This document shows positions 1 through 64,000 of a stretch of DNA of 64,000 nt, piece after piece. The translations under genes were made by a program, and so were the position numbers. Source of the DNA: Planctomycetia bacterium (GTDB taxonomy: Bacteria > Planctomycetota > Planctomycetia > Gemmatales > HRBIN36); the NCBI GenBank assembly GCA_016795155.1, contig JAEUIE010000019.1, positions 1 through 64,000 on the forward strand, given 5' to 3'. The notes under the pieces are model-generated. The model did no database searches and was not told the DNA's origin. It saw nothing but the letters and a program-made list of their open reading frames with translations. The first letter of the stretch is position 1. Every line of letters starts with the position of its first letter.

Positions 1-2
1 TC

Positions 3-122
3 GTGGAGCGGACGTTCAACTGGCTCAAACGATACCGCCGTATCGCCACCAGGTACGAAAAAACTGGACAGAACTTCTTGGGGTTCTTCCAGTTAGGCTC
101 TGTAATGATGCTGCTCAGGTAA
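3..122 (+). pseudogene. IS5-type transposase, C-terminal tail (truncated by window edge)
   Basis: An open frame runs from the window edge to a TAA at 120-122 and encodes 39 residues. It starts with VERTFNWLKRYRRIATRYEK, the typical C-terminal signature of IS5/IS427-type DDE transposases, where the Glu of the VERTF motif is the last catalytic acid. The rest of the transposase lies upstream of the window, so it cannot be told whether the element is intact. Only 28 bases separate its stop from the convergent phosphatase gene. No terminal inverted repeat could be identified without the other end. Confidence 0.75.
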
Positions 123-150
123 TTTGTCAACACGCTCTAATATCGCAATA

Positions 151-1773
151 CTATTTCCTGCGAAGCAGGAAGATCGTTAAATCATCGTCATTCTCAGCTT
201 TGCCTGAGAATGTTTCCAGACTTGCCTTGATGGTACGTTCCCAGCTTTCGCAACTGGTATTCTGAGGCAACGTATGTAGAGCCGTCATCAGTCGATCTAG
301 GCCGAACATGTTCTGTCGAGTTGCATCATAGGTTTCAGTCAATCCATCGGTATAGAGCAAGAGGGTATCTTTTGATCCCATGTTCAGGCTGGTGTTCAGG
401 AACTGCTGTGGGCCGACAACAATGCCCAGCAACCTGCCTGCAGGCTGATGAACCCGTTCCACCTTGCCGTCAGCACGACGCAGCAGCATGGGCGGATGGC
501 CGCCGCCTGATATCATCAGATCGCCTGTTTCGGTATTCAGTACTCCCAGCACCATCGTAACAAAGAGAGAGTGCGGATTATCCTGGGCCAGCATGTCATT
601 CACCTGCTGCAGCGTATCTGCTGGAGTTGCCCCCTGCTGAAGAAGATGCCTGCAGAGAGTACGTATGCCGCTCATCAGCATTGCAGCGGAAACACCTTTT
701 CCGGAGATATCAGCTACCGCAAATCCTAATCGATTTGGGCCAACCTTAATGAAGTCATAGTAATCACCTGCAACTTCGCGAGCTGGATAGACCTCAGCAT
801 ACAACTCCAGTTCATTAGCAAACTGTTCAGGCAAACTTCGGGGAAGAAAGCCGTCCTGAACTTGTCGAGCCAGAGACAAATCCCTGTCCATTCTTGCCTT
901 TTCGACCAATTCTTCATGAAGTGAAGCATTTTCAATGACAACAGAAAAAAGCAGGGCGGTTGCTGCCAGCAGATGCAGATCGTCTTCCTTGAATGGATTG
1001 TCGTTGCCAAACCGATCGAGAATCACAACGCCCATAGGGCGACCATCATGAGCTTTGAACGGCGCACACACAAAGGACCGCACACCCATGCTGGTCAAAG
1101 TCGCTGTCGAATTAAATCGCTGATCATGGGATGCATCTTCAGCAACAATGCCAACTCCTTCATCCAGCACACGCTTGATGACTGCTCTGCTGAAATGGCG
1201 TGGAATATCCTGATCGGCATAACGGGTTCGAATGGCACGCACTTCGGGACGCTGTCTGCTATCCAGCAGCACTACCATGCCCCGATCTGCCTGCAAGAAC
1301 AATGTCAGCAATCGTTCTAATAACTGTGGTAAGAGTGTTTTAAGATCGAGTGTATGCGATAACTGCTGAGCAATTTCAAGAATAACCTGCAGTTTTCGTG
1401 CTGCATCCAGCCTGAACAGCTTGGAGTTACTCACCATCGTGGGAATGCTGGCAGTGATTCGGATTTCTTTCTCAACTGGCTCATCCTGCTGCTGAAAGCA
1501 GATGGTGAAAGGCCCGATCTGGATTTTATCCTGTTCCTGGAGAGGCTGTCGGCCTGAAACGCGCGTATTGTTCAGAAAGGTGCCATTGCTGCTGCCAAGA
1601 TCTTCAACAAAGAACAACTCGCCTTCGGTCAGAATTCGGGCATGTCGCCTGCTGACATCGCGTGCATCCAGTCTCAAGTCGGTATCTGCCTGCCTGCCCA
1701 GTACGCATTCTCTTCCCCGCAACTGGAATTGCTCTGTATATCCCCGATCATTAATTACAGTCAATACGGCCAT
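151..1773 (-). CDS. FHA-GAF-PP2C (RsbU/SpoIIE-type) serine phosphatase
   Basis: A 540-residue cytoplasmic signalling protein with three modules. An FHA phosphothreonine-binding domain (about residues 5-95) shows G26-R27, SRRH at 41-44 and NG at 63-64. A GAF-like sensor domain spans about 125-290. A PP2C-type phosphatase domain (about 300-538) carries GDYYD at 336-340, DISGKG at 355-360, GGGHPP at 423-428 and a late DDLT metal-site motif. The family dephosphorylates phosphoserine/threonine, commonly on anti-anti-sigma factors. FHA suggests recruitment to a phosphothreonine partner, for example a Hanks kinase substrate. No membrane segment is visible. The ATG start at 1773 lies in a 151-base divergent intergenic region shared with the gene at 1925. 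The target is unknown. Confidence 0.9.
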   Translation of the reverse strand: MAVLTVINDRGYTEQFQLRGRECVLGRQADTDLRLDARDVSRRHARILTEGELFFVEDLGSSNGTFLNNTRVSGRQPLQEQDKIQIGPFTICFQQQDEPVEKEIRITASIPTMVSNSKLFRLDAARKLQVILEIAQQLSHTLDLKTLLPQLLERLLTLFLQADRGMVVLLDSRQRPEVRAIRTRYADQDIPRHFSRAVIKRVLDEGVGIVAEDASHDQRFNSTATLTSMGVRSFVCAPFKAHDGRPMGVVILDRFGNDNPFKEDDLHLLAATALLFSVVIENASLHEELVEKARMDRDLSLARQVQDGFLPRSLPEQFANELELYAEVYPAREVAGDYYDFIKVGPNRLGFAVADISGKGVSAAMLMSGIRTLCRHLLQQGATPADTLQQVNDMLAQDNPHSLFVTMVLGVLNTETGDLMISGGGHPPMLLRRADGKVERVHQPAGRLLGIVVGPQQFLNTSLNMGSKDTLLLYTDGLTETYDATRQNMFGLDRLMTALHTLPQNTSCESWERTIKASLETFSGKAENDDDLTIFLLRRK

Positions 1774-1924
1774 GACTAAAATCCATCCTTCCTTGCGTTC
1801 CGATCATACGCTGTTACACGAAGGCTTTCAATCATTTTTGGAGTATTCTGCGAAATCTTGGGCACAGCCAACCTTGTGACTCGATAGACTGTAATGGACT
1901 GAACAACTTTGTGGAGAAGAGGCC

Positions 1925-3931
1925 ATGTTGCACATCTGCGTTATCGCCCTGGCGATGCTGACCATTATTTCATCACATGCGCTTCCACCCGTTTCCAATG
2001 ATGTCGGAGCCCTGATCAAAACACTGGAAGAGCATCCGGTTAAAGGGAAAGCTGGCTCGCCATTGATTCTCAATCGGAGCTTTGACACTAATGACCGGGA
2101 GCAATCTGACCGATTAGCCAAGGTGCTTGGATTTGTCGATAACGATGGAAACACTTCACCTCTGACTCTTGAAGTTCCTTTTCAAGAAGAGAGTTGGCTG
2201 CAGAAAATAAAAGAGTTGCAGGATACAGGCAAGCTCAAGACGATTTCAACCATTGATGCCGGTTCGCCTGATCAGATCGTAAAGCAATTCATGAAGAAAG
2301 CACAGAACAAATGGAAAGACAATCACACTGCCTTTCAGGACTATCTGAAAACTCGCCGGGCTGATGCCAAGGCACTGGGTGTTGCATCGCTGAATCATGC
2401 TAAACTCGTTTTCGACAAATCCGATTCACCACTCGGTTATTTCTCGAAGCGATTCATCATCGAAAAGTGCATGGAAGAGCTGCGGCAATGCAATCTTGAC
2501 CTGGTGAAGCTGAACGCTTCCCTGAAATGGGGCGGCCCCTATGCTGGTAACTTTGAGATGAACAGCGATGCCCTGGTGCTGGAAGCCTGGCGAACCAAAG
2601 CAATTGTCCCCTGGGTGGCTGATCGATCCTGGTTCAATGGGGAATTCAGCCCACAGGTACTGGGATATTACCTCTCGCTTGCCAGAGCTGCAGATTCAAA
2701 TACGCCGGTATTCTGCGATCTCCACACCGGAAATGGTCAGTATGCCACCGGTCTTCGTCGATCATTTTATCTTGGCCTAGCACAGGGAGCCCGTCGTATT
2801 CGATTTGTTGGCGCAGTTCCAACGGGATATGGAAAAAACCAGGAACATCTGGATCTCGATCAGATCGATATCTGGAAAACCATTCGCGAACTCACTCATG
2901 AAGCTGGACCATTGTCCCCATTACTGGCAAATACCAGTACGCGTCATCCCGATGTTGCAATTGTAGTTTCTCTCACCCAGGAACTGTGGGATCCAAGCCC
3001 CTGGGTTCATGAAGAGCGAAAAGCCATTTTCCATGCAGCACGCATGAGTGGGCATAATGTCTCCATCCTTACCGAAGAAGATATCCAGGAAGGTAAATTG
3101 CAGAAAATTGCATCCATCTATCTTGTGGGAGCCAACATCCAGCGTGAAACTGCGAAAGTTCTGAAGAACTGGGTTGCGAATGGTGGCAGCATTGCATGCG
3201 TAGCTGGACCGCATCGTGATGAGTATAACCTTCCCTGTGAAGACATGCTGGAACTGCAGGGTATTACTGCAGCGACCTGGGAAAGTTTCGCTAAGGCCGG
3301 ACCTGCTAAAATTACGCTGGCCCACCACAAAGCACCGGAGATTATTCACTGGAATTACGAGGGTCTCAAACGTGAAATTCCCGTTGTCTATGGCAAACAG
3401 AAAATAACTCCTGATCCCAAGGTCTCTGAAAAATTTCATGTATTCGGCAAGTTCAAGGATGAGTCCCCGGCAATTGTCAAATATGAATATGTTCCTGAGA
3501 AATTGGGCCATTGCTGGGTGGTCTGCGCCCCCACAGGATCAGGCTGGTTGAAAACCAGTTTGCTTAGCAAGAAATGGGAAGTAGGCAATAAGCCTACCAG
3601 TTACAATCATCAACTTCACTTCAAGTTCCTGGATGGCGATATAGGTGACATTGTGATGTGCGCATCAGGCGATGCTCGTTTTGATGTGATCACCGATAAT
3701 CTGGCCATTGAGAATATTGTTCTGGAAGGGCCTAAAACCTTTCTGGTCTTCAGCATCAACTGGTCAACCAAACCGGAAAAAGCCTGGCTGACGGCGCAGT
3801 ATATTCCCAAAGGGATGGACGGTGTTCGTAGTCTGAGTGACGGGCCATTAAATGTTCAACGAATTGGCATTACCCTGACGTTCCCCAAGAACCTGGAATT
3901 CAAGGTCACTGAAGTCTTTGTGATTGAATAG
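1925..3931 (+). CDS. Large secreted protein, possible glycosidase-like fold, function unknown
   Basis: This 668-residue protein starts with a short hydrophobic signal sequence (residues 1-20) preceded by a good ribosome site (GGAGAAGAGG). I do not recognise a named family. Residues about 180-330 contain motifs consistent with a TIM-barrel (WGGPYAGNFEM, FCDLHTGNGQY). Residues about 330-440 read like a class-I glutamine-amidotransferase-like domain (alternating hydrophobic strands, a GANI turn, NGGSIACVAG), the order seen in GH42-like beta-galactosidases. The C-terminal 200 residues look beta-rich. This fold assignment is inference. It is monocistronic, and its stop codon touches the 3' end of the convergent RNase P RNA gene. 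Confidence 0.7.
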   Translation: MLHICVIALAMLTIISSHALPPVSNDVGALIKTLEEHPVKGKAGSPLILNRSFDTNDREQSDRLAKVLGFVDNDGNTSPLTLEVPFQEESWLQKIKELQDTGKLKTISTIDAGSPDQIVKQFMKKAQNKWKDNHTAFQDYLKTRRADAKALGVASLNHAKLVFDKSDSPLGYFSKRFIIEKCMEELRQCNLDLVKLNASLKWGGPYAGNFEMNSDALVLEAWRTKAIVPWVADRSWFNGEFSPQVLGYYLSLARAADSNTPVFCDLHTGNGQYATGLRRSFYLGLAQGARRIRFVGAVPTGYGKNQEHLDLDQIDIWKTIRELTHEAGPLSPLLANTSTRHPDVAIVVSLTQELWDPSPWVHEERKAIFHAARMSGHNVSILTEEDIQEGKLQKIASIYLVGANIQRETAKVLKNWVANGGSIACVAGPHRDEYNLPCEDMLELQGITAATWESFAKAGPAKITLAHHKAPEIIHWNYEGLKREIPVVYGKQKITPDPKVSEKFHVFGKFKDESPAIVKYEYVPEKLGHCWVVCAPTGSGWLKTSLLSKKWEVGNKPTSYNHQLHFKFLDGDIGDIVMCASGDARFDVITDNLAIENIVLEGPKTFLVFSINWSTKPEKAWLTAQYIPKGMDGVRSLSDGPLNVQRIGITLTFPKNLEFKVTEVFVIE

Positions 3932-4295
3932 CAGCAGGTGAACGATAAGCCGGGTTTTGTCCATCTCCAAGAGATGTGATGGGCATCTATCTACATTGCC
4001 AGTTGCCTGGCAACTTAAGCAGCCGACCCGAGAGTCAAACGGACCGGACCAGTCCTTCTCTCTGCTTGGCCTTGCTTCCAGTGGGGTTTGCCGAGCCGAC
4101 GAGTCACCCCGCCGCTGGTGCGCTCTTACCGCACCTTTTCACCCTTACCCGAACTTGCATTCAGGCGGTGTACTTTCTGTTGCACTTTCCCTGGCTTTGC
4201 AGCCGGTGGGAGTTACCCACCACTGTGTCCTGTGAAGCCCGGACTTTCCTCTCGTCATCGTACGATGACCAGCGACCATCTTGTTCACCTGCTGC
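3931..4295 (-). ncRNA. rnpB: RNase P RNA, bacterial type A
   Basis: The minus strand carries the hallmark conserved blocks of bacterial RNase P RNA: GAGGAAAGTCCGGGC near the 5' end (complement of about 4237-4251), the CAGGGAAAGTG block, a GGTAAGGGTGAAA-like segment, and the 3' block AAACCCGGCTTA. The first 13 bases (4283-4295) pair perfectly with the last 13 (3931-3943), forming helix P1 and fixing both ends. The RNA is the catalytic subunit that matures tRNA 5' ends. A TATAAT on the minus strand at 4303-4308 fits a start near 4295. Short open frames inside this region are spurious. Confidence 0.96.
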
Positions 4296-4302
4296 TTAAC
4301 TC

Positions 4303-4308
4303 ATTATA
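4303..4308 (-). promoter_or_regulatory. Probable -10 box of the RNase P RNA promoter
   Basis: A perfect TATAAT reads on the minus strand 7-8 bases upstream of the deduced RNase P RNA 5' end. No convincing -35 hexamer is visible at 16-18 bases. The rest of 4296-4487 holds no gene. Confidence 0.5.
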
Positions 4309-4487
4309 CCGCCCATTGCCTGCACAGGGAGAAATTAACCAACTGCAAGCGAATGTAACAGTGATAACGAATCCGCAGGGTAAGAATACCAGGAACAACC
4401 CCGACTGATCTCTTCCGAAAATCTGCTTGCAACTATCATGAATAACAGCGAAAACAAATGCTGGTTTGACTGAAAACGAGATAAATC

Positions 4488-5681
4488 ATGCCGCGTCCCA
4501 CCATTTTATGTCTGTCGAGCTATTTCAAAGGCAATGCATTTATTGAACGTGCCAAGGCAGAAGGCTGCCATACCATCTTGCTGACGGTAGAAGACCGATT
4601 GAAAGAAAACTGGGCTCGGCACGCTCTGGACGAAGTCTTCGCACTCAAGAGTTTTGAAGAAAGAAAAGGCGTTATACATTCAGTCGCATACCTGATGAGA
4701 ACACGTCCAATTGATCGCATCGTAGCATTGGATGATTTCGATATTGAACTGGGCGCAGCATTGCGCGAACACTTCAGGCTTCCCGGATTTTACGAATCAA
4801 CCGCCAGACACTTTCGCGATAAACTGGCGATGCGAACCAGGGCACGCGACTTGGGTATCCCCATTCCCGAGTTCATTGGCGCCTTCAACTACGATGACAT
4901 CCGGAGATTCCTGGCCAGAGTTCCTGGTCCCTGGCTGCTTAAACCCAGAGCCAGTGCCAATGCCATCGGAATAAGGAAAATGAACGATTCTGATGAGGTT
5001 TTCAAGGCGCTGGATACTCTGGGAGATGAGCAATCTCATCACTTGCTTGAAGCAATGATCCCAGGCGAACTTTACCACGTTGATTCCCTCGTTTCACAGA
5101 ACAAAGTCGTGTTTGCCGAGGTCAATAAATATGCCAAGCCTCTTTTCGAAGTATATCATGGCGGTGGCATTTACATGACCAGGACATTCCCCCGTAGCAA
5201 ACCTCAAAACGATTTGCTCCGCAAGGTCAACGAAAAAGTTCTGCTTGGATTCGGTTTGGATCAGGGTGTATCTCATACCGAGTTCATGCACTCGACTCGC
5301 GACAATCAATTCTACCTGATTGAAACCAGCGCCCGTGTCGGCGGAGCCAATATCGCCGACATGGTGGAAGCCGCAACCGGAGTAAATCTCTGGTCGGAAT
5401 GGGCCAAGTTGGAGATTGACCGTGACGGCGATTACCGGCCACCAGTCAGCAGACAGTTATATGCCGGTACAGTTATTTCACTGGCTAAACAGGAATGGCC
5501 TGATTATTCAATGTTCACCGAATCCGAAATCACCTTTAAGCTCAAAAAGAAAAACCACATAGGTATGATTGTCGTATCGGAAAGTGATGAACGCATCGTT
5601 CAACTACTCAATCAATACAGTAGTAAAATCGCCCAGGACTTCCTTGCAGTACTGCCTGCTGCTACTAAAGCCATTGAATGA
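4488..5681 (+). CDS. ATP-grasp domain protein (carboxylate-amine ligase type)
   Basis: A 397-residue soluble protein with ATP-grasp architecture. An N-terminal pre-ATP-grasp Rossmann-like part (1-110) is followed by a lid and nucleotide region with WLLKPRASANAIGI near residues 145-160. A metal-binding segment, FYLIETSARVGGANIADM, lies near 270-290. ATP-grasp enzymes activate a carboxylate as an acyl-phosphate and join it to an amine or thiol. The substrate here cannot be read from sequence. The first Asn of the usual E-x-N metal motif is replaced (E-T-S). The stop overlaps the start of the downstream protease gene by four bases (ATGA), so the two are translationally coupled. Confidence 0.85.
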   Translation: MPRPTILCLSSYFKGNAFIERAKAEGCHTILLTVEDRLKENWARHALDEVFALKSFEERKGVIHSVAYLMRTRPIDRIVALDDFDIELGAALREHFRLPGFYESTARHFRDKLAMRTRARDLGIPIPEFIGAFNYDDIRRFLARVPGPWLLKPRASANAIGIRKMNDSDEVFKALDTLGDEQSHHLLEAMIPGELYHVDSLVSQNKVVFAEVNKYAKPLFEVYHGGGIYMTRTFPRSKPQNDLLRKVNEKVLLGFGLDQGVSHTEFMHSTRDNQFYLIETSARVGGANIADMVEAATGVNLWSEWAKLEIDRDGDYRPPVSRQLYAGTVISLAKQEWPDYSMFTESEITFKLKKKNHIGMIVVSESDERIVQLLNQYSSKIAQDFLAVLPAATKAIE

Positions 5682-6388
5682 CAAGACATTCTCCGACTAC
5701 ACCAATTGTCTTGCCCATACAGCGTTCTGTCTTGCTGATGAACACGCTGCTGGTAGAAGGCGGCCTGGCAGTGTTGGCCCTTTTTCTATCCTACTGGATT
5801 GGCCCAGACCTGTTCGGCGATTTCAACTGGAACCGATATGATATCATGATTGGTTGTCTCGGAGCAGTTCCACCACTGGTATTGATACTGGCTATGGACC
5901 GCTTCCCCATCGGCCCCTTCCGCCACATCTCCGATATCTCTGACAAGTTTCTCCGGCCCCTGCTGGCAAACTGCAAATGGCCTGATTATTTTCTGCTCGC
6001 ATTTTTAGCTGGGTTTTGCGAAGAGTTGCTGTTCCGCGGTTGGATGCAACTCTTCCTCATAAACTGGGTGCCTGTTTGGTGCAGCGTTCTCATTACCGGA
6101 ATCATTTTTGGATTATGCCACCTGATTACACCAGCCTACTTTATCATCGCCTGTCTGATCAGTATTTACCTGTCGTGTCTGTACATCTGGTCAGGCAACC
6201 TCGTAGTTCCGATGCTGACTCATGGTGTCTATGATCTGATTGCCATCTTTGCCGTCATGGCATTCTCACCAAAATCAATGCTGAATATTGAAAGCGAATC
6301 TCTGCACATGCCAATGAACAGTACAAGCCCACAACAGAACGACAGGGAATTGCCGGCCAAGGAAGAGGGCAATGAAAGCAATTCATGA
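5678..6388 (+). CDS. CPBP-family intramembrane glutamic protease
   Basis: A 236-residue polytopic membrane protein with the CPBP/Abi (Rce1-type) signature: EELLFRG at residues 115-121, FGLCH at 144-148, and a third conserved His at 182 within PMLTHGVYD. These residues form the glutamate/histidine active site inside the membrane. Family roles include CAAX-like processing and bacteriocin self-immunity; the substrate here is unknown. The gene overlaps the ATP-grasp gene by ATGA at its start and the Lhr helicase gene by 17 bases at its end, so the three are probably one transcript. The last 40 residues are a polar cytoplasmic tail. Confidence 0.88.
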   Translation: MTRHSPTTPIVLPIQRSVLLMNTLLVEGGLAVLALFLSYWIGPDLFGDFNWNRYDIMIGCLGAVPPLVLILAMDRFPIGPFRHISDISDKFLRPLLANCKWPDYFLLAFLAGFCEELLFRGWMQLFLINWVPVWCSVLITGIIFGLCHLITPAYFIIACLISIYLSCLYIWSGNLVVPMLTHGVYDLIAIFAVMAFSPKSMLNIESESLHMPMNSTSPQQNDRELPAKEEGNESNS

Positions 6389-9300
6389 TAGCCTGGCACA
6401 GTTTCATCCAACTGTGGCACAATGGTTTCATGAACAAGTGGGAGTTCCGACACAACCACAAATCCTGGGCTGGCCTTCGATTGCATCGGGGCAGAATACT
6501 CTGATTCTGGCTCCAACCGGCTCGGGAAAAACACTCGCTGCTTTTCTCGCCTGCCTGGATCAACTCTGGAAACAGGAAAATCCTCAGCCGGGTGTTCAGC
6601 TCCTATACATCTCTCCGCTTAAAGCATTGAATAACGATGTCTTCCGAAACCTTCATGTGCCGCTACAGGGCGTAAAACAGTATGCACAGTTGCGGGGAGA
6701 CAAACTGGCAGAGATCACGGTTGGGCTGCGCACAGGCGATACCTCCACCAGCGAACGGCAGAAACAACTCCGGAAACCTCCCCATGTGCTCATCACCACT
6801 CCTGAATCGCTGCATCTGCTGCTGACTTCACAAGGCCACGCCATTCTGAAATCAGTAAAGTGGTGCATTGTCGATGAAATACACGTACTCTGCCCCAATA
6901 AACGAGGTGTATTCCTGTCGATTCTGCTTGAACGGTTGCAGGAAGTGATTGGCAGTAAGGAAATGATTCGCATAGGTCTTTCCGCCACCCAGCGTCCATT
7001 GGAGAAAGTAGCAAGTTTTCTGGGTGGCTATCGGATATTAGAAACTGCTGGTTACGAACCCCGACCTGTGAACATTGTTGATGCGGGGCAGCGGAAAAGA
7101 CTTGATTTGCAGGTCGTCAGTCCGGTAGACACCTTCGGTCCACTGCCCGAGAAAACGATCTGGCCCTCAATCTATCGCTATCTTTACGATCAGATCATTC
7201 AACATCGTTCCACCTTGATCTTTGCCAACAATCGCCGGGCAGTTGAGCGAATCACTGGTGCCATCAATGAACTTCATGAAGAACGTACCGTACCTGCCGC
7301 AGGCGAATCCATTCCACAACTCGCACGCGCACATCACGGTTCTGTTTCGCTGGAAATGCGAAGGCAGACCGAGCAGCAACTCAAGGAAGGAAAGCTGGCC
7401 TGCGTTGTCTCCACTGCTTCACTTGAACTCGGAATCGACATGGGCTCCATTGATCTGGTCTGCCAGGTCGAGTCATCGGGAAATATTGCCCGCTCACTGC
7501 AACGTGTCGGCAGGGCAGGGCACCTCGTAGGCAGCCATTCCAAAGGCCGTCTGATTCCCAAATCGCTGCCCGACTTGCTGGAGCAAACGGCGCTGGCCAA
7601 TGCTATGATACATGGCGAAGTGGAACACCTGCAGGTTCCAGGCGGATGTCTGGACATCGTTGCTCAGCAGGTAATTGCGATGGTTGCCATGAAGTCGTGG
7701 TCTGTTCCAGAATTGTATGCCTTCTTCCGCAAGGCTTATCCACTGCATGAACTCACGCCGGAAGCATTTGAAAGCGTTCTGGAAATGATCTCAGGCCGAT
7801 TTCCTGCTGACACTTTCCAGGAACTGAAAGCCAGAATCACCTGGGATCGCATTCACAATCGATTGCATGCACTGCCTGGCAGCAAACAGTTGGCGCTCGT
7901 CAACGGTGGCACGATTCCCGACACCGGGCAATATGCGGTTTACATTACAGGCACCACTAACAGAATCGGGGAACTGGATGAAGAGTTTGTTTTCGAACGC
8001 CGTATTAACGATGTCTTCACCTTGGGAACGAGCAATTGGCGAATTGATTCCATCGAAAGTGACCGGGTAACCGTCAGTCGTGCCGAGGGCACCGCCTCGG
8101 TGATGCCCTTCTGGCGAGGAGAAAAGATCAGTCGTAGCTACGAACTAGGAGTTGAGATCGGTAACCTGCTCCAACAGATGCAGGTGCGCATGGCCAATGA
8201 TCTGAAGGAAGCACAGGCATGGTTGCAGGACACGTACCATCTGGAATTGAACGCTGCCAATAATCTCACACGATTTCTGAAGAGGCAGATTGAAGTTGCA
8301 GGTGTAATTCCAGGGCACGGAACCATTCTCTGCGAAGCGTTCCGAGACCAGATTGGTGATTGGCATCTTGTCATACTCTCGTCGCTGGGCAGTCGTTTCC
8401 ATCTCACGCTGCGATTTGCATTGGAAGCCATCTGGCAGAAAGAATTTGGCTATCAGCCTCACTGCCTGCATCATGATGATGGCCTCTTAATTCGACTAAG
8501 TGATCATGAAAACCCGCCACTCGATATCCTTCAGAAACTTGATGCGGCCAAAGTGAAAGATCAGGTACTGCAGTCGCTGTCCAACAGTGCTTTGTTTGCC
8601 ATCCGCTTTCGGCACAATGCTGCCCGCGCATTGATGCTGCCTGTTTCATCACCACAAAAGCGTGCACCACTCTGGCTGCAACGCCTCAAATCCAAAAACC
8701 TATTGCAAATAGCACGTGCTTATCCACGATTTCCCATCGTACTGGAAACCTATCGAGAATGCCTGCATGATCATCTGGTGATCGATCAATTCGTTTCAGT
8801 GCTTGAGTCCATCCAATCTGGAAAACTGAATGTCGTAACCCGAAGAGCAGAAACGCCTTCCCCCTTTGCATCTCAATTGCTGTTCAGTTTTACTGCTGCG
8901 TACCTGTATGAATGGGACCATGTCGAACGCCAGGGTACAAATACTGCATCGCCACTCGATACATCAGTCCTGGATCAGTTGCTGACGCCGGAAAACTACC
9001 AACACCTACTCGATCCGCAGGCGATAACACAAGTCAACAAACGATTACAGGGAACGGGGTTGCTCCCACGCACCCAGGAAGAATTCGCGGAATGGCTTCG
9101 CAAACTTGGCGATCTGCAGGATGAAGAGATTCCACCGGAGTGCACCCCTTTTCTCTCAGAATTGGAAGCCCAGAGCAGGATAGTACGATTGAAGATCGCA
9201 GACCACAAAGATTCGTGCTGGGTACTTGCAGAGTATCTTGAATCCTATCACGCCGTCAATCAATTGATTGCCAGAGACAATGTGGACGAGGCCGTCATTC

Positions 9301-10820
9301 AACAGGCATTAACTGTCGTACATCGATTTATCAGAAGTCATGCACTGGTAGGAATAGACGATATTCTCTCCCGTTATCCGTTGCCTCGCCAGTTGCTGGA
9401 AGATCGGATGCAGTTGTGGTCCAGCGAGGGAAAGCTGATAGCCATCGAAGAACCCGAAGGCTTGCCAGGTCTTCTGTTCTCTGCGCCCCAGAATCTTGAA
9501 CAGGTTGAACGCTCAAGCATTTCTATCCGGCGAAGGGAAATCCCAACCGTCAGTGGTGAGATTTTTGCACAGTTTCTGCTCAACTGGCAGGGAAGGGCCA
9601 TCGATCATCAGCAGGCTGGCCCGGACGGACTGAAGGCATGTCTGCACAGGTTGATGGGGCTTACGTTGCCACGAGAACTGTGGGAACGGGTCATTTTTCC
9701 CAGCCGGGTTACAGGCTATCAGACTCGCTGGCTTGATGACTTGATCATGTCGGGCGAATGGTGCTGGATTGCCCAGCCACTCCATGATGAAGATGACTCT
9801 TCCCGATGCCAGATGATCAGGTTTATCAAGCGTGATGACTTGCAATATTACCGCTCGCCTACCGATGAGTCAGCATTGGTAACTGATGAATCTGCAGTGC
9901 ATCATGCATTACAATCACGCGGCGCCATGTTCCTGACAGACTTGTCGCAGCACCTTCAGCAACAACCAAGTCAAATCAGGCAGGCACTCTGGGCACTGGC
10001 TGAACGTGGCCTGGTTACCAATGATCGCTTCAATGTCCTGCGAAATATTGAACAGGTTCTGAATCCTGATTTGAATCAACATAGACGGGCATCGCTGCGT
10101 GCTCTTCGTTCACAACGTGCACCTCTTCAGGAAGGCCGCTGGTCGCTGGTGCCCTGGGGAACTGCAGAAACAGAATCGTGTGCCATTTTTCAGGTTCAAC
10201 AGTTGCTGGAAAGGTACGGCATCATCAGCAGGGATCTGGCTCTCCTTGATGAAACACTGCTGCCCTGGCGGGTCCTTTACGAAATACTCTCACGGCTGGA
10301 ACTGACAGGCGAAGTTCGTCGAGGCTACTTTGTTCATGAACTTGCTGGCGCTCAATTTGGATTGCCCTCGGCCATCGAACAATTGATGAAACTGAACCAG
10401 ATGCAAGGCAAATCAGAAATGACCTTGCTGCATGCATTTGATCCAGCCAATCTATATGGCCCATCTCTCCCCTTGGGATGGCCATTTTCGAAATCAGAGA
10501 ACGAGTCAGTCAACATTCCATGGAGCAGAAGAAAGAATAATTGGCTCATTCAGCAAGCTGGCAAGATCATTCTGGCCATCGAAAGTCAGGGGCGAAAACT
10601 GTGGCCTGCGCCTTCCGCAACGGCAAAAGAGTTGATGGAAGCTATTCAACTGCTGCCCGAAATAGTACGTTCCGTACATGGCGTTGATCTGCGTGCCAAA
10701 CTGATGGTCGATGAATGGAACGGCACACCGGTTCAGCAATCCCCTGCGCGAGAATTACTCGAATCAGCAGGTTTTGTAAACGATTATCCCGCTATGTCCT
10801 GGTATGCAGCCTGGGCTTAG
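6372..10820 (+). CDS. lhr: Large ATP-dependent helicase Lhr
   Basis: A 1482-residue superfamily 2 helicase, close to the usual length of full-length bacterial Lhr (about 1500). Motif I (APTGSGKT) is at residues 47-54, motif II is DEIH near 167-170, motif III is SATQ, and motif VI is QRVGRAGH. The Lhr-core winged helix and helicase-associated domain follow, with a long C-terminal region that contains further winged-helix-like repeats. Lhr translocates 3'-5' on single-stranded DNA and is linked to DNA repair. The ATG at 6372 overlaps the upstream protease gene by 17 bases. No frameshift or damage is seen over the whole length. Confidence 0.93.
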   Translation: MKAIHDSLAQFHPTVAQWFHEQVGVPTQPQILGWPSIASGQNTLILAPTGSGKTLAAFLACLDQLWKQENPQPGVQLLYISPLKALNNDVFRNLHVPLQGVKQYAQLRGDKLAEITVGLRTGDTSTSERQKQLRKPPHVLITTPESLHLLLTSQGHAILKSVKWCIVDEIHVLCPNKRGVFLSILLERLQEVIGSKEMIRIGLSATQRPLEKVASFLGGYRILETAGYEPRPVNIVDAGQRKRLDLQVVSPVDTFGPLPEKTIWPSIYRYLYDQIIQHRSTLIFANNRRAVERITGAINELHEERTVPAAGESIPQLARAHHGSVSLEMRRQTEQQLKEGKLACVVSTASLELGIDMGSIDLVCQVESSGNIARSLQRVGRAGHLVGSHSKGRLIPKSLPDLLEQTALANAMIHGEVEHLQVPGGCLDIVAQQVIAMVAMKSWSVPELYAFFRKAYPLHELTPEAFESVLEMISGRFPADTFQELKARITWDRIHNRLHALPGSKQLALVNGGTIPDTGQYAVYITGTTNRIGELDEEFVFERRINDVFTLGTSNWRIDSIESDRVTVSRAEGTASVMPFWRGEKISRSYELGVEIGNLLQQMQVRMANDLKEAQAWLQDTYHLELNAANNLTRFLKRQIEVAGVIPGHGTILCEAFRDQIGDWHLVILSSLGSRFHLTLRFALEAIWQKEFGYQPHCLHHDDGLLIRLSDHENPPLDILQKLDAAKVKDQVLQSLSNSALFAIRFRHNAARALMLPVSSPQKRAPLWLQRLKSKNLLQIARAYPRFPIVLETYRECLHDHLVIDQFVSVLESIQSGKLNVVTRRAETPSPFASQLLFSFTAAYLYEWDHVERQGTNTASPLDTSVLDQLLTPENYQHLLDPQAITQVNKRLQGTGLLPRTQEEFAEWLRKLGDLQDEEIPPECTPFLSELEAQSRIVRLKIADHKDSCWVLAEYLESYHAVNQLIARDNVDEAVIQQALTVVHRFIRSHALVGIDDILSRYPLPRQLLEDRMQLWSSEGKLIAIEEPEGLPGLLFSAPQNLEQVERSSISIRRREIPTVSGEIFAQFLLNWQGRAIDHQQAGPDGLKACLHRLMGLTLPRELWERVIFPSRVTGYQTRWLDDLIMSGEWCWIAQPLHDEDDSSRCQMIRFIKRDDLQYYRSPTDESALVTDESAVHHALQSRGAMFLTDLSQHLQQQPSQIRQALWALAERGLVTNDRFNVLRNIEQVLNPDLNQHRRASLRALRSQRAPLQEGRWSLVPWGTAETESCAIFQVQQLLERYGIISRDLALLDETLLPWRVLYEILSRLELTGEVRRGYFVHELAGAQFGLPSAIEQLMKLNQMQGKSEMTLLHAFDPANLYGPSLPLGWPFSKSENESVNIPWSRRKNNWLIQQAGKIILAIESQGRKLWPAPSATAKELMEAIQLLPEIVRSVHGVDLRAKLMVDEWNGTPVQQSPARELLESAGFVNDYPAMSWYAAWA

Positions 10821-10826
10821 CAGGAG

Positions 10827-10850
10827 CATACTGGCAGCATGGCCAGTATG
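10827..10850. terminator. Stem-loop after lhr, weak terminator
   Basis: A 9-base perfect stem (CATACTGGC and GCCAGTATG) with a 6-base loop lies 7 bases after the lhr stop. There is no T-run, so intrinsic termination is uncertain. It may only be a protective 3' hairpin. Confidence 0.35.
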
Positions 10851-10890
10851 AAGTAACATAGAGTTGCAGAGTTGGAAATCTGGAGTTTCG

Positions 10891-11796
10891 ATGAAAACGA
10901 TCTTAATCAGTACCGTTATGACATTCTTGTCCTGCTGTACTATTTCCGGACAGGAAGCGTCGCCAAAATCCTCCGACCCCAAAATTGAAAAGTCAATTAT
11001 CTTCGGCAAAGGTGGAGACACCAACCTTGAATTGAATCTTGCCATTCCACAAGGCAAAGGACCGTTTCCCGCTGTCATCCTCGTTCATGGAGGTGGCTGG
11101 AAAGGTGGCAGCTACAAAGACGTGCTGATGAACATGATCATGATTCGTCTGGCCAGGGCTGGTTATGTCGGAGCTTGTATCCAATATCGGCTGACACCCA
11201 GCGGCGCGCGTTTCCCATCGCAGATTGAAGACTGTAAATGCGCTGTTCGCTGGCTGCGAGGCAACGCGGAAAAATACAAGGTGGACTCCAGCCGCATCGG
11301 TGCACTCGGTGGCTCGGCAGGTGGCCATTTGGTACTCTTGTTGGGTGTCACCACCAGTGAAGATGGACTAGAAGGCAAAGGCGATTTACAGCCGGAGTTT
11401 GCAAAACAATCGAGTGCCGTCCAGGCAGTGGTCAATATTTTCGGACCAACTGATCTGGTGAATGGCGACTGGGAACCTGAAGTGGAACCTCTTATCAATG
11501 AATTGCTCGGCGGAACTGTGAAAGATAACAAGGCATTGGCTACGCGGGCATCGCCACTGACTTACTTGAAGAAGGATCGAGCCATTCCTCCCATTCTCAC
11601 TTTTCATGGAACAAAAGATAACATTGTTCCTTACATTCATGCCACCAAGCTCCAAAAAGCACTCGATGCATTGAATGTGCCATCCAAGCTTGTGACGATG
11701 GAAGGCGATGGGCATGGCTGGGTGGGTGAAAAACTGGAACTAACACTTAAACAATCCATCCAGTTTCTTGATGAGCATCTGAAAGCCAGAAAGTGA
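10891..11796 (+). CDS. Secreted alpha/beta hydrolase, BD-FAE-like esterase
   Basis: A 301-residue protein with a signal peptide (about residues 1-21, ending at CTISGQ). The alpha/beta-hydrolase core shows the oxyanion HGGGW at 66-70, the nucleophile motif GGSAGG with Ser142, the acid in HGTKDN near 244, and the catalytic His in GDGHGW near 279. The pattern matches carboxylesterases of the BD-FAE/acetyl-xylan esterase type, which remove acyl groups from plant polysaccharides. This start is chosen because GGAG sits 6 bases before the ATG and it gives a complete signal peptide; an upstream in-frame TTG is weaker. A second family member is at 52437. Confidence 0.88.
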   Translation: MKTILISTVMTFLSCCTISGQEASPKSSDPKIEKSIIFGKGGDTNLELNLAIPQGKGPFPAVILVHGGGWKGGSYKDVLMNMIMIRLARAGYVGACIQYRLTPSGARFPSQIEDCKCAVRWLRGNAEKYKVDSSRIGALGGSAGGHLVLLLGVTTSEDGLEGKGDLQPEFAKQSSAVQAVVNIFGPTDLVNGDWEPEVEPLINELLGGTVKDNKALATRASPLTYLKKDRAIPPILTFHGTKDNIVPYIHATKLQKALDALNVPSKLVTMEGDGHGWVGEKLELTLKQSIQFLDEHLKARK

Positions 11797-12059
11797 TTAT
11801 CTTTTCAGGCCGCCATCGCTATTGTGGTCAAACAGCAAGCCGTTGGTTTGTTTTGTTGTGCTGGAGCATTGTTCCGATTTATTTTCACGGTTGTCACATT
11901 GGCGGCCACGATGAAGATTTACTCCGCGTCGCTGTAAATGAGATCAAAATAGCGGCTCCATGCAATCTATACATGGTTTTTCCATAATCCATTCGTAGTC
12001 ATTGAAAGGTTCATGTAAGATAAGACTGTCAACGTTCCATTTTACTTGAGAACCATTTC
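11797..12059. other. Non-coding gap with no recognisable element
   Basis: These 263 bases separate two plus-strand genes. I see no RNA signature, clear terminator or strong promoter. A short open frame (11793-11987) has no ribosome site and unremarkable composition. Confidence 0.5.
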
Positions 12060-13373
12060 ATGCTGTCATTCATCTTGGCTTGTCTGACTATTTGCGCTAC
12101 TCCAGGAGACGACTGGGTTGGATTCCATGGCGTCACCCACGCGGGATCGCGCGATGATGTCAAACTACCCGACCAATGGTCTACCACGCAGAATGTCGCC
12201 TGGAAAATTGATATCCCCGGACTGGCCTGGTCATCTCCGGTAACCTGGAAAGGTAAAATCTTCCTTACGACTGTAGTACGCGATGGCGAGCAGGAAAAGC
12301 CTGCAGATGCCAAGAAGGGACTTTACTTCGGCGGGGAAAAGTCGAAAGCGCCTGATGCCAATTACACCTGGAAGGTCTATTGCATCGACGAAGAGACGGG
12401 AAAGATCATCTGGGAAAAGATCAGCCATCAGGGCAAGGCAGATCGTGGCAAACACATCAAGAATACTTACGCTTCAGAAACACCCGTAGTCGATAAAGAT
12501 CGACTTTATGTCTGCTTTGGCAATATCGGCATCTTTACCTACGATCATGCGGGCAACCTGCTCTGGAAGCACGCCATTCCCAGTATGCCCACTGCCATGA
12601 GTTGGGGACCTGCAGCTTCACCTGCTGTACACGATGAACGTCTTTACTTCGTTTACGACAACGACAAGGAATCTTACATTCTCTGTCTTGATGCACGTAC
12701 CGGCAGCCAGCATTGGAAACATACCCGCGAAGAGAAAAGCAACTGGGCAACTCCTTATGTCTGGGTCAATGACCAACGAACCGAAATCATTACTGCGGGT
12801 TCCAAGAAAATTCGATCTTACGACACAGAAGGCAATATCCTCTGGGAACTTGGTGGCATGTCGTCTATTACCGTTCCCACACCTAGCGCTCATGATGGAT
12901 TGCTCTACGTCAGTTCCGGCTACGTTATGGATCAGAAGAAGCCGGTGTTCGCCATCAAACCTGGAGCCAAGGGCGATCTGACCACCAAGCCGGAAGATGC
13001 ACTGAATCCATCTATCGTCTGGGTACAACGCAAAGCCGGCCCCTACATGCCTACTCCACTAATCTACCGTGGTTTGATGTACATACTTTACGATATGGGT
13101 GCGTTCGCCTGTTACGATGCCAGAACTGGTGCGTTAGTCTACGATAAGCAACGTTTTAAGGGAAAAACCAGTGGCTTCACGTCCAGTCCCTGGGCCTACA
13201 ACGGCAGAGTATTCTGCCTGAGTGAAGATGGCGATTGCTTCGTGATTGAAGCTGGCAAAGAGTTCAAGCAACTCCACAAGAACAGCTTGGATGAATTATG
13301 CATGGCTACCCCGGCCATTACCAACCGTAGCCTGATCATCCGCACCGCCAGTAAACTGTATTGCATCAGGTAA
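12060..13373 (+). CDS. PQQ-type beta-propeller protein, exported
   Basis: A 437-residue protein with a short hydrophobic N-terminus (about 1-14) and repeated PQQ-like blades: W-K-I/V-Y-C-I-D-E-E-T-G-K-I-I-W, LCLDARTGSQHWK, IRSYDTEGNILWE and ACYDARTGALVYDKQ. It lacks catalytic dehydrogenase residues and cofactor-binding cysteines, so it resembles BamB-like or planctomycete PQQ-domain proteins that probably scaffold or bind rather than oxidise. It is followed after 15 bases by the CxxCH protein at 13389, so the two are probably cotranscribed. The start has only a weak ribosome site (GAGAA). Confidence 0.85.
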   Translation: MLSFILACLTICATPGDDWVGFHGVTHAGSRDDVKLPDQWSTTQNVAWKIDIPGLAWSSPVTWKGKIFLTTVVRDGEQEKPADAKKGLYFGGEKSKAPDANYTWKVYCIDEETGKIIWEKISHQGKADRGKHIKNTYASETPVVDKDRLYVCFGNIGIFTYDHAGNLLWKHAIPSMPTAMSWGPAASPAVHDERLYFVYDNDKESYILCLDARTGSQHWKHTREEKSNWATPYVWVNDQRTEIITAGSKKIRSYDTEGNILWELGGMSSITVPTPSAHDGLLYVSSGYVMDQKKPVFAIKPGAKGDLTTKPEDALNPSIVWVQRKAGPYMPTPLIYRGLMYILYDMGAFACYDARTGALVYDKQRFKGKTSGFTSSPWAYNGRVFCLSEDGDCFVIEAGKEFKQLHKNSLDELCMATPAITNRSLIIRTASKLYCIR

Positions 13374-13388
13374 CGAAGGCATCCTTTT

Positions 13389-16085
13389 ATGCTGTGGCAA
13401 ATCCTGGCAACATGTGCACTGTGCATGGCTTGCCGCATGGTGCATGCGCAAGCAACTGGCAGCCTGCAGGGATTTTCGTTGCCGAAAGGTTACGTGATCC
13501 AACAGGTTGCAGGTGCTGACCTCGCCAACGATATCTATTGTTTGACATTCAGCCCCACAGGCGAATTAGTAGTCAGTGGACGTGGATATATCAGGAAATT
13601 GTTTGATAAGAGCAACGACGGCATATTCGATCAATACGAAACCGTAACAGACTATCCCCGCGATGGCGCTATGGGCTTATTGATCAAGAATGATCACCTC
13701 TACTACGTTGGCGACAATGGAATCCATCGAATACGCTGGCCTGTAAAGTCGAAAGAACAGCCTACGGAACAACTTGCAAGACTCAAAACGGGTGGTGAAC
13801 ATGACGCTCATGCCATAACCTGCGGATCGGATGGATATTTTTATGTTTTATGTGGAAATACCACTACCTTGCAGCGAATTCCAAAACTATCCCCAGAATC
13901 ACCGATCAAGAAACCTGTGGGCGGCTTTGTCTTAAGAATTTCGACCGATTTCACATCTTGTGAAATCATCTGCGATGGACTGCGCAATGCTTACAGCTTC
14001 GATTGGAACCAGCAGGGCGAGTTGTTCACTTTCGATTCTGATAATGAACGATGCATGGGCTTGCCCTGGTATGAAGGTTGCCGTTTCTATCGCATTCAGC
14101 GAGGTGGGCATTACGGCTGGAGAAATCCACAACCATGGCAGTTCTACCGTTTGCCTCCCTATCATCCCCGTGTTATTGCACCGCTGCTCGACCTGGGACG
14201 CGGTTCGCCAACAGGGGTTGTCTGCTATCGGCACACCCATTTCCCAGAGGAAATCCAAAACAGTTTCTTTCTGCTCGATTGGAGCTTTGGCCAGATTCAC
14301 CTAGTTCGATTGCAACAGCAACACATTCAGTCAACCGTTTTCCTGAAAGTCACATCCGACCTTGGATTTGCACCAACCAGCGCTGCGGTTCACCCCATTA
14401 CTGGCGAGTTATATGTCAGCTGTGGTGGTCGTGGCACTCAAGGAGCCATCTACCGTATACGCTATACACCTGTTTCTTCGCATGAAAGTGCAGTTGTATT
14501 CAAGAACAGTAATTCGAGTCCTTTGCCAGACTCGATAAAGGTTGTTGATTCATCAAAAGAATGGCTCAGCCATTTTAAAAATGGGCAAGCCGACGAAAAA
14601 ACAAAATATCTGTGCCTATTGCTGGATGTTACCAGAACCAGTCATCAGTTAAAGTCGAATGCAACATTCAAAGAAGCTTACCAAATTGATCCTTCGAATC
14701 ACTTTTTGAACGAACCAGAGCGAAGCAAGCTGCTGACTCTCGTTCGCCAGTTTTATCCTTCACAGGATCGCTTTCTCAATCGCGAACTAAGCCGAGCTTT
14801 GGCTATTCTAGGCGATCATGATTCTGCATCTGTTACAAAATTAACTTCACAAATCACTGCTACCAGTTCTCCTGTCGATGATGTTCATCATCTTTTCGTA
14901 CTGGCTTGTTGTAGTACCAAAGCAGATCATGCAGTGAGAACTGCAATCGCCCAAGCCATCGTTCAACTTGAGCAGAAATACCTTAATGCCAAACTGCCAC
15001 GTGAACGTAACTGGTCGATACGTTTGAAGGAAGCTGTGCAGTGCCTGCTCGATTCAGATCCGCAGCTTGGTCATCAACTGGCTGAATATCCTGAATTCAA
15101 TCGTGTGGATCAATTGATTTACCTCAATGACCCAAGAATATGGTGCGAATCAGTTGCCACGCGGTTCACGAAACTTGCCGCGTCGCAACCTGATTTGCTG
15201 TGGAACTCAGAACTGGTACAACTGCTGATATCCTATCCATCCATGCAGACTGTTACGTTGCTTCGAAAGCAATGGAATGCCAGTTCCAACCTGGATATCT
15301 TCATTCCAGCATTAGTTAAATATGCAGAGTCTGAAGACCATGTAACCTTGATGAAGGCTATGCAATCAACCTCCGCAGAGAACGTCCAGCAAATCGTGAT
15401 CAGGTTTAATTCACTGAAAAGTTTGACGCAACCACAAATTGATTCAGAACTTCCATTGTTGCTGGATCGTTTCAAATACTGGCAAAGCTTATCCCCGGCG
15501 TTGGCATTGCAAATTCAACTTCGCCTGAAAACGATTGCAAAACTGACATTGCCAGAACCAGACAAACTCCAGACACATGGTGTACTGGAAACACAACTCA
15601 AGAAGAATTTCCCGACAGTTTCATTCGACTCTGGATTGGTGCAAGACATTTCTTCCTGGATAAAATCAAGGGGCGAAATACCCTGGTTGGATGGATCGCT
15701 TCAGCGAGGCGAAAAACTCTTCCATCAACATTGCCACTCATGTCATGCTGGCACAACTGCCGTTGGGCCAGATTTGCAAGGAGTTGGCAAACGCTTTTCC
15801 CGCGACGATCTTCTGCATGCCATCATCAATCCCAATAAGGATGTTTCCCCCAGATACGAGGCCACTTTATTCACCACGCACGACGGCAAGGTTTACACCG
15901 GTATCATAATCTACGAAGCCATCGATGGGATAATTCTGCAAACATCAGACAATCGAACCGTACGCATACGAGGCGATGAACTGGCTGATCGACGTACTAC
16001 CAGCCAGTCACTGATGCCAGCCGGGCTGCTTGATCGGTTGAACAACCAGGAAGTTGCTGACCTCTTTCGCTGGTTGCAGAAATAG
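13389..16085 (+). CDS. PVC-type haem-binding CxxCH protein with propeller domain
   Basis: An 898-residue secreted protein. After a signal peptide (to about residue 20), residues about 25-370 form an NHL/sorbosone-dehydrogenase-like six-blade propeller of the membrane-bound dehydrogenase type (DNGIHRI, FDSDNERCMGLPWYEGCRFYRI, GGRGTQGAIYRIRY). A helical HEAT-like middle follows. The C-terminal haem domain carries HCHSCH about 130 residues before the end and the distal Met-containing SLMPAG. In this planctomycete family the haem domain is thought to pass electrons from periplasmic sugar or alcohol oxidation; the substrate is not known. A longer relative of similar order is at 28413. Confidence 0.9.
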   Translation: MLWQILATCALCMACRMVHAQATGSLQGFSLPKGYVIQQVAGADLANDIYCLTFSPTGELVVSGRGYIRKLFDKSNDGIFDQYETVTDYPRDGAMGLLIKNDHLYYVGDNGIHRIRWPVKSKEQPTEQLARLKTGGEHDAHAITCGSDGYFYVLCGNTTTLQRIPKLSPESPIKKPVGGFVLRISTDFTSCEIICDGLRNAYSFDWNQQGELFTFDSDNERCMGLPWYEGCRFYRIQRGGHYGWRNPQPWQFYRLPPYHPRVIAPLLDLGRGSPTGVVCYRHTHFPEEIQNSFFLLDWSFGQIHLVRLQQQHIQSTVFLKVTSDLGFAPTSAAVHPITGELYVSCGGRGTQGAIYRIRYTPVSSHESAVVFKNSNSSPLPDSIKVVDSSKEWLSHFKNGQADEKTKYLCLLLDVTRTSHQLKSNATFKEAYQIDPSNHFLNEPERSKLLTLVRQFYPSQDRFLNRELSRALAILGDHDSASVTKLTSQITATSSPVDDVHHLFVLACCSTKADHAVRTAIAQAIVQLEQKYLNAKLPRERNWSIRLKEAVQCLLDSDPQLGHQLAEYPEFNRVDQLIYLNDPRIWCESVATRFTKLAASQPDLLWNSELVQLLISYPSMQTVTLLRKQWNASSNLDIFIPALVKYAESEDHVTLMKAMQSTSAENVQQIVIRFNSLKSLTQPQIDSELPLLLDRFKYWQSLSPALALQIQLRLKTIAKLTLPEPDKLQTHGVLETQLKKNFPTVSFDSGLVQDISSWIKSRGEIPWLDGSLQRGEKLFHQHCHSCHAGTTAVGPDLQGVGKRFSRDDLLHAIINPNKDVSPRYEATLFTTHDGKVYTGIIIYEAIDGIILQTSDNRTVRIRGDELADRRTTSQSLMPAGLLDRLNNQEVADLFRWLQK

Positions 16086-16108
16086 CTGCTAAAACGTCTT
16101 GCTTTAGT

Positions 16109-16153
16109 GCCCCCTCACCCCCAACCCCTCTCACGCCAGGGGGAGAGGGGAGA
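16109..16153. repeat. Short G/C-rich interspersed repeat with hairpin
   Basis: A C-rich run is followed by an inverted repeat: CCCCTCTC at 16125-16132 and GAGAGGGG at 16143-16150. This word order is a common dispersed repeat in many bacterial genomes and often gives false PHPQPLSRQGERG-like protein predictions. It sits between convergent genes, so it may serve as a bidirectional terminator. Only one copy was noticed in this window. Confidence 0.6.
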
Positions 16154-16160
16154 AAATGGG

Positions 16161-17462
16161 TTAGCGGCGGCCGATGCCGTAATAGGTAAATCCTTGCTGT
16201 TTGAGTGCAGCAGGATCGTAGATATTCCTGCCATCAAAAATGACAGGTGTTTTCAGAAGTTCTTTGATCAGCAGAAAATCTGGCGTTCTAAACTCTTGCC
16301 ATTCAGTCACCAGGACCAGTGCATCTGCACCTTCCAGAGCATCATATCGTCGTTCACAATAGGTGAGTTTGTCACCATACTCTTCACGAACATTGCTGAT
16401 AGCTTCCGGATCATGTACCCGAAGTTTCACGCCTGCTGCCAGCATTTCGTCGATCAGTGTCAATGAGGGTGATTCCCGTATGTCATCGGTACGCGGCTTG
16501 AATGCCAGCCCCCAGACCGCCAGGGTTTTTCCTGCCAGTTTATCCTTAAAGTGATTCTTAATCTTGGTAGGCAGCACTCGTTTCTGCTGATCATTAACCA
16601 GATCAACTGCTTCGATCAGTTTCGAAGGAACGTTCTTTTCCCTCGCCATGGCAATCAGAGCATTGACATCTTTCGGGAAACAGCTTCCACCATAACCGGG
16701 CCCTGGATGTAAGAACTGAAAGCCGATTCTGACATCATGCCCGATGCCACGTCGCACATCGTTGATGTCTGCCCCCATTTTGTCACACAAGCCGGCCATT
16801 TCATTGATGAAGCTGATCTTGGTAGCCAGCATGGCATTGGCGACATACTTGGTCATTTCCGCACTCTCTGGTGGCATGACCAGAAATGGCCTTTCTGTTC
16901 GCAAAAATGGTGCATAGAGTTCATGCAATAGTTTTTGCGCCTTTTCACTGCGAACACCCACTACCACTCTGTCAGGCTTCATGAAGTCATCAATAGCCGC
17001 GCCTTCTTTAAGAAACTCCGGATTGCTGGCCACTTCGAATGGCGCCTTCGTGCGAGCTGCAATTCGTTCGGTCAGTTTTCGATTGGTACCCACTGGAACT
17101 GTACTCTTGATGACCAGCAGCTTGAATGATTGCAACTTATCCGCAATGGCATCGCCCACAGCCCACATGGCACTTAAATCAGCTGAGCCATCATCACCTT
17201 GCGGTGTGCCTACGCACAGATAAACGACTTCGACATCCTGAATAGCTTGCTGCAGATCGGTAGTGAAAGTGAGTCGTCCTTCCTTGCGGTTACGCTGAAC
17301 CATTTCCAGCAAACCTGGTTCATAAATGGGCAACTTGCCGGATTCCAGGATTTCAATCTTCTTGGGATTATTATCTATTCCAATTACCTGGTTACCGCTT
17401 TCTGCAAAGCAGGTTCCTGACACCAAGCCTACATAACCAGTTCCAACAACAGCCAAACGCAT
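16161..17462 (-). CDS. UDP-glucose/GDP-mannose 6-dehydrogenase family protein
   Basis: A 433-residue enzyme with the NAD-binding GTGYVG at residues 7-12, the conserved STVPVGT at 120-126, and the catalytic Cys261 in [10 protein letters not shown]. Length and motifs match UDP-glucose 6-dehydrogenase (Ugd/TuaD type), which oxidises UDP-glucose to UDP-glucuronate in two NAD-dependent steps for exopolysaccharide or lipid modification. GDP-mannose dehydrogenase activity cannot be excluded by eye. It is transcribed divergently from the membrane protein at 17573. No glycosyltransferases are adjacent, so the polysaccharide it serves is not indicated. Confidence 0.93.
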
Positions 17463-17572
17463 TGTTTCATCACCTGAATCGTAAAAAATGTCTATGGAGA
17501 GAATATACTACTGTTCTCCCGTTTGGCATTTATAAGCTAAAGTTAAATGAAGTTGTATTGCTGAGAATTCCT

Positions 17573-18268
17573 ATGCTCTTCGCCGCCGTCAATTGGTCAC
17601 AAGCCTTTGTTTATGGTCTGATTTTCGGTGGAATCGGGCTCGTGCTTTCCTGTGTTGTCTATTTTATCAGGGCGATGAATGCCCCTCGTGAGGAAAGCAA
17701 GCAGTATGAGAACAGCCAATCACTCTATGTAGGAATTATGGCTCTCGGAATATGCTTTGTCGTTGGGGGACTTTACTTCCGAAGTACCCTCACTTCTACT
17801 TCTTCTAACTCTTCAGACTTGTCTTCGTACACCGAATTTGTTTCCACTGAGGGCAGATTCAAAGCCAGCTTCCCAGGAAAGCCTAGAGAAAAATCACAGA
17901 GTGTTCTGGGGATGAAAATCAAGATGTTCACTGTTGAGGAATCTGATGGCACCATGGGCGTAGCGTATCTGGATGTACCGGAGAAAAACCTCAAAACTTC
18001 CAAACAGATCGAGGAATCACTCACCAATGCACGTAATGGCATGTTGAAAAATGTAAATGCCAAGCTTATCAAGGAAGATCGAATCACGCTTTCCGGTAAA
18101 TATCCCGGAAGAGAAATTCGAGCCGAGGTTTCATCCAAGAACATCGAAATGTACTCCAGCATTTATCTGGTAAATGGCCGGGCCTACCAGGTATTGATCA
18201 TGGGCAAAACAAATTGGCTGGAGTCAGACAAGGCAAGAAAGTTTCTGAATTCTTTCGCGTTGCGATAA
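17573..18268 (+). CDS. Membrane-anchored hypothetical protein
   Basis: A 231-residue protein when started at the ATG at 17573. The frame is open back to 17462, but the extra residues look non-coding and would overlap the divergent ugd start. Two hydrophobic segments (about residues 10-30 and 50-67) are followed by a Ser-rich linker and a roughly 150-residue extracytoplasmic domain. That domain's start, EGRFKASFPGKPREKSQ, is typical of small planctomycete proteins with a FPG-P beta-sandwich of unknown function. No catalytic motif is visible. A related style of secreted domain occurs at 47345. Confidence 0.7.
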   Translation: MLFAAVNWSQAFVYGLIFGGIGLVLSCVVYFIRAMNAPREESKQYENSQSLYVGIMALGICFVVGGLYFRSTLTSTSSNSSDLSSYTEFVSTEGRFKASFPGKPREKSQSVLGMKIKMFTVEESDGTMGVAYLDVPEKNLKTSKQIEESLTNARNGMLKNVNAKLIKEDRITLSGKYPGREIRAEVSSKNIEMYSSIYLVNGRAYQVLIMGKTNWLESDKARKFLNSFALR

Positions 18269-18310
18269 TACCTCCGTTGAGGTTTCCACTGCGCTACCAA
18301 TTCCTAGACT

Positions 18311-18337
18311 GTTGCCAGAGAACTGTCTATTGGCAAC
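18311..18337. promoter_or_regulatory. Inverted repeat upstream of the acid-reduction cassette
   Basis: GTTGCCA (18311-18317) and TGGCAAC (18331-18337) form a perfect 7-base inverted repeat with a 13-base spacer. It ends 6 bases before the first ATG of the cassette. It could be an operator or a translation-blocking hairpin. A weaker hairpin, ACCTC/GAGGT, is at 18270-18283, just after the preceding gene. Confidence 0.35.
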
Positions 18338-18343
18338 AAAGGC

Positions 18344-19603
18344 ATGCAGTCCATCCAACAGCTTCGTGACCATCAGTCGAATCGATTTACACAATTGCTT
18401 CAACATGGCTTGTCGCCATTCCTTTCGAACTGGTGGAAAGCTCATGGAGTCACTGTCGATTGTTCTATTGCTTTCGAAAAACTTATTGATTTACCCTGCA
18501 TATCTAAAAGTGAATTGATGACAGATCAACTTGCCCATCCGCCTTATGGCACTAATCTCACCCAGCCTTTTACCAACTACGTACGTCTGCACCAGACTTC
18601 AGGTACCACCTCCGGGCAACCATTGCGCTGGCTTGATACAGCCCAATCGTGGGAATGGATCCTTCATTGCTGGCAAACTATCTACGATGTGATTGGCATC
18701 ACTCGTGCTGACAGATTCTTCTTTCCCTTTTCTTTTGGTCCATTTCTGGGATTCTGGGCAGCGTTTGAAGGAGCTGCACGCCGAGGCTGCCTGGTGTTGC
18801 CGGGAGGTGGCGCCAGTACGCTGGCCCGCCTGCGTTTCTTACAATACAATCAGGCAACCATTATCTGCAGCACTCCTACATATGCCCTTCGCATGCTGGA
18901 AATTGCACAAGAAGAAAAAATCTCACTGGCTGATTCATCCGTCCGCATGCTGATCCTGGCTGGCGAGCCTGGTGCAAACATCCCAGCGACTCGTCAGCTC
19001 ATCGAAACAGGCTGGGGTGCCAGAGTGATTGATCACTGGGGAATGACTGAGGTAGGCCCGCTTGGAATCGAATGCCTGGAGAACCCCGGTGGCTTTCATC
19101 TTCTCGAAACTGAATGCATTGCTGAAGTGCTCGATGCTGAAACCAATCAGGAAGTACCACCGGGTGAAGAAGGCGAATTAGTCATCACTACACTAGGCAG
19201 GCTCGACAGCCCATTGGTACGTTACCGAACAGGTGATCGTGTAAAAGTTGATCCCAAGCCATGCCCATGTGGAAAGCCATGGAAAAGGCTGCAGGGAGGG
19301 ATATTAGGCAGAACCGACGACATGGTGCTCGTAAAAGGCAACAACTTTTATCCTTCCATGATTGAGGCAGTAATTCGTCAGTTTATCTGCATTGAAGAAT
19401 TTCAGGTAGTACTGAACAACAGGCATCCCGGTGAATTGAAACTTCGATTGGAACTAAAGCCTGATGCCCAAGCAGATGAAATAATTGAATCAGTTGCACA
19501 GCGGTTCCGTGATCTATACCAGTTCCGACCAGCAATCGAAGTAGTCAGCCCTGGCACCCTTCCACGTTCAGAAATGAAATCCAAAAGAGTGATTCGCATA
19601 TAA
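18344..19603 (+). CDS. PaaK-like acyl/aryl-CoA ligase (AMP-forming)
   Basis: A 419-residue adenylate-forming enzyme of the phenylacetate-CoA ligase family. It shows the P-loop-like TSGTTSG at residues 85-91, a DHWGMTEVGP adenine-binding segment, YRTGD, and a C-terminal mobile domain with GRTDDMVLVKGNNFYPSMIE. CPCG and nearby cysteines resemble the structural Cys cluster of PaaK. The family converts a carboxylic acid, ATP and CoA to acyl-CoA. It is first in a four-gene plus-strand cassette with a LuxE-like enzyme, an aldehyde dehydrogenase and an alcohol dehydrogenase. The start has a poor ribosome site and lies next to an inverted repeat. Confidence 0.88.
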   Translation: MQSIQQLRDHQSNRFTQLLQHGLSPFLSNWWKAHGVTVDCSIAFEKLIDLPCISKSELMTDQLAHPPYGTNLTQPFTNYVRLHQTSGTTSGQPLRWLDTAQSWEWILHCWQTIYDVIGITRADRFFFPFSFGPFLGFWAAFEGAARRGCLVLPGGGASTLARLRFLQYNQATIICSTPTYALRMLEIAQEEKISLADSSVRMLILAGEPGANIPATRQLIETGWGARVIDHWGMTEVGPLGIECLENPGGFHLLETECIAEVLDAETNQEVPPGEEGELVITTLGRLDSPLVRYRTGDRVKVDPKPCPCGKPWKRLQGGILGRTDDMVLVKGNNFYPSMIEAVIRQFICIEEFQVVLNNRHPGELKLRLELKPDAQADEIIESVAQRFRDLYQFRPAIEVVSPGTLPRSEMKSKRVIRI

Positions 19604-19647
19604 GCACGATTTCTTCTGCATCTCATCAGTAACAGCGAGCGAAATTG

Positions 19648-19653
19648 TATAAT
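19648..19653 (+). promoter_or_regulatory. Candidate -10 box before the LuxE-like gene
   Basis: A perfect TATAAT lies 64 bases before the chosen start at 19717. The -35 region is weak (ATCAGT at 19625-19630). If active, the last three genes of the cassette could be transcribed separately from the ligase. Confidence 0.3.
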
Positions 19654-19716
19654 GAACTGACCGCTGATGTATTCGAGCAAGACGACAACCTTCCGCTCCG
19701 GAGCGCCACGACAACT

Positions 19717-20826
19717 ATGACTCCCCGCCTACCTGAGATAGTAACCACACCGCATGCCGCACGTGAACAGTTGGATGCCCAGGTTCGAAATGTTGTCAAA
19801 CATCATTTTTCAGAGGAAACTGGAACACCTTTCTGGCTGGAAAAGGCTAAGTCCTATTCTTTTAATCCTCTCAAGGATGTGCAGGGTTGGGACGATATGC
19901 ATCTGTTCGGCAATTTTGAAGATGAATGGCTGCGAGGCGGCCCACTGCAACGTTGGATTCCTCGTGCCTTGCAGGGCAAACCGATCTACGTTTTTGAAAC
20001 AGGTGGTACAACGGGAATTCCCAAAAGCCGAATCGGCAGTGATGACTTCCGCATTGATTATGAAATGATGTCGCGGACATTGCCCGATCAGTATTTTCCA
20101 CGCAACAGCAACTGGCTGATGCTGGGCCCTAGCGGTCCGCGACGGCTCAGGCTTGCCATTGAACATTTGTGCCAGCATCGTGGAGGCATTTGTTTTTGCG
20201 TTGATCTCGATCCTCGCTGGGTCATCAAGCTGATCAAGAAAGGAAAAATGGACGAGATGCATGCTTACAAGGAGCATGTGATTGATCAGGCATTAACGAT
20301 TCTCTCAGCAGGCCATGATATCAAGTGCATGTTTACCACACCGAAACTGCTCGAAGCACTGGCAGCAGCGTTGGAGAATAAAGAAAAAACCATCGCTGAG
20401 ACCGGCATCACCGGCATCTTCTCCGGCGGCACGGAATTCACTCCCGAGTTCACACGCTTCGCCGTCGAGGAACTGCTCGACTTTGGCAAAGTCTATATGA
20501 CTCCTACCTATGGCAACACCCTGATGGGTCTTGCCTGCTCCAAGCCTGTCGGGCCTGAAGATGGATACAAAATCAGTTATTATGCACCGCAACCCCGTGC
20601 AGTGATCGAAGTGGTTGATTTTGAATCGGAATCGAAAATCGTGAACTACGGCCAGGAAGGGCGAGTCCGTTTGAGCACGCTGACCTACGAGTTCTTCGTG
20701 CCACATTTCCTGGAACGTGATGAAGGTGTTCGCGAAGAACCACATGCCAAATATCCCTGGGATGGTGTCAGTGGCGTTAAGCCATTCAGAGGATTTGCAT
20801 CAACAACGACGGTGGGTGTTTACTAA
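19717..20826 (+). CDS. LuxE-like acyl-adenylating enzyme
   Basis: A 369-residue adenylate-forming enzyme. The ATP-binding signature ETGGTTGIPKSR is at residues 94-105, and FSGGTEFTPE and TPTYGNTLMG provide the later substrate and adenine motifs. Length (about 370) and position before an acyl-reducing dehydrogenase resemble LuxE, the acyl-protein synthetase of the bacterial fatty-acid reductase, more than full CoA ligases. A distant PaaK-like ligase is the alternative. The frame is open back to a TTG at 19645, but the ATG at 19717 is preferred because a TATAAT lies in the extension. Its stop is 35 bases before the next gene. Confidence 0.7.
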   Translation: MTPRLPEIVTTPHAAREQLDAQVRNVVKHHFSEETGTPFWLEKAKSYSFNPLKDVQGWDDMHLFGNFEDEWLRGGPLQRWIPRALQGKPIYVFETGGTTGIPKSRIGSDDFRIDYEMMSRTLPDQYFPRNSNWLMLGPSGPRRLRLAIEHLCQHRGGICFCVDLDPRWVIKLIKKGKMDEMHAYKEHVIDQALTILSAGHDIKCMFTTPKLLEALAAALENKEKTIAETGITGIFSGGTEFTPEFTRFAVEELLDFGKVYMTPTYGNTLMGLACSKPVGPEDGYKISYYAPQPRAVIEVVDFESESKIVNYGQEGRVRLSTLTYEFFVPHFLERDEGVREEPHAKYPWDGVSGVKPFRGFASTTTVGVY

Positions 20827-20861
20827 ACCTTTACGACTATTCGCAGACAGTGGGAATGCCC

Positions 20862-22295
20862 ATGCTACATGTACCTGCGCTCCGCTGGGGCGAACCATAT
20901 AAAAGCCTGGATACTGATAAGCTGGTACGCTATGACACCGGCGAACCAGTCGCTGAGATCAGCAAAGTAACTGGCGGAATGGTTGAACGTGACATGAGGC
21001 ACTCGCAACGTGCCAGGCAGGTACTGCGCGAAATCCCCAGCCCCCAGTTGTTTGAAATCACCAAGAAAGCTGCCGATCTGTTTTTATCGGGAACGGTTGA
21101 CATCAACGGACAGCCGCAATCACCTGAAGATTTTGTCCGACTGCAGTCAGCCACCACCGGTTTGCCTTACAGCATGTGTCGGGCCAACATGAAAAAGAAT
21201 CACTTTGTCATGCAGAACATGGCAACGATTCTGGATGCACTGACTCGCGGACTAGATACCGAAATCTACAGGAAAGGATACGGAATAGAGGGCAGGGGAG
21301 TGCCACTTTCCTACCAGGCCATGTCGCCTGTCTTGGGAATGATTCTTCCCAATAACTCACCGGGCGTACATGCATTGTGGCTTCCCGTTATCCCACTGCA
21401 AGTAGGCTTGATTATCAAGCCAGGATCAGCTGAACCATGGACGCCGTATCGCATCGCAAACGCTTACTTCATGGCAGGATTGCCCAAGCAGGCCATCAGT
21501 ATTTACCCAGGCGGGCATGATGTAGGCGGCTCGGTGATGAATGTCTGCCGAAGGAGCTTGATCTTTGGCGGGCAGGCAACGGTAGACCAGTACAAGACTA
21601 ACCCCGGCGTGCAGGTCCACGGCCCCGGCTGGAGCAAGATTCTCCTTGGTGCAGATATCGCAGAGCATTGGAATGATTACCTGCAAGTAATGATTGACAG
21701 TATCTCCTTGAACAGTGGACGTAGCTGCATCAACACTTCTGCAATCTACACACCCAAACATGGCAAAAAGATTGCAGAAGCCATTGCGGAACAGATTGGC
21801 CCCTGGAAGCCTCTTGCACCAGAGGATGAGAATGCAAAACTCGCAGCTTTCACTATGCCCAAGCTGGCTGAAGCTGTGAATGCCGAAATTGAGAATGATC
21901 TGAAAGTACCCGGCGCCATCGACTTAACTGCGAAATTTGGCCCGCGACTGGTCATGAATGAACGTCATGCCTATCTGAGGCCGACTATTATTTACTGTGA
22001 AAGCCACGATCATCCGCTTGCGAAGAAAGAATACTTGTTCCCGTTTGCAGCTATCGTGGAATGTCCACAGGAGAAAATGATCGAGAGCATCGGGCCAACT
22101 CTCGTTTGTACTGCTTTGACACGCGACGCAGAATTTCAACGCAAGTTACTGGATGCAGTTCATATTGATCGATTGAATTTCGGCCCAATACCCACGACGC
22201 AATTGAACTGGTTACAGCCTCATGAGGGTAATATTGTCGAATTCCTGTTTCGAAGCCGGGCACTGCAATATACGGATTCAGCGTTAACTGTATAA
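20862..22295 (+). CDS. Aldehyde dehydrogenase superfamily, acyl-reducing (CoA-acylating/LuxC-like) type
   Basis: A protein of about 477 residues with the ALDH fold: the cofactor motif PNNSPG near 163-168 and the catalytic Cys in SGRSCIN at about residue 289. The position where ordinary ALDHs have the general-base Glu (ELGG) reads HGPGWSK, so the Glu is missing. That is known for CoA-acylating ALDHs and LuxC, which reduce acyl-CoA or acyl-enzyme to aldehyde. This supports a reducing role in the cassette. In-frame starts exist at 20850 (GTG), 20856 and 20862; the last is preferred because GGGA lies 6 bases upstream. Confidence 0.82.
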   Translation: MLHVPALRWGEPYKSLDTDKLVRYDTGEPVAEISKVTGGMVERDMRHSQRARQVLREIPSPQLFEITKKAADLFLSGTVDINGQPQSPEDFVRLQSATTGLPYSMCRANMKKNHFVMQNMATILDALTRGLDTEIYRKGYGIEGRGVPLSYQAMSPVLGMILPNNSPGVHALWLPVIPLQVGLIIKPGSAEPWTPYRIANAYFMAGLPKQAISIYPGGHDVGGSVMNVCRRSLIFGGQATVDQYKTNPGVQVHGPGWSKILLGADIAEHWNDYLQVMIDSISLNSGRSCINTSAIYTPKHGKKIAEAIAEQIGPWKPLAPEDENAKLAAFTMPKLAEAVNAEIENDLKVPGAIDLTAKFGPRLVMNERHAYLRPTIIYCESHDHPLAKKEYLFPFAAIVECPQEKMIESIGPTLVCTALTRDAEFQRKLLDAVHIDRLNFGPIPTTQLNWLQPHEGNIVEFLFRSRALQYTDSALTV

Positions 22296-22314
22296 TTGGC
22301 AGTTCAGGACACTG

Positions 22315-23487
22315 GTGGAGCATCGGCCGTACGTTATGACACCGAGTTTTCAATTCGATTTTCAGCCTTTAACGCGTGTATTGTGTGGTCCCGGTGTCCT
22401 GGCCCGCGTGGGAGATTGCGTCCGTGATCTGGGCGGAAAGCGCATTATGCTGGTCACCGATCCGGGCCTGGAAGAAGCTGGGCATGCTCAGCGAGCCGAG
22501 CAGTATCTGCGTCAGGCTGGTCTGCCTGTCATTGTTTTTGATGCCGTAGAAGAAAACCCCACTACCAAGCATGTCAATCAGGGCTTGGCAGTAGCCCAGC
22601 GTGAGAAAATAGATTTCATTGTCGCATTGGGTGGCGGCTCAGCCATGGATTGTGCCAAGGGAATTAATTTCCTTTACACCAATGGTGGAGAAATGAAAGA
22701 TTACTGGGGCGTAGGCAAAGCCACCAAGCCTATGGTTCCTTCCATTGGTATACCTACCACGGCAGGCACCGGCAGCGAAGCACAGTCCTTCGCACTGGTA
22801 TCCGATCCAGTCACGCATTTCAAAATGGCGTGTGGCGACAAGAAGGCTGCATTCAAGGTAGCTTTGCTTGATCCTGAGCTTACATTGTCACAGCCAACGC
22901 GTGTCGCAGCACTCACGGCAATGGACGCTGTTACCCATTCCATTGAATCACATGTCTCCACCAAAAGCACACCTTTATCAAAACTTTTTTCGCGTGAAGC
23001 ATGGAGATTGCTCCATGGCAATGTCATTACAGCTTTGCAGAATCCAAACGACTTACCTGCACGAGCTGCAGTGCAATGGGGTGCCCATCTGGCCGGGCTT
23101 GCCATTGAAAATGCCATGTTGGGAGCTGCCCATGCACTGGCGAATCCACTAACTGCACATTATGGCATGGTACATGGCCAGGCAGTAGGACAATTGTTGC
23201 CTCACGTCATTCGGTTTAACAGCTCTGCTGTCCAAGCTGAATATGCAGAACTGCTCAAAGTAGCTTCCGTTGACTCGAGCGATTCAGACTCTGCCACTGC
23301 TCTGGCAAACGAAGTCAAGAAGATTGCCCAAGTTGCCGATTTACCTGGCAATCTGCGTTCGCAGGGTGTCAGCGAAGGTATGCTGTCTGTACTGGCTGAT
23401 GAAGCATCCCAGCAGTGGACCTCAAAGTTTAACCCGCGTAAGGTGGGATACAACGAATTGTTGGAACTGTATCGCAAAGCACTGTAG
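22315..23487 (+). CDS. Iron-containing alcohol dehydrogenase
   Basis: A group III Fe-ADH of about 390 residues. It has GGGSAMDCAKG for NAD(P) and the metal-binding histidine region GAAHALANPLTAHYGMVHGQAVGQLLPH. The family interconverts alcohols and aldehydes with NAD(P)H and Fe2+ (or Zn2+). As the last gene of the cassette it could reduce the aldehyde from the preceding dehydrogenase to an alcohol. A GTG start at 22315 is chosen because AGGA lies 5 bases upstream; an ATG at 22336 is the alternative. It converges on the DcuC-like gene, whose stop follows immediately. Confidence 0.9.
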   Translation: MEHRPYVMTPSFQFDFQPLTRVLCGPGVLARVGDCVRDLGGKRIMLVTDPGLEEAGHAQRAEQYLRQAGLPVIVFDAVEENPTTKHVNQGLAVAQREKIDFIVALGGGSAMDCAKGINFLYTNGGEMKDYWGVGKATKPMVPSIGIPTTAGTGSEAQSFALVSDPVTHFKMACGDKKAAFKVALLDPELTLSQPTRVAALTAMDAVTHSIESHVSTKSTPLSKLFSREAWRLLHGNVITALQNPNDLPARAAVQWGAHLAGLAIENAMLGAAHALANPLTAHYGMVHGQAVGQLLPHVIRFNSSAVQAEYAELLKVASVDSSDSDSATALANEVKKIAQVADLPGNLRSQGVSEGMLSVLADEASQQWTSKFNPRKVGYNELLELYRKAL

Positions 23488-24810
23488 TTAGCCTTTGAGG
23501 GCATGTGCGAGCATTTCCCAACTGATAATAATTATCAGTCCAATAAGGAGTGGAGGGGCAACCCTCTTACAGAGGTCGGCCGGTTTAGACTCTGTCAAGT
23601 TGGAACACATGATATTGACTGCTGCAACGAGCGACATGGTGCGGCCAGCCGCAGATCCCAGGCAGCAGAGAACTCCTGCCTGCGTAGGATCAACCTGCTG
23701 TTCTATGGCTACATCAGCAAGCATCGGATACAGACCCTGGGTTGCTCCAATCCCTGAACCACTCAAAAACGCCAATCCACAGGGTAGCAATGCTGCCAGG
23801 GGTAATAAGAGCACTGGCACCGCATCTGCTGCATGTCCAATCAGATCAGTAATGCCCGACAGTTTAATACCTTCACTGAAGCACTTCGCAATAACAATCA
23901 GCGAAATGATGTTGGTATACCCATATCCTGCTCCTTCAAAATAATGCCTGGCGACTCCTGTTGCCTTGCCCGGAACTGCCAGACAGGCCGCCAGGCAACC
24001 TATCAGCATGGAAAGCCCAATTAAACGTGGACCATAATGACTAGGCGCTTCTGTTGCATGGACCAGCCATGATGTCGGGAAGGTAAACAGATTAAAGGGC
24101 GGACCGAACAGAAACAGCAAGACGATTGGCACAATAGGAACGATAGCGCAAATCCAGGATATCGGTTGTTGATGGTCTAACGTAGGAACCGTATTCAGTT
24201 GTGTTTCCTTCCTGTTCATCCACCAGAACACACCAATGGCAATTGCCAGATGAAAGAAAATGACTTGTGCAATTTTCGGCACCATATCAGACGAGTCTAT
24301 TCCTAATCTTGTGGCGATGGTACCAAGTTCCGGCGCTCCCGGATTCAATAATTCCCCACCCAGGGATGCTCCGAGCAATAATGCAGAGCCGATCACCACA
24401 CCACGCATGCCCAAAGATCGCAGCAATGGAATTAACACCGTGCCCACTGCCAGTGAAGTGCTCGTCTGGCTAATGATCGTGATATTCACTACGAAGCCAA
24501 TCAGGATGGTTCCTGGAATCATCAACCATTTCACCTGCATCAGTGGAATCGTGAGTGCACGCACGAGATGCTGATCACATCTAAATGCTTTCAACACATA
24601 AGCAAAACCCATGGCAGAACAAATAGGGATGATCGAGGAGGCATCGGCCAATCCCTGAAATAAAGTAATGACAATGATCTCGGATTTGCTGGCCAATGCA
24701 GCCAGCGCGAATGCCGCAACCAAGAGCACGAGTCGAACTTCATTACCTCGAAATAATGCAACTAATACCATCGCAAGAATCAGTAATCCAATTCCTGCTG
24801 ACCAGGTCAT
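23488..24810 (-). CDS. DcuC-like anaerobic C4-dicarboxylate carrier family protein
   Basis: A 440-residue polytopic membrane protein with about 12 hydrophobic segments. The motifs GASLGGELLNPGAPELG and FLSGSGIGATQGLYP are duplicated re-entrant-type segments seen in DcuC/GntP ion-transporter superfamily members. The family exchanges C4-dicarboxylates or related organic anions; substrate cannot be read here. The start at 24810 is fixed by the ATGA overlap with the upstream inositol-phosphate synthase stop (24807-24809). A longer open frame to 24882 lies inside that gene and is rejected. Confidence 0.82.
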   Translation of the reverse strand: MTWSAGIGLLILAMVLVALFRGNEVRLVLLVAAFALAALASKSEIIVITLFQGLADASSIIPICSAMGFAYVLKAFRCDQHLVRALTIPLMQVKWLMIPGTILIGFVVNITIISQTSTSLAVGTVLIPLLRSLGMRGVVIGSALLLGASLGGELLNPGAPELGTIATRLGIDSSDMVPKIAQVIFFHLAIAIGVFWWMNRKETQLNTVPTLDHQQPISWICAIVPIVPIVLLFLFGPPFNLFTFPTSWLVHATEAPSHYGPRLIGLSMLIGCLAACLAVPGKATGVARHYFEGAGYGYTNIISLIVIAKCFSEGIKLSGITDLIGHAADAVPVLLLPLAALLPCGLAFLSGSGIGATQGLYPMLADVAIEQQVDPTQAGVLCCLGSAAGRTMSLVAAVNIMCSNLTESKPADLCKRVAPPLLIGLIIIISWEMLAHALKG

Positions 24811-26021
24811 GATGCCGCCTTTGACAGGTAATGGTGATACAGCATCTGCAATTGATGAAAGAAATCGTGATCTTCCACACACATCGGCCCTTTGAAAAAG
24901 GGAGCTAGGCTAGTCAGTACTCCCGTTTCTCCCCGTTGCTGGGAATACAGCGTCAGTCGTGCTAAATCGAGAACCAGCGGCGCAGCCAGTATGGAATCGC
25001 ATCCCTGCCAGATGAACTGCATTATCATTTTCACTCCAAGGAATCCCTGAAAGTGAATATGATTCCACGCTGTTTTCCAGTCATCCAGGCTTTCGATGTA
25101 CTCGATGGACACATGCGTTTGTGGCTTGTATCCGACAACTGAGCTGATGATTTTATCCTTCGTTTTTACCTTGGATTCCTTGTTGCGGGGATCGTTAAGA
25201 ACCTGTCCATCTCGATTTCCAAAGATGTTGTGCCCAACCCAGGATAATATTTTCAGATTCCTGGCCAGGAACATCGGTGCCATCGCTGATTTCAGCAGCG
25301 TTTCACCTGTCTTGCCATCCTGACCAGCCACCAGGCCACGATGATTAACCATCAGTTCCTGGATTGCAGGAAATCCTGCTCCCAGTGATGGCGTGAAATT
25401 GATGTAGGGCATGCCTTGCTCGATGGCAGCCCATGCATACAGGCTGCTGGCTGGCAGCAATGATGTGTCCCCCTCTTGCAACGCACTCTGCAACTGTTCC
25501 AGACTGTCATGCTTGACGGTCAGTGCAAAAGGAGGCTCGGTGGATGAAACATTAACAACCACTACCTGGCTGAGGCTGTGTTTCGACTTGAACGTTGCAA
25601 TGTCCTGTCCGATTCGCCTGATGGCATCCAGAATCTTTTCATTTCCGGGGACCTGATCCCAATCTGCCAACTTCTGAATAGTGTCGCCGGAGTTGATCAA
25701 CGTACCAGGGCGAATATGCTCTGCCATCTCCAATAGTTTGGGGGTACATGCTTCAACCAGCTCGTGACTGAATATTCCAGATCGATTCTGAAACTCATTT
25801 ACTGTATCAAGGAAACGTCCCTGTCTGATTTCGTGTCCGCCAAGAACCACATTGTCGAGTTTCGCCAAGGGCAATTGATTGAGTGGCGATTGTTCCGTCG
25901 TAAGGCCGGTGGTCTCAATCAATTTCAACTGCAAAGATGCGAGTCCTAAGGCAACACACGTGCCCACTCCTCCACATGCGCCAATAAGCCAAATGCCGAC
26001 ACGGGGTGATTTTTCAGACAT
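24807..26021 (-). CDS. Inositol-3-phosphate synthase family protein
   Basis: A 404-residue protein from the ATG at 26021. It has an N-terminal Rossmann motif, GIWLIGACGGVGTCVALG, the conserved VVVVNVSSTEPP, GHNIFGNRDGQVL, and K-dense segments (SKVKTKDKIISS) typical of myo-inositol-1-phosphate synthase. The enzyme cyclises glucose 6-phosphate to inositol 3-phosphate using tightly bound NAD. Inositol phosphate may feed inositol lipids or compatible solutes. The 23 extra residues of the longer frame are rejected as 5' leader. It overlaps the transporter start by four bases, a coupling that suggests a shared role. Confidence 0.86.
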   Translation of the reverse strand: MSEKSPRVGIWLIGACGGVGTCVALGLASLQLKLIETTGLTTEQSPLNQLPLAKLDNVVLGGHEIRQGRFLDTVNEFQNRSGIFSHELVEACTPKLLEMAEHIRPGTLINSGDTIQKLADWDQVPGNEKILDAIRRIGQDIATFKSKHSLSQVVVVNVSSTEPPFALTVKHDSLEQLQSALQEGDTSLLPASSLYAWAAIEQGMPYINFTPSLGAGFPAIQELMVNHRGLVAGQDGKTGETLLKSAMAPMFLARNLKILSWVGHNIFGNRDGQVLNDPRNKESKVKTKDKIISSVVGYKPQTHVSIEYIESLDDWKTAWNHIHFQGFLGVKMIMQFIWQGCDSILAAPLVLDLARLTLYSQQRGETGVLTSLAPFFKGPMCVEDHDFFHQLQMLYHHYLSKAAS

Positions 26022-26122
26022 GCTTGTATGTAGACCATCAAAAAGGTGCGGAACAGACTCTGGTGGGACGAGGTGTATTCTATAACCCAAGCCTCAAGGA
26101 AAAAGTCGGCACATGTAGCAAT

Positions 26123-27313
26123 CTACTTGATGACGTTCAATTCCCGGCCAACAGAACAGAATGCTGCCAGCGCCTGTTCCAGATGTTCCTGCTGATGTGC
26201 TGCTGAAAGCTGCATGCGGATGCGAGCCTGGCCAACTGGCACAACCGGATAGCTGAAGCCGATGACATAAATGCCTTTTTGTAGCAGTTTATCAGCCATC
26301 ACGCTGGCCAGTTTGGCATCACCCAGCATCACCGGGATGATAGGATGATTTCCTGGCTTCAATGTAAATCCTGCCCGGGTAAGACCGTCACGCATAAATC
26401 GGGCATTGCCTTGCAGTTTGGCTCGTAGTGATGCACCTGAATCAATCATTTCCAGTGCTTTCATCGATGCAATGGCAACACTGGGTGGCATGGCATTGCT
26501 GAACAGATACGGTCGCGACCTCTGCCGTAACGTCTCAACCCAGGGTTTGAATGAAGTAGTAAATCCGCCCACTCCACCACTGAGCGTTTTCCCCAGCGTA
26601 CTGGTAATGACATCAATGCGATCCATCACTCCAAACACTTCAGGAGTGCCTCGCCCCGTTTCACCCAGAAACCCCGTAGCGTGACACTCATCGACCATGA
26701 CGACTGCGTGATATTTATCCGCCAGTTCGCAAATCTGATCCAGTTTGGCCAGATCGCCATCCATCGAGAATACGCCATCGGTAGCAATCATTCTGAACCG
26801 CTGCTTTTGAGTGGCTTTCAGCAACTCTTCCAGTTCAGCCATGTTGCTATGCTTGTAGCGGTGCCTCTGCGCTTTGCACAATCGGATTCCATCAATGATG
26901 CTGGCATGGTTCAGTTCATCACTGATGATGGCATCCTGATCGGTAAGAATCGTTTCAAACAGGCCGCCATTGGCATCGAAGCAGGAATTGTAAGTAATGG
27001 AGTCTTCTTTATTGAAGAACTTCGCTATCTGCTGCTCCAATTGCTTGTGGGGCACTGCCGTACCGCAAATAAATCGCACCGATGCCATGCCGAAGCCGTA
27101 TTGATCCAGCCCCTGGTGTGCCGCCTGGAGAATATCAGGATGACTCGCCAGCCCCATATAGTTATTGGCGCACAGGTTGATGACTTTTTTTCCACCAACA
27201 ACGATCTCGGCCCCCTGCGCACCTTCGATCACACGTTCTGATTTGAATGTGCCAGCAGCTTTGATTTCCTCTAACTGTTTATTGAGATGCTCACTGAAGC
27301 GATGATCGCTCAT
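26123..27313 (-). CDS. kbl: Glycine C-acetyltransferase (2-amino-3-ketobutyrate CoA ligase)
   Basis: A 396-residue PLP enzyme of the alpha-oxoamine synthase family. It has [15 protein letters not shown] near 45-60, [21 protein letters not shown] and the PLP lysine in [14 protein letters not shown]. The FKSERVI start and ICGT segment are characteristic of KBL rather than BioF. It cleaves 2-amino-3-oxobutyrate with CoA to glycine and acetyl-CoA. It lies 9 bases downstream of an L-threonine dehydrogenase-like gene, which completes the two-step threonine degradation pathway and supports this specific assignment. Confidence 0.93.
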
Positions 27314-27322
27314 GATAAACCT

Positions 27323-28333
27323 TTACTGATGATGCTTGACAATGTTAGGCAGCAGATATTCACTAAAGGCACGCTCGAAATCATACTGAGGCTGAAAGCC
27401 CCAGTCATTTCGGGCGGCACTGTCATTGACATCAGCAGGCCAGGAATCCACGATGAGCTGCCTGCGCTGATCGGGCTGATACTGAATGTCTGCTTCCGGA
27501 AACGCTTTCAATACCCGCACGCGGAATTCCTCTGCAGAGGGATTGAACCCAGCGAGGTTATAGACTGGTTTCGACAGTTTCCTGTTATCTGCCTCGGCTA
27601 GTTTCAAGATGGCAGAAACCCCATCAGGCATGGCCATGAATGGTATGCGGGTATCGGGCCGGACAAAACACTTATAGGTCTGCTTCTTGGCTGCCGCATG
27701 AATCATTTCCGGTGCAAAATCACTCGTTCCACCTGTTGGCAAAGTAAAAGCACTGATTAATCCCGGAAATCGTATTCCCCGAAAATCAACGAGCCCTTTC
27801 GATTCCTGTATATCCAGTTGGCGGTAATGTTTCTGATAATAATTGCCCAGCTTCTCGCAATACAGTTTGTTGATGCCGTACATCGTTCGCGGCTCACACC
27901 AGTCTGACTCGAGTACTTTACCTGACTTCGCTTTAGTACTAACATCGGGCATACCGTAGACTGCTATGCTGCTTGGATAAATAAAACGTATTGGCTTTCC
28001 TTGCTGGCGAGCTTCGCTCACCGCCAGTTCCAGCAGGTTCAAAGTGCCATCGACATTGACCATGTGGGCCAGCTTCGGCATACGTTCTGATTTGGTGGAA
28101 AGCAATGCGGCCAGGTGAATGATGATATCGAAATCGTAATTCGCGCCGAGGTTCTCCACGACCGAGGCATCGGTGATATCGCCAACCACGGTTCGATAGC
28201 ATTTCTTCCTGATCGATTCATCAGGTGAGTTCAAATCGAGGGCGACAATCTGAGTACCACTGTTCGCAGCCAATGCTTCAATCAAGCCATGGCCAATTTC
28301 GCCATTTGCTCCAGTAATCAACACAGTTTTCAT
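27323..28333 (-). CDS. L-threonine 3-dehydrogenase, epimerase (SDR) type
   Basis: A 336-residue extended short-chain dehydrogenase starting at the ATG at 28333. It has the NAD motif TGANGEIGHG at residues 6-15 and catalytic YGINK (Tyr-x-x-x-Lys), plus YPSSIAVYG and RFPGLIS. Overall sequence resembles UDP-galactose-epimerase-like threonine dehydrogenases that make 2-amino-3-oxobutyrate. Linkage to kbl, 9 bases downstream, is the main reason to prefer this over a nucleotide-sugar epimerase. The open frame extends to 28525, but the added residues overlap the next gene and lack protein-like composition. Confidence 0.88.
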   Translation of the reverse strand: MKTVLITGANGEIGHGLIEALAANSGTQIVALDLNSPDESIRKKCYRTVVGDITDASVVENLGANYDFDIIIHLAALLSTKSERMPKLAHMVNVDGTLNLLELAVSEARQQGKPIRFIYPSSIAVYGMPDVSTKAKSGKVLESDWCEPRTMYGINKLYCEKLGNYYQKHYRQLDIQESKGLVDFRGIRFPGLISAFTLPTGGTSDFAPEMIHAAAKKQTYKCFVRPDTRIPFMAMPDGVSAILKLAEADNRKLSKPVYNLAGFNPSAEEFRVRVLKAFPEADIQYQPDQRRQLIVDSWPADVNDSAARNDWGFQPQYDFERAFSEYLLPNIVKHHQ

Positions 28334-28412
28334 GGATTTTTCCAGGCGATGGCCAAGCCTTTCGTGTCTGCTTCCAATACCATATGCATCCATTGGAAGC
28401 AGACCACAAGAA

Positions 28413-31400
28413 TTATTTTGGATTCGATTCCAGGTAAGCCAGCAGGTCTGCAATCTCCTGCAGGGTGAGTTCATCGATGAGTTTTTCGGGCATAGGTGAA
28501 ACGGTTGACGCAATCTGAGATTCAATATCTGCCTTGTTGATGGTTACTTTGGAACCATCGGTTTGCAACACGGTCACCGTGTTGCCCTGCGGCGCTGCCA
28601 GGCCGGTGATAGTCTGTCCCTGTACCGTAACGATCACCGTTCCTCGATACTGATCACTGATGGTTTTCGAAGGGTCAAGTATCGCTTCCAGTGTATCACG
28701 TCGTTGAAACCGGCTTTTGAGCGTTGTCAAATCTGGTCCTAATCCTTCGCCTTCATTTCCAAACTTATGACATTTGATGCAGTTCGTTTTCGTAAACACC
28801 ACCTTACCTTTAATGGCATCTCCTTTGGATGAAGCAACCACTGATTCAAAATCGCTCATCTTCCATTTGGAGGATGCGGTCAGAGCATTGACATTAGGAA
28901 CAGGTGTTTCCTTGGGGAACTGTTGATTGAACCAGCGAGACCACCCGTTGATCTCCTGCTTGATATCCGTACCATCCGGAGAAAAACGTAATGCCTTCCA
29001 TTTGTGTAGCAAACGAATGGCAGCCACTCGATCCTTCTCCTCCAATCGATTAATCGCAAGTATGACGGTTCGATAGGCTGCTGAATCTTCCGGCGCAGGC
29101 TGGTAGTCACACTTGGCCAGTGACTGCATGCAATCACGAACCACCAGTGGTGAAGTTAATCGAAGACCTTCCAGCAGATACTTCACATTTTCCCTGGCAG
29201 GCACTTTAGCCAGCAGACGAACAACAGACTCCAGCATAGTTGGATTACCTTCCACCATCTTTCGGAGAGCCTGCTGCACCTCAGCACGCTGAATCTGTCG
29301 CCCCAATTGATCCAGCACAACCGATTGAAGTTTCACTACATAGGTATCTTTGCTGTTGCTTATATTCTGTAAGAGATTGATTAGATCAGAGGCATCCTGC
29401 TCGCTGCCATAACCATCCAGCAAGACTGCAGCGACATGCGGCTTGGAATCAACCTGCTGCATGAGGAGCTTTCTTTCATCGGGTGATAATGCGTGTGACC
29501 AGTCTTTGAAGATGTTCTGCATGAAAGGCGCATAGCTATGTCCGCCCGACCAGGTTTTGGTCGCTTCATACCAGTTGACAACGGCATCCCTGGTTTGCTG
29601 CGTATACCCATGATGATGTAACAGACGAAGCAGATAGAAGAAGTAGATACTCTGTGGACGATCCGATTGTGTTCTGACCATTTCTGCCGTGAGTTTCTGA
29701 GCAACAGGCAGAGCGGTCCATTGGTTGCGGGCAGCGTGAGAAAGCAGAATGCCTAACTCTCGGTTTACTCGTGAATCACTGGTGGGGAACTGTTCAAACC
29801 AGGAATTGACTGCCTTTTGAACGATTGTATTTTGAGAGTCCAAATTGCAGTGAATGCATACCAGTTGCCAGGTTCGTAGTTGTTGCAACTGGACTGTTGG
29901 ATCAGTTGACTTGGTCAGGGCATTCAATCTATCGACAATCTGCGTTTGGTACTTGGCAGCCTGTCCGGTCTTACACAGCGCAACAATAGCCTCCATCGCC
30001 TGCAAATCACTCGATTGACTAAGTTTGTTTATCCATGTTTCTGGCTCAAGTCGCTGCAGGACCAGCCTGGCTGCGGTCCGGAGAAAAGGATCAGACTGCC
30101 CCAATAATGACCAGATCTCGTCGACAGGAACAGTGAGCTGATGTCTGATGATAGCATCACACGCCAGTCGCTGCTGGTAGGCATCGCCGGATTTCAATTG
30201 CTTTTGAATTGCAGACAGTTCAGGCGGGGCAGGGGGTTTCCATTCTAAGCGGTTTTTGCTCCATGCAGCAAGAGGCTGTATCCTGCCTCTGGAATCATTG
30301 TCGGTTGATGGATTGGCATAACGGATTCTGTAAACTCCACCAGTGGTGCTACGACCTCCCAGCGTGAAGTAGATTGAGCCATCAGGCCCCACTTCCAGAT
30401 CGGTAACGTTCAGTGGAGATCCGGTACAGAACTTCTCAGCGTTGCCGCGAAAGCCAGCCCCGTGAGGGGTCGTATGCACAGCCCAAATGACACCGATGGA
30501 CCAGTCTGCCAGGAATATTGCGCCTTGATATTTCGATGGGTACTTAACATGTTCATACACTGCAACACCGCAAGGTGAACCACGGCCAGTTTCTACCATC
30601 GGCTCGAGGCTATCCAGGTAATAGTTAGGCGTATTGGCTGCTCCAGTTCGCCAAAGGTAATCTGCCCCTGGTGGAACGTGGCACACACGCACTGGGCGAT
30701 ACCAAGGCATGCCTTCATCCCATTCCATGTCGCTGTCGAAGGTAAACATTTCCCCGTCTGATCGGAATGCAGCATCATACTGATTGCGGAAGCCAGCAGC
30801 ATACAGGCTCATGTTGTTACCTTCATGATCTAATCGCCAAATAGTTCCGCCTGGTGCAAGAATGTTGGCAGCATGGCCACGTCCATCGTTTAAACGTGGA
30901 ATAAGAACATCTTCAGTAGTTCCCGGCTTGCCCTGATCGGGGCCAAAATAGCCGTTTGGCCAACGGGTTAATGGCGAATTTTTCGCCAGTTCCTTCGGCT
31001 GAGCCCAGGCATGGTTTCCGATGACCAGATACAGCCAGTCATCTGGGCCATGGATTATCGCATGTGGTCCATGTTCTCCCATTCCACCCTTGAACTTGTG
31101 CAATAGCTGCACTTCATCAACAACATCATCATTGTTCTTGTCAATCGCACGATACAGCCCGGTTCCTTTCGGTCCATCTCCCACCACCAGCAAGGCATCG
31201 CGCACCCAGCACATTCCCTGTGCGTTTTTAACCTGCTCGCAGTAAGGTTCAATCTTCTTCAGTTCGCCATTTTGATCCTGCTCGGTACATAGCAAAATCG
31301 GACCGCGCTCCTGCGAAACCAGCAATCTGCCTTTGGCATCAAAAGTCATATTGATAATTGAAAATGGTATCCGTGGATTGAGCTTCGGAGCAACAGGATT

Positions 31401-32048
31401 GGGAGGAATGACGGTCTCCACAACAAACCCTTCAGGCACCTTGAATCGTTGTGAAGAAGGTCCATCGCTCCAACTTAACGTTCCCCAAGGTTCGGTGTTT
31501 CCATATTCGCCCAGCACATGAACCGGCTGCCAGTTCTTATCCTCAAATTCAGGCTTGATCCATTGCTCATCAGGCCTGGTGCTGACCGACTTCCATGAGC
31601 GATCGCTATTGATTGCCATGGAGGATTTGCCATTGGGAATGACTGTCAAGCGAACAAGAAGTGCTGCAGCACCCGGCGATTCGTTGCCAGCTTCAATGGC
31701 TATAACATTAGTGCCATGCTTCGCCAATTTCTTGACATCGTAACGATAAACCTGTTGCCAGTTATCGCCACTGCCGATGCGTTGTCCATTAAACCAAACG
31801 GTGAATGTATTATCGGCAGTCAGTTCAAGAACTGCTTCATCAACCGGGTTTGCGATGGGGCGGTCGATGGTAAATGTTTTTCGAAACCAACGGTTACCAG
31901 CAGGCAGTTGCTGTGAAGTAGCCGCTTCGCTTGTCCAGATCCATGCTAAATCTGGCTTATCTTTTTGAACAGACTGACTGTTTCCCTGCAAGCTGCATAT
32001 CAGACAACTCAGAATAACCAGATTGACAAAAACCATATGAACTGGCAT
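28413..32048 (-). CDS. Giant PVC-type haem-binding CxxCH protein
   Basis: A roughly 1211-residue secreted protein. A signal peptide is followed by a jelly-roll/galactose-binding-like domain (about 30-185: WFRKTFTID, AVLELTADNTFTVWFNGQ). A membrane-bound-dehydrogenase propeller spans about 200-560, with FDSDMEWDEGMPWYRPVRVCHV and GGRSTTGGVYRIRY. A long HEAT-like helical part runs to about 1060. A C-terminal haem domain has NCIKCHKFG and a late SPMPEKLID supplying a possible Met ligand. The architecture is planctomycete-typical and presumed to oxidise carbohydrate-derived substrates. ATG at 32048 is preferred (AGGA 8 bases upstream); an ATG at 32057 is also possible. It differs from 13389 by the extra N-terminal domain. 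Confidence 0.9.
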   Translation of the reverse strand: MPVHMVFVNLVILSCLICSLQGNSQSVQKDKPDLAWIWTSEAATSQQLPAGNRWFRKTFTIDRPIANPVDEAVLELTADNTFTVWFNGQRIGSGDNWQQVYRYDVKKLAKHGTNVIAIEAGNESPGAAALLVRLTVIPNGKSSMAINSDRSWKSVSTRPDEQWIKPEFEDKNWQPVHVLGEYGNTEPWGTLSWSDGPSSQRFKVPEGFVVETVIPPNPVAPKLNPRIPFSIINMTFDAKGRLLVSQERGPILLCTEQDQNGELKKIEPYCEQVKNAQGMCWVRDALLVVGDGPKGTGLYRAIDKNNDDVVDEVQLLHKFKGGMGEHGPHAIIHGPDDWLYLVIGNHAWAQPKELAKNSPLTRWPNGYFGPDQGKPGTTEDVLIPRLNDGRGHAANILAPGGTIWRLDHEGNNMSLYAAGFRNQYDAAFRSDGEMFTFDSDMEWDEGMPWYRPVRVCHVPPGADYLWRTGAANTPNYYLDSLEPMVETGRGSPCGVAVYEHVKYPSKYQGAIFLADWSIGVIWAVHTTPHGAGFRGNAEKFCTGSPLNVTDLEVGPDGSIYFTLGGRSTTGGVYRIRYANPSTDNDSRGRIQPLAAWSKNRLEWKPPAPPELSAIQKQLKSGDAYQQRLACDAIIRHQLTVPVDEIWSLLGQSDPFLRTAARLVLQRLEPETWINKLSQSSDLQAMEAIVALCKTGQAAKYQTQIVDRLNALTKSTDPTVQLQQLRTWQLVCIHCNLDSQNTIVQKAVNSWFEQFPTSDSRVNRELGILLSHAARNQWTALPVAQKLTAEMVRTQSDRPQSIYFFYLLRLLHHHGYTQQTRDAVVNWYEATKTWSGGHSYAPFMQNIFKDWSHALSPDERKLLMQQVDSKPHVAAVLLDGYGSEQDASDLINLLQNISNSKDTYVVKLQSVVLDQLGRQIQRAEVQQALRKMVEGNPTMLESVVRLLAKVPARENVKYLLEGLRLTSPLVVRDCMQSLAKCDYQPAPEDSAAYRTVILAINRLEEKDRVAAIRLLHKWKALRFSPDGTDIKQEINGWSRWFNQQFPKETPVPNVNALTASSKWKMSDFESVVASSKGDAIKGKVVFTKTNCIKCHKFGNEGEGLGPDLTTLKSRFQRRDTLEAILDPSKTISDQYRGTVIVTVQGQTITGLAAPQGNTVTVLQTDGSKVTINKADIESQIASTVSPMPEKLIDELTLQEIADLLAYLESNPK

Positions 32049-32219
32049 GAATTTCATCCTGTCTGAAACGTGTTACAAGGTAGCATTCTACTTGTAACTT
32101 GATCTGCTTCAACGGAACGCATAATCACTCTTTCAGCATCTTGCACTATTTTCATCACTGGTTCGGCATGGCAAACATCAGTCTTGACGTATAATAGTTT
32201 TGACAGTTGAGGAACAAGA

Positions 32220-32969
32220 ATGGGACAGGATATTGATCGTGCACTGGCTGGGTGGGAATTCAAACCTGGAATGATCCAGGCGCGGATGGTGACGTCTGGC
32301 GATGGGCGCCAGGTCATTCAACTGCGCATTGATCTTGGTGTGCTGCAGATGGAAGTGAAGGGCAGACCCGATGGCGCCCGCCCGAATGGCTTCCTGACCT
32401 ATCTTGATTACCTTCGCGATTTGATTCGCCGCAAGGGACTCGAATCCGACGACTCATTCACCATGACTGAAGAACATTGTGTCGAAGCGGATCGGGAGTT
32501 CGTCCAGTTTTATCATCGGCGTGTAGCATTCCTCACCATGAATCAGTTTGAACGAGCCATCCGCGATGCTGACCATACGCTCGCCTTCATGGATCTGGTT
32601 AAAGAACATGCACCACATAACGACTATGTGACAGCACATGAACAGTACCGTCCCTTCGTTCTGTTTCATCGAACTGCAGCCATGGTAGAAGCCTCATTGG
32701 CCAAGGATACACCAGAAACTGCCATCGATGCCATTCGGGACGGATTACAGCGCATCAAGGAAGTGTTCATCGAATATGAGCAGGATGAACGTTACGACAA
32801 GGATCCGCTGGTAAAGGAGCTGAAGAAGAAGCTGAAACAACTGCGCAAGGAGCATGGTGTGAAACTGACTTTGAAAGAGCAGCTCGCCAAGGCAGTAGAA
32901 AAAGAAGACTATGAGACTGCAGCCAGGCTTCGCGATGAAATGAAGAAGCGAAGCCAAGCCAACTCGTAA
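32220..32969 (+). CDS. UVR-motif protein with coiled C-terminus
   Basis: A 249-residue soluble protein. Residues 210-246 form a UvrB/UvrC (UVR) motif, LKEQLAKAVEKEDYETAARL, the helical hairpin used for protein contacts in UvrB, UvrC, McsA and ClpC partners. The N-terminal 200 residues are not recognised but have two blocks of regular helices with charged heptads. It has no CxxC zinc sites, so it is not McsA. The ribosome site (TTGAGGAA) is good. A role in protein quality control or DNA repair is possible but not shown. It is transcribed divergently from the large CxxCH protein. Confidence 0.82.
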   Translation: MGQDIDRALAGWEFKPGMIQARMVTSGDGRQVIQLRIDLGVLQMEVKGRPDGARPNGFLTYLDYLRDLIRRKGLESDDSFTMTEEHCVEADREFVQFYHRRVAFLTMNQFERAIRDADHTLAFMDLVKEHAPHNDYVTAHEQYRPFVLFHRTAAMVEASLAKDTPETAIDAIRDGLQRIKEVFIEYEQDERYDKDPLVKELKKKLKQLRKEHGVKLTLKEQLAKAVEKEDYETAARLRDEMKKRSQANS

Positions 32970-32976
32970 GTGATGA

Positions 32977-33141
32977 CTATTCCGCGGGAACCCAGAAGGG
33001 GCTAACCTTCTTAATCTTGGATATTATTGCCTGCTGATCTGCAGGATTTTTGGTGGTGGCCAGCTTGGTCTTCAGCTTAGCCACGGTTGCACGGCGCTTG
33101 CGTTTACGTTTCAGTTCTGACTTACGTTCAATGTAGGACAT
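32977..33141 (-). CDS. 54-residue Lys/Arg-rich microprotein, DUF6800-like
   Basis: A complete ATG-to-TAG frame encodes 54 residues beginning MSYIERKSELKRKRKRRATV and ending in PFWVPAE. About a third of the residues are Lys or Arg and the first half is predicted helical. This pattern resembles short basic proteins annotated DUF6800 in planctomycetes, which occur widely there and may bind RNA or ribosomes; I recall the family and have not searched it. The gene is convergent with the UVR-motif gene, 7 bases from its stop. Its upstream region is AT-rich. The ribosome site is weak. Confidence 0.65.
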   Translation of the reverse strand: MSYIERKSELKRKRKRRATVAKLKTKLATTKNPADQQAIISKIKKVSPFWVPAE

Positions 33142-33221
33142 CGCGATTTCTTTGCCTGAGACTGAGATTTACACTTATTATTAGATAGTGATTAGCGCCA
33201 TATTCTGCAAGAGGATTCATT

Positions 33222-34361
33222 TCAAGGGCCCTGCATCCACTTCAACTGCTCTTCCATTTCGCTCACCAGTTGAGGATCTCTGGCCCTGATGGATTCCGTG
33301 AATTTCCTGGCATTTTCACTTGGATTACTCAATGCATAACGAATGATCGCACGTTTCGAGATTACCGACTCGAAGTTTTGCTGATAAAGTTTGAAAACTG
33401 CCTGTTCCGTATCCCAGCATTTCATCACCCTCATCTGTTCAATGGCCAAATCCATCATTTCCAACTGCGACAAAAACTGCACCAGGGTATTAGAAACCTT
33501 TTCACGAACGCTTTCTTTTCGAACTGCATGCATGAACTTGATGAATCTCAATAATGCATGTTTTTCAGTGAAGTTACGTTTTTCGTCCTTGGCAATGTTT
33601 TGTACTAATAGCCAGGCGGCAGCAGCATCCTGTCTTTCAATTCCGCAGAGTATGCCATCCAGTGCCGTGGCGTACCGTGCATCGGGCGGATGGTCTATCA
33701 ACCTTTTCAATAAGGCAAAGTCATCCCGGTTGCCACACGCACCCAGGAGATAAGCATAAAGTGCCAGACAATGTTGAGGCGTTTTCGAGTCAACCACCCA
33801 TCGTCGTAATTTGGCGGCATCAAGCTGCCCCGCAATATTGGCAACATCTTCATTCTGAGCGATGGACCATTCCTTGTAAGCATCGTTGGCAATTTCAGGC
33901 TCGTTGTCCTGAAAAAAATCAAATGTGTACTTCAACCTGGCTTGTCTTTCCGATGGAGTCCCCAAGCCGGTGAGTTTGGGCATATTCTGCAGGTACGAAA
34001 CCAATCGATCCGTGGTACATTCGATGCTGCGGTACGGGTCAACTTGTCCCTGGTTGATATCCAGAAAAATGATGTACCGGATGCCTGGCACTGGCGGGAC
34101 ATAACGTGGCAGGGTCAATTTGCCGGCAGCAATCTCCTTGCGATCACCTTGCAGGATTTTCTCAATCTGAAAGTCACTGGTTCCCTTGATGCCATCCGGG
34201 GCCAAGCGGGAATCGGTGATTCGACCGAATATAACGAGTTTGGCGCCTGCCACTTCCTTGGAAAGAGGCATACCCTGATTGCTGCAAAGCACGCACGCAT
34301 GCAGCAGGGCAGGGCAGAGAAGCAGCAGAATGAACACGCGCTGAAACTGGACCAGATACAT
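33222..34361 (-). CDS. Secreted CxxC protein, paralogue B
   Basis: A 379-residue protein with a signal peptide (about 1-22) followed at once by a CVLC motif. It is clearly paralogous to the gene at 34380: both share CxxC after cleavage, a DFxIE-type segment, LPRY-[IV]-PP, F-x-D-[IL]-N, DNEIA-like PEIANDAYKEW, a LGACG turn, DGIL-[AC]-G and RAI-[IL]-RY near the C-terminus. No named family is recognised. The C-terminal two thirds are helical and repeat-like. It is last in a minus-strand gene run with metal-permease genes, 18 bases after its paralogue. AAGGG before the ATG is a good ribosome site. Confidence 0.8.
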   Translation of the reverse strand: MYLVQFQRVFILLLLCPALLHACVLCSNQGMPLSKEVAGAKLVIFGRITDSRLAPDGIKGTSDFQIEKILQGDRKEIAAGKLTLPRYVPPVPGIRYIIFLDINQGQVDPYRSIECTTDRLVSYLQNMPKLTGLGTPSERQARLKYTFDFFQDNEPEIANDAYKEWSIAQNEDVANIAGQLDAAKLRRWVVDSKTPQHCLALYAYLLGACGNRDDFALLKRLIDHPPDARYATALDGILCGIERQDAAAAWLLVQNIAKDEKRNFTEKHALLRFIKFMHAVRKESVREKVSNTLVQFLSQLEMMDLAIEQMRVMKCWDTEQAVFKLYQQNFESVISKRAIIRYALSNPSENARKFTESIRARDPQLVSEMEEQLKWMQGP

Positions 34362-34379
34362 TCCATGTACCCTTGAGCA

Positions 34380-35579
34380 CTACTTGTTCCTGGCTGCGTC
34401 GGCCTGCGAGATCTTTTCGAGATCAAGAATCTCCTGGGCATCCCTGATTTTTTCCGGATGCGTTTTTCTCACATCTTCAACATATGCTTTGGCTGCGGCA
34501 TCATCAGGTACGGAAAGCATGTATCGAAGAACGGCACGTTGAACAATCGGTGCAAGATGTGTTTCTCGTTTGCTTTGCTGAATAATGGTGGAGGTAAATT
34601 TCCATTGTTTCCATTTTCGCAGGTCTTCAATAGCCAGGTCTGCAATGTCCCCCTGGCCGACAAAGGTTTCCATAGTCTTCAATAAATCTTCCTGAGGAAC
34701 ATAACCAATGTGACTTTCCCACAGAAAACGAATGGTTCGCAGAGCCGCATAACGTTTGTTGAAATCCAGATTGGAACTGCTCACCAGTGATTGGGTATAT
34801 TTCCAGCCATTGACCTTATCGACCAGGATGTATCCAGCCAGGATACCATCGATTCCCGATATCAGGCTTTTATCCGGATCGTTCAGCAGCGATAGGAACA
34901 ACTCGCCATCTTCCTGTTTGCCGCAGAGTCCCAGCATGAGTCCCAGCAAGCCATAGCGGTAAATGGCAGTGTTGGGGTCTTTAAGCCAAACCTGCAGACG
35001 CTTACGCATGGCATCATCGCCATGTGCTTTTACCATTTTGACGACATCGGCATAATCTGCTTTGCCAAATTCCTTGAATGCATCAGTTGCGATTTCATTA
35101 TCAACATGATCGAGATAATTGAAATAGAAATAGAGACGCTTGGTGATATTCTTCTCATCCAACTGCAGCGCTTCTTTCAGATACCTGACCAAAATGCCAT
35201 CTTTGGCTGTCAGATAAAGATAGGTGTCAGGCTGATCGTTGTTCAAATCACAAAAGACCAGGAGTTTCTCAGGCCCGGTGGTACTGGGTGGAATATAACG
35301 GGGCAGGGTGATGGTTTTCTTGTTCTTGAGAAATGGATCATTCTTAACCACTTCCTCAATGGTGAAATCGGTGGTACTGAACTCGCGGCCATCAGCGTCA
35401 CGCTTGATTTGCGGATTACTCGGAACCCCAAACAGGACAAACCTCGCCTGCTGAACTTCCTTAACCAGAGTCTGGCCCTGCATCGTGCCACAGAATGGGC
35501 AGTGGGCCTGGACCGATGCCGACAGTGTGAACACTACAACTACCGCCATCACCCGACTGAACCAAGATGATGCAAACAT
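34380..35579 (-). CDS. Secreted CxxC protein, paralogue A
   Basis: A 399-residue exported protein when started at the ATG at 35579, chosen because AGGAAAG lies 6 bases upstream; an upstream in-frame start exists at 35600. The signal peptide ends at ASVQA and the mature protein begins HCPFCG. A beta-rich N-terminal domain (TTDFTIEEVVKNDP, ITLPRYIPP, KLLVFCDLNND) resembles an OB/NTR-like netrin module by spacing, which is inference. The remainder is helical. The CPFC pair could bind metal or form a redox disulfide. It sits directly after the His-rich permease partner, so a metal-related role is suspected but unproven. Confidence 0.8.
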   Translation of the reverse strand: MFASSWFSRVMAVVVVFTLSASVQAHCPFCGTMQGQTLVKEVQQARFVLFGVPSNPQIKRDADGREFSTTDFTIEEVVKNDPFLKNKKTITLPRYIPPSTTGPEKLLVFCDLNNDQPDTYLYLTAKDGILVRYLKEALQLDEKNITKRLYFYFNYLDHVDNEIATDAFKEFGKADYADVVKMVKAHGDDAMRKRLQVWLKDPNTAIYRYGLLGLMLGLCGKQEDGELFLSLLNDPDKSLISGIDGILAGYILVDKVNGWKYTQSLVSSSNLDFNKRYAALRTIRFLWESHIGYVPQEDLLKTMETFVGQGDIADLAIEDLRKWKQWKFTSTIIQQSKRETHLAPIVQRAVLRYMLSVPDDAAAKAYVEDVRKTHPEKIRDAQEILDLEKISQADAARNK

Positions 35580-35624
35580 AGAGTCTTTCCTGAAAAACAA
35601 AACTACCTTAGCTATTGTCGCACA

Positions 35625-36656
35625 TTAATTGAGATAAGGGAAGGGGGGCATAGGCGCCAACTCAACTGAGACTGCCTTCATAAACGCCTGGTACTTGCCA
35701 TCCTGACCGGGCATGAATTTCAAACGCCCCTGAACCTTCACCCATTTCGTTCCCGTTTTCTTGCTACCATCGTTGAGATTCTCGGGCAAAGGCTTGCGGG
35801 TTGCACAAAGAATCATGGCCGGTCGGGAATCCGTCAGGCAACATGCCATTCTTAAACGCACCACCCGGAATACGCTGACAGCACCTGTCTCTTCGAGATC
35901 GAACATGCCTTCGAGTTCCACTTTACGATATGCTGCATATTGCTTCATCAGACCTGGATCCTGAACGACTTTTTCAAGCTCCGCAAGATCTGTAACAAAT
36001 GGCTTGACGCCTTTTGCCTCATCATCCAATTCATCGATAATGCTCTGGACGCCGGAGGCAAAGGTGGTTGAGAAACCCACTTGAGGAAACACTTCATTGG
36101 GCATGCTGAACGCACCCATCATCATCCAGCACATCTGTTCATTGACCATTCCCGACCTCTTGTTCTTGAGGGCTGCATCAATGCGGTAGCGTTCAAAGTT
36201 TTCGATCATGCGCGTGTCAGGTAAGCCCATCATGATCAGAATCAGAGGAATCAAGAGGGGGATATATCGAATAGGGTTCCAGTTATGGTCGTGTCCGTGA
36301 TCGCAGCATTCATGTCCCGCATGCTCGTGTTCATGATCATGATGGTGTTCATGACCATGTTCACCATGATCGTGATCGCAGCAGTCATGGTCTTTTTCAT
36401 CAGGATCATGATCGTGGTGATGCCCATCGCCACCGCGTCGCAGATTGATCAACAGAATCACGAAGAGGACAAGCAGAAAAATACCACCGATAAAGATGGT
36501 GTACTGTATCCAGGTTGTAACCAGGGACAGGATGCTCCTTTCCCCCGGGCTGAACCGGTAGTAATGGGAAAGAAACATCCAGACCATGACCAGTCCGTAG
36601 GCGCCTGTCATGATGAGAGTAAAGAGTCTTTCCATGAACTGACTGTTGCGATGCAT
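35625..36656 (-). CDS. His-rich YcgQ/TIGR03943-like membrane protein
   Basis: A 343-residue protein. Two transmembrane segments (about 12-30 and 50-70) are followed by a striking metal-binding loop at about 76-125, with runs of His, Asp and paired Cys (DHDCCDHDH, HECCDHGHDH). A third membrane segment (about 130-145) precedes a C-terminal extracytoplasmic domain ending in WVKVQGRLKFM...KYQAF. The C-terminal region and its coupling to the permease at 36672 match the YcgQ/TIGR03943 subunit, which in Bacillus partners YcgR and is Zur-regulated. The loop strongly suggests zinc or a similar divalent metal as cargo. Confidence 0.8.
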   Translation of the reverse strand: MHRNSQFMERLFTLIMTGAYGLVMVWMFLSHYYRFSPGERSILSLVTTWIQYTIFIGGIFLLVLFVILLINLRRGGDGHHHDHDPDEKDHDCCDHDHGEHGHEHHHDHEHEHAGHECCDHGHDHNWNPIRYIPLLIPLILIMMGLPDTRMIENFERYRIDAALKNKRSGMVNEQMCWMMMGAFSMPNEVFPQVGFSTTFASGVQSIIDELDDEAKGVKPFVTDLAELEKVVQDPGLMKQYAAYRKVELEGMFDLEETGAVSVFRVVRLRMACCLTDSRPAMILCATRKPLPENLNDGSKKTGTKWVKVQGRLKFMPGQDGKYQAFMKAVSVELAPMPPFPYLN

Positions 36657-36671
36657 GGTTTACCTCTCGAA

Positions 36672-37652
36672 TTAAGCACCTACCGATTTGAAACCCTGTA
36701 CCAGATAGAATGCAGCCATACTGAAGACGAAAACAATCACCCATAAGAGTACTACGATGGTGATGATCAACTTGGGCTTAAACACTCTGGTGTACATTAA
36801 CAATAACTTGAGATCGAACATCGGCCCGAGCACTAGAAAACTCAGTTTACCTGATAGTGGCACTTTGATCATATTGGCAGCAACAAAGGCATCTGCTTCA
36901 CTGCACAAACAGAGAAGCACTGCAATCACCATCATAATTAGTGCTGCACTCCAGGGATTGCCGAAAAGGTACGATACTTTGCTGACAATTTCATAGGTCT
37001 GCAGCGTGGCAGCCAGAATGGCTCCCAAAATCAGGAAACAAGTGATATCGATGAAATCGTGCAGAGCCACCTGTGCGATATTGGCCAGCCTCATGCTCCA
37101 TGGCCTCTTGACCTGAGGCTCATCAGCCAGTTGCAAAGGTGTTATCTTGATCGGCACTTTGATAAGGTCGGACACACCTTTTACTGCCAGACGATTGATC
37201 ACGCATCCTACAATAAAGGCTGTTAAAAAAGCTAAACCACATCGCATGACAACCATTTGTACGCTGGTCAAGCCGTCAATGGTGCTGCGATCACCCGAGA
37301 AGGCAGCCCAGGTTGAAGCAATCACCACAGGGTTCACCACCGGTGCTGCTAGCATATAGGCAACGGCACATCCCAGTGGAAGCCCTTTGCCCAGTAGGCG
37401 CCGCATCACGGGCACAATACCGCATTCGCACATGGGGAAAATAAGCCCCAGCAATGCACTTCCCGCTATTGCCAACGACCGGTTCTTGGGAATCATGCGG
37501 GCAAAAAGTTGTTGTGGTAACAATTCTTCCAGGATGCCGGAGATCAGCGCGCCAATTATCACAAAGGGAAGGGCTTCGTACACAATACTTTGAAACGAAA
37601 CTACAAACTGGTCAATCCCGCTCAAAGCTGCAAACATCGGCTGTATTATCAT
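36672..37652 (-). CDS. YcgR/ArsP-type permease (DUF318)
   Basis: A 326-residue polytopic membrane protein with the two duplicated half-motifs of DUF318/YraQ permeases: GALISGILEELLPQ near 37-50, PMCECGIVPVMRRLLGKGLPLG near 93-114, and a later CSEADAFVAA block with its own Cys and acids. The CECG/CSEAD pair is characteristic. The family includes ArsP organoarsenical efflux and Zur-regulated YcgR. It lies 15 bases upstream of the His-rich partner, so they probably form one complex. The metal is not determined by sequence. Confidence 0.87.
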   Translation of the reverse strand: MIIQPMFAALSGIDQFVVSFQSIVYEALPFVIIGALISGILEELLPQQLFARMIPKNRSLAIAGSALLGLIFPMCECGIVPVMRRLLGKGLPLGCAVAYMLAAPVVNPVVIASTWAAFSGDRSTIDGLTSVQMVVMRCGLAFLTAFIVGCVINRLAVKGVSDLIKVPIKITPLQLADEPQVKRPWSMRLANIAQVALHDFIDITCFLILGAILAATLQTYEIVSKVSYLFGNPWSAALIMMVIAVLLCLCSEADAFVAANMIKVPLSGKLSFLVLGPMFDLKLLLMYTRVFKPKLIITIVVLLWVIVFVFSMAAFYLVQGFKSVGA

Positions 37653-37721
37653 GGCATCCTGAATCCGGCGTGGTTCTCTTCTTTACATGAATGATAGCGA
37701 TACCCAACGGGTAAACTACTC

Positions 37722-38981
37722 TCAGTTATTGCTTACGGAAATCGCTCGCTTTCCTCGAAGCAAGGGGCCAGCAAAGACGGAGGCAAAAAAGCAGATTGTT
37801 CCCAATACAACAATAACGCCTCCCGTTCCGAGCGGAAGGTTCTTTCCACCAATGACAGGCTGCCAGCTCGCACTAATGAAAAAGCCTCCCAGACCAGCCA
37901 CGAGCGAGACAAATAAAGTAATCCAGAAAAACTGTCGTAAATTGCGCGAGATGTTGCCTGCTGTTGCCGCAGGTAAAATCAGTAACGCATTGATTAAAAG
38001 TGCTCCCACGACTTTCAGGCATGCGTTAACCGTCATCGCCAGAAAGATGATAAACAGATAGTTGCTGAGTTCAACCGAAATGCGCCGGGAACGTGCCAGG
38101 CTGGGATTAAAGCTCGCCAGCACCAGCTTGTTGTAACGCAGCAATAAAAAGATAACAGTGATGACGAGTAGAATCAAAAGATAAACAATCTGCTGACTTG
38201 TGGTTGCCATCGGGTCGCCGAAAAGAAAGGTTTCCGGATTCTGTGCTCCACGGCTTCCGCCGCCGATTTTGGCAACTGCTGTCAGCAGAATGGCGCCAAG
38301 GCCCATAGCCCCGGCAAAGAAAACACCAATGATGGTGTCATTAGCCAACACCGTCTTTTGCTTCACGTAGGCAATACCGCAGCCGCTGATGATTCCAAAC
38401 GCCACCATGACCGGAACAATCAGTTCATCGCTGGCCAACAGTCCGGCAATATTCATGAGAATACCAAGGGCCACACCTGCGAAAGCAAAGTGAGCCAGGG
38501 CATCGGAAAAGAATGCCATGCGATTGCTTAACACCAGCGAACTGATCGCACCGCATATCAGACATACCAGGAGAATACTGACCAGCCCCAGCACCATCTG
38601 CTTATTACTGAACAAGGTCCCTTCGGAAAACATTCCCTTCAATTCGGTAAACTGTTCATCGAGCCATTGTGCAGGCATTGAATACCAGGCGTAAAGAACC
38701 TGAATGTATTGAACTGTCTTGTTATCTTCTGCCAGTTTCACTTGAAGCAGCGTGCCTGGCGATTGCAGGGAAATATCTTCAGACCCCTGCCCGTGCAAAC
38801 CCGTTTTACAACTGACCGCAGAGGGTACGGTCACCCAGATGCTCTCACCTGATTGCACCAGTCTGATTCTGATTTCGCCAGTACTGCCATGCTCCTGCAG
38901 AACCGCTGGCTGATCCTGGCCTAATACGACCTGGGGGATCAGCATGCCGATAAATAATGTCAGGATTCGGACGGAGTGCAA
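37722..38981 (-). CDS. Zinc/manganese-type ABC permease with exported N-terminal domain
   Basis: A 419-residue protein. The C-terminal 280 residues are a ZnuB/ABC-3 family permease with about eight membrane segments (FFSDALAHFAFAGVALG, the DALAH motif; LLINALLILPAATA). Ahead of it is a signal-anchor (residues 1-22) and a roughly 100-residue extracytoplasmic domain not normally found in ZnuB. A TTG start at 38981 is favoured because GGAG lies 6 bases upstream and only this gives a full signal; an internal ATG at 38945 would truncate it. No ATPase or binding protein lies next to it in the window. Confidence 0.85.
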   Translation of the reverse strand: MHSVRILTLFIGMLIPQVVLGQDQPAVLQEHGSTGEIRIRLVQSGESIWVTVPSAVSCKTGLHGQGSEDISLQSPGTLLQVKLAEDNKTVQYIQVLYAWYSMPAQWLDEQFTELKGMFSEGTLFSNKQMVLGLVSILLVCLICGAISSLVLSNRMAFFSDALAHFAFAGVALGILMNIAGLLASDELIVPVMVAFGIISGCGIAYVKQKTVLANDTIIGVFFAGAMGLGAILLTAVAKIGGGSRGAQNPETFLFGDPMATTSQQIVYLLILLVITVIFLLLRYNKLVLASFNPSLARSRRISVELSNYLFIIFLAMTVNACLKVVGALLINALLILPAATAGNISRNLRQFFWITLFVSLVAGLGGFFISASWQPVIGGKNLPLGTGGVIVVLGTICFFASVFAGPLLRGKRAISVSNN

Positions 38982-39048
38982 TGATTGCTCCAGAAGGGGT
39001 ATGTTTAATTTACGAGGAACAGGGAGCAGCAGTTCGAATATAGTGCAA

Positions 39049-39462
39049 TCAACCGCCGGGTAGGGCAGGTGCCTGAGGCCAGATCATATTTTCCATACGA
39101 ATCGCCAAAGTGAGATAAGTACACAGACCGGCAAAGAAAAGCGACCAGACCAGTATCCAGATAGATCGAGACTTAAGCTTTCTCGAATTTGCACTTTCGT
39201 CTACTGGCTGGTTACCGGCATCCAGGTTCTGCGTACCTGACAAGGCATGTACCACGCAAGTTTTGTAAAGCGCCTGAAAGATGCCAAGATAGCCAAGAAA
39301 GTATGGAGCAAAGACTGTTGCTCGTAGCCAATCATTTACATCCTGCCAGATAAAAATGAGCGAGAGTGCCAGCCCCAGATAAAAGAATAACAGGCCCATC
39401 AGACGGCGTTTGTGCGTCTCGCGTGGCCCAAGATTGATGCAAGCAGCCTGGGTCTGGACCAT
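39049..39462 (-). CDS. Small membrane protein with CINLGPRE motif
   Basis: A 137-residue protein started at the ATG at 39462. A cytoplasmic N-terminus carries Cys-Ile-Asn-Leu-Gly-Pro-Arg-Glu, followed by hydrophobic segments at about 22-42, 49-68 and 100-122. Small membrane proteins with a C-x-N-x-GPRE start occur in cyanobacteria and planctomycetes, but I know no function. It lies 67 bases upstream of the ABC permease and may be the first gene of the metal operon. A long imperfect inverted repeat occupies its upstream region. Confidence 0.65.
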   Translation of the reverse strand: MVQTQAACINLGPRETHKRRLMGLLFFYLGLALSLIFIWQDVNDWLRATVFAPYFLGYLGIFQALYKTCVVHALSGTQNLDAGNQPVDESANSRKLKSRSIWILVWSLFFAGLCTYLTLAIRMENMIWPQAPALPGG

Positions 39463-39497
39463 GGAATTTTCCCGGAAAATACGCAAATCGAATGAAA

Positions 39498-39569
39498 CAT
39501 AATGATGATTATCGGACGTTGCTCCTATCTTGCCATAACGGCTGTTTGTGTCCGATAATACATCTTATG
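39498..39569. promoter_or_regulatory. Long imperfect inverted repeat, candidate metal-regulator site
   Basis: Two 20-base arms (39498-39517 and 39550-39569) are inverted copies. Ten bases, ATTATCGGAC and GTCCGATAAT, are perfect, and the outer CATAA/GATG parts match with one-base shifts. They are separated by 32 bases. Each arm contains GATAAT-type words reminiscent of Fur-family boxes. The right arm covers the accA stop; the left lies 36 bases upstream of the putative metal operon's first gene. It may instead be an accA terminator hairpin or a small mobile repeat. Confidence 0.35.
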
Positions 39570-40539
39570 TTGCGTTTTCAAGTTGCCTGATAAATACTCC
39601 CATTTGCCGGAATTTCTGATAGCGTGCCTCCAGCAGTTCGTCAACCGACTTTCCCTTCAACTCACGCAAGGCATTGAGCAGGTACATCTTCAGGGTATTG
39701 GCCATTTCACGCTGATCACGATGAGCACCACCGAGTGGCTCTGGAATCACTTCATCAATCACTTTGAGTTCCATCAGATTCCGGGCTGTGAGCTTGAGAG
39801 CATCAGCGGCTTTGGATTTCGTCTCCTCGGTAGCATGCTTCCACAATATGCCTGCACAGCCTTCAGGACTGATGACCGAATAATAAGAATGCTCCAACAG
39901 ACTAACCCTATCACCGATTCCAATGCCCAAGGCCCCGCCTGAACCCCCTTCGCCAATGACTACACATACGATTGGCGTTGGAATTCGGGACATTTCCAGA
40001 AGATTAACCGCAATAAGTTGCGCCTGCCCACGTTCTTCCGCGCCAATGCCCGGATAAGCTCCAGGTGTATCTATCAGACAAATGACCGGCAATCCGAACT
40101 TGGCGGCAAACTTCATGCGCATGAGAGCCTTGCGGTACCCTTCAGGATGAGCGCAGCCATAAAAGCACTCCGTCCGTTCATGCAGGTTCCGACCCTTATG
40201 GTGACCAATCAGCATGACCTTGAGATCATCGAGACGCGCTATGCCCGTTCTCAGGGATCGGTCATCGCCTATTGCCTTGTCTCCATGCAATTCGGTAAAG
40301 TCGTCAAAGATGAGATTGACGTAATCCAGAAATTGAGGGCGTTCTGGATGCCTTGACACTAGAACGGTTTGCCAGGCAGAAAGCTGATTGAATTTCTTCT
40401 TCTTGAGGCTGACAACTTCCTTTTGGATGCGTCTTAGTTCCTCAGCTTTGTCGGCACTGTTCTCCGCTTCAAGATTCCGAAGCAATGCTTCCAACTCAGC
40501 GATGTCTTTCTCAAATGGCAAATAACTGGGCATGGTCAT
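39565..40539 (-). CDS. accA: Acetyl-CoA carboxylase carboxyltransferase subunit alpha
   Basis: A 324-residue protein matching AccA in length and motifs: VLVSRHPERPQFLDYVNLIF, FTELHGDKAIGDD, GHHKGRN, CFYGCAHPEGYRKALR-like, DTPGAYPGIGAEERGQ and GEGGSGGALGIG. It forms the carboxyltransferase with AccD, moving carboxyl from biotin to acetyl-CoA in fatty-acid synthesis. AccD is not in this window. Only 3 bases separate it from the upstream Ser/Thr kinase gene, so the two share a transcript. Two ATGs near the start (40539 and 40533) are possible; the upstream one is used. Confidence 0.96.
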   Translation of the reverse strand: MTMPSYLPFEKDIAELEALLRNLEAENSADKAEELRRIQKEVVSLKKKKFNQLSAWQTVLVSRHPERPQFLDYVNLIFDDFTELHGDKAIGDDRSLRTGIARLDDLKVMLIGHHKGRNLHERTECFYGCAHPEGYRKALMRMKFAAKFGLPVICLIDTPGAYPGIGAEERGQAQLIAVNLLEMSRIPTPIVCVVIGEGGSGGALGIGIGDRVSLLEHSYYSVISPEGCAGILWKHATEETKSKAADALKLTARNLMELKVIDEVIPEPLGGAHRDQREMANTLKMYLLNALRELKGKSVDELLEARYQKFRQMGVFIRQLENAT

Positions 40540-40542
40540 TTC

Positions 40543-41412
40543 TCAAGCGGGACGCTCGAGTTTATCTCCCTTGTAAACACGCGTGACCCTTAACTGCGAC
40601 AAAAGCTCATGCATATTTCTGAAACGTTCCTTTTTATCTTTGGCAAGGCATCGCTGGACGATCTGTGCAAATTCTTCCGTAATGTCATCTACCACGTACT
40701 GCAGACTCATCGGCTTTTCTTTGAGATGTTTGGCTAGTAGATCGGATGGGCTGCTCCCTCTGAATGGCGGCCTGCCTGATGCAATCTCGTACATGGTCGC
40801 GCCAAAACTGTAAATGTCGGATCGTTCATCGAGTGGCTTATTCAGAATCTGTTCCGGCGACATATAGCTCCGGGTTCCCGCTGTGGTTCCCCGTTTTCGC
40901 CCGCCTCGAAACCAGCCAAAGAGCCCTGCACTGCGTTCAATGCGTTTTGCCAGGCCAAAGTCGATGAGTTTTAGTTCACCTGAGCTGTTCAACAGGATAT
41001 TGTCAGGCTTGATATCGCGATGAATCCAGCCACGATCGTGCATGTGGGCAATACCGGCTGCCGCCATGCACATGATAGAGTGAGCACGTTCGCGAATGAT
41101 GGGATGCTTACGCATCATGCGCAGCTTCAGATTTCCACCGGGAAAGAATTCCATGATCAGATATTGAGTATCTTTATCCTTCGCGAGTTTCAGCATCTTG
41201 ATGACGTTGGGATGGCTCATCGGCATGCCAACTTTGGCCTCATGCTCCAGCAATCTTCGGTGAACCGGATTTTTGGCATACTCGGGGAGTAACAACTTCA
41301 TGGCAAAGTGACGACCAGACCCTGGCTCATTGACTTCCCATACCTGGCTCGTTTGGCCCGTCGTCATGTGATTCATGAGACGGTATCCGCCTATTGTTTG
41401 CTCAGTCGCCAT
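40543..41412 (-). CDS. Compact soluble Ser/Thr protein kinase
   Basis: A 289-residue Hanks-type kinase consisting of little more than the catalytic domain. ATP lysine is Lys39 (FAMKLL), the catalytic loop HRDIKPDN is at 131-138, DFG at 151-153, and the activation segment carries GTTAGTRSYMSPEQ. No membrane segment, PASTA or WD40 tail is seen, unlike most planctomycete kinases. A start at the ATG at 41412 is preferred to the upstream TTG. It directly precedes accA, an unusual pairing that hints at control of lipid synthesis, though general coexpression is as likely. Confidence 0.92.
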   Translation of the reverse strand: MATEQTIGGYRLMNHMTTGQTSQVWEVNEPGSGRHFAMKLLLPEYAKNPVHRRLLEHEAKVGMPMSHPNVIKMLKLAKDKDTQYLIMEFFPGGNLKLRMMRKHPIIRERAHSIMCMAAAGIAHMHDRGWIHRDIKPDNILLNSSGELKLIDFGLAKRIERSAGLFGWFRGGRKRGTTAGTRSYMSPEQILNKPLDERSDIYSFGATMYEIASGRPPFRGSSPSDLLAKHLKEKPMSLQYVVDDITEEFAQIVQRCLAKDKKERFRNMHELLSQLRVTRVYKGDKLERPA

Positions 41413-41518
41413 AGCCGCCAATCAATTAAAGTTCTTTGATGGTAACAGTTTAGGTATATTTGAAGGACTTGCCAAGATTTCTGTACCGCAGTAATAGCAA
41501 CTACTTTCCCAAAATACA

Positions 41519-41546
41519 GGAAGCGAGAGTGTTTACTCTCGCTTCC
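41519..41546. terminator. Intrinsic terminator of the ECF sigma gene
   Basis: A perfect 12-base stem (GGAAGCGAGAGT and ACTCTCGCTTCC) with a 4-base loop, GTTT, starts 8 bases beyond the sigma gene stop. On the minus strand it is followed by TGTATTTT, a fair U-tract. Confidence 0.8.
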
Positions 41547-41554
41547 ATTATTGA

Positions 41555-42118
41555 TCAACAGGCATCAACGGAGAGCACTTCTGAACCCTCCAGCCGAGCC
41601 TTGAGCCTGTTACGGGCCACGTGCAGACGACGCTTGATCGTTCCTTCAGGCGTGGCCAGCGCTTGGCTCATTTCTCGAATGGATTCTCCCCGGATGTAGA
41701 AGGCGGTCAGCGTCTCACGGTCGAGCCTGCTCAATCGAGCCAGGCCCTTGCGAATCGTGGTACGAGCTTCCTTCCTCATCATGGTCTCCAGAGGGTTGTG
41801 CTCATCACCCACCTGGTTTTCGAGAATGCCTTCTTCCACCTGGTTGACCTTACGCCGTGTCAGACGGTTTAGAGCCAGTCGGATGCAGATCTGTCGAATC
41901 CACCCGATGAAAGCGGCAGGTTCCCGCAGCTGGTCGAGCTTCGTCCAGGCACGAACAAATGTTTCGTGAGCCAGTTCCTGAGCAGCGCCACCATCGCGCA
42001 GCTTTTCCAGTGCCGTGGCGTAAACCACAGGCTGGCATTCACGTACCAGTTCGCTGAACGCAGCGCGATCTCCCGTTTGAGCCAGAATTACATGCTTGAC
42101 AATTAAATCAGTGTTCAC
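41555..42118 (-). CDS. ECF RNA polymerase sigma factor
   Basis: A 187-residue sigma-70 family protein with region 2 (about 15-85: FSELVRECQPVVYATALE, AHETFVRAWTKLDQL, FIGWIRQICIRLALNRLTRR) and region 4 (about 125-178: LARLSRLDRETLTAFYIRG, IREMSQALATPEGTIKRRLH). It lacks regions 1 and 3 and is the normal ECF size. The start is GTG at 42118, supported by AGGGAAGGG upstream. No anti-sigma factor is adjacent; the upstream small ORF has no membrane segment. A hairpin terminator follows. It may be constitutive or controlled by a distant partner. Confidence 0.94.
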   Translation of the reverse strand: MNTDLIVKHVILAQTGDRAAFSELVRECQPVVYATALEKLRDGGAAQELAHETFVRAWTKLDQLREPAAFIGWIRQICIRLALNRLTRRKVNQVEEGILENQVGDEHNPLETMMRKEARTTIRKGLARLSRLDRETLTAFYIRGESIREMSQALATPEGTIKRRLHVARNRLKARLEGSEVLSVDAC

Positions 42119-42218
42119 GACTGCCCTTCCCTGTCCAGTGTGGCAGCTGAATCACGTTTGCATCGAACACAGGCAGTTATTCCACGAAGGTATAGCTGCT
42201 TTCATGGCGATAAAACGT

Positions 42219-42292
42219 GCAGCCTTGGCTGCCACGAGCATCAATGTGTTGGGTTGATGTTTGTTTGCTGCTGCAGTGATGTGGGACATCAC
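42219..42292. promoter_or_regulatory. Structured leader upstream of the sigma gene
   Basis: The 224 non-coding bases between the sigma gene and the small ORF hold three short hairpins: GCAGCCTTGGCTGC at 42219-42232 (palindrome), CATCAA/TTGATG at 42239-42259, and GTGATGT-GGG-ACATCAC at 42276-42292. This is dense for a non-coding stretch and may affect readthrough or translation. No riboswitch class is recognised. Confidence 0.35.
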
Positions 42293-42342
42293 GCAACGTG
42301 AGACGGCGATTCGAAAGCTCCGTAGACCAAACTGGCCTAACC

Positions 42343-42696
42343 TTACACCACGGTAAAGATTGCCGGGTTCAGGGTTTTCTGAATACGCATGCCATTACCT
42401 TGCATGCCGTATCCAGATTCTTTCGCATCGCTGTCCTGTAGCCACCTGTTACGCAGTTCCATTCTCGATGGATGTTCATTCTCCTGCACATGGTTCGATA
42501 GACAGGCTGCACCTGGCAATCGACTCGTGGCCGGCAATATGATGCCATCCGAATGGCTGCGTAACTGTGACAGTTGCAGCATGGACAGATAGGGTTTGCG
42601 CGCGAGGGTATCAACCACATGCTTCCCTACCCGATCTGCCATGCGACCATTAATGGTGGCGCAACGTACAGCAGCGGTTTTCAAGGAAGTATTCAT
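42343..42696 (-). CDS. Small soluble hypothetical protein upstream of the sigma gene
   Basis: A 117-residue frame from ATG at 42696, preceded by a strong ribosome site (GGAGGGGAAATCAC). No signal peptide, membrane segment or known motif is seen, although it has scattered Cys and Arg residues and low sequence complexity is absent. The same region has plus-strand open frames without good starts. It lies 224 bases upstream of the ECF sigma gene on the same strand. Whether it is a real gene rests mainly on the ribosome site; comparison with relatives would settle it. Confidence 0.45.
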   Translation of the reverse strand: MNTSLKTAAVRCATINGRMADRVGKHVVDTLARKPYLSMLQLSQLRSHSDGIILPATSRLPGAACLSNHVQENEHPSRMELRNRWLQDSDAKESGYGMQGNGMRIQKTLNPAIFTVV

Positions 42697-43025
42697 GTGA
42701 TTTCCCCTCCTACATTTGGAGACATGGCTCCAGAAAGGCTCAGCCTTGAGGCCAAACCAGATTCACCAACAGTTCATACTATCAAAGTACGAAATCAGCG
42801 TAGTGAACATAATAGTATAGACGCTCTCAATAAATATCGGTTCGCTTGATTTCCGTATTCATCACATATTTTCAAATCAAGTCGCAAACACTTACATCGT
42901 AATCATTTACGACGATAACCGTAATATAACCATTGCCTCAAACTGTTAATTGTTCTGCATTTTTCAGGTGTGTTATACCTGTATTTCTACACTACTGAAG
43001 TCTGATTCTTCCCTTTGGTAACACC
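42697..43025. other. AT-rich divergent intergenic region
   Basis: These 329 bases separate the small minus-strand ORF from the plus-strand isomerase-type gene and should contain both promoters. A near-palindrome is annotated separately at 42897-42912. A short CAGGT/ACCTG inverted repeat at about 42966-42983 overlaps a TTATACC run. No RNA gene is recognised. Confidence 0.5.
42897..42912. promoter_or_regulatory. Palindrome resembling a Fur/Zur-family operator
   Basis: TCGTAATCATTTACGA has 6-base inverted arms (TCGTAA and TTACGA) around a 4-base spacer. The Bacillus Zur box has the same arm words with a spacer one base shorter. It lies 113 bases before the isomerase-type gene. The similarity may be chance. 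Confidence 0.25.
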
Positions 43026-43862
43026 ATGAAACTTGCTTTCAGCAGCAACGCATACCTTAATTACAGCTTCTCGGAAGCAGCCAGGCGTATAGCAAATGCA
43101 GGCTATAGTGGTATCGAAATTATGGCCGATGTACCCCATGCCTGGCCTGCTTATCTGTTACCAGAACAAAAGGCTGCTATCAGGGAACAACTTGAGCTAA
43201 ACAGGTTGCAAATCAGTAATGTCAATGCCTTCATGATGAACGCCATCAATGATCATCGTCAGAAATACTGGCATCCATCGTGGATTGAACCGTATCAACC
43301 CTATCGCCAAGTTCGTATTGATCACACCATGCGGGCATTGGACCTGGCCAAGGAACTCGGAGCACCCTGCATTACAACGGAACCCGGTGGACCACTTGAA
43401 CCTGGACAGACTTTTGAACAGGGCTTGGAATTATTCTGCGAAAACCTGCTGCCTGTTGCAGACCATGCAAAATCAATTGGCGTTCCACTCTTAATTGAAC
43501 CAGAACCAGGCTTGTTGATTGAGACAGCAGCTCAATACGAACGATTTGCCAAAGTATTCAATCATGCTGGCATCGGTCTGAACTTCGACATAGGACACAT
43601 GTATTGTGTCAACGATGATCCTGCGACTGCGATCCGACAGTTAGCCAAACATATTCGCCACGTGCATCTGGAAGATATAGCAGCAACTCGCGTTCATCAC
43701 CATCTGGTGCCTGGTGTAGGAGCGATTGATTTTGTACCAGTGATTTCCGCATTGAAAGAAATTGGCTACCTGGGATGGATTACCATCGAGCTATATCCCT
43801 ACATCGATAATCCTGACCAGGCTGCAACGACTGCATTCAAGGCGATATCTAAGCTACTGTAA
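43026..43862 (+). CDS. Sugar phosphate isomerase/epimerase (xylose-isomerase-like TIM barrel)
   Basis: A 278-residue soluble TIM-barrel protein of the AP-endonuclease-2/xylose-isomerase-like superfamily. Metal-ligand positions are visible: Glu in TTEPGG, Glu in LLIEPEPG, Asp and His in NFDIGHMY, His-Glu in HVHLEDI, and a final Glu in WITIELYP. The family includes hexulose-phosphate isomerases, hydroxypyruvate isomerase and EboC-like proteins; the substrate is not clear. No partner genes are close. A related but exported protein is at 49396. The gene is followed by a MITE-like element. Confidence 0.85.
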   Translation: MKLAFSSNAYLNYSFSEAARRIANAGYSGIEIMADVPHAWPAYLLPEQKAAIREQLELNRLQISNVNAFMMNAINDHRQKYWHPSWIEPYQPYRQVRIDHTMRALDLAKELGAPCITTEPGGPLEPGQTFEQGLELFCENLLPVADHAKSIGVPLLIEPEPGLLIETAAQYERFAKVFNHAGIGLNFDIGHMYCVNDDPATAIRQLAKHIRHVHLEDIAATRVHHHLVPGVGAIDFVPVISALKEIGYLGWITIELYPYIDNPDQAATTAFKAISKLL

Positions 43863-43886
43863 GCTAACGCAAATGCACTCGGAATC

Positions 43887-44017
43887 TGTGCCACACTCCG
43901 ACTGTACTCAGTCGGGGTGTGGTTGCAGTGAACTAAGTGGTAACTCAATTATTAACAGTGATACCACGATTGACAGGAAGCACACCTCGACGTGAGTACA
44001 CGTCGAAGTGTGGCACA
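43887..44017. mobile_element. MITE-like element with nested palindromic ends
   Basis: A 131-base non-coding segment starts TGTGCCACACT and ends AGTGTGGCACA. The first 36 and last 38 bases are inverted copies, identical except for two substitutions, the final base and one extra base pair in each arm half. Each end is itself a hairpin: CACACTCCGACTG-TACT-CAGTCGGGGTGTG at the left, and a CACACCTCGACGTG stem around AGTA at the right. There is no open frame and no obvious target duplication. It fills the gap between two convergent genes and ends 5 bases from the stop of the gene at 44023, so it may also act as terminator. Confidence 0.65.
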
Positions 44018-44022
44018 AAGTT

Positions 44023-45033
44023 TTAGCCTTTAGTAAAGCAGCGCCAGCCCTTGATGCCACGATGAATCAGGATCATACCGACTGCTGCCATGATTCCATC
44101 AATAACCGCGATGGTGAGCAGACTGCCGGGTTCATTCAAAACGGTGTAAACGGTACTGGCCAGCGCGATAAGTAAGAACGATAACCCAATTCCAGTGATC
44201 CACGCATAAGCTTTGATATTCAGTTCGCACCGTCGCCGTACCAGTTCAGTGGCTGAGTCTTTCGAGAGTCCCCATTCCATTGCCGTTAAGATGGTGGATC
44301 CCCTGCCCTTGCCTTCGGAAAGCATGACCATCGGGCTGCAACTGCGTGGGCATTCCCGCTCTGCCTGATGCTGTTCGGACCATGTTTTCCAGAATCGCCA
44401 GTTCTTCAGTGACCAACTGGTGACGACAACAGGAATGGACAGAAACAATACTAGTGCCAATCCAAGCCAACTAAACAAGTGGGAAGACATCATCACGCCG
44501 ACTGCAATCGTTGTAAGCAAAGCTCCTGTACTCAGAATAAGGCTCAACTGCAGCCAGACTTTAGACCAATATGTCGCACTATCGGTGAAAACGTCGACCA
44601 GTGTGCCTGCAAGCATGCCATCCATGCCACGGCTGGAGAGTTGCTCAACTGCTTCTTCCCTGCCAACTTTACCTAGTCGAATGTTGCGTAGGACATCCCG
44701 AACTCGACTTACAGCGACATGTCGCTGCTGGTTGAGTTGCTGAACCATGTAGGATGCATCGAGAGTCGAAAAACCCGCTTCGCGCAAGCGTGCAGAAGCA
44801 CGAGCCTGTCCGGATGGTGAATCATCCAGAACGCGGGCAGCATCTCGCAAAAGTTTTTTGGTAGTTTCAACCTGCTCTACCATTTCAGACACAGCAGCGT
44901 CGGCTTCTTCATGATTCCAGCCGAGGCGAACCAGCCGGATCACAGCGCCTATTTTATCCAGAGAGCCATTCATTAACTCCTGCCCGACATCCTGTAATTG
45001 CTCGGAGTAATCTTCAGGCAATCCGTCATACAT
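44023..45033 (-). CDS. Hypothetical membrane protein with helical N-terminus
   Basis: A 336-residue protein from the ATG at 45033, chosen for AGGA 8 bases upstream; a GTG at 45057 is in frame. The N-terminal 140 residues are helical and charged, with two similar three-helix blocks (IGAVIRLVRLGWNHEEADAAV, SARLREAGFSTLDASYMV) resembling UBA/CUE-like or short-SHOCT-like helices. Four transmembrane segments follow: two near 160-215 and two near 275-325. The loop between holds several Cys. Another UBA-like block (STILTAMEWGLSKDSATELVRR) lies before the last pair. I do not recognise the family. Confidence 0.72.
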   Translation of the reverse strand: MYDGLPEDYSEQLQDVGQELMNGSLDKIGAVIRLVRLGWNHEEADAAVSEMVEQVETTKKLLRDAARVLDDSPSGQARASARLREAGFSTLDASYMVQQLNQQRHVAVSRVRDVLRNIRLGKVGREEAVEQLSSRGMDGMLAGTLVDVFTDSATYWSKVWLQLSLILSTGALLTTIAVGVMMSSHLFSWLGLALVLFLSIPVVVTSWSLKNWRFWKTWSEQHQAERECPRSCSPMVMLSEGKGRGSTILTAMEWGLSKDSATELVRRRCELNIKAYAWITGIGLSFLLIALASTVYTVLNEPGSLLTIAVIDGIMAAVGMILIHRGIKGWRCFTKG

Positions 45034-45121
45034 CGTCTTGATCCTGCTGGCTGACACTCACTTCCTCTGTCTATGAGTATCATACGTGACAAATATCGCA
45101 AGTTGAAGCGAGTTTACAGAA

Positions 45122-46243
45122 TTATTGTGTGCCCGATTTTGGAGAATATTCACACCTGCCACGAATCAGCACATCCTGATCGAGAATTTCTACCTTCACG
45201 TCCCTTAATCTCCCTGCTTGTGAGACTAATTCATAGCCCGTGCCAGAGACTGGTCCCAAAGCAAGGTTCGAACCCAACCATTTCGGAGCGATAAAGGCCC
45301 ACACTTCATCAACCAGTTTCTGATCAAAAAACGAGCCAAGTAACGTGGCTCCCCCCTCGATCAGCACATTGGTGCATTTCCTTCGATACAGTTCATGGGA
45401 CAGCAGTTGGACCTGTTCTATTCGATCTGCTGATTGGACTTCCCAGCACTCACAACCTGCCTGTTCTAACTGTTTGATCTTTTGTACATCCTGACTGGCA
45501 TGCACAACCAGAACAGGGAATTCTTGAGCAGTCGAAACCAGCTTGGAGTTCAATGGCAACTGCAATTGCCTGTCGAATACCAACCGACATGCCTTGCGAG
45601 CGCCGGGCGGTCGTGCTGTCAGCAGCGGATCATCTTTTAAGACGGTGTTGATCCCAACTACGACAGCGTCCACTCGTCCTCGCAAGTGATGGACACATGA
45701 TCGACTGGTTTTATTACTGATCCATTTTGAGTCACCGCTGGCACTAGCGATTTTACCATCAATTGTCATAGCCCATTTGGCAATGAAATAAGGCACTTTC
45801 TCAATTATGTATTTGAAATACGGAGCATTCAAAGCCTCCGCTCGCTCACGATAAAAACCGGTGGTTACCTCAATTCCTGCCTGCCTCAGTATGTCGAAAC
45901 CCTTGCCAGCAACTATCGGATTGGGATCAGGCCCAGCGGCTACCACCTGCTTAATCCCAGCTTGGATAATTGCTTCCGTACATGGCGGAGTTTTGCCCTG
46001 ATGGCAACAAGGCTCCAAGGTGACAAACAGCGTTGCTCCCCGGGCTTTCTCACCTGCTTGACTGATTGCATGGATTTCAGCATGGGGGCCGCCGAACTTC
46101 TGATGATATCCTTCACCAACAATTTCCGTACCCTGCACCAGAACCGCACCAACCATTGGGTTTGGCTCAACGCTCCCCTGCCCTTGAGCAGCCAGTTCCA
46201 GTGCCCGCTGCATCCAGAGGTCTGTGTTGTTCTCGACGGACAT
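45122..46243 (-). CDS. ribD: Bifunctional riboflavin deaminase/reductase RibD
   Basis: A 373-residue two-domain enzyme. The N-terminal cytidine-deaminase-like domain has the zinc motif HAE at 54-56 and PCCH...C with Cys79 and Cys88. The C-terminal reductase domain (about 150-365) has TIDGKIAS, ISNKTSR and LIEGGATLLGSF. It catalyses deamination and NADPH reduction of the pyrimidine intermediate in riboflavin synthesis. It overlaps the upstream oxidoreductase stop (TAATG), showing translational coupling. No other rib genes are in the window. Confidence 0.95.
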   Translation of the reverse strand: MSVENNTDLWMQRALELAAQGQGSVEPNPMVGAVLVQGTEIVGEGYHQKFGGPHAEIHAISQAGEKARGATLFVTLEPCCHQGKTPPCTEAIIQAGIKQVVAAGPDPNPIVAGKGFDILRQAGIEVTTGFYRERAEALNAPYFKYIIEKVPYFIAKWAMTIDGKIASASGDSKWISNKTSRSCVHHLRGRVDAVVVGINTVLKDDPLLTARPPGARKACRLVFDRQLQLPLNSKLVSTAQEFPVLVVHASQDVQKIKQLEQAGCECWEVQSADRIEQVQLLSHELYRRKCTNVLIEGGATLLGSFFDQKLVDEVWAFIAPKWLGSNLALGPVSGTGYELVSQAGRLRDVKVEILDQDVLIRGRCEYSPKSGTQ

Positions 46244-47244
46244 TATTTGCCAATCTGCAGAAGAATTTTGCCCTGCCTGCCTGATGAATCTGCTGCCTTG
46301 ATGGCGTCCTTGTACTGCTCCATTGGATAAACCTGCGCAACTTCAGATGTTAACACACCGGCCTGCATCAGCTTACCAACCTGCTTCAACAATCCCAGCA
46401 TCTGCAATTTACTTTGCCGGGCGCTCCATTGCTGTAATGCAAACCCTTCAACCTTCAGTCCATTTCCAATGAAATGCCGATTGGTAAACTCGCCTGCTGA
46501 CCAGTCGAGTGAGCCATACAGCAGGCAGTGGCCAAACATCCCCAGGCATTGAATCACTTGCCCAGCCGTTGGCCCACCCACTGCATCAATGGCATACCTG
46601 ATTCCTTCTCCCTTGGTAATTTCTGTCACCCTTGCCAGCAAATCTTCCTTCGAAGTATCGATAATCTCATCTGCATTCAGTTTTCTTAGCGTTTCTGCCG
46701 TTTCAGCACGACGCACTAGATTGATGGTCTTAAACCCCAGATGTTTTCCCAGCTTGATAACCATTTTCCCCAAGGCTGAACCTGCTGCAGATTGTAACAG
46801 CCAGGCACCGGGTTCTACTTTCAGTTCGTGCTTCACCATGATCAGCGCCGTTGCCGGATTGACAAAGTAGCTGGCAGCATCAGTATCTGAAACCCCTTCG
46901 GGTACAGGGAAAAGCCGCATGGCAGGTACCACAACCTCTTCCTGCCAGTTGCCTGAATGCTGATTAAGCACCACCACTTTGCGGCCTGGCTTGATACCCA
47001 GAACCATTTTCGCAATCGGGCTTTTCACTTCTTCAACAATGCCAACTCCTTCAAAACCCGGCGTTGCCGGGTAGGAAGACATGGTACCGTACAAACCACG
47101 AACGCGAAGTAGATCGGATGGATTGATGGGCGACATGATCATCCGTACTCGTGCTTGTCCGGATGCTACTGTTTTGCTGTCAACATCGCGAAGATGCAGA
47201 ACTTCCAACGGATCACCATGTTTATCGAGTTGCAGAGCTTTCAT
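46243..47244 (-). CDS. MDR-family zinc-free oxidoreductase (enoyl reductase/quinone reductase type)
   Basis: A 333-residue medium-chain dehydrogenase/reductase from the ATG at 47244. It has INPSDLLRVRG, ATPGFEGVGIVEEV, the cofactor region LLQSAAGSALGKMVIKLGKHLG and the central DAVGG. It lacks the Cys/His zinc site of alcohol dehydrogenases, so it resembles mitochondrial 2-enoyl thioester reductase (Etr1/MECR) or NADPH:quinone reductase. A fatty-acid role would fit, but sequence alone does not decide. Its stop overlaps the ribD start as TAATG. Confidence 0.87.
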   Translation of the reverse strand: MKALQLDKHGDPLEVLHLRDVDSKTVASGQARVRMIMSPINPSDLLRVRGLYGTMSSYPATPGFEGVGIVEEVKSPIAKMVLGIKPGRKVVVLNQHSGNWQEEVVVPAMRLFPVPEGVSDTDAASYFVNPATALIMVKHELKVEPGAWLLQSAAGSALGKMVIKLGKHLGFKTINLVRRAETAETLRKLNADEIIDTSKEDLLARVTEITKGEGIRYAIDAVGGPTAGQVIQCLGMFGHCLLYGSLDWSAGEFTNRHFIGNGLKVEGFALQQWSARQSKLQMLGLLKQVGKLMQAGVLTSEVAQVYPMEQYKDAIKAADSSGRQGKILLQIGK

Positions 47245-47344
47245 TGAGAATTCTTCCCCGTAATAAGCCAAATTACTCTTTCAATCTAGAATAATATCGC
47301 TCGTCGTCTTGTCCCTGTACAGAAACCTGAATTGAGGAGATGTC

Positions 47345-47857
47345 ATGTTCGCTTGTCTTGTGACTATTGGCCTTATGGTTCCAGCAGATGCTGTCGAACT
47401 TGGCAACCTGAAGTCCACTCCACCAGCAGACTGGAAAGAAGGCCGAGCAGGCCAAATGCAACTGAAAGTATTTACCCTTCCTAAAGCGGAAGGCGATACG
47501 GAACCTGCTACATTGACCATCTATCAATTTCCTGGTGGTGTGGGCGGCGTGGAAGCTAACCTGACACGCTGGAAAGGCATGATCGACCCCGGTGCAGGCA
47601 AGAAAATTGATGACGTTGCCAAAATCACTTCATTCGAGGTGAGCAAAACCAAAGTCACCGTTTTCGATGCGACCGGTACTTATCTCTTCAAACCCAATTT
47701 CAGTGATCCAAATGTAGTTCGCAAAGACAACTACCGATTGATCAATGTCTATTTCCCCGGTGAAGAGAAAGTGTTCACGATGCGGTTAGTGGGCCCCGCC
47801 AAAAGCGTCGCTGCTGTCGAGAAAGGATTCATTGATTGGCTGAAGAATTTCAAATAA
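47345..47857 (+). CDS. Small exported protein of unknown function
   Basis: A 170-residue protein with a signal peptide (about 1-17, cut after ADA). The mature part is beta-rich and contains LTIYQFPGGVGGVEANLTRW and VTVFDATGTYLF. This looks like a compact planctomycete family of secreted beta-sandwich proteins without catalytic motifs. GAGGAG sits before the ATG, a good ribosome site. Its 3' end overlaps the queA TTG start by 22 bases, so the two are coupled even though their roles look unrelated. Confidence 0.78.
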   Translation: MFACLVTIGLMVPADAVELGNLKSTPPADWKEGRAGQMQLKVFTLPKAEGDTEPATLTIYQFPGGVGGVEANLTRWKGMIDPGAGKKIDDVAKITSFEVSKTKVTVFDATGTYLFKPNFSDPNVVRKDNYRLINVYFPGEEKVFTMRLVGPAKSVAAVEKGFIDWLKNFK

Positions 47858-48903
47858 ACGATTTTGACTATGCTCTTCCCGAAGAGCTGATTGCCCAGGA
47901 GCCGTGCGTCAAACGTGATGACGCACGGCTGCTTATTGTCGATAGAAAATCTCAATCGCTGCAGCATCGACACATCTTCGAATTGCCTGAAATACTGCGT
48001 CCACAAGATTTACTCATCCTCAATAACACCAAGGTGCTACCCGCTCGGCTGCTGGGTATACGAGCTGCCACCGGTGGCAAATGGGAAGGACTCTTTCTTC
48101 AAGAGAACACAGAGCCTGAACTCAACTGGGAATTTCTGGCTCATACCAGAGGTTACATCAAGCCCGGCGAGTGGATAGAACTTCTTGACCGTGAGAATAA
48201 CCCTTCGCCCTACCGAATACAGGTTCGTGGCCGGACCACCGATCATCATCTGCTGACGTCCCCGGTTGTAGGCCATAATTATCCAGAAGTGTTAGATGCC
48301 ATCGGCCATGTGCCACTGCCCCACTATATCAGGCACGGCAAAGACAATGCTTCAGACCTGCAGCGGTATCAGACAGTCTTCGCTCAGTCCGCAGGTTCCA
48401 TTGCTGCGCCCACCGCCGGCTTGCACTTTACTCCTGAATTGTTGAATGCATTGAAAGCTGCTGGAATCGATCAGACCTTTGTAACTCTCCATGTTGGCGC
48501 TGGCACTTTTTCACCTGTCAAAGTACCTGATATCTCGAAGCATGTCATGCACTCTGAATGGTGCGAGGTGCCTATATCGACAGCCAATATCATCAATCAA
48601 TGCAAGGGGAGAAGGATAGCAGTTGGAACAACTTCCATGCGGACTCTGGAAACCGCCGCCTTGCATTCCAACTCCCCTCCCCTTCTGCAACCTTGGTCAG
48701 GCACAACCAAGCTGTTCATTCGACCAGGGTTCCGATTTCAGGTTGCAGATGGTCTGCTGACGAATTTCCATCTTCCTCGCAGCACTTTACTCATTCTAAT
48801 CGCAGCATTTGCAGGGTACGAATTGACCATGAAAGCCTACGTAGATGCAGTTCAGTCACATTACCGGTTTTTCAGTTACGGCGACGCCATGTTGATACTT
48901 TGA
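47836..48903 (+). CDS. queA: tRNA queuosine synthesis enzyme QueA
   Basis: A 355-residue S-adenosylmethionine:tRNA ribosyltransferase-isomerase, the usual length. Motifs include FDYALPEELIAQEP, LLILNNTKVLPARLLG, YQTVFAQSAGSIAAPTAGLHFT, HVGAGTFSPV and TNFHLPRSTLLIL. It moves the ribosyl part of SAM to preQ1 in tRNA, giving epoxyqueuosine. The start is an uncommon TTG at 47836 with AAGGA 8 bases upstream, inside the preceding gene. Downstream ATGs would remove conserved N-terminal residues. GluQRS, which modifies Q34 further, is also in this window at 53321. Confidence 0.95.
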   Translation: MAEEFQINDFDYALPEELIAQEPCVKRDDARLLIVDRKSQSLQHRHIFELPEILRPQDLLILNNTKVLPARLLGIRAATGGKWEGLFLQENTEPELNWEFLAHTRGYIKPGEWIELLDRENNPSPYRIQVRGRTTDHHLLTSPVVGHNYPEVLDAIGHVPLPHYIRHGKDNASDLQRYQTVFAQSAGSIAAPTAGLHFTPELLNALKAAGIDQTFVTLHVGAGTFSPVKVPDISKHVMHSEWCEVPISTANIINQCKGRRIAVGTTSMRTLETAALHSNSPPLLQPWSGTTKLFIRPGFRFQVADGLLTNFHLPRSTLLILIAAFAGYELTMKAYVDAVQSHYRFFSYGDAMLIL

Positions 48904-48949
48904 GTCATCTACTCATATACCAACCATTCAGAGTTTTGAGGATTTGAAA

Positions 48950-49399
48950 ATGAAGTACATCACAGCAATACTGTTTCTGTTCCTGACCCAGGCAACCTCA
49001 TTTAGTCAGGACAAGGAAGAAGCTGTTCGCAAAGACTTAAGTAAACTGCAGGGCAGCTGGAAACTCATATCAGGCGAGTTAGCTGGTCAGGCACTGCCTG
49101 CTGGAACTCTGAGCAGTTTCAGTCTTCAAATTCGCGATAATCAATATGAGTTTCGAAACGGCCAGGAAACAGAAAAGGCAAGTATGGTTCTGGATCCATC
49201 CAAGAACCCAGCCCACATTGATTTCACCGTTACCGATGGCAGTTACAAGGGGCAAAAACAGATCGGCATCTACCAACTAAGTGACAACAAAGTGAAGTTC
49301 TGCCTTGCACAACCAGACGACAAGAAACGCCCAGATACGTTCAAGACAACCGCAGAAAATCAATACATGATATTCGAATTCGAGCGAGTCAAACCATGA
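48950..49399 (+). CDS. Exported TIGR03067-domain protein
   Basis: A 149-residue protein with a signal peptide (to about residue 21, TSFSQ). The mature sequence LQGSWKLISGELAGQALP and later IDFTVTDG, KQIGIYQL and CLAQPDDKKRPDTF match the planctomycete TIGR03067 lipocalin-like family, whose role is unknown. ATG at 48950 is chosen, with GAGG upstream; the frame is open slightly further back. Its last four bases overlap the start of the next gene (ATGA), so the two are cotranslated. Confidence 0.88.
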   Translation: MKYITAILFLFLTQATSFSQDKEEAVRKDLSKLQGSWKLISGELAGQALPAGTLSSFSLQIRDNQYEFRNGQETEKASMVLDPSKNPAHIDFTVTDGSYKGQKQIGIYQLSDNKVKFCLAQPDDKKRPDTFKTTAENQYMIFEFERVKP

Positions 49400-50328
49400 T
49401 GACGAACAGAAGAAACTGGCTGGCTACGGTTTCCACCATCGCAGCAGGTACCGTTTGCGCCGACGGAACTCATGCACAATCTGTCAAGCCAACAATCTTC
49501 AAATACTGTCTGAATACCGCAACCATTCGCGGACAGAAGCTGACTCTCGAAGAGGAAATTGAAGTTGCAGGCAAAGCTGGCTACCAGGCCATTGAACCAT
49601 GGATTGAGAAGCTCGAAGTGTATGACAAGACGGGGAAGCCGTTTTCGGAATTGAACAAACGATTGAACGACTACGGACTCACAGTGGAGAGTGCCATCGG
49701 CTTTCCAGCCTGGATCGTTGACAACCCCACGCAGCGAAAAAAAGGGCTCGAAGACGCCAAGCGAGCCATGGATCTGGTGGCCAGGGTTGGCGGAAAACGG
49801 TTAGCTTCACCTCCCGTTGGTGCAACTAACGCGGATGTCAAACTCGACTTGAGGCAGGCAGCAGACCGATATCGTGAACTGCTAGAACTCGGTGACACCA
49901 TGTCCGTTGTCCCGCAAGTCGAAATCTGGGGGTTTTCCAGCAACCTTTCCAAACTCGGCGAAGGCGCAATGGTTGCCATCGAAACGGGACATCCCAAAGC
50001 CTGCATCCTGGCAGATGTGTATCACCTGTACAAAGGCGGTTCCGGTTTCCAGTGCTTACCACTTTTAAGTGGTGTTGGAATGCAGGTCTTCCATATGAAT
50101 GATTATCCTGATCTGAAACGGGATAAGATTAATGACAGGGATCGCGTCTATCCAGGCGATGGCGTTGCTCCCTTGGCCAAAATCATACAGCACCTGCATA
50201 CTGCAGGTTTTCAAGGTGTTTTGTCATTAGAGTTATTCAATCCTGAATACTACAAGCAGGATGCACTGAAGGTGGCAAAGACTGGTCTGCAGAAAATGAA
50301 GGCGGTTGTGCAAAACGCGTTGAGTTAG
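49396..50328 (+). CDS. Exported sugar phosphate isomerase/epimerase-like protein
   Basis: A 310-residue xylose-isomerase-like TIM barrel with an N-terminal export sequence starting NRRNWLATVSTIAAGT, a Tat-like but imperfect double-Arg signal. Barrel metal ligands can be seen as Glu in VPQVEIWG, Asp-x-x-His in ILADVYHLY, His in VFHMND and Glu in VLSLELFN. Many planctomycetes export such proteins, probably for sugar metabolism in the periplasm. It overlaps the TIGR03067 gene by ATGA. A bidirectional hairpin terminator follows at 50383. A cytosolic relative is at 43026. Confidence 0.85.
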   Translation: MMTNRRNWLATVSTIAAGTVCADGTHAQSVKPTIFKYCLNTATIRGQKLTLEEEIEVAGKAGYQAIEPWIEKLEVYDKTGKPFSELNKRLNDYGLTVESAIGFPAWIVDNPTQRKKGLEDAKRAMDLVARVGGKRLASPPVGATNADVKLDLRQAADRYRELLELGDTMSVVPQVEIWGFSSNLSKLGEGAMVAIETGHPKACILADVYHLYKGGSGFQCLPLLSGVGMQVFHMNDYPDLKRDKINDRDRVYPGDGVAPLAKIIQHLHTAGFQGVLSLELFNPEYYKQDALKVAKTGLQKMKAVVQNALS

Positions 50329-50382
50329 ACCAACTCTTCCCATGTCCCCTCTACCATGCCCCCCTCTCCGAACAAAAATAAA

Positions 50383-50415
50383 AACCCGTGGAACTGTTCC
50401 ACGGGTTCTCCTTTT
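50383..50415. terminator. Bidirectional intrinsic terminator
   Basis: An 11-base perfect stem (AACCCGTGGAA and TTCCACGGGTT) with a 3-base loop, flanked by A-rich sequence on the left and TCTCCTTTT on the right. It lies between convergent genes and fits termination in both directions. Confidence 0.85.
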
Positions 50416-50459
50416 GTCGTTATGGATTAGAGACAAAAGGTTGCTCAAGAGTTCTCAGA

Positions 50460-50999
50460 TTATCGACCGTACCAGTAGGAAGGTACGTTCTGAGCATAGC
50501 CGCCGCTGTATCCTGGTGCATAAGCTGCAGGTCGAGCAGCAGGAGCAGCAGGCATGCCAGCACCAGCAGGTCCGCGGAAGCCGCCATAAGCGCCAACCTG
50601 GTAGCCGGTATTTTGAGCTGGTGGGAAGTAAGTGTACCAGGGAGCTACCTGGCCGTGATAGCAGTGGTAACCATATCCGGGATTGGGATACATGGGGCGA
50701 TTGCAATCAGGCACGCCGCAAAGATAGGGCGAACCATTACCGCAACCGTGGCCACCATATCCACAGCCACCACCACCATAACCACCGCAGCTGCTTTTGT
50801 TGAACAACAGCTTAGCGCCGCAGCTTTGTCGGCCTTCGGTATCGCAGCCAATGCAGAAATTGGGCAGGAAGATCGGCAGTCGAGGTAACGGCAGCCGAAC
50901 ACAGGGACGATACACATCAAAACAGATGGCTGAAGCAGTTGATTGCTTCACGCCCACGAACGCCAGGGCAATAATGCCCAGCACAAGAATCCTTTTCAT
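50460..50999 (-). CDS. Exported Cys/Gly/Tyr-rich protein
   Basis: A 179-residue protein from the ATG at 50999 with an excellent ribosome site (GGAGGAAGG). A signal peptide (about 1-23) is followed by an N-terminal Pro/Leu-rich part, a middle with nine or more Cys and Gly-Gly/Tyr repeats (SCGGYGGGGCGYGGHGCGNG) and a C-terminal Ala/Pro/Gly/Tyr tail ending in PSYWYGR. The composition suggests a surface or cell-wall structural protein, perhaps disulfide cross-linked. It resembles planctomycete Cys-rich wall candidates by composition only. Translation of the opposite strand here gives a Thr-rich shadow. Confidence 0.8.
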   Translation of the reverse strand: MKRILVLGIIALAFVGVKQSTASAICFDVYRPCVRLPLPRLPIFLPNFCIGCDTEGRQSCGAKLLFNKSSCGGYGGGGCGYGGHGCGNGSPYLCGVPDCNRPMYPNPGYGYHCYHGQVAPWYTYFPPAQNTGYQVGAYGGFRGPAGAGMPAAPAARPAAYAPGYSGGYAQNVPSYWYGR

Positions 51000-51253
51000 C
51001 ACCTTCCTCCATGGGGTGGAGTTGCATCATGCGGTCAGGGCGGAGCGCCTCGCCGCCACACTACATCATGCCCCATGACACCACGACTCCAAATGCAACA
51101 GTCACAAATTCTCTCAGGTCGATAAAATCGTCTAACGAATCATTGCATTCTTCTGCAGTAACCTCAGATAAGGTGATACACTCAAACATGCAAAAGGTGG
51201 AAGTTGATATGATATTTTTTGACATTCAACGACGAATTGATTCAAGAAATAAT
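51000..51253. other. Gap with repeated words, no gene seen
   Basis: This 254-base upstream region of the Cys-rich gene has related words near 51008-51026 and 51063-51105 (CATGGGG/CCCCATG; GGAGTTGCATCATG and inverted forms). They could fold into a structured leader. No coding or RNA-gene signature is recognised. Confidence 0.35.
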
Positions 51254-51280
51254 AAAACCCACTCAACAAGAGTGGGTTTT
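51254..51280 (-). terminator. Intrinsic terminator of infA
   Basis: A perfect 11-base stem (AAAACCCACTC and GAGTGGGTTTT) with a 5-base loop lies 18 bases beyond the infA stop. On the minus strand it ends in TTTTATTATT, a standard U-tract. Confidence 0.85.
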
Positions 51281-51297
51281 ATGGTCTTCACACGAGA

Positions 51298-51516
51298 TTA
51301 TCTTGCTCGATACGTAATGCGGCCTTTGCCCAGATCATAGGGCGACAACTCTACGGTCACTGCGTCACCGGGAATGATGCGGATAAAATTCTTACGCATG
51401 CGGCCTGATACATGTGCCGTCACTAACTGACCGTTTTCCAGCTCTACTCGAAATTGAGTATTCGCCAAGGCTTCGCGCACCTTGCCGTTGACTTCAATCC
51501 CTTCTTCCTTCGCCAT
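51298..51516 (-). CDS. infA: Translation initiation factor IF-1
   Basis: A 72-residue S1-domain protein, the exact normal length for IF-1. Motifs [61 protein letters not shown] are canonical. IF-1 binds the 30S A site during initiation. The start is the ATG at 51516 with GAGG upstream; a longer frame to 51549 is rejected. It is monocistronic with its own terminator, unlike the ribosomal-operon location in many bacteria. Confidence 0.97.
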
Positions 51517-51621
51517 TATGGAACCTCGTAAATCCTGCAAAACATACACTTTGTATATTTAATGCAATTGGAACAAATTCTTCAAGCCCAAGTGAAACCG
51601 AATTGATTTCCTGCATGAGTA

Positions 51622-52284
51622 TTATTGCGTGGGAGGTTGCATCGAGGTTGCTGAAGAATTTTCTTTGAGTCCGGCCAGCAATGCTTTGGCTTCTATATTA
51701 TCTGGGTATTGCTGCAAAACCCTGCGGTAGAGCCCGCCAGCCCGATCATACATCTGAAAATCCTGATAGAGTTTTCCCATTTCCAGGAGAGCATCTTTTT
51801 GATCTGGTTTGATAGTCAACGCCTGTTGCAGATACTTTTGAGCAGCGGGCTGATCTCCCTGCAGTCTGGTGAGCCAACCTAATTGCGTGAGTGCATCAGC
51901 TGATTGGGGACTGGTTTTTACCCAGCTTTCGGCATCCGCAACCGCTTCATTCGTTCGCCCCTCCGAAACAAGCAGCAGATAATAATTATGCCTGCATTCA
52001 GCGTGATTGCTGTTCCGTTGTAAGGCCTGACGGTAATACTGTTCCGCTTCCTTTATCTGACCATGCTGGTGATAGGTCGTTGCCAGGTTGTAAAGTGTAT
52101 CTGGGTTAGTAGGGTCCTGCTTCCACGCTTCAACAAATGACGAGTGAGCCTGTTTCAGGTTGTTCTGGGCAAGATACTCCACCCCCTGCTCATTCAGTTG
52201 TCCTGCCCCAGAGGTATTCCACCCCGAACATCCTGAACCGAGCAGGATCAGAGTCAAACTGAGGTGGTTGATACGTCTTGCCAT
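51622..52284 (-). CDS. TPR-repeat lipoprotein
   Basis: A 220-residue lipoprotein. The signal peptide ends in LLGSGC with Cys19 as the lipidated residue. At least four tetratricopeptide repeats follow from about residue 30 to 205 (AQNNLKQAHSSFVEAWKQDP, HGQIKEAEQYYRQALQRN, QGDQPAAQKYLQQALTIKP, YDRAGGLYRRVLQQYP). It is probably a protein-interaction scaffold in the periplasm, comparable to PilF/NlpI-type proteins, but no pilus genes are near. Confidence 0.88.
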   Translation of the reverse strand: MARRINHLSLTLILLGSGCSGWNTSGAGQLNEQGVEYLAQNNLKQAHSSFVEAWKQDPTNPDTLYNLATTYHQHGQIKEAEQYYRQALQRNSNHAECRHNYYLLLVSEGRTNEAVADAESWVKTSPQSADALTQLGWLTRLQGDQPAAQKYLQQALTIKPDQKDALLEMGKLYQDFQMYDRAGGLYRRVLQQYPDNIEAKALLAGLKENSSATSMQPPTQ

Positions 52285-52436
52285 TTCGATACTATTTGCC
52301 CGGATTATCGAGGCGGCACCATAAGCACATTTGATTATCTTGAAAAGGCGAATTTCGCTTGAAATACAGCCATCCTGTATGGTTACAATGGTTTACGCCC
52401 TAAAATACAGGCTAGTACCTATTTCATGAGGCTGAA

Positions 52437-53324
52437 ATGACCAAGAATAAAATCTCGGTTATGGCAATGTTCTTACTCGTATCCTGTTTCTGGATCGCTT
52501 CCCCAACAACGTCTGCCTTTGAAAAACCATCTTCCAACACTTCACGTGACGTTGAGATCATTCGTGATCTGCCCTACATCGATACCCCCGAAGCTGATCC
52601 GATCAAGCATAAACTCGATCTGTATCTCCCCCCTGGCCGCAAGGACTTTCCTGTCCTTGTTTTCGTGCATGGTGGTGGCTGGACTCACGGCGACAAGAAA
52701 TTCTGGTTCGATATTTATGGCAAGTTCGGATTGGCATTTGCCAAAAAGGGGATCGGCGTAGCAGTGATCAATTATCGCCTGATTCCCAAGACCACGCACG
52801 AGCAACAGGTTCGCGATGTGGCAAAAGCCATCTCGTGGGTCAGTCGTAACATTGGCAAATATGGGGGCAACTCAGGTCAGTTGTTTCTAGCAGGGCATTC
52901 TGCAGGCGGCCATCTGGTTTCCCTCATTGGCTGCAACTCCGAATGGCTTCGTGAAGCAGGATTGGAAACGAATCTGATCAAAGGCATCATTTCCATCAGT
53001 GGAGTATTTGATGTTCGACCCGATCTCCTGCTGTTTAATGTTGTCTTCGGGAAGAGCACTCAAGATCGCGAAAAAGCATCTCCCATCTCGCATGTCAAAC
53101 CGGGGTTGCCTCCCTTTCTGATCCTGCATGGCGACTATGAATTACCGCAATGTGACGGCACATGTGCAAGGCAGTTCTTTCACAAACTGGAAGAGTGCCA
53201 TGTCAATTGCAAGCTGCATTCCATATCTCAGCGCGATCATATGTCCATCATTGCACGCATTTCGGAAAACAATGATCCTGCACAGCAGACCGTGCTGGAG
53301 TTCATCCAATCACATAAGCCATGA
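52437..53324 (+). CDS. Exported alpha/beta hydrolase (esterase)
   Basis: A 295-residue protein with a signal peptide (to about residue 28, TSAF). The alpha/beta-hydrolase core has HGGGWTHGD (about 78-86), nucleophile GHSAGGH (Ser about 155), HGDYELPQ for the acid region and a C-terminal HMSI His. It belongs with carboxylesterases/kynurenine-formamidase-like BD-FAE hydrolases and is related to the protein at 10891. Its TGA overlaps the gluQRS start as ATGA, so an esterase and a tRNA-modifying enzyme are coupled, probably without functional meaning. Confidence 0.87.
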   Translation: MTKNKISVMAMFLLVSCFWIASPTTSAFEKPSSNTSRDVEIIRDLPYIDTPEADPIKHKLDLYLPPGRKDFPVLVFVHGGGWTHGDKKFWFDIYGKFGLAFAKKGIGVAVINYRLIPKTTHEQQVRDVAKAISWVSRNIGKYGGNSGQLFLAGHSAGGHLVSLIGCNSEWLREAGLETNLIKGIISISGVFDVRPDLLLFNVVFGKSTQDREKASPISHVKPGLPPFLILHGDYELPQCDGTCARQFFHKLEECHVNCKLHSISQRDHMSIIARISENNDPAQQTVLEFIQSHKP

Positions 53325-54253
53325 AACCGGTTACAGGCAGACTGGCTCCATCACCCACCGGCAGTCAGCATATCGGTAATGCTCGCACCTATCTGGCAGC
53401 CTGGCTGTCATCGCGTCAACAATCAGGCAACATCAGGCTGCGTATCGAAGATATCGATTCTCCCCGCACCAAACCCTTTGCCGTGCAGCAGGCACTCGAT
53501 GACCTGCAATGGCTCGGCCTGCAATGGGATGGACCACCTGTTGTCCAGACCACACGCATGGAACTCTATCAGAATGCCTTGGATCGGTTAAAGGCAAGAG
53601 AACTGGTATACCCATGCACCTGCACCCGCAAAGATATTGAACTGGCTGCCAGCGCACCGCACGCTGAGCATGAACTGCCACCCTACCCTGGCACCTGCTC
53701 CCATCGTAATGCTTCTGATGCCAAAAAAATCACCAATAAACCCTACGCCTGGCGGTTTCGTTCCTCCAACTCAGCACTCTCGTTTTATGATGACTTTGCA
53801 GGACAGCAGAATCTGAATGTTGCCTACGGCGGAGATTTTGTCGTCTGGAAGAATAACGATACTCCCGCCTATCAGCTTGCCGTGGTAGTTGATGATGCGG
53901 AAATGGGGATCACCGAAGTCGTTCGAGGCGATGACCTGATCCCCTCGACCCCCAGGCAAATTCAACTGTACGAGGCTCTGGGTTTGCCGATGCCTCGGTT
54001 TTATCACATTCCACTCGTCATCGGTACCGATGGCCATCGCCTGGCCAAGCGGCATGGCGATGCACGAATCTCCACTTTTCGCGAGCAAGGTCTGCCTACA
54101 ACCACTTTACTCGGCCTTCTCGCCTATTCGCTCGGAATGCAGGATCGATGCGAACCAATCCAATTAGGTTCACTACTTCAAACTTTTCAAATTCAGGCGG
54201 TTCCGAAATCACCATTTGTCATGACTGATGAACTATTGCGGAACCTGAATTGA
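53321..54253 (+). CDS. gluQ: Glutamyl-queuosine tRNA(Asp) synthetase GluQRS
   Basis: A 310-residue truncated glutamyl-tRNA synthetase, matching GluQRS in length because the anticodon-binding half is missing. It has a HIGH-like motif in APSPTGSQHIGNA, RIEDIDSPR, zinc-site residues YPCTCTR and PGTC, EVVRGDDLIPSTPRQ, and LAKRHGDARIS in place of KMSKS. It attaches glutamate to queuosine at position 34 of tRNA(Asp), independent of the tRNA acceptor end. QueA in the same window shows that the host makes queuosine. Confidence 0.94.
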   Translation: MKPVTGRLAPSPTGSQHIGNARTYLAAWLSSRQQSGNIRLRIEDIDSPRTKPFAVQQALDDLQWLGLQWDGPPVVQTTRMELYQNALDRLKARELVYPCTCTRKDIELAASAPHAEHELPPYPGTCSHRNASDAKKITNKPYAWRFRSSNSALSFYDDFAGQQNLNVAYGGDFVVWKNNDTPAYQLAVVVDDAEMGITEVVRGDDLIPSTPRQIQLYEALGLPMPRFYHIPLVIGTDGHRLAKRHGDARISTFREQGLPTTTLLGLLAYSLGMQDRCEPIQLGSLLQTFQIQAVPKSPFVMTDELLRNLN

Positions 54254-54260
54254 CTGGTTC

Positions 54261-55883
54261 TTAATGTCCTCCCAATGCTGGCAGCCACAGTCGGGCAATC
54301 TCGAAGAATAAAACAATTCCTGCGACATCAACCGCCGTGGCAACAAACGGACTCGATGCCAGTGCCGGATCCCAACCAATGAACTTAAATAGCAACGGCA
54401 AGAGGGCACCAACCACAGTTCCTATCAGACAGATGCCTGCAACTGAGGTTCCCACGATGGCAGCCAGGCTCCAGCGGTCTACCTGCTTCACGCTATACAG
54501 GCATTGTGCAGGAAACTCGACTATTTGATTACCATTGACTGTAGTCGACTTTAAGGGAACAGAAGTATCTTTTCCAGCCGGCAAGACTACTTCAGCATCA
54601 ACTTTGGTTCGCACGCCAACTTCCTGCAGGGTGCCAGCGGGTATGACATACTTGCCAGGCGACGATTGCTTCAGAGATGTATCAGCAGGTAACTGAACGC
54701 GAAATGCATTTGCTCTCTGATCTTCGCTGTTGATGGTAGACTCTTTGGTAAATGAAGCACGCACCCAGCCTATGGCGCCAAGCGCCACCCCCAGGGCCAA
54801 ACCCATAATCAGCTCTTTTCGAAGTATCTTCCACCATTGCTGGGGTGTTACTTGCCTTAATGCCAACGCTCGCGTGATGAGTGTAGCCGCCTGAGAACCG
54901 GAATTGCCTCCTGTTGAAATGCACAGTGGGATAAACAGGCTTAATACCGTAATAGCTTTGATGGCATCTTCATAACGTTCCAGTGCAGAGAAGGTAAACA
55001 ATTCCGCAATGAAAAGAAGCGAAAGCCAGAATACACGCTTCCGCCAGACATTGAGGAAATGCGACTCCATATAGTTTTCACCCAATGGAACCATACCGCC
55101 CATGCGCTCTGCATCTTCGGTGGCTGCTTCCACGAGCACATCAACCACGTCATCATGGGTAACGATGCCAATCAGCCGATTATCCGAATCCACCACCGGA
55201 ATAGCCAGCAAATCATATCGTGCCAGTTTCTGGGCTACTTCTTCACGATCATCCTCTGCTTTGACTGTATAAACGTCCGTCTCCATGACATCACGTACCA
55301 GCGACTGTCGCTGCGCCATGATTAAATCACGCAAACTGGCGATTCCCAACAGGTGGCGATCGGCATCGAGAACATAGACATAATAAAGCGTTTCTGCACT
55401 GGGGGCCTGCAACCGCAATCGCTCCAGCGCGTCCGCCACCGTAATATTCTCGGGCAGCCAGGCATAATCGGTGGTCATCACGCCGCCTGCGGTGCCTTCC
55501 GGATATTTCACGAGCATGGCAATATCGCGGCGATCAGCTTCATCCACCAGGCGGATCATTGCTTCCGCGACGGGCGGTGCCAACCTTCGCAGCAAGTCAA
55601 CACGATCATCATGCGACATCTTCTCGATGAGTTTGGCCATGTTTTCACGGCCAGTGCCCAGCGCCAGCTCTTCCTGCTTATCGTGTGGAAAATATTCAAA
55701 CACTAGAGCTTGCTGATTCATGGGGCAGGCGCGAAGAAACGACCAGACTTCAGGCGGAGTAAGATTGTCCAGCGATTCCGCTACGGTAGCCGGGTGAATA
55801 TTTTCAACAAAGGCTGCCATGCCTGCATGATCCTGCTCTTCCAGCATCATGCGTACTTCCGGACTGAATAATGGGTGCGGCAT
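54261..55883 (-). CDS. mgtE: Magnesium transporter MgtE with extracytoplasmic insert
   Basis: A 540-residue protein, against about 450 for standard MgtE. An N domain (1-135) and two CBS domains (136-260) precede five membrane segments. Signature segments are PLCISTGGNSGSQ near 319-331 and the ion-site Asp505 in DPALASSPFVATAVD. Residues about 377-468, between membrane segments 3 and 4, form an extra polar beta-rich insert on the outside (SPGKYVIPAGTLQEVGVRTKVDAEVVLPAG). Known MgtE channels lack this. The core residues of the gate are intact, so transport should be retained. It converges on gluQRS. Confidence 0.93.
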   Translation of the reverse strand: MPHPLFSPEVRMMLEEQDHAGMAAFVENIHPATVAESLDNLTPPEVWSFLRACPMNQQALVFEYFPHDKQEELALGTGRENMAKLIEKMSHDDRVDLLRRLAPPVAEAMIRLVDEADRRDIAMLVKYPEGTAGGVMTTDYAWLPENITVADALERLRLQAPSAETLYYVYVLDADRHLLGIASLRDLIMAQRQSLVRDVMETDVYTVKAEDDREEVAQKLARYDLLAIPVVDSDNRLIGIVTHDDVVDVLVEAATEDAERMGGMVPLGENYMESHFLNVWRKRVFWLSLLFIAELFTFSALERYEDAIKAITVLSLFIPLCISTGGNSGSQAATLITRALALRQVTPQQWWKILRKELIMGLALGVALGAIGWVRASFTKESTINSEDQRANAFRVQLPADTSLKQSSPGKYVIPAGTLQEVGVRTKVDAEVVLPAGKDTSVPLKSTTVNGNQIVEFPAQCLYSVKQVDRWSLAAIVGTSVAGICLIGTVVGALLPLLFKFIGWDPALASSPFVATAVDVAGIVLFFEIARLWLPALGGH

Positions 55884-55953
55884 AGGCGTATCCTTTAAGA
55901 GGCACTTATAAGTACCAAACTACACGCAGTTGGGGCAAGGCATCATGCGAACT

Positions 55954-56853
55954 TTATTCCTGCCAGTTCAGTCCAAGCTTGTCGATCTCTCTTCGAACTG
56001 CAGCAATGTGCGAAGGCGTGGTACCACAGCAACCGCCAATCAATGTAACGCCCGCGTCGGCAAACGACTTGACCATGGAAGCCAACTCACCAGGCAGAAA
56101 CTCACATTCGAGCGTATCGGTGATGCCAGGCTTGAATAGCAGGGGTAGTGATGTCTTCTCGCGGTAATCTTTAATGATCTGCAAGTGATCCTTCAGCCGC
56201 AAGTTGGAACCACAATTAGTTCCCAAGGCCAGCAATCTCATCCGGTGTTGTTCAGCCCAGGTAGCCACATCGCTGGCCATTTTTTGACTATCTTCGCCCG
56301 ATTCGACCACCCAGCAACTATCGCTCCTGGGCAGTCGGCTGAATGAAAACGATACCATCACCGGAATCGCATACTCATGTAATCGGGTTTTCGCGATCAA
56401 GAACCTCATACGATCCAGTCTCATTTGCGTTTCGAACAAGAGGGCATCACATATTTTCAAATCCAATGCACATTTCATCAGCGCCGCAATCGACTGTTCA
56501 TCATCGCCCATGGCAGAACCAATATCGCCGACAACATACAAATGATCCCATTCAGGAACACGTGTATGATCATAGGCTGCCGTTACCGCTTCACGCGAGT
56601 TTTCCTCACCACGCAGATAACTGAGATGTGCCTGAAACGTGTTGGTCAGTAATACTTCTGCACCTGCATTCACGTAGTCTTCGTAAACCACCTGCACCGC
56701 ATCAGGGTGGGACAAGTTCCAGGCCAACGTGGAACTGACAGTCGGATCGAGTCCGGAACGCATCAGTTCCGTACCCATCGGCCCATCCATCAGAATGAGC
56801 TTGCCCCGCTGCTGGGCGTCTTTGACAACCTCTGCAAAAGGTGGCCTCGCCAT
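55954..56853 (-). CDS. Homocysteine S-methyltransferase family protein
   Basis: A 299-residue TIM-barrel protein. Zinc-binding cysteines appear as the Cys in LGTNCGS and the adjacent pair in GGCCGTTPSH. MDGPMGTEL near the start and LLTNTFQAH are typical of the betaine/homocysteine methyltransferase (BHMT/MmuM/MetH-N) family. It transfers a methyl group from a donor, such as S-methylmethionine or betaine, to homocysteine or a similar thiol. The donor is not determined. It starts 3 bases after the TAG of the S46 peptidase gene on the same strand. Confidence 0.87.
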   Translation of the reverse strand: MARPPFAEVVKDAQQRGKLILMDGPMGTELMRSGLDPTVSSTLAWNLSHPDAVQVVYEDYVNAGAEVLLTNTFQAHLSYLRGEENSREAVTAAYDHTRVPEWDHLYVVGDIGSAMGDDEQSIAALMKCALDLKICDALLFETQMRLDRMRFLIAKTRLHEYAIPVMVSFSFSRLPRSDSCWVVESGEDSQKMASDVATWAEQHRMRLLALGTNCGSNLRLKDHLQIIKDYREKTSLPLLFKPGITDTLECEFLPGELASMVKSFADAGVTLIGGCCGTTPSHIAAVRREIDKLGLNWQE

Positions 56854-56856
56854 CTG

Positions 56857-58935
56857 CTACTCCTGGTTCATGCCAAGTTCCTGCAGCAATGGCTTGACAT
56901 CATACAACTTCCGCATCGCTTCGATGATGGCAGAAGAATGCACAGCAATGTGCCTGGCCTGCACATCAGTGTAGACAAAGTTTCTCACCAAGCCGTGACG
57001 ATTGCGATCAAAATTAATTCCCACAAATTCCCCTTTCAGATTCACCACCGGGCTGCCACTGTTTCCGCCAATCGTATCTGCGGTGCTGACGAAATTGAAA
57101 GGCGTATCGAGTTTCAGCTTCGACTTACCCTCCAGCCAACGCGAAGAAAGTTGAAAAGGCGGTTTACCTGCATTTTCCTTTTCACGATCAAATACTCCTT
57201 GGAAGGTAGTACAGTATGGCAGCGTTCTTCCATTCACCTGGTATCCTTTGACCGTGCCGAAAGCCAATCGAAGGGTAAACGTGGCATCAGGAGCCAATTG
57301 CGTTTCATATACTTTAAACCTTGCCTGGGCTATGGCTGAGTAAGCCTGCCGCTCTGGCTCTTCAACCGTTTCTTCATGCTGCTTTCGGAACTTGCGAGCC
57401 TCTTCGTCGATAGATTTCACCAGCAGAATCATCGGATCCTGGGATTCCTGCAGAGCCGACTTGCTGCCAGCCAGTCGTTTTCGTTCATCGACATCAAACA
57501 ATTTGGAAGAATGAACCAACTCCCCTGCCCTGTTGGCGGGTGATTGGCCCTGTAGCACCTGTTTTACAAGCGGATGTTCTCCGCCCAGTTGCTCTGCGAA
57601 GAATGTCAGCGAGGCTGCCAGCTTGGAATGCTCTAGTTCTGGATAAAGTGGAGCAGGAGAAAACAACTGCAATTCCAGGGAAGAAAGTGCCGAATCGCGA
57701 TACTCCCTCAGCCTCTCTCCATTAGGTTTCGCTTTTTCAGTATTCAGGCGAACCAGGTCGCGGGCGATTTTGAACAATACGGAATCAAAAGCATCGCCTG
57801 TTTCCAGCATAGACCAGCCGTGATAAAACCCTCGCAATGCTGACTGCGATTGACGAATCGTTTCAATGGCTTTCTGCACTTGCGCAACATCATGATTCTG
57901 GTTCGATGCTGAGAGTGATTTCAGCAACTCCTCTTCCTGCTTCCGCTTCGTTTCTAGAATGGTCGCGTCCAGAAGCCCCTGATACTGCCCGCTGAATGCC
58001 TTGCGTGCATTGGCCGTGCTGTAGAAGTCTTTCTGGACCCACTTCCGATGCTCCGGACTGCGTTCACCAAACTGTATCAGGTTCGCTTCACGATTTCGAA
58101 GTCGTGTCAACGTGTATGGCAACAGAACATCGCGTCGAAATCGCAGCCGCTCATACGTTTCCAGCCGTTGCGTCGTTCCCGGATGGCCGCTAACAAAAAC
58201 CAGTTCATCGGGCTGTGGTCCATTGGCTGACCACTTCAAGTATTCCTTCGATTCGTAAGGCTTGCCATTCTCGTACACGCGGAAGAAACAGATATCCAGA
58301 TTGAATCGCGGATATTCAAAGTTATCAACATCGCCGCCAAAGCTCGCAATGTCCTTCTCCGGCGCGAAGACCAACCGCACATCGGTAAACTTCTTGTAAC
58401 GATAGAGGTGATACTGCCCGCCTTGATAAAGGGTAACCACATCGCTTCGCAAGCCTGTCTTATCAAGTGATTCCTTCTCGATTGCAGCCATAGCGGCCCG
58501 CCGTGCTGCATTCGACTGCCCGGCATTCATGTCAGGCTTCACCGCTGCGTTAACCTTGGCCGTCACGTCCTCCATTTCAATCAGAACATTCACTTCCAGG
58601 TCAGGACATTTCAGTTCTTCCTGTGGCGAACGAGCCGTGTACCCGTTGGAATAGTAATCCTGGTTAGGCGGACTCAGTTTCTGCAATGCGTCAGCCCCAA
58701 CATGATGGTTGGTCAACAGCAAACCATGGGGAGATACAAAGCTGCCTGAACCACCGTTGTTCAGCCTGACAGAAGCCAGTTGAAGGTGTCGCAACCATTC
58801 GTCCGACAAAGTAACCTGGTATTTATCCTGCAGTATTTTTCGCGGAGGATGACTGAAAAGCCACATCCCTTCATCGCCGACACTGGTCATGACCATTCCC
58901 CCGCAAATCAAGAAAGCCAGCAGTATGCGAAACAT
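56857..58935 (-). CDS. S46-family dipeptidyl peptidase (DPP7/DPP11-like)
   Basis: A 692-residue exported serine peptidase with a signal peptide (about 1-18) and chymotrypsin-like double beta-barrel motifs: catalytic His in LLTNHHVG near 75, Asp in FGGDVDNFEYPRF, and Ser in TIGGNSGSPVVN near 631. A large helical domain lies between barrel halves, as in bacterial DPP7/DPP11, which remove dipeptides from the N-terminus of extracellular peptides. Length is normal for the family. It lies directly upstream of a homocysteine methyltransferase gene. A role in peptide scavenging is inferred. Confidence 0.92.
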   Translation of the reverse strand: MFRILLAFLICGGMVMTSVGDEGMWLFSHPPRKILQDKYQVTLSDEWLRHLQLASVRLNNGGSGSFVSPHGLLLTNHHVGADALQKLSPPNQDYYSNGYTARSPQEELKCPDLEVNVLIEMEDVTAKVNAAVKPDMNAGQSNAARRAAMAAIEKESLDKTGLRSDVVTLYQGGQYHLYRYKKFTDVRLVFAPEKDIASFGGDVDNFEYPRFNLDICFFRVYENGKPYESKEYLKWSANGPQPDELVFVSGHPGTTQRLETYERLRFRRDVLLPYTLTRLRNREANLIQFGERSPEHRKWVQKDFYSTANARKAFSGQYQGLLDATILETKRKQEEELLKSLSASNQNHDVAQVQKAIETIRQSQSALRGFYHGWSMLETGDAFDSVLFKIARDLVRLNTEKAKPNGERLREYRDSALSSLELQLFSPAPLYPELEHSKLAASLTFFAEQLGGEHPLVKQVLQGQSPANRAGELVHSSKLFDVDERKRLAGSKSALQESQDPMILLVKSIDEEARKFRKQHEETVEEPERQAYSAIAQARFKVYETQLAPDATFTLRLAFGTVKGYQVNGRTLPYCTTFQGVFDREKENAGKPPFQLSSRWLEGKSKLKLDTPFNFVSTADTIGGNSGSPVVNLKGEFVGINFDRNRHGLVRNFVYTDVQARHIAVHSSAIIEAMRKLYDVKPLLQELGMNQE

Positions 58936-59062
58936 GTCGGAATCCCAATGGAAGTCTGCACCTTTAGGTTGAGTTTTAGTTTACAACTTGCATGGTAAAT
59001 GGAATGCAATCTCATCTGCGAGGTCATAAAACACTCTTCCCAGCTTGTGATGAGGATGCTTC

Positions 59063-60253
59063 ATGCCTGCACGCATTGTACTCTCGCCGCGCAAGGCTAA
59101 ACCCTTTTACGCCCGGCATCCATGGGTCTTTCCAGGCGCCATCGCCGAGACAGAAGGCACTCCGCAGGATGGTGAAGCAGTCGAAGTCTATTCCCACGGC
59201 GGCGCCTTTATCGCCCATGGATTGTTTAACAGTAAAAGCAGGCTCCGAGTCAGACTGTATTCGTGGAATTATGAACAGCCTATAGATGAAGCGTTTTTCC
59301 ATAAACAACTCAACAAAGCGATCTCGTTCCGTCGCGACACCCTCAAACTGACTGGGCCCGGCCTGGCCGCACGGCTGGTTTTTTCAGAAAGCGATGGTCT
59401 CAGTGGCCTGACGGTTGATCAGTATGATCGCTTTCTGGTGGTGCAATTCACCAGTCTAGGACTGGTTCAGCGTAAACAGTTAATTTTTGATCAGCTCCAG
59501 CAACTGGTTCAACCTGAAGGTATCTATCTTCGCACCGAACGAGGCATGGGCGAGCAGGAAGGCATCGAACTGCAGGACGAGTTGATTTCCGGCAAGTTGC
59601 CCGATACACCACTAACCATCAGAGAAGGCGAGGTGCTGTTCGAAATCAACCTGCAGGAAGGACAGAAGACCGGCTTCTACCTTGATCAGCGTGATAACCA
59701 TCAGCGTGTCGCAAAGTACACTCCAGGCCGCACGATGCTCGATGCCTTCAGCTACAGTGGTGGCTTTGGACTGCATGCCGCCCGTGCAGGTGCCACCCAG
59801 GTAACTTGCGTGGATGGTTCAGAAAATGCACTCGAACTCGGCAAGCGCAACGCAGAACTCAATCAGGTGAGCCATCTGATGCAGTTTTTCCGTTCCGATG
59901 TTTTCAAATATCTGGAACAACAGGTACAGGCTAACGCCAGATACGATGTCATCTCCCTTGACCCACCCAAGTTTGCACGATCTCAAGCTGCAGTGGAAAC
60001 TGCCCTGAAGGGTTACCGCCGATTGCTGGCCTTATCTTTGCAATTGATTAACGATCAGGGTATTCTGGTTCTTTGCTGCTGCTCAGGGCTCATCAAGATG
60101 CATGAACTGGAAGAAATTTCAGCCCAGGTTGCTACGGAAGCTAAGAAGCCTCTTCAGATTCTTGAACGGCATGGCCAACCGCCTGACCATCCTGTTTCAC
60201 TGGCGTGTCCCGAAACTTCGTACCTCAAATGCCTCATTTTCAAAGTTGCATGA
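59063..60253 (+). CDS. RlmI-like 23S rRNA m5C methyltransferase
   Basis: A 396-residue SAM-dependent methyltransferase with an N-terminal PUA RNA-binding domain (1-75) followed by an EEHEE-like region and a Rossmann methyltransferase. It has DAFSYSGGFGLHAAR for SAM, ISLDPPKFARS for the active site (DPPxF), and CCCSGL near the C-terminus holding the catalytic Cys region. This matches RlmI (YccW), which makes m5C1962 in 23S rRNA. GAGG precedes the ATG at 59063. It ends one base from the convergent gene at 60255. Confidence 0.92.
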   Translation: MPARIVLSPRKAKPFYARHPWVFPGAIAETEGTPQDGEAVEVYSHGGAFIAHGLFNSKSRLRVRLYSWNYEQPIDEAFFHKQLNKAISFRRDTLKLTGPGLAARLVFSESDGLSGLTVDQYDRFLVVQFTSLGLVQRKQLIFDQLQQLVQPEGIYLRTERGMGEQEGIELQDELISGKLPDTPLTIREGEVLFEINLQEGQKTGFYLDQRDNHQRVAKYTPGRTMLDAFSYSGGFGLHAARAGATQVTCVDGSENALELGKRNAELNQVSHLMQFFRSDVFKYLEQQVQANARYDVISLDPPKFARSQAAVETALKGYRRLLALSLQLINDQGILVLCCCSGLIKMHELEEISAQVATEAKKPLQILERHGQPPDHPVSLACPETSYLKCLIFKVA

Positions 60254-60254
60254 T

Positions 60255-60932
60255 TTAAATCAGAAATGGATTCGATACCATCTCTTCACCCGTCGTCGTT
60301 TCATCGCCATGCCCCGGATAAACGATGGTGTCCTCCGGCAAACTGAACAGCTTCTTTTTTATCCCCGTAATCAATTGCTGATGATTGCCGTTGGGAAAAT
60401 CCGTTCTGCCTATGCTGCCTTGAAACAGTGTGTCACCACCAAACACGATATGTGGTTGGCGGTCAGTCAGGACAAAAACGATATGCCCTGGGGAATGGCC
60501 TGGTATTTCCCTGATATTCATATCAATGCCTGCAAGGCTAATGGAATCACCCTCATTCAACAATTGATCCGCAGGCGGGCTGATGATATCCATTCCAAAA
60601 GGCCGGCTCAGATTCAGCACCGGATCAGTCAGCATGGGTGCATCACCTTCACCAATATAAAGCGTCGCCTGCGGAAAATGCTTTTTCATGGAAGCGTTGC
60701 CTGCAATGTGATCAGCATGGCCATGCGTGTTCAGGATGGCAACCAGGTGCAGCTGGTGCTTTTTGAGCTTTGCCAGTATTAACTGAGGCTCCAGTCCAGG
60801 ATCAATCACTACAGCATCATCCCGGCCTTCCAGATAAACGATGTAGCTGTTCTCGGCAAAAGGCATGGACAAAACCGGTATGACTTGTAATGCTGTTTGC
60901 TTCATGGAAGTAACATCCAGGGTAGACATCAT
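60255..60932 (-). CDS. Metallo-beta-lactamase-fold hydrolase (glyoxalase II-like)
   Basis: A 225-residue soluble hydrolase with the zinc motif THGHADHIAG at about 71-80, the later metal His in GHSPGH, Asp in GGDTLFQGSIGRTDFP, and terminal GHGDET. This arrangement fits the YcbL/GloB branch of hydroxyacylglutathione-hydrolase-like proteins, which cleave thioesters. Two adjacent ATGs (60932 and 60929) can start it. It is short for classical glyoxalase II because the C-terminal helical domain is absent, as in YcbL. Confidence 0.9.
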   Translation of the reverse strand: MMSTLDVTSMKQTALQVIPVLSMPFAENSYIVYLEGRDDAVVIDPGLEPQLILAKLKKHQLHLVAILNTHGHADHIAGNASMKKHFPQATLYIGEGDAPMLTDPVLNLSRPFGMDIISPPADQLLNEGDSISLAGIDMNIREIPGHSPGHIVFVLTDRQPHIVFGGDTLFQGSIGRTDFPNGNHQQLITGIKKKLFSLPEDTIVYPGHGDETTTGEEMVSNPFLI

Positions 60933-60987
60933 TCACTATTCATGTTATGGCTTTAGCAGGTAACAGAAGAGGCACACGGAGGTCATC

Positions 60988-61806
60988 ATGCGTAGCAAAA
61001 TCTGGCTGATTATTCTTGCCTCTCTTCTGATCGTGGCAGTTGGCGGTCTGGGCTTCGCCTGGAGTTACGGACTGTTCGACACTTCGGTGAAGAACGCAGG
61101 CTCCCACATCGAGAATAGTTCCAACACCTCCTTTGGCGATTTGACCGAGGCGTTGGCGCTGGCACGAAAAGCCCAGGAAGTGTTGAACCAGATGCCTGGC
61201 TACAAATGTGTCTATCTTCGCGATGAACTCATTGGCCTGGAAATGCAGCAAAACTATCTGAATCTGACCATTCAGCATAAACCGTTCAGCGTGTGCATGG
61301 AGTGGATTGAACCCAAGTCCAAGAAAGGTCGCAAGGCTATCTTCGTAGAAGGCAAAAACGACAATAAAATGTTGGTGAAGCAACTCGTTCTGAAACTGAC
61401 TCTTGATCCAGTCGAGTCAATCAAACGCAAGGAGAGCAGGCATACCATACGCGAAGCAGGTTTAAAGAATATGGTAGATCGATTCGTAGCAGCCTGGGAA
61501 AAGGAAATCCACCTGAGCGAAACAGCAACCAGATATTCTGATGCGGATGTCAAGGTGATGGTCAGCGGAAAGGAAGTGGTGTACCCATGCCGATGTGTGG
61601 AAACAGTACATCCCATGGAAACCAAAGGAAAATACACGTTCCAGCGAACTCTGGTTTTCTTCGATAAAACCAATCACTGGCCTGTGCGCATGGAAGGCTA
61701 CGATTGGCCTACTTCCAACAGTGGCGAAGGCCGTCTGGCTGAAAAGTATATCTACATCAATGTCCAACCACTTCCGAATCCAAAGCCCGACGATTTCAGC
61801 CTGTAA
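60988..61806 (+). CDS. DUF1571-family membrane-anchored protein
   Basis: A 272-residue protein anchored by one N-terminal hydrophobic segment (5-28). The exported part starts with an A-L-x-x-A-R helical stretch and continues with MPGYKCVYLRDEL and FSVCMEWIEP, the hallmark order of DUF1571 proteins, which fold like LolA/outer-membrane lipoprotein carriers. The function is unknown, but members are abundant in planctomycetes. GGAGG precedes the ATG. A strong hairpin terminator follows at 61826. Confidence 0.9.
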   Translation: MRSKIWLIILASLLIVAVGGLGFAWSYGLFDTSVKNAGSHIENSSNTSFGDLTEALALARKAQEVLNQMPGYKCVYLRDELIGLEMQQNYLNLTIQHKPFSVCMEWIEPKSKKGRKAIFVEGKNDNKMLVKQLVLKLTLDPVESIKRKESRHTIREAGLKNMVDRFVAAWEKEIHLSETATRYSDADVKVMVSGKEVVYPCRCVETVHPMETKGKYTFQRTLVFFDKTNHWPVRMEGYDWPTSNSGEGRLAEKYIYINVQPLPNPKPDDFSL

Positions 61807-61825
61807 CTCTTTCTTTCCAAAATAG

Positions 61826-61855
61826 AAACAGCGATGGCATGTGCCATCGCTGTTT
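61826..61855. terminator. Bidirectional intrinsic terminator
   Basis: A perfect 14-base stem (AAACAGCGATGGCA and TGCCATCGCTGTTT) with a 2-base loop lies between the convergent DUF1571 and ndk genes. A-rich and T-rich flanks (TTTCCAAAATAG, GTTTGAG) suit both directions. Confidence 0.85.
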
Positions 61856-61879
61856 GAGTATGAATGTAGTGGCTGATAA

Positions 61880-62332
61880 CTAGCCACCAATAACCCATTG
61901 GGCATCAACGGGTGTCCAGTTTACCAGTTCTTCTGCCTTAAACCAAAGCGCTATTTCTGCTGCAGCGTTTTCCGGGCTGTCGGAACCATGCACCAGATTG
62001 TTCTGAATACTGGCAGCATAGTCGCCACGAATGGTGCCGGGCATGGCTTTGGCGCCATCGGTTGGGCCAATGATATTGCGGCAGACGGTTACAGCTTCCC
62101 GGCCTTCCCAAACCATGGCAACTGTTGGCCCGCTGGTGATGAAACTCACCAGTGATTCATAGAACGGCTTCCCTTGGTGTACCGCATAATGTTTCTCAGC
62201 CAGTGCACGGCCTGCTGACACCAGCTTCAATGCCACCAGGCACAAACCCTTGCGTTCAAATCGGCCTGTCAGTTCACCCACCAGATGACGCTGCACTGCA
62301 TCCGGCTTCAGCAAAATCAAAGTTCGTTGCAT
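61880..62332 (-). CDS. ndk: Nucleoside diphosphate kinase
   Basis: A 150-residue protein with LILLKPDAVQRHLVG at the start, GPTDGAKAMPGTIRGDYA near 89-106, and the phosphohistidine His115 in NLVHGSDSPE. It moves a phosphate from NTP to NDP for nucleotide balance. Start at ATG 62332 gives the normal length; the frame is open to 62365. It is transcribed toward the DUF1571 gene, with a shared hairpin terminator. Confidence 0.97.
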   Translation of the reverse strand: MQRTLILLKPDAVQRHLVGELTGRFERKGLCLVALKLVSAGRALAEKHYAVHQGKPFYESLVSFITSGPTVAMVWEGREAVTVCRNIIGPTDGAKAMPGTIRGDYAASIQNNLVHGSDSPENAAAEIALWFKAEELVNWTPVDAQWVIGG

Positions 62333-62491
62333 GTTTCGTATGGTCCCAAACAGAATGGTTATCAAACTTCCAATGACATCTTATCAACTACTCATTTGAA
62401 GCAAGACTTGGCTAAGCGCGGTCTTCTGTTTCGTTCGCTTCGGGCAGGCAACTTTGTATGTTATCCTTACCCGATAACACAGGTAATTATC

Positions 62492-63364
62492 ATGCCGATC
62501 ATGTTACTTTTTGCAGCTTTTCTGCTTTTCACCGTGCCGCCGACAAAGGTTGCACAAGATGACGAGAAGCCTGCCCCAGCTTCAAAACTCCTTGAATCGT
62601 ACAACATCCCCTATCGCCTGAGCGATGTAAAACACGTGGTAGTTCGCATCAAGGTCAACGGCAAAGGGCCATTTAACTGTGTGGTCGATACCGGAGCACC
62701 GGCGGTTTACTTCGGCGATGAAATGGCCAAACAACTCGGATTGACTCCCAAAGAAGCAGGTTTCTTCCACACCTTCGAATCGATAGAAGTGGAAGGCGGA
62801 CTAAAACTCAAGAATGTCAAAGCCCGTGTTGAAGAACCTTTCCAACTTATCGGAATGAACAAGATCAATGCACCAGGGATGCGTTATCACGGCATTCTGG
62901 GATACTCAGTGCTTTCCCAGTTTCAGATCGAGTATGATTTCACCAAACATCATCTGGTCTGGTCCCGCATCGACTGGACGCCACCGCCTCCCATAGCTCT
63001 GGGCAGCCTGAGCGAAGGAGCCACCAAGAACATGAAAGCTATGGTCGGCCTGAGCATGTTCGCTACCAACCTGATGCCCAAGAAAGCTGATCCCAAGTTT
63101 GTTGCCCGTGGCCAGTTCGGCTGCGAACTCAGGGAAGAAGCAAAACATGTTGTGATTACTCGTGTTCTTGAAAAATCTGCAGCCTCAACAGCAGGCCTCA
63201 AGGTAAACGACAAAATACTCAGCTTGAACGATATGGAAGTTATTTCGCTGAAAGACCTGCAGAAAATCATCTCATCGGTGGAGCCGGAAAAGGAAATCGA
63301 CTTCGCTGTTCAGCGTGGACAGGACAAGGTCACCGGAAAAATTACACCCGTCCGCGGGTTCTAG
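62492..63364 (+). CDS. Retropepsin-like aspartic protease with PDZ domain
   Basis: A 290-residue exported protein. After a signal peptide (about 1-22), a retropepsin fold holds the catalytic DTGA at 66-69 (NCVVDTGAPAVYF), followed by the later hydrophobic-hydrophobic-Gly motif GILGYSVLS. A PDZ domain (about 195-285: VITRVLEKSAASTAGLKVNDKIL) lies at the C-terminus. Single-domain retropepsins usually dimerise to form one active site. Substrates are unknown. The frame is open back to 62285, but that extension overlaps the ndk promoter. A paralogue follows after 47 bases. Confidence 0.88.
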   Translation: MPIMLLFAAFLLFTVPPTKVAQDDEKPAPASKLLESYNIPYRLSDVKHVVVRIKVNGKGPFNCVVDTGAPAVYFGDEMAKQLGLTPKEAGFFHTFESIEVEGGLKLKNVKARVEEPFQLIGMNKINAPGMRYHGILGYSVLSQFQIEYDFTKHHLVWSRIDWTPPPPIALGSLSEGATKNMKAMVGLSMFATNLMPKKADPKFVARGQFGCELREEAKHVVITRVLEKSAASTAGLKVNDKILSLNDMEVISLKDLQKIISSVEPEKEIDFAVQRGQDKVTGKITPVRGF

Positions 63365-63411
63365 TCAATCATCTTAATCGGAAGCATTACACTCAGACAA
63401 CCGAGACACAC
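63365..63411. other. Short spacer between protease paralogues
   Basis: The 47 bases hold no clear terminator, so the two protease genes may be cotranscribed. Confidence 0.4.
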
Positions 63412-64000
63412 ATGTTCGCATTGCTGATAGCATTGACTCTTACAACTCCACAAAGCCCAGGCACTGATGCTCCTGCCGTCGTTCCCTTTGAGATCATCGG
63501 CTCCAAGCACATGGCAGTGAAGATCAAGATCAACGGCAAGGGACCTTACCGGGTCATCTTCGATACCGGTGCCCCGATTTCACTGATTTCCAACAAGGTT
63601 GCACAGGAATCAGGCCTTATCAAGCAAAAGGCAGGGTCAAAGACATTCATGGGCATGAATGGCATGATCAAGATTCCTGATCTGCAAGTCGGTGAGGTCA
63701 AAGCCAAAGACATCCAGGTCATCGTCATGGATCACCCCACGGTCAACGCTATCGGCGAAGTCGTTGGCCCAGTGGAGGGTATCATCGGCTATCCGTTTTT
63801 CGCCAAGTTTCGCACTACGGTCAATTATCAGAATAAAACGCTTACCATGCAGCCTTCCGGGTTTGATCCGGGTGATGTCATGGCATCGCTGATGACCACC
63901 ATGATGGCAGGCAACAGGGAAAGAAAAATACCACTGTCACCCACCACCATCTGGGGTTTATCGGTAGGCAAGGAAACCAGCGATGAAGAAAACGGTGTTG
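63412..64000 (+). CDS. Second retropepsin-like aspartic protease (cut by window end)
   Basis: An ATG at 63412 opens a frame that continues through the last base, so at least 196 residues are visible. A signal peptide (about 1-13) precedes KIKINGKGPYRVIFDTGAPI with the catalytic DTGA at 51-54, aligning closely with the upstream gene's KVNGKGPFNCVVDTGAPA. A later EGIIGYPFF corresponds to the Gly-bearing flap-side motif. The domain then continues past the window and probably ends in PDZ like its neighbour. The pair looks like a tandem duplication. Confidence in the start is moderate. Confidence 0.85.
   Translation, partial: MFALLIALTLTTPQSPGTDAPAVVPFEIIGSKHMAVKIKINGKGPYRVIFDTGAPISLISNKVAQESGLIKQKAGSKTFMGMNGMIKIPDLQVGEVKAKDIQVIVMDHPTVNAIGEVVGPVEGIIGYPFFAKFRTTVNYQNKTLTMQPSGFDPGDVMASLMTTMMAGNRERKIPLSPTTIWGLSVGKETSDEENGV

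Follow-up and report, generated by a model that had tools for sequence, protein, structure and literature searches.

The ZnuABC importer and ZigA/YciC are standard Zur targets (PMC6103462), and a further zinc importer from Vibrio, ZrgABCDE, includes an ATPase, a permease and a DUF3299-type protein (ZrgC, ZrgB and ZrgE, respectively) (PMC9817125, PMC9820375). Under copper or zinc stress, growth requires SO_0444, a relative of the ArsP_1 permeases for which an efflux function has been proposed (PMC3219624). Our literature search returned no report on zinc acquisition by Planctomycetes.

We compared these systems to a locus in a 64,000-nucleotide stretch of planctomycete DNA (the window). As in ZnuABC and AztABC, the Gemmatales have an ABC-3 permease, a ZnuA/AztC-like binding protein and a ZnuC/AztA-like ATPase, but in the sampled Gemmatales the permease gene lies apart from the other two and is grouped instead with the ArsP_1 and YcgQ genes, often together with those for the CxxC proteins. 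As in the YcgQ/TIGR03943 systems, the ArsP_1 permease is paired with a DUF1980-type partner, adjacent or fused; unlike them and SO_0444, the window genes score under the equivalog cut-offs, the partner is His-rich and the pair is coupled to an ABC-3 permease. As in the Zur regulon (znuABC, zigA/yciC), some Gemmataceae share one operator-like motif before znuA, zigA and the CxxC gene that we call CPFC, whereas the window operon lacks it. As in Vibrio ZrgABCDE, CxxC loci outside the Gemmatales carry an ATPase (ZrgC), a MacB-like permease (ZrgB) and DUF3299 (ZrgE-like) genes, but the CxxC gene sits between the permease and DUF3299 genes. Our best explanation of the whole, held with moderate confidence, is a zinc-supply locus that combines a split importer, an ArsP_1/YcgQ unit and CxxC zinc-uptake proteins.

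Genes of the window locus

The preliminary description placed six genes head to tail on the minus strand, and all six open reading frames are present, including the ABC-3 and DUF318 permease genes. The features are as follows.

39049 to 39462, minus: small membrane protein, 137 aa, probably accA-linked; no Pfam or NCBIfam match
37722 to 38981, minus: ABC-3 metal permease, AztB/ZnuB-like, with an N-terminal extension (PF00950, 5e-48)
36672 to 37652, minus: DUF318/ArsP_1 permease (PF03773, 2e-51)
35625 to 36656, minus: YcgQ-like membrane partner with a DUF1980 C-terminal domain (TIGR03943, 6e-10; DUF1980_C, 4e-4; both sub-threshold)
36279 to 36425, minus: His/Asp/Cys-rich loop of the YcgQ-like protein (from sequence)
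34380 to 35579, minus: CPFC protein, with signal peptide, N-terminal CxxC, predicted NTR/TIMP-like barrel and HEAT solenoid (ATG at 35579; AlphaFold, Foldseek)
35490 to 35501, minus: CPFC motif codons, predicted mature N-terminus (Cys pair invariant in 90/90 members)
35202 to 35501, minus: predicted beta-barrel of the NTR/TIMP type in the CPFC protein (modelled with five strands; Foldseek probability 1.00)
34386 to 35195, minus: predicted helical solenoid, HEAT-like, in the CPFC protein (AlphaFold model, Foldseek)
33222 to 34361, minus: CVLC protein, a paralogue with the same predicted architecture as CPFC (30% identity; AlphaFold, Foldseek)
34284 to 34295, minus: CVLC motif codons, predicted mature N-terminus (from sequence; invariant Cys pair)

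From the small membrane gene to the CVLC gene, the intergenic gaps are 67, 69, 15, 45 and 18 bases. The gaps within the metal part (69, 15, 45 and 18 bases) make a single transcript possible, and the last two agree with the earlier observation that the CxxC genes closely trail the permease genes. The small membrane gene, which had been counted as part of the operon, probably lies outside the metal module and is linked to accA: in one relative (L032) it directly follows accA, and two genes separate it from the ABC-3 gene. Directly downstream of the CVLC gene is a short basic 54-aa open reading frame (32977 to 33141, minus; MSYIERKSELKRKRKRR...) that appears to encode a small protein conserved in planctomycetes.

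Sequence and predicted fold of the CxxC proteins

CPFC and CVLC are exported paralogues, as had been proposed, with 30% identity over 364 aa (E-value of 4e-46), and in the family the CxxC comes directly after a type-I-like signal peptide. The family is encoded by 91 of 101 relatives and by 71/71 high-quality Gemmatales genomes, mostly as a tandem pair. Scanning genome contigs with a single protein yielded no matches, while an alignment-based search detected the family in 251 of the 298 genomes of the class Planctomycetia; it is absent from f3, f8 and certain further families within the class, and a phylum sample from outside the class gave a single weak match. Both CxxC cysteines are invariant (90/90 members). 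The residue preceding the first Cys is Ala in 80 of 90 members and the site is lipobox-like in only 4 of 90; consequently, the first Cys is predicted, in most members, to form the mature N-terminus. For the window's CPFC protein, a His probably stands before it. Lipoprotein anchoring was rejected on the same lipobox count. Several long members from outside the Gemmatales have a hydrophobic anchor at their C-terminal end.

The preliminary description recognised no family for these proteins, which holds at the level of sequence but not for the predicted fold. Neither protein matches a Pfam or NCBIfam family model, Pfam's NTR/TIMP models do not match the pair or 35 members, a sequence-profile search of the PDB returned chance matches only, and a literature search found no report of the family; Pfam HEAT_2 (PF13646) is detected in 10 of the 35 members. 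The structure prediction suggested at that stage produced confident models for both paralogues (CPFC: pLDDT 93.9, pTM 0.87; CVLC: pLDDT 93.9, pTM 0.88), each running from a signal helix through the CxxC and a five-strand barrel to an all-helical solenoid. In Foldseek searches against the PDB, the barrel matches TIMP-1, agrin NtA and the NTR domains of meteorin and PCOLCE with a probability of 1.00, at modest E-values (about 5e-3 for CPFC and 2e-2 for CVLC) and a TM-score to target of about 0.59. These matches arise independently for the two proteins. Both solenoids match HEAT-repeat proteins; a viral fold library gave nothing credible. The models thus predict that CPFC and CVLC combine an NTR/TIMP-like barrel with a HEAT solenoid.

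The NTR/TIMP fold is known mainly from animal extracellular proteins, and in animal TIMP the N-terminal Cys chelates the catalytic zinc of a protease. The window pair shares with TIMP-1, agrin NtA and the meteorin NTR domain the barrel (here as a prediction), secretion and a Cys motif at the N-terminus left by signal cleavage; it differs in being bacterial and HEAT-fused, with no detectable sequence similarity. CPFC and CVLC could act as metalloprotease inhibitors or zinc-site occupiers, whose free N-terminal Cys chelates the zinc of an envelope protease and so spares zinc or curbs proteolysis during starvation. The barrel predicted in both paralogues and the N-terminal position predicted for the first Cys in most of the 90 members count in favour of this role, but we consider it improbable. 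The motif is CxxC instead of the Cys-x-Cys of TIMP, and the further TIMP disulphide cysteines are not conserved, only two cysteines being invariant (C111 occurs in 36 of 65 Gemmatales members and 0 of 25 outside). Moreover, the probable His ahead of the Cys in the window protein, the lack of any protease partner among what was seen and the many non-inhibitor members of the NTR fold all count against inhibition.

Metal transport genes and their neighbourhoods

An ABC-3 match was found in 71/71 high-quality relatives, and the ABC-3 gene adjoins DUF318 in 84 of 90 genomes. No ATPase or binding-protein gene lies beside the window's ABC-3 gene. Elsewhere in the window genome, ZnuA is encoded at two loci: L119, which is complete with four genes, and L120 (G000 C3:205468), which has ZnuA and an ATPase but no permease; the window ABC-3 together with the L120 genes would supply all three components. 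The same orphan ZnuA and ATPase pair, with no permease nearby, occurs in 18/18 sampled relatives (L186-L203), or 19 genomes including the window genome. Five genomes (G014, G016, G020, G042 and G069) contain just a single ZnuA match and a single ABC-3 match, the latter of the window type, and the simplest reading is that the permease serves the distant ZnuA and ATPase. It is therefore probable that the window ABC-3 is a permease detached from the rest of a split ZnuABC/AztABC importer, a pairing in trans that we infer from gene inventory. The best NCBIfam match of the window permease is AztB, but the components do not reach the curated NCBIfam equivalog scores (AztB 112/280, AztC 124/350, AztA 136/220 and ZnuC 146/306). 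The first ~110 codons of the ABC-3 gene (37722 to 38981, minus) encode an exported-looking N-terminal domain that lies outside the Pfam match and is at least partly common to G003.

The neighbouring permease belongs to ArsP_1 (PF03773 score of 175 bits, gathering score of 32). Against the NCBIfam model CuZnOut_SO0444 it scores 63.9 bits (cut-off of 300), which suggests a distant relative of the SO_0444 copper/zinc efflux type; since SO_0444 is itself a proposed efflux protein, the locus may keep metal import in balance with export. The YcgQ-like assignment of its partner stands for the C-terminal part, where TIGR03943/DUF1980 matches, but at a score (38.9) under the curated cut-off (88.8), while relatives exceed the DUF1980_C cut-off. 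Judging by its composition, the His/Asp/Cys-rich loop likely binds metal. In one relative (L180:5486-7627) the YcgQ-like protein and DUF318 form one 713-aa fused protein with a His-rich N-terminus, supporting a physical pair.

A block of kinase, accA, Gfo/Idh, aminotransferase, ABC-3, DUF318 and YcgQ genes recurs in the relatives. In six loci (L036, L045, L054, L179, L180 and L181), accA and the genes for the Gfo/Idh oxidoreductase and the class-III aminotransferase lie directly upstream of ABC-3; the window locus is without the oxidoreductase and the aminotransferase.

CPFC is found within 12 kb of DUF318 (at 1.6-3.1 kb) in 32 of 86 Gemmatales genomes, from 21 genera and both families of the order, and there it lies beside the ABC-3 permease, the ArsP_1 permease and the YcgQ-like partner. 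In the other 54 of 86 it is located elsewhere, including seven cases on the same contig that are genuinely apart. The proposed neighbourhood of CxxC and permease genes is thus upheld in part, with the count running, numerically, half way towards its refutation. Away from the permeases, an HD-domain gene and a gene for an M17 peptidase often flank the pair. G011 has a third and divergent ZnuA gene (C1:3161850, within L041), which lies about 4-5 kb from a CPFC/CVLC-type pair.

We built a motif (consensus GGTATTACGAAGTTATCCC) solely from 19 upstream regions of the orphan-pair znuA gene and used it to scan Gemmatales loci. Scores of at least 15 were reached by 4 of 54 CPFC upstream regions, compared to 0.27% of random segments. 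Within the CPFC-containing loci, the four sites scoring at least 17 are all shortly upstream of CPFC and come from three genera, with Zavarzinella formosa among the species; in a fifth genome (G055), the same position holds a site with three mismatches, for a total of five Gemmataceae genomes. By comparison, none of 50 CVLC upstream regions reached 15 and none of 148 from seven neighbouring gene classes reached 10.7, while an eighth class (kinase, n = 3) gave one match, scoring 13.4, where the coding region begins. Genome-wide, ten genomes contain 11 sites with at most two mismatches. Six of these precede znuA, three precede CPFC, one precedes zigA (a gene over the NCBIfam equivalog cut-off for the zinc metallochaperone ZigA) and one is unexplained. 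These counts are not independent, as the sequences are related, and only sites with at most two mismatches and a promoter position discriminate; with up to three mismatches, the motif is genome-wide no more frequent than its reversed control. Strong sites precede a minority of CPFC genes, mostly those distant from the permeases, and the window operon has neither a palindrome nor a znuA-type motif (best score of 7.8).

In 10 of the 15 loci that come from outside the Gemmatales and f5, genes for an ATPase and a MacB-like permease adjoin the CxxC gene, usually with two DUF3299-type genes next. ZrgA (PF10986) gave no match over cut-off in the 21 genomes with Zrg-like loci, so the CxxC protein may take ZrgA's place. 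All five loci from f5-family genomes have neither Zrg nor permease neighbours. In the window genome, a search for a ZrgB-type permease gave weak FtsX-region matches and no clear counterpart, and DUF3299 occurs elsewhere in a 441-aa protein with no adjoining metal gene, which argues against a local Zrg link. Consecutive DUF3299-type pairs at L165:7290-8717, L163:7418-8847 and L168:6596-7863 all have a CCFG motif, and in L163 and L165 one of the two genes has an N-terminal DUF4190 membrane part.

Proposed role in zinc supply

The earlier reading of the locus as one for zinc or a similar metal, and its link to the CxxC proteins, gain from the motif common to znuA, zigA and CPFC, the Zrg-like neighbours and the split ZnuABC inventory. 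Counting against the zinc-supply explanation are the motif-free window operon, the small share of CPFC genes with a strong motif, the 54 of 86 copies apart from the permeases, the absence from the CxxC proteins of any His-rich segment or recognisable metal site, the efflux proteins among the ArsP_1 relatives, the five f5 loci with neither Zrg nor permease neighbours and the CbiM genes described below. On balance, we consider the association of the CxxC family with zinc supply well supported and probable, and put the chance that it handles zinc directly, via the N-terminal CxxC, at even or slightly below.

In the proposed mechanism, the ABC-3 protein would be a detached permease whose binding protein and ATPase are encoded elsewhere in the genome, and ArsP_1 would combine with the His-rich YcgQ-like protein into another metal-permease unit. 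Both CPFC and CVLC would be exported and belong to the programme of zinc uptake. Their mature N-termini, each carrying the CxxC, would most likely bind zinc or a partner loaded with it, or hand either on, on the outer side of the inner membrane; the HEAT solenoid would dock the proteins to the transporter or some other protein of the envelope. The computations show the family, its predicted fold, the neighbourhoods, the motif common to CPFC, znuA and zigA in relatives and the set of genes for the split importer; from these we infer zinc over another metal, direct binding of metal by the CxxC, the docking and a control of the window operon by zinc.

Alternatively, the module could serve another metal (cobalt, nickel or manganese) or chiefly efflux, with zinc as a correlate only. 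The gene for CbiM, a cobalt/nickel ECF component, lies directly downstream of YcgQ or CPFC in two genera (L181:11295-11897 and L056:10586-11695), which makes cobalt or nickel possible, and efflux proteins among the ArsP_1 relatives, such as SO_0444 (PMC3219624), argue for export rather than uptake. The motif common to znuA and zigA, together with the Zrg-like neighbours, instead points to zinc uptake, and we give this alternative little credence. Similarly doubtful is a redox role for the CxxC thiols, in which they would hold a cysteine of a transporter or metal protein in the reduced state or act as a sensor of oxidation or metal: the invariant Cys pair and the similarity of CPFC, CPGC and CTFC to thiol-disulphide motifs would suit it, but neither model has a thioredoxin fold and no Dsb or thioredoxin neighbour was noticed among the loci read.

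A bolder version of the zinc-supply reading, which we regard as rather unlikely, is a lineage-specific, bacterial TIMP-like family whose exposed N-terminal CxxC forms a zinc-coordinating tip, replacing the ZrgA-type receptor of Zrg-like ABC importers in many Planctomycetia and serving the split ZnuABC and ArsP/YcgQ in the Gemmatales; the CxxC proteins would then represent a novel kind of zinc-acquisition protein on a mainly animal fold. If the zinc-supply reading is correct, an uncharacterised family present in most Planctomycetia genomes would join zinc uptake, and a split ZnuABC importer would be recognised throughout an order. The NTR/TIMP-like domain would also be placed in a bacterial setting where its metal chemistry is open to testing.

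Follow-up and report, generated by a model that had tools for sequence, protein, structure and literature searches.

A REPIN-like family of paired-hairpin repeats between genes of a Gemmatales planctomycete

Described repeats with folded ends

REPINs, reported from Pseudomonas, are defined as REP doublets that form hairpins (PMC3116915). The super-families of REP sequences carry GTAG or CGTC tags, and dimers occur among them (PMC3733652). The canonical REP tag is GT[AG]G, and every RAYT has its own REP family; class 3 RAYTs belong chiefly to Planctomycetes, and neither class 2.6 nor class 3 has the consensus tag (PMC6006769). The parts that serve in recognition are the tag, the mismatch and the loop, and the tetranucleotide has a guide role (PMC8266576).

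The repeat analyzed here, designated family A, resembles the Pseudomonas REPINs in that two inverted REP hairpins enclose a spacer, the unit is intergenic and gene-less, and RAYTs are encoded in the same genome (PMC3116915). On the other hand, its tag is GTGC and its loop is TACT, its length is about 130 bases compared with the 71- and 110-base segments for doublets in the simulation of PMC3116915, and only 13-14 doublets and no same-family RAYT flank were found. In common with the REP and BIME sequences of E. coli and their TnpA-REP, family A has a long stem with a conserved non-Watson-Crick position, a strand-specific hairpin and an HUH Y1 enzyme in the genome; however, the E. coli REP has the tag GTAG and an AA-GC bulge, whereas family A has GTGC, a single T.G and a conserved TACT loop (PMC8266576 and PMC6006769). 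The GTAG- and CGTC-tagged palindromes, which are found in Planctomycetes too, are likewise short, occur singly or as head-to-head dimers, and lie mostly in gaps between convergent or unidirectional genes, but both tags are absent from family A, whose terminal motif is GTGC (PMC3733652). In the IS200/IS605 elements IS608 and ISDra2, a Y1 enzyme likewise reads ends that fold as single strands (PMC8266576, PMC6006769), whereas the family A unit is an almost symmetric doublet and has no gene. A search of open-licence PubMed Central by topic words, not motifs, found no paper on a GTGSCA/TACT repeat.

Structure and copies of the element

The 131-base element at positions 43887-44017 of the window (the whole 64,000-nucleotide stretch of DNA that was analyzed) is one copy of a small paired-hairpin DNA repeat family lying between genes. 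Read directly from the sequence, it consists of two inverted hairpins that flank a 57-base middle, and its arms begin TGTGCCACACTCCGAC and TGTGCCACACTTCGAC (Table 1). The preliminary description had proposed an element with palindromic inverted ends of about 37 bases, loops TACT and AGTA, and a middle of 57 bases. The direct reading agreed with this layout, the ends measuring 36 (left) and 38 bases (right). The gap between the two convergent ORFs is almost fully occupied by the element. When the arm model described below was run across the whole window, the two arms were detected at E-values of 3e-13 and 6e-12, their reverse-strand echoes at 0.003 and 0.014, and the following match at 0.1. About 11-12 bases beyond the 131 are kept, with changes, in most other copies (GCACTCGGAATC on the left and GATCACCGAAT on the right); the window copy retains the left segment and is without the right one. 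Because these conserved bases lie outside the element limits, the true repeat unit is probably somewhat longer than 131 bases.

Table 1. Features of the element and its surroundings (window positions)
Feature	Position	Strand	Remarks and basis
5' lead GCACTCGGAATC	43875-43886	+	Outside the left hairpin; most full copies keep it, with changes (alignments, flank list)
Left arm, 36 bases	43887-43922	+	Arm-model match of 60.0 bits; pair counts over 30 arms
Left-arm tag GTGC	from 43888	+	
Left-arm stem	43891-43904 / 43909-43922	+	Includes one T.G mismatch
Left-arm loop TACT	43905-43908	+	
Middle, 57 bases	43923-43979	.	Less conserved; core partly self-complementary (GTGGTA..TACCAC) (fold and alignment)
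Right arm, inverted hairpin, 38 bases	43980-44017	-	Arm-model match of 65.6 bits
Right-arm loop TACT on minus strand (AGTA on plus)	43995-43998		
Neighboring ORF, 278 aa	43026-43862	+	Stops 24 bases before the element (ORF list, context)
Convergent ORF, 344 aa	44023-45057	-	Stop codon 5 bases past the element (ORF list, context)

An Rfam search of positions 43700-44300 gave two miRNA matches far below their gathering scores, which were taken as chance. Strong simple hairpins with 18- and 20-base arms were seen elsewhere in the window, at 41513-41552 and 50375-50415, directly after gene ends.

Folding of positions 43867-44037 as single-stranded DNA gave -41.6 kcal/mol, compared with -20.1 +/- 3.2 kcal/mol for 200 shuffles (z -6.66), none of which folded as well. 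In the fold of lowest energy, the two arms are joined through pairing of their outermost 11 bases, which closes a three-stem cloverleaf. In the competing fold, each arm forms its own full hairpin, and the consensus of 11 copies shows that one. The earlier statement that the structure is unlike simple hairpins is true, although the double-hairpin form was already known from REPINs. The covariation term of the consensus fold was only -0.07, and 7 of its 35 pairs were altered on both sides. Over 30 arms, 91% of the cells paired, compared with 31-50% in slid versions. Seven of the 17 stem pairs of these arms were altered on both sides, a level equally high in 3 of 500 shuffles, and their covariation score of 0.218 was reached by none of the 500; another covariation measure, the number of further pair types, was matched by 58 of 500 shuffles and counts against the REPIN-like reading. 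The T.G mismatch was conserved in 27 of the 30 arms, and an E. coli-type strand-specific mismatched stem position is therefore present. Since the opposite strand would carry A.C at this place, the hairpin is strand-specific and one strand folds better. In an alignment of 11 full copies, the end of one arm was GGTGTGG-TT and that of the other, in the inward direction, was GTGTGC; both had variants. The right arm was at least 37 bases long in 12 of 13 doublets and the left arm was 35 bases long in 8 of 13 (lengths without the first T).

A DNA search of the host genome (Gemmatales, Planctomycetota; 5.28 Mb in 68 contigs, 97% complete) found 10 full-length copies including that of the window (75-100% identity) and many lone arms. 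The copies other than the window's were only 75-85% identical to it, so the family has not spread recently. A covariance model built from 30 arms detected 34 arms at the counted threshold of E < 1e-5, and four further arms with E of 7e-4 to 0.007 were left out. The preliminary description had held that a lack of other copies in the genome or relatives would leave only a complex terminator; the 10 full-length copies and 34 strong arms are at odds with such an outcome. Copies in related genomes, for which it had also proposed a search, were not detected: the family was found in none of 40 relatives by DNA search and in none of 60 by the arm model with stricter filters (the 40 included), only 6 of these 60 being from the same family and none from the same genus, and no empty site could be demonstrated.

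By position, 26 of the 34 strong arms were paired into 13 inverted doublets, and 8 arms were left over. Among these 8, C27:98348 is accompanied directly on its inner side by a decayed partner (model E 0.25) and is a possible 14th doublet, which leaves 7 arms with no detectable partner. The mean identity was 0.90 for the 8 lone arms (the one later given a partner included), compared with 0.83 and 0.86 for the 13 + 13 arms of the doublets, and all 8 were 35 bases long. The greater likeness of the lone arms argues against singlets being decaying remnants and runs contrary to Bertels and Rainey, who reported singlets as remnants (PMC3116915). A transposon bounded by the same-orientation arms C27:19632 and C27:20759, which are separated by 1.1 kb, was considered and rejected; an unrelated 335-aa open frame lies between them and no transposase was seen there.

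Short inverted ends, an absent gene and many copies would also suit a classical MITE of a DDE transposase, which combines terminal inverted repeats with a target duplication. However, each end of family A is a hairpin with a conserved loop, lone single ends occur, and the flanks of the 13 doublets, which the preliminary description had suggested aligning for target duplications, showed no more duplication than permuted flanks did at the offsets tried. A classical MITE is scarcely credible on this evidence. Transposition by HUH Y1 enzymes is not known to duplicate the target, and the flanks of family A accord with this. Inspection by eye for a guide-matched 'GC' dinucleotide of cleavage next to the arms showed it conserved in no more than roughly half of the 11 copies in the alignment, and no claim is made for it.

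RAYT genes and hairpins of the same layout

Seven Y1_Tnp genes of the host genome lie above the Pfam cut-off. A search with the C32 protein added C22 (one stop) and C44, and a RAYT model added C5 and a C10 fragment. The RAYTs over the NCBIfam cut-off were C32 and C5, both intact, and C22 with its one stop; C32 scored 91 bits against a cut-off of 80, and C44 fell below it with 70 of 80 bits. Both the HxH and the YIxxNPV stretch of C32 aligned with the solved E. coli TnpA-REP structure 4er8 (E 6e-6), and the seven other matches in this structure-sequence search were coronins at 0.2-1. Comparison of the C44 sequence with solved structures gave nothing meaningful, and no relative was found with the C32 RAYT as a query against genome contigs.

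The C32 RAYT has GTGGCACTG..TACT doublets on both flanks, and the C44 RAYT has one inverted GTGCCATAG..TACT hairpin on each side. These flanking hairpins share the layout of family A and have different stems. One C44 hairpin has its upper stem and loop (TTGCGTGTACTCACGCTA) in common with an abundant GTGCCACGGTTTGCG repeat, and for this reason the sequences suggest that the GTGCCACGGTTTGCG repeat may be a client of the C44 RAYT. The other loci carried hairpins of other kinds: GTGCCATGCCCACC hairpins with other loops flank the C22 RAYT; ATAGTAGTCATCACTC hairpins with a classical GTAG-type tag stand on both sides of a RAYT-like gene at C23 (L133 1330-1470, 2130-2270); and inverted repeats GTGGGNCACGAT...ATCGTGACCCAC of a different repeat family are arrayed in tandem at the C5 RAYT (L131 1200-1430, 2150-2300). 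The C10 locus (G000:C10:57117, L136) repeats part of the C44 unit (L118) in decayed form, 79% identical over 281 bases with one hairpin included, and this similarity indicates duplication of a RAYT unit within one genome. None of the RAYT or TnpA loci examined has family A flanks; the transposase sharing the end sequence, for which the preliminary description had proposed a search, was not found at these loci.

The three IS200-type TnpA genes of the host (two at C8 and one at C59; two of the three exceed the NCBIfam cut-off and the other falls slightly short of it) bear on a second alternative, in which family A is a relic mobilized by such a TnpA and not by a RAYT. A lone family A arm (C59:34261) lies about 3.4 kb from the C59 TnpA gene, and the ends of IS200/IS605 elements are also subterminal hairpins (PMC6006769). 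In contrast to the RAYT loci, which have GTGSCA..TACT hairpins, none was found within 1.5 kb of the three TnpA genes, and mobilization by TnpA appears very improbable.

In other genomes of the order, the G088 RAYT (L098) has GTGGCC..TACT hairpins on both sides; one of the two G046 RAYTs (L102) has ATGGCC..TACT and the other (L113) GTGGCC..TACC, on a single side only. The hairpins adjoining these RAYTs are of the GCCGGGGTCGG type, with a loop the same as or similar to that of the host and a different tag and stem. Most other RAYT loci fetched from the order had other hairpins, or none by our search. In a RAYT tree, for which the G088 RAYT and both G046 RAYTs were put in one group, the two TACT-associated RAYTs of the host were not joined and both fell in an unresolved fork.

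At least three other hairpin groups of the host genome have the layout of family A, with a GTGSCA tag and a TACT loop. The pattern GTGSCA-N{8,12}-TACT-N{8,12}-TGS matched the host genome 156 times, compared with 18 times for a reversed control; a few of the matches overlapped. Among the 100 of these 156 matches that were listed, 85 were hairpins by our rule and 15 were not, and most belonged to four sequence groups: family A (13 hairpins), the GTGCCAYNGTTTS group (30), the GTGGCAGGGT group (27) and the GTGGCACTG group (13), with 2 others. In the same 100 listed matches, a mismatched T was seen repeatedly at stem position 10-12: as T10.G in 12 of 13 hairpins of family A, T12.T in 29 of 30 in the GTGCCAYNGTTTS group, T11.G in 18 of 27 in the GTGGCAGGGT group and T10.G in only 4 of 13 in the GTGGCACTG group. 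The GTGG-tagged sister groups would fit the canonical GT[AG]G tag, whereas the GTGC of family A does not. In the 391 other genomes of a 392-genome sample of the phylum (none listed from the order of the host), the top count for the same pattern was 29, with a control of 44. A looser pattern, applied across the order in 102 genomes, yielded for the most part matches at chance level; it gave 48 matches compared with 8 for the control in the host, and 60 vs 30 in G064, 57 vs 32 in G010 and 37 vs 10 in G065. One hairpin, GTGCCACGGTTTGCGTGTACTCACGCTAACCGTGC, was present in at least nine letter-for-letter copies among the 100 listed matches (e.g., C3:49246, C10:47463, C12:59798 and C23:6649), and judged by these copies its repeat family looks younger than family A.

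Placement between genes and proposed mobilization

By an ORF heuristic, all 13 doublets were intergenic; 10 lay between convergent genes, 1 between tandem genes and 2 between divergent genes, the placement being less sure for C55 and C54 (convergent) and C21:43173 (divergent), each of which has a gap of more than 200 bases on at least one side. If C27:98348 is counted as a doublet, 10 of 14 are convergent. At 8 of the 10 convergent doublets, both ORF ends were within 60 bases. Of the 52 adjacent gene pairs in the window, 8 are convergent, counting the pair around the element, and the convergent enrichment of the doublets had a binomial P of 1.4e-6 by pairs and 2e-4 by intergenic length. None of the 8 other arms lay between convergent genes, and 2 of them were inside long ORFs by the same heuristic. 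These two lone arms, C63:1275-1310 and C53:191805-191840, may be in-frame insertions, or the ORFs may be false.

This placement is a ground for a third alternative, a dispersed bidirectional transcript-end element (a terminator or 3' stabilizer) duplicated by recombination, in which RNA structure is selected and no transposase takes part. The excess of convergent doublets over the gene pairs of the window and the closeness of 8 of them to both ORF ends would be expected of such an element, and in RNA the conserved mismatch would be an allowed G.U pair. However, convergent placement has also been described for REPs as a whole (PMC3733652), and the arms first counted as singlets do not share it. 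A scan of the window copy found no terminator-like T run after its stems, and a classical terminator was rejected for this copy. A transcript-end element also leaves unexplained why the repeat is a doublet, why its tag and TACT loop recur in the hairpins that flank RAYTs, and why the 60 relatives lack it; we regard this alternative as unlikely, if less so than the MITE and TnpA alternatives.

Taken together, the results favor family A as a gene-less REPIN-like repeat mobilized as folded single-stranded DNA by a RAYT (probability about 0.77). Its REPIN-like anatomy and company are well supported: closely spaced inverted hairpins are repeated between genes in a genome that encodes RAYTs. On the other hand, the 5' tag at the hairpin foot is not the canonical one, no RAYT flanked by the same family was found, and singlets are not more diverged than doublets; family A is therefore a REPIN-like variant and not a proven member of a named family. 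The original designation, MITE-like and possibly REP-associated, stands as regards the REP-doublet (REPIN) anatomy and the RAYTs with like-tagged, like-looped hairpins, and finds no support as regards target duplication and a same-end transposase.

The mobility of family A, the RAYT that acts on it, the site of cleavage and any role in transcripts are matters that we infer. The strand bearing the element would become single, for example at a replication fork, and each arm would fold. A RAYT-kind Y1 (HUH) transposase encoded elsewhere in the genome would then recognize the tag, the loop and the mismatched stem, cut beside the hairpins, and copy or move the unit. Most of the doublets that survive lie directly behind two convergent genes, which would be the place of least harm, and transcripts there may also carry them as structured 3' ends.

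It is conceivable, although we hold it rather doubtful, that a RAYT reads the tag, loop and mismatch and ignores the stem, family A being an orphan client; one enzyme could then serve several gene-less families in trans. If the stem is ignored, stems could drift freely as long as their changes compensate each other. This genome, which has at least four hairpin groups of the same tag and loop and several RAYTs, lends itself to a natural test of what RAYTs read in a hairpin, and also of whether one RAYT can drive several repeat families.
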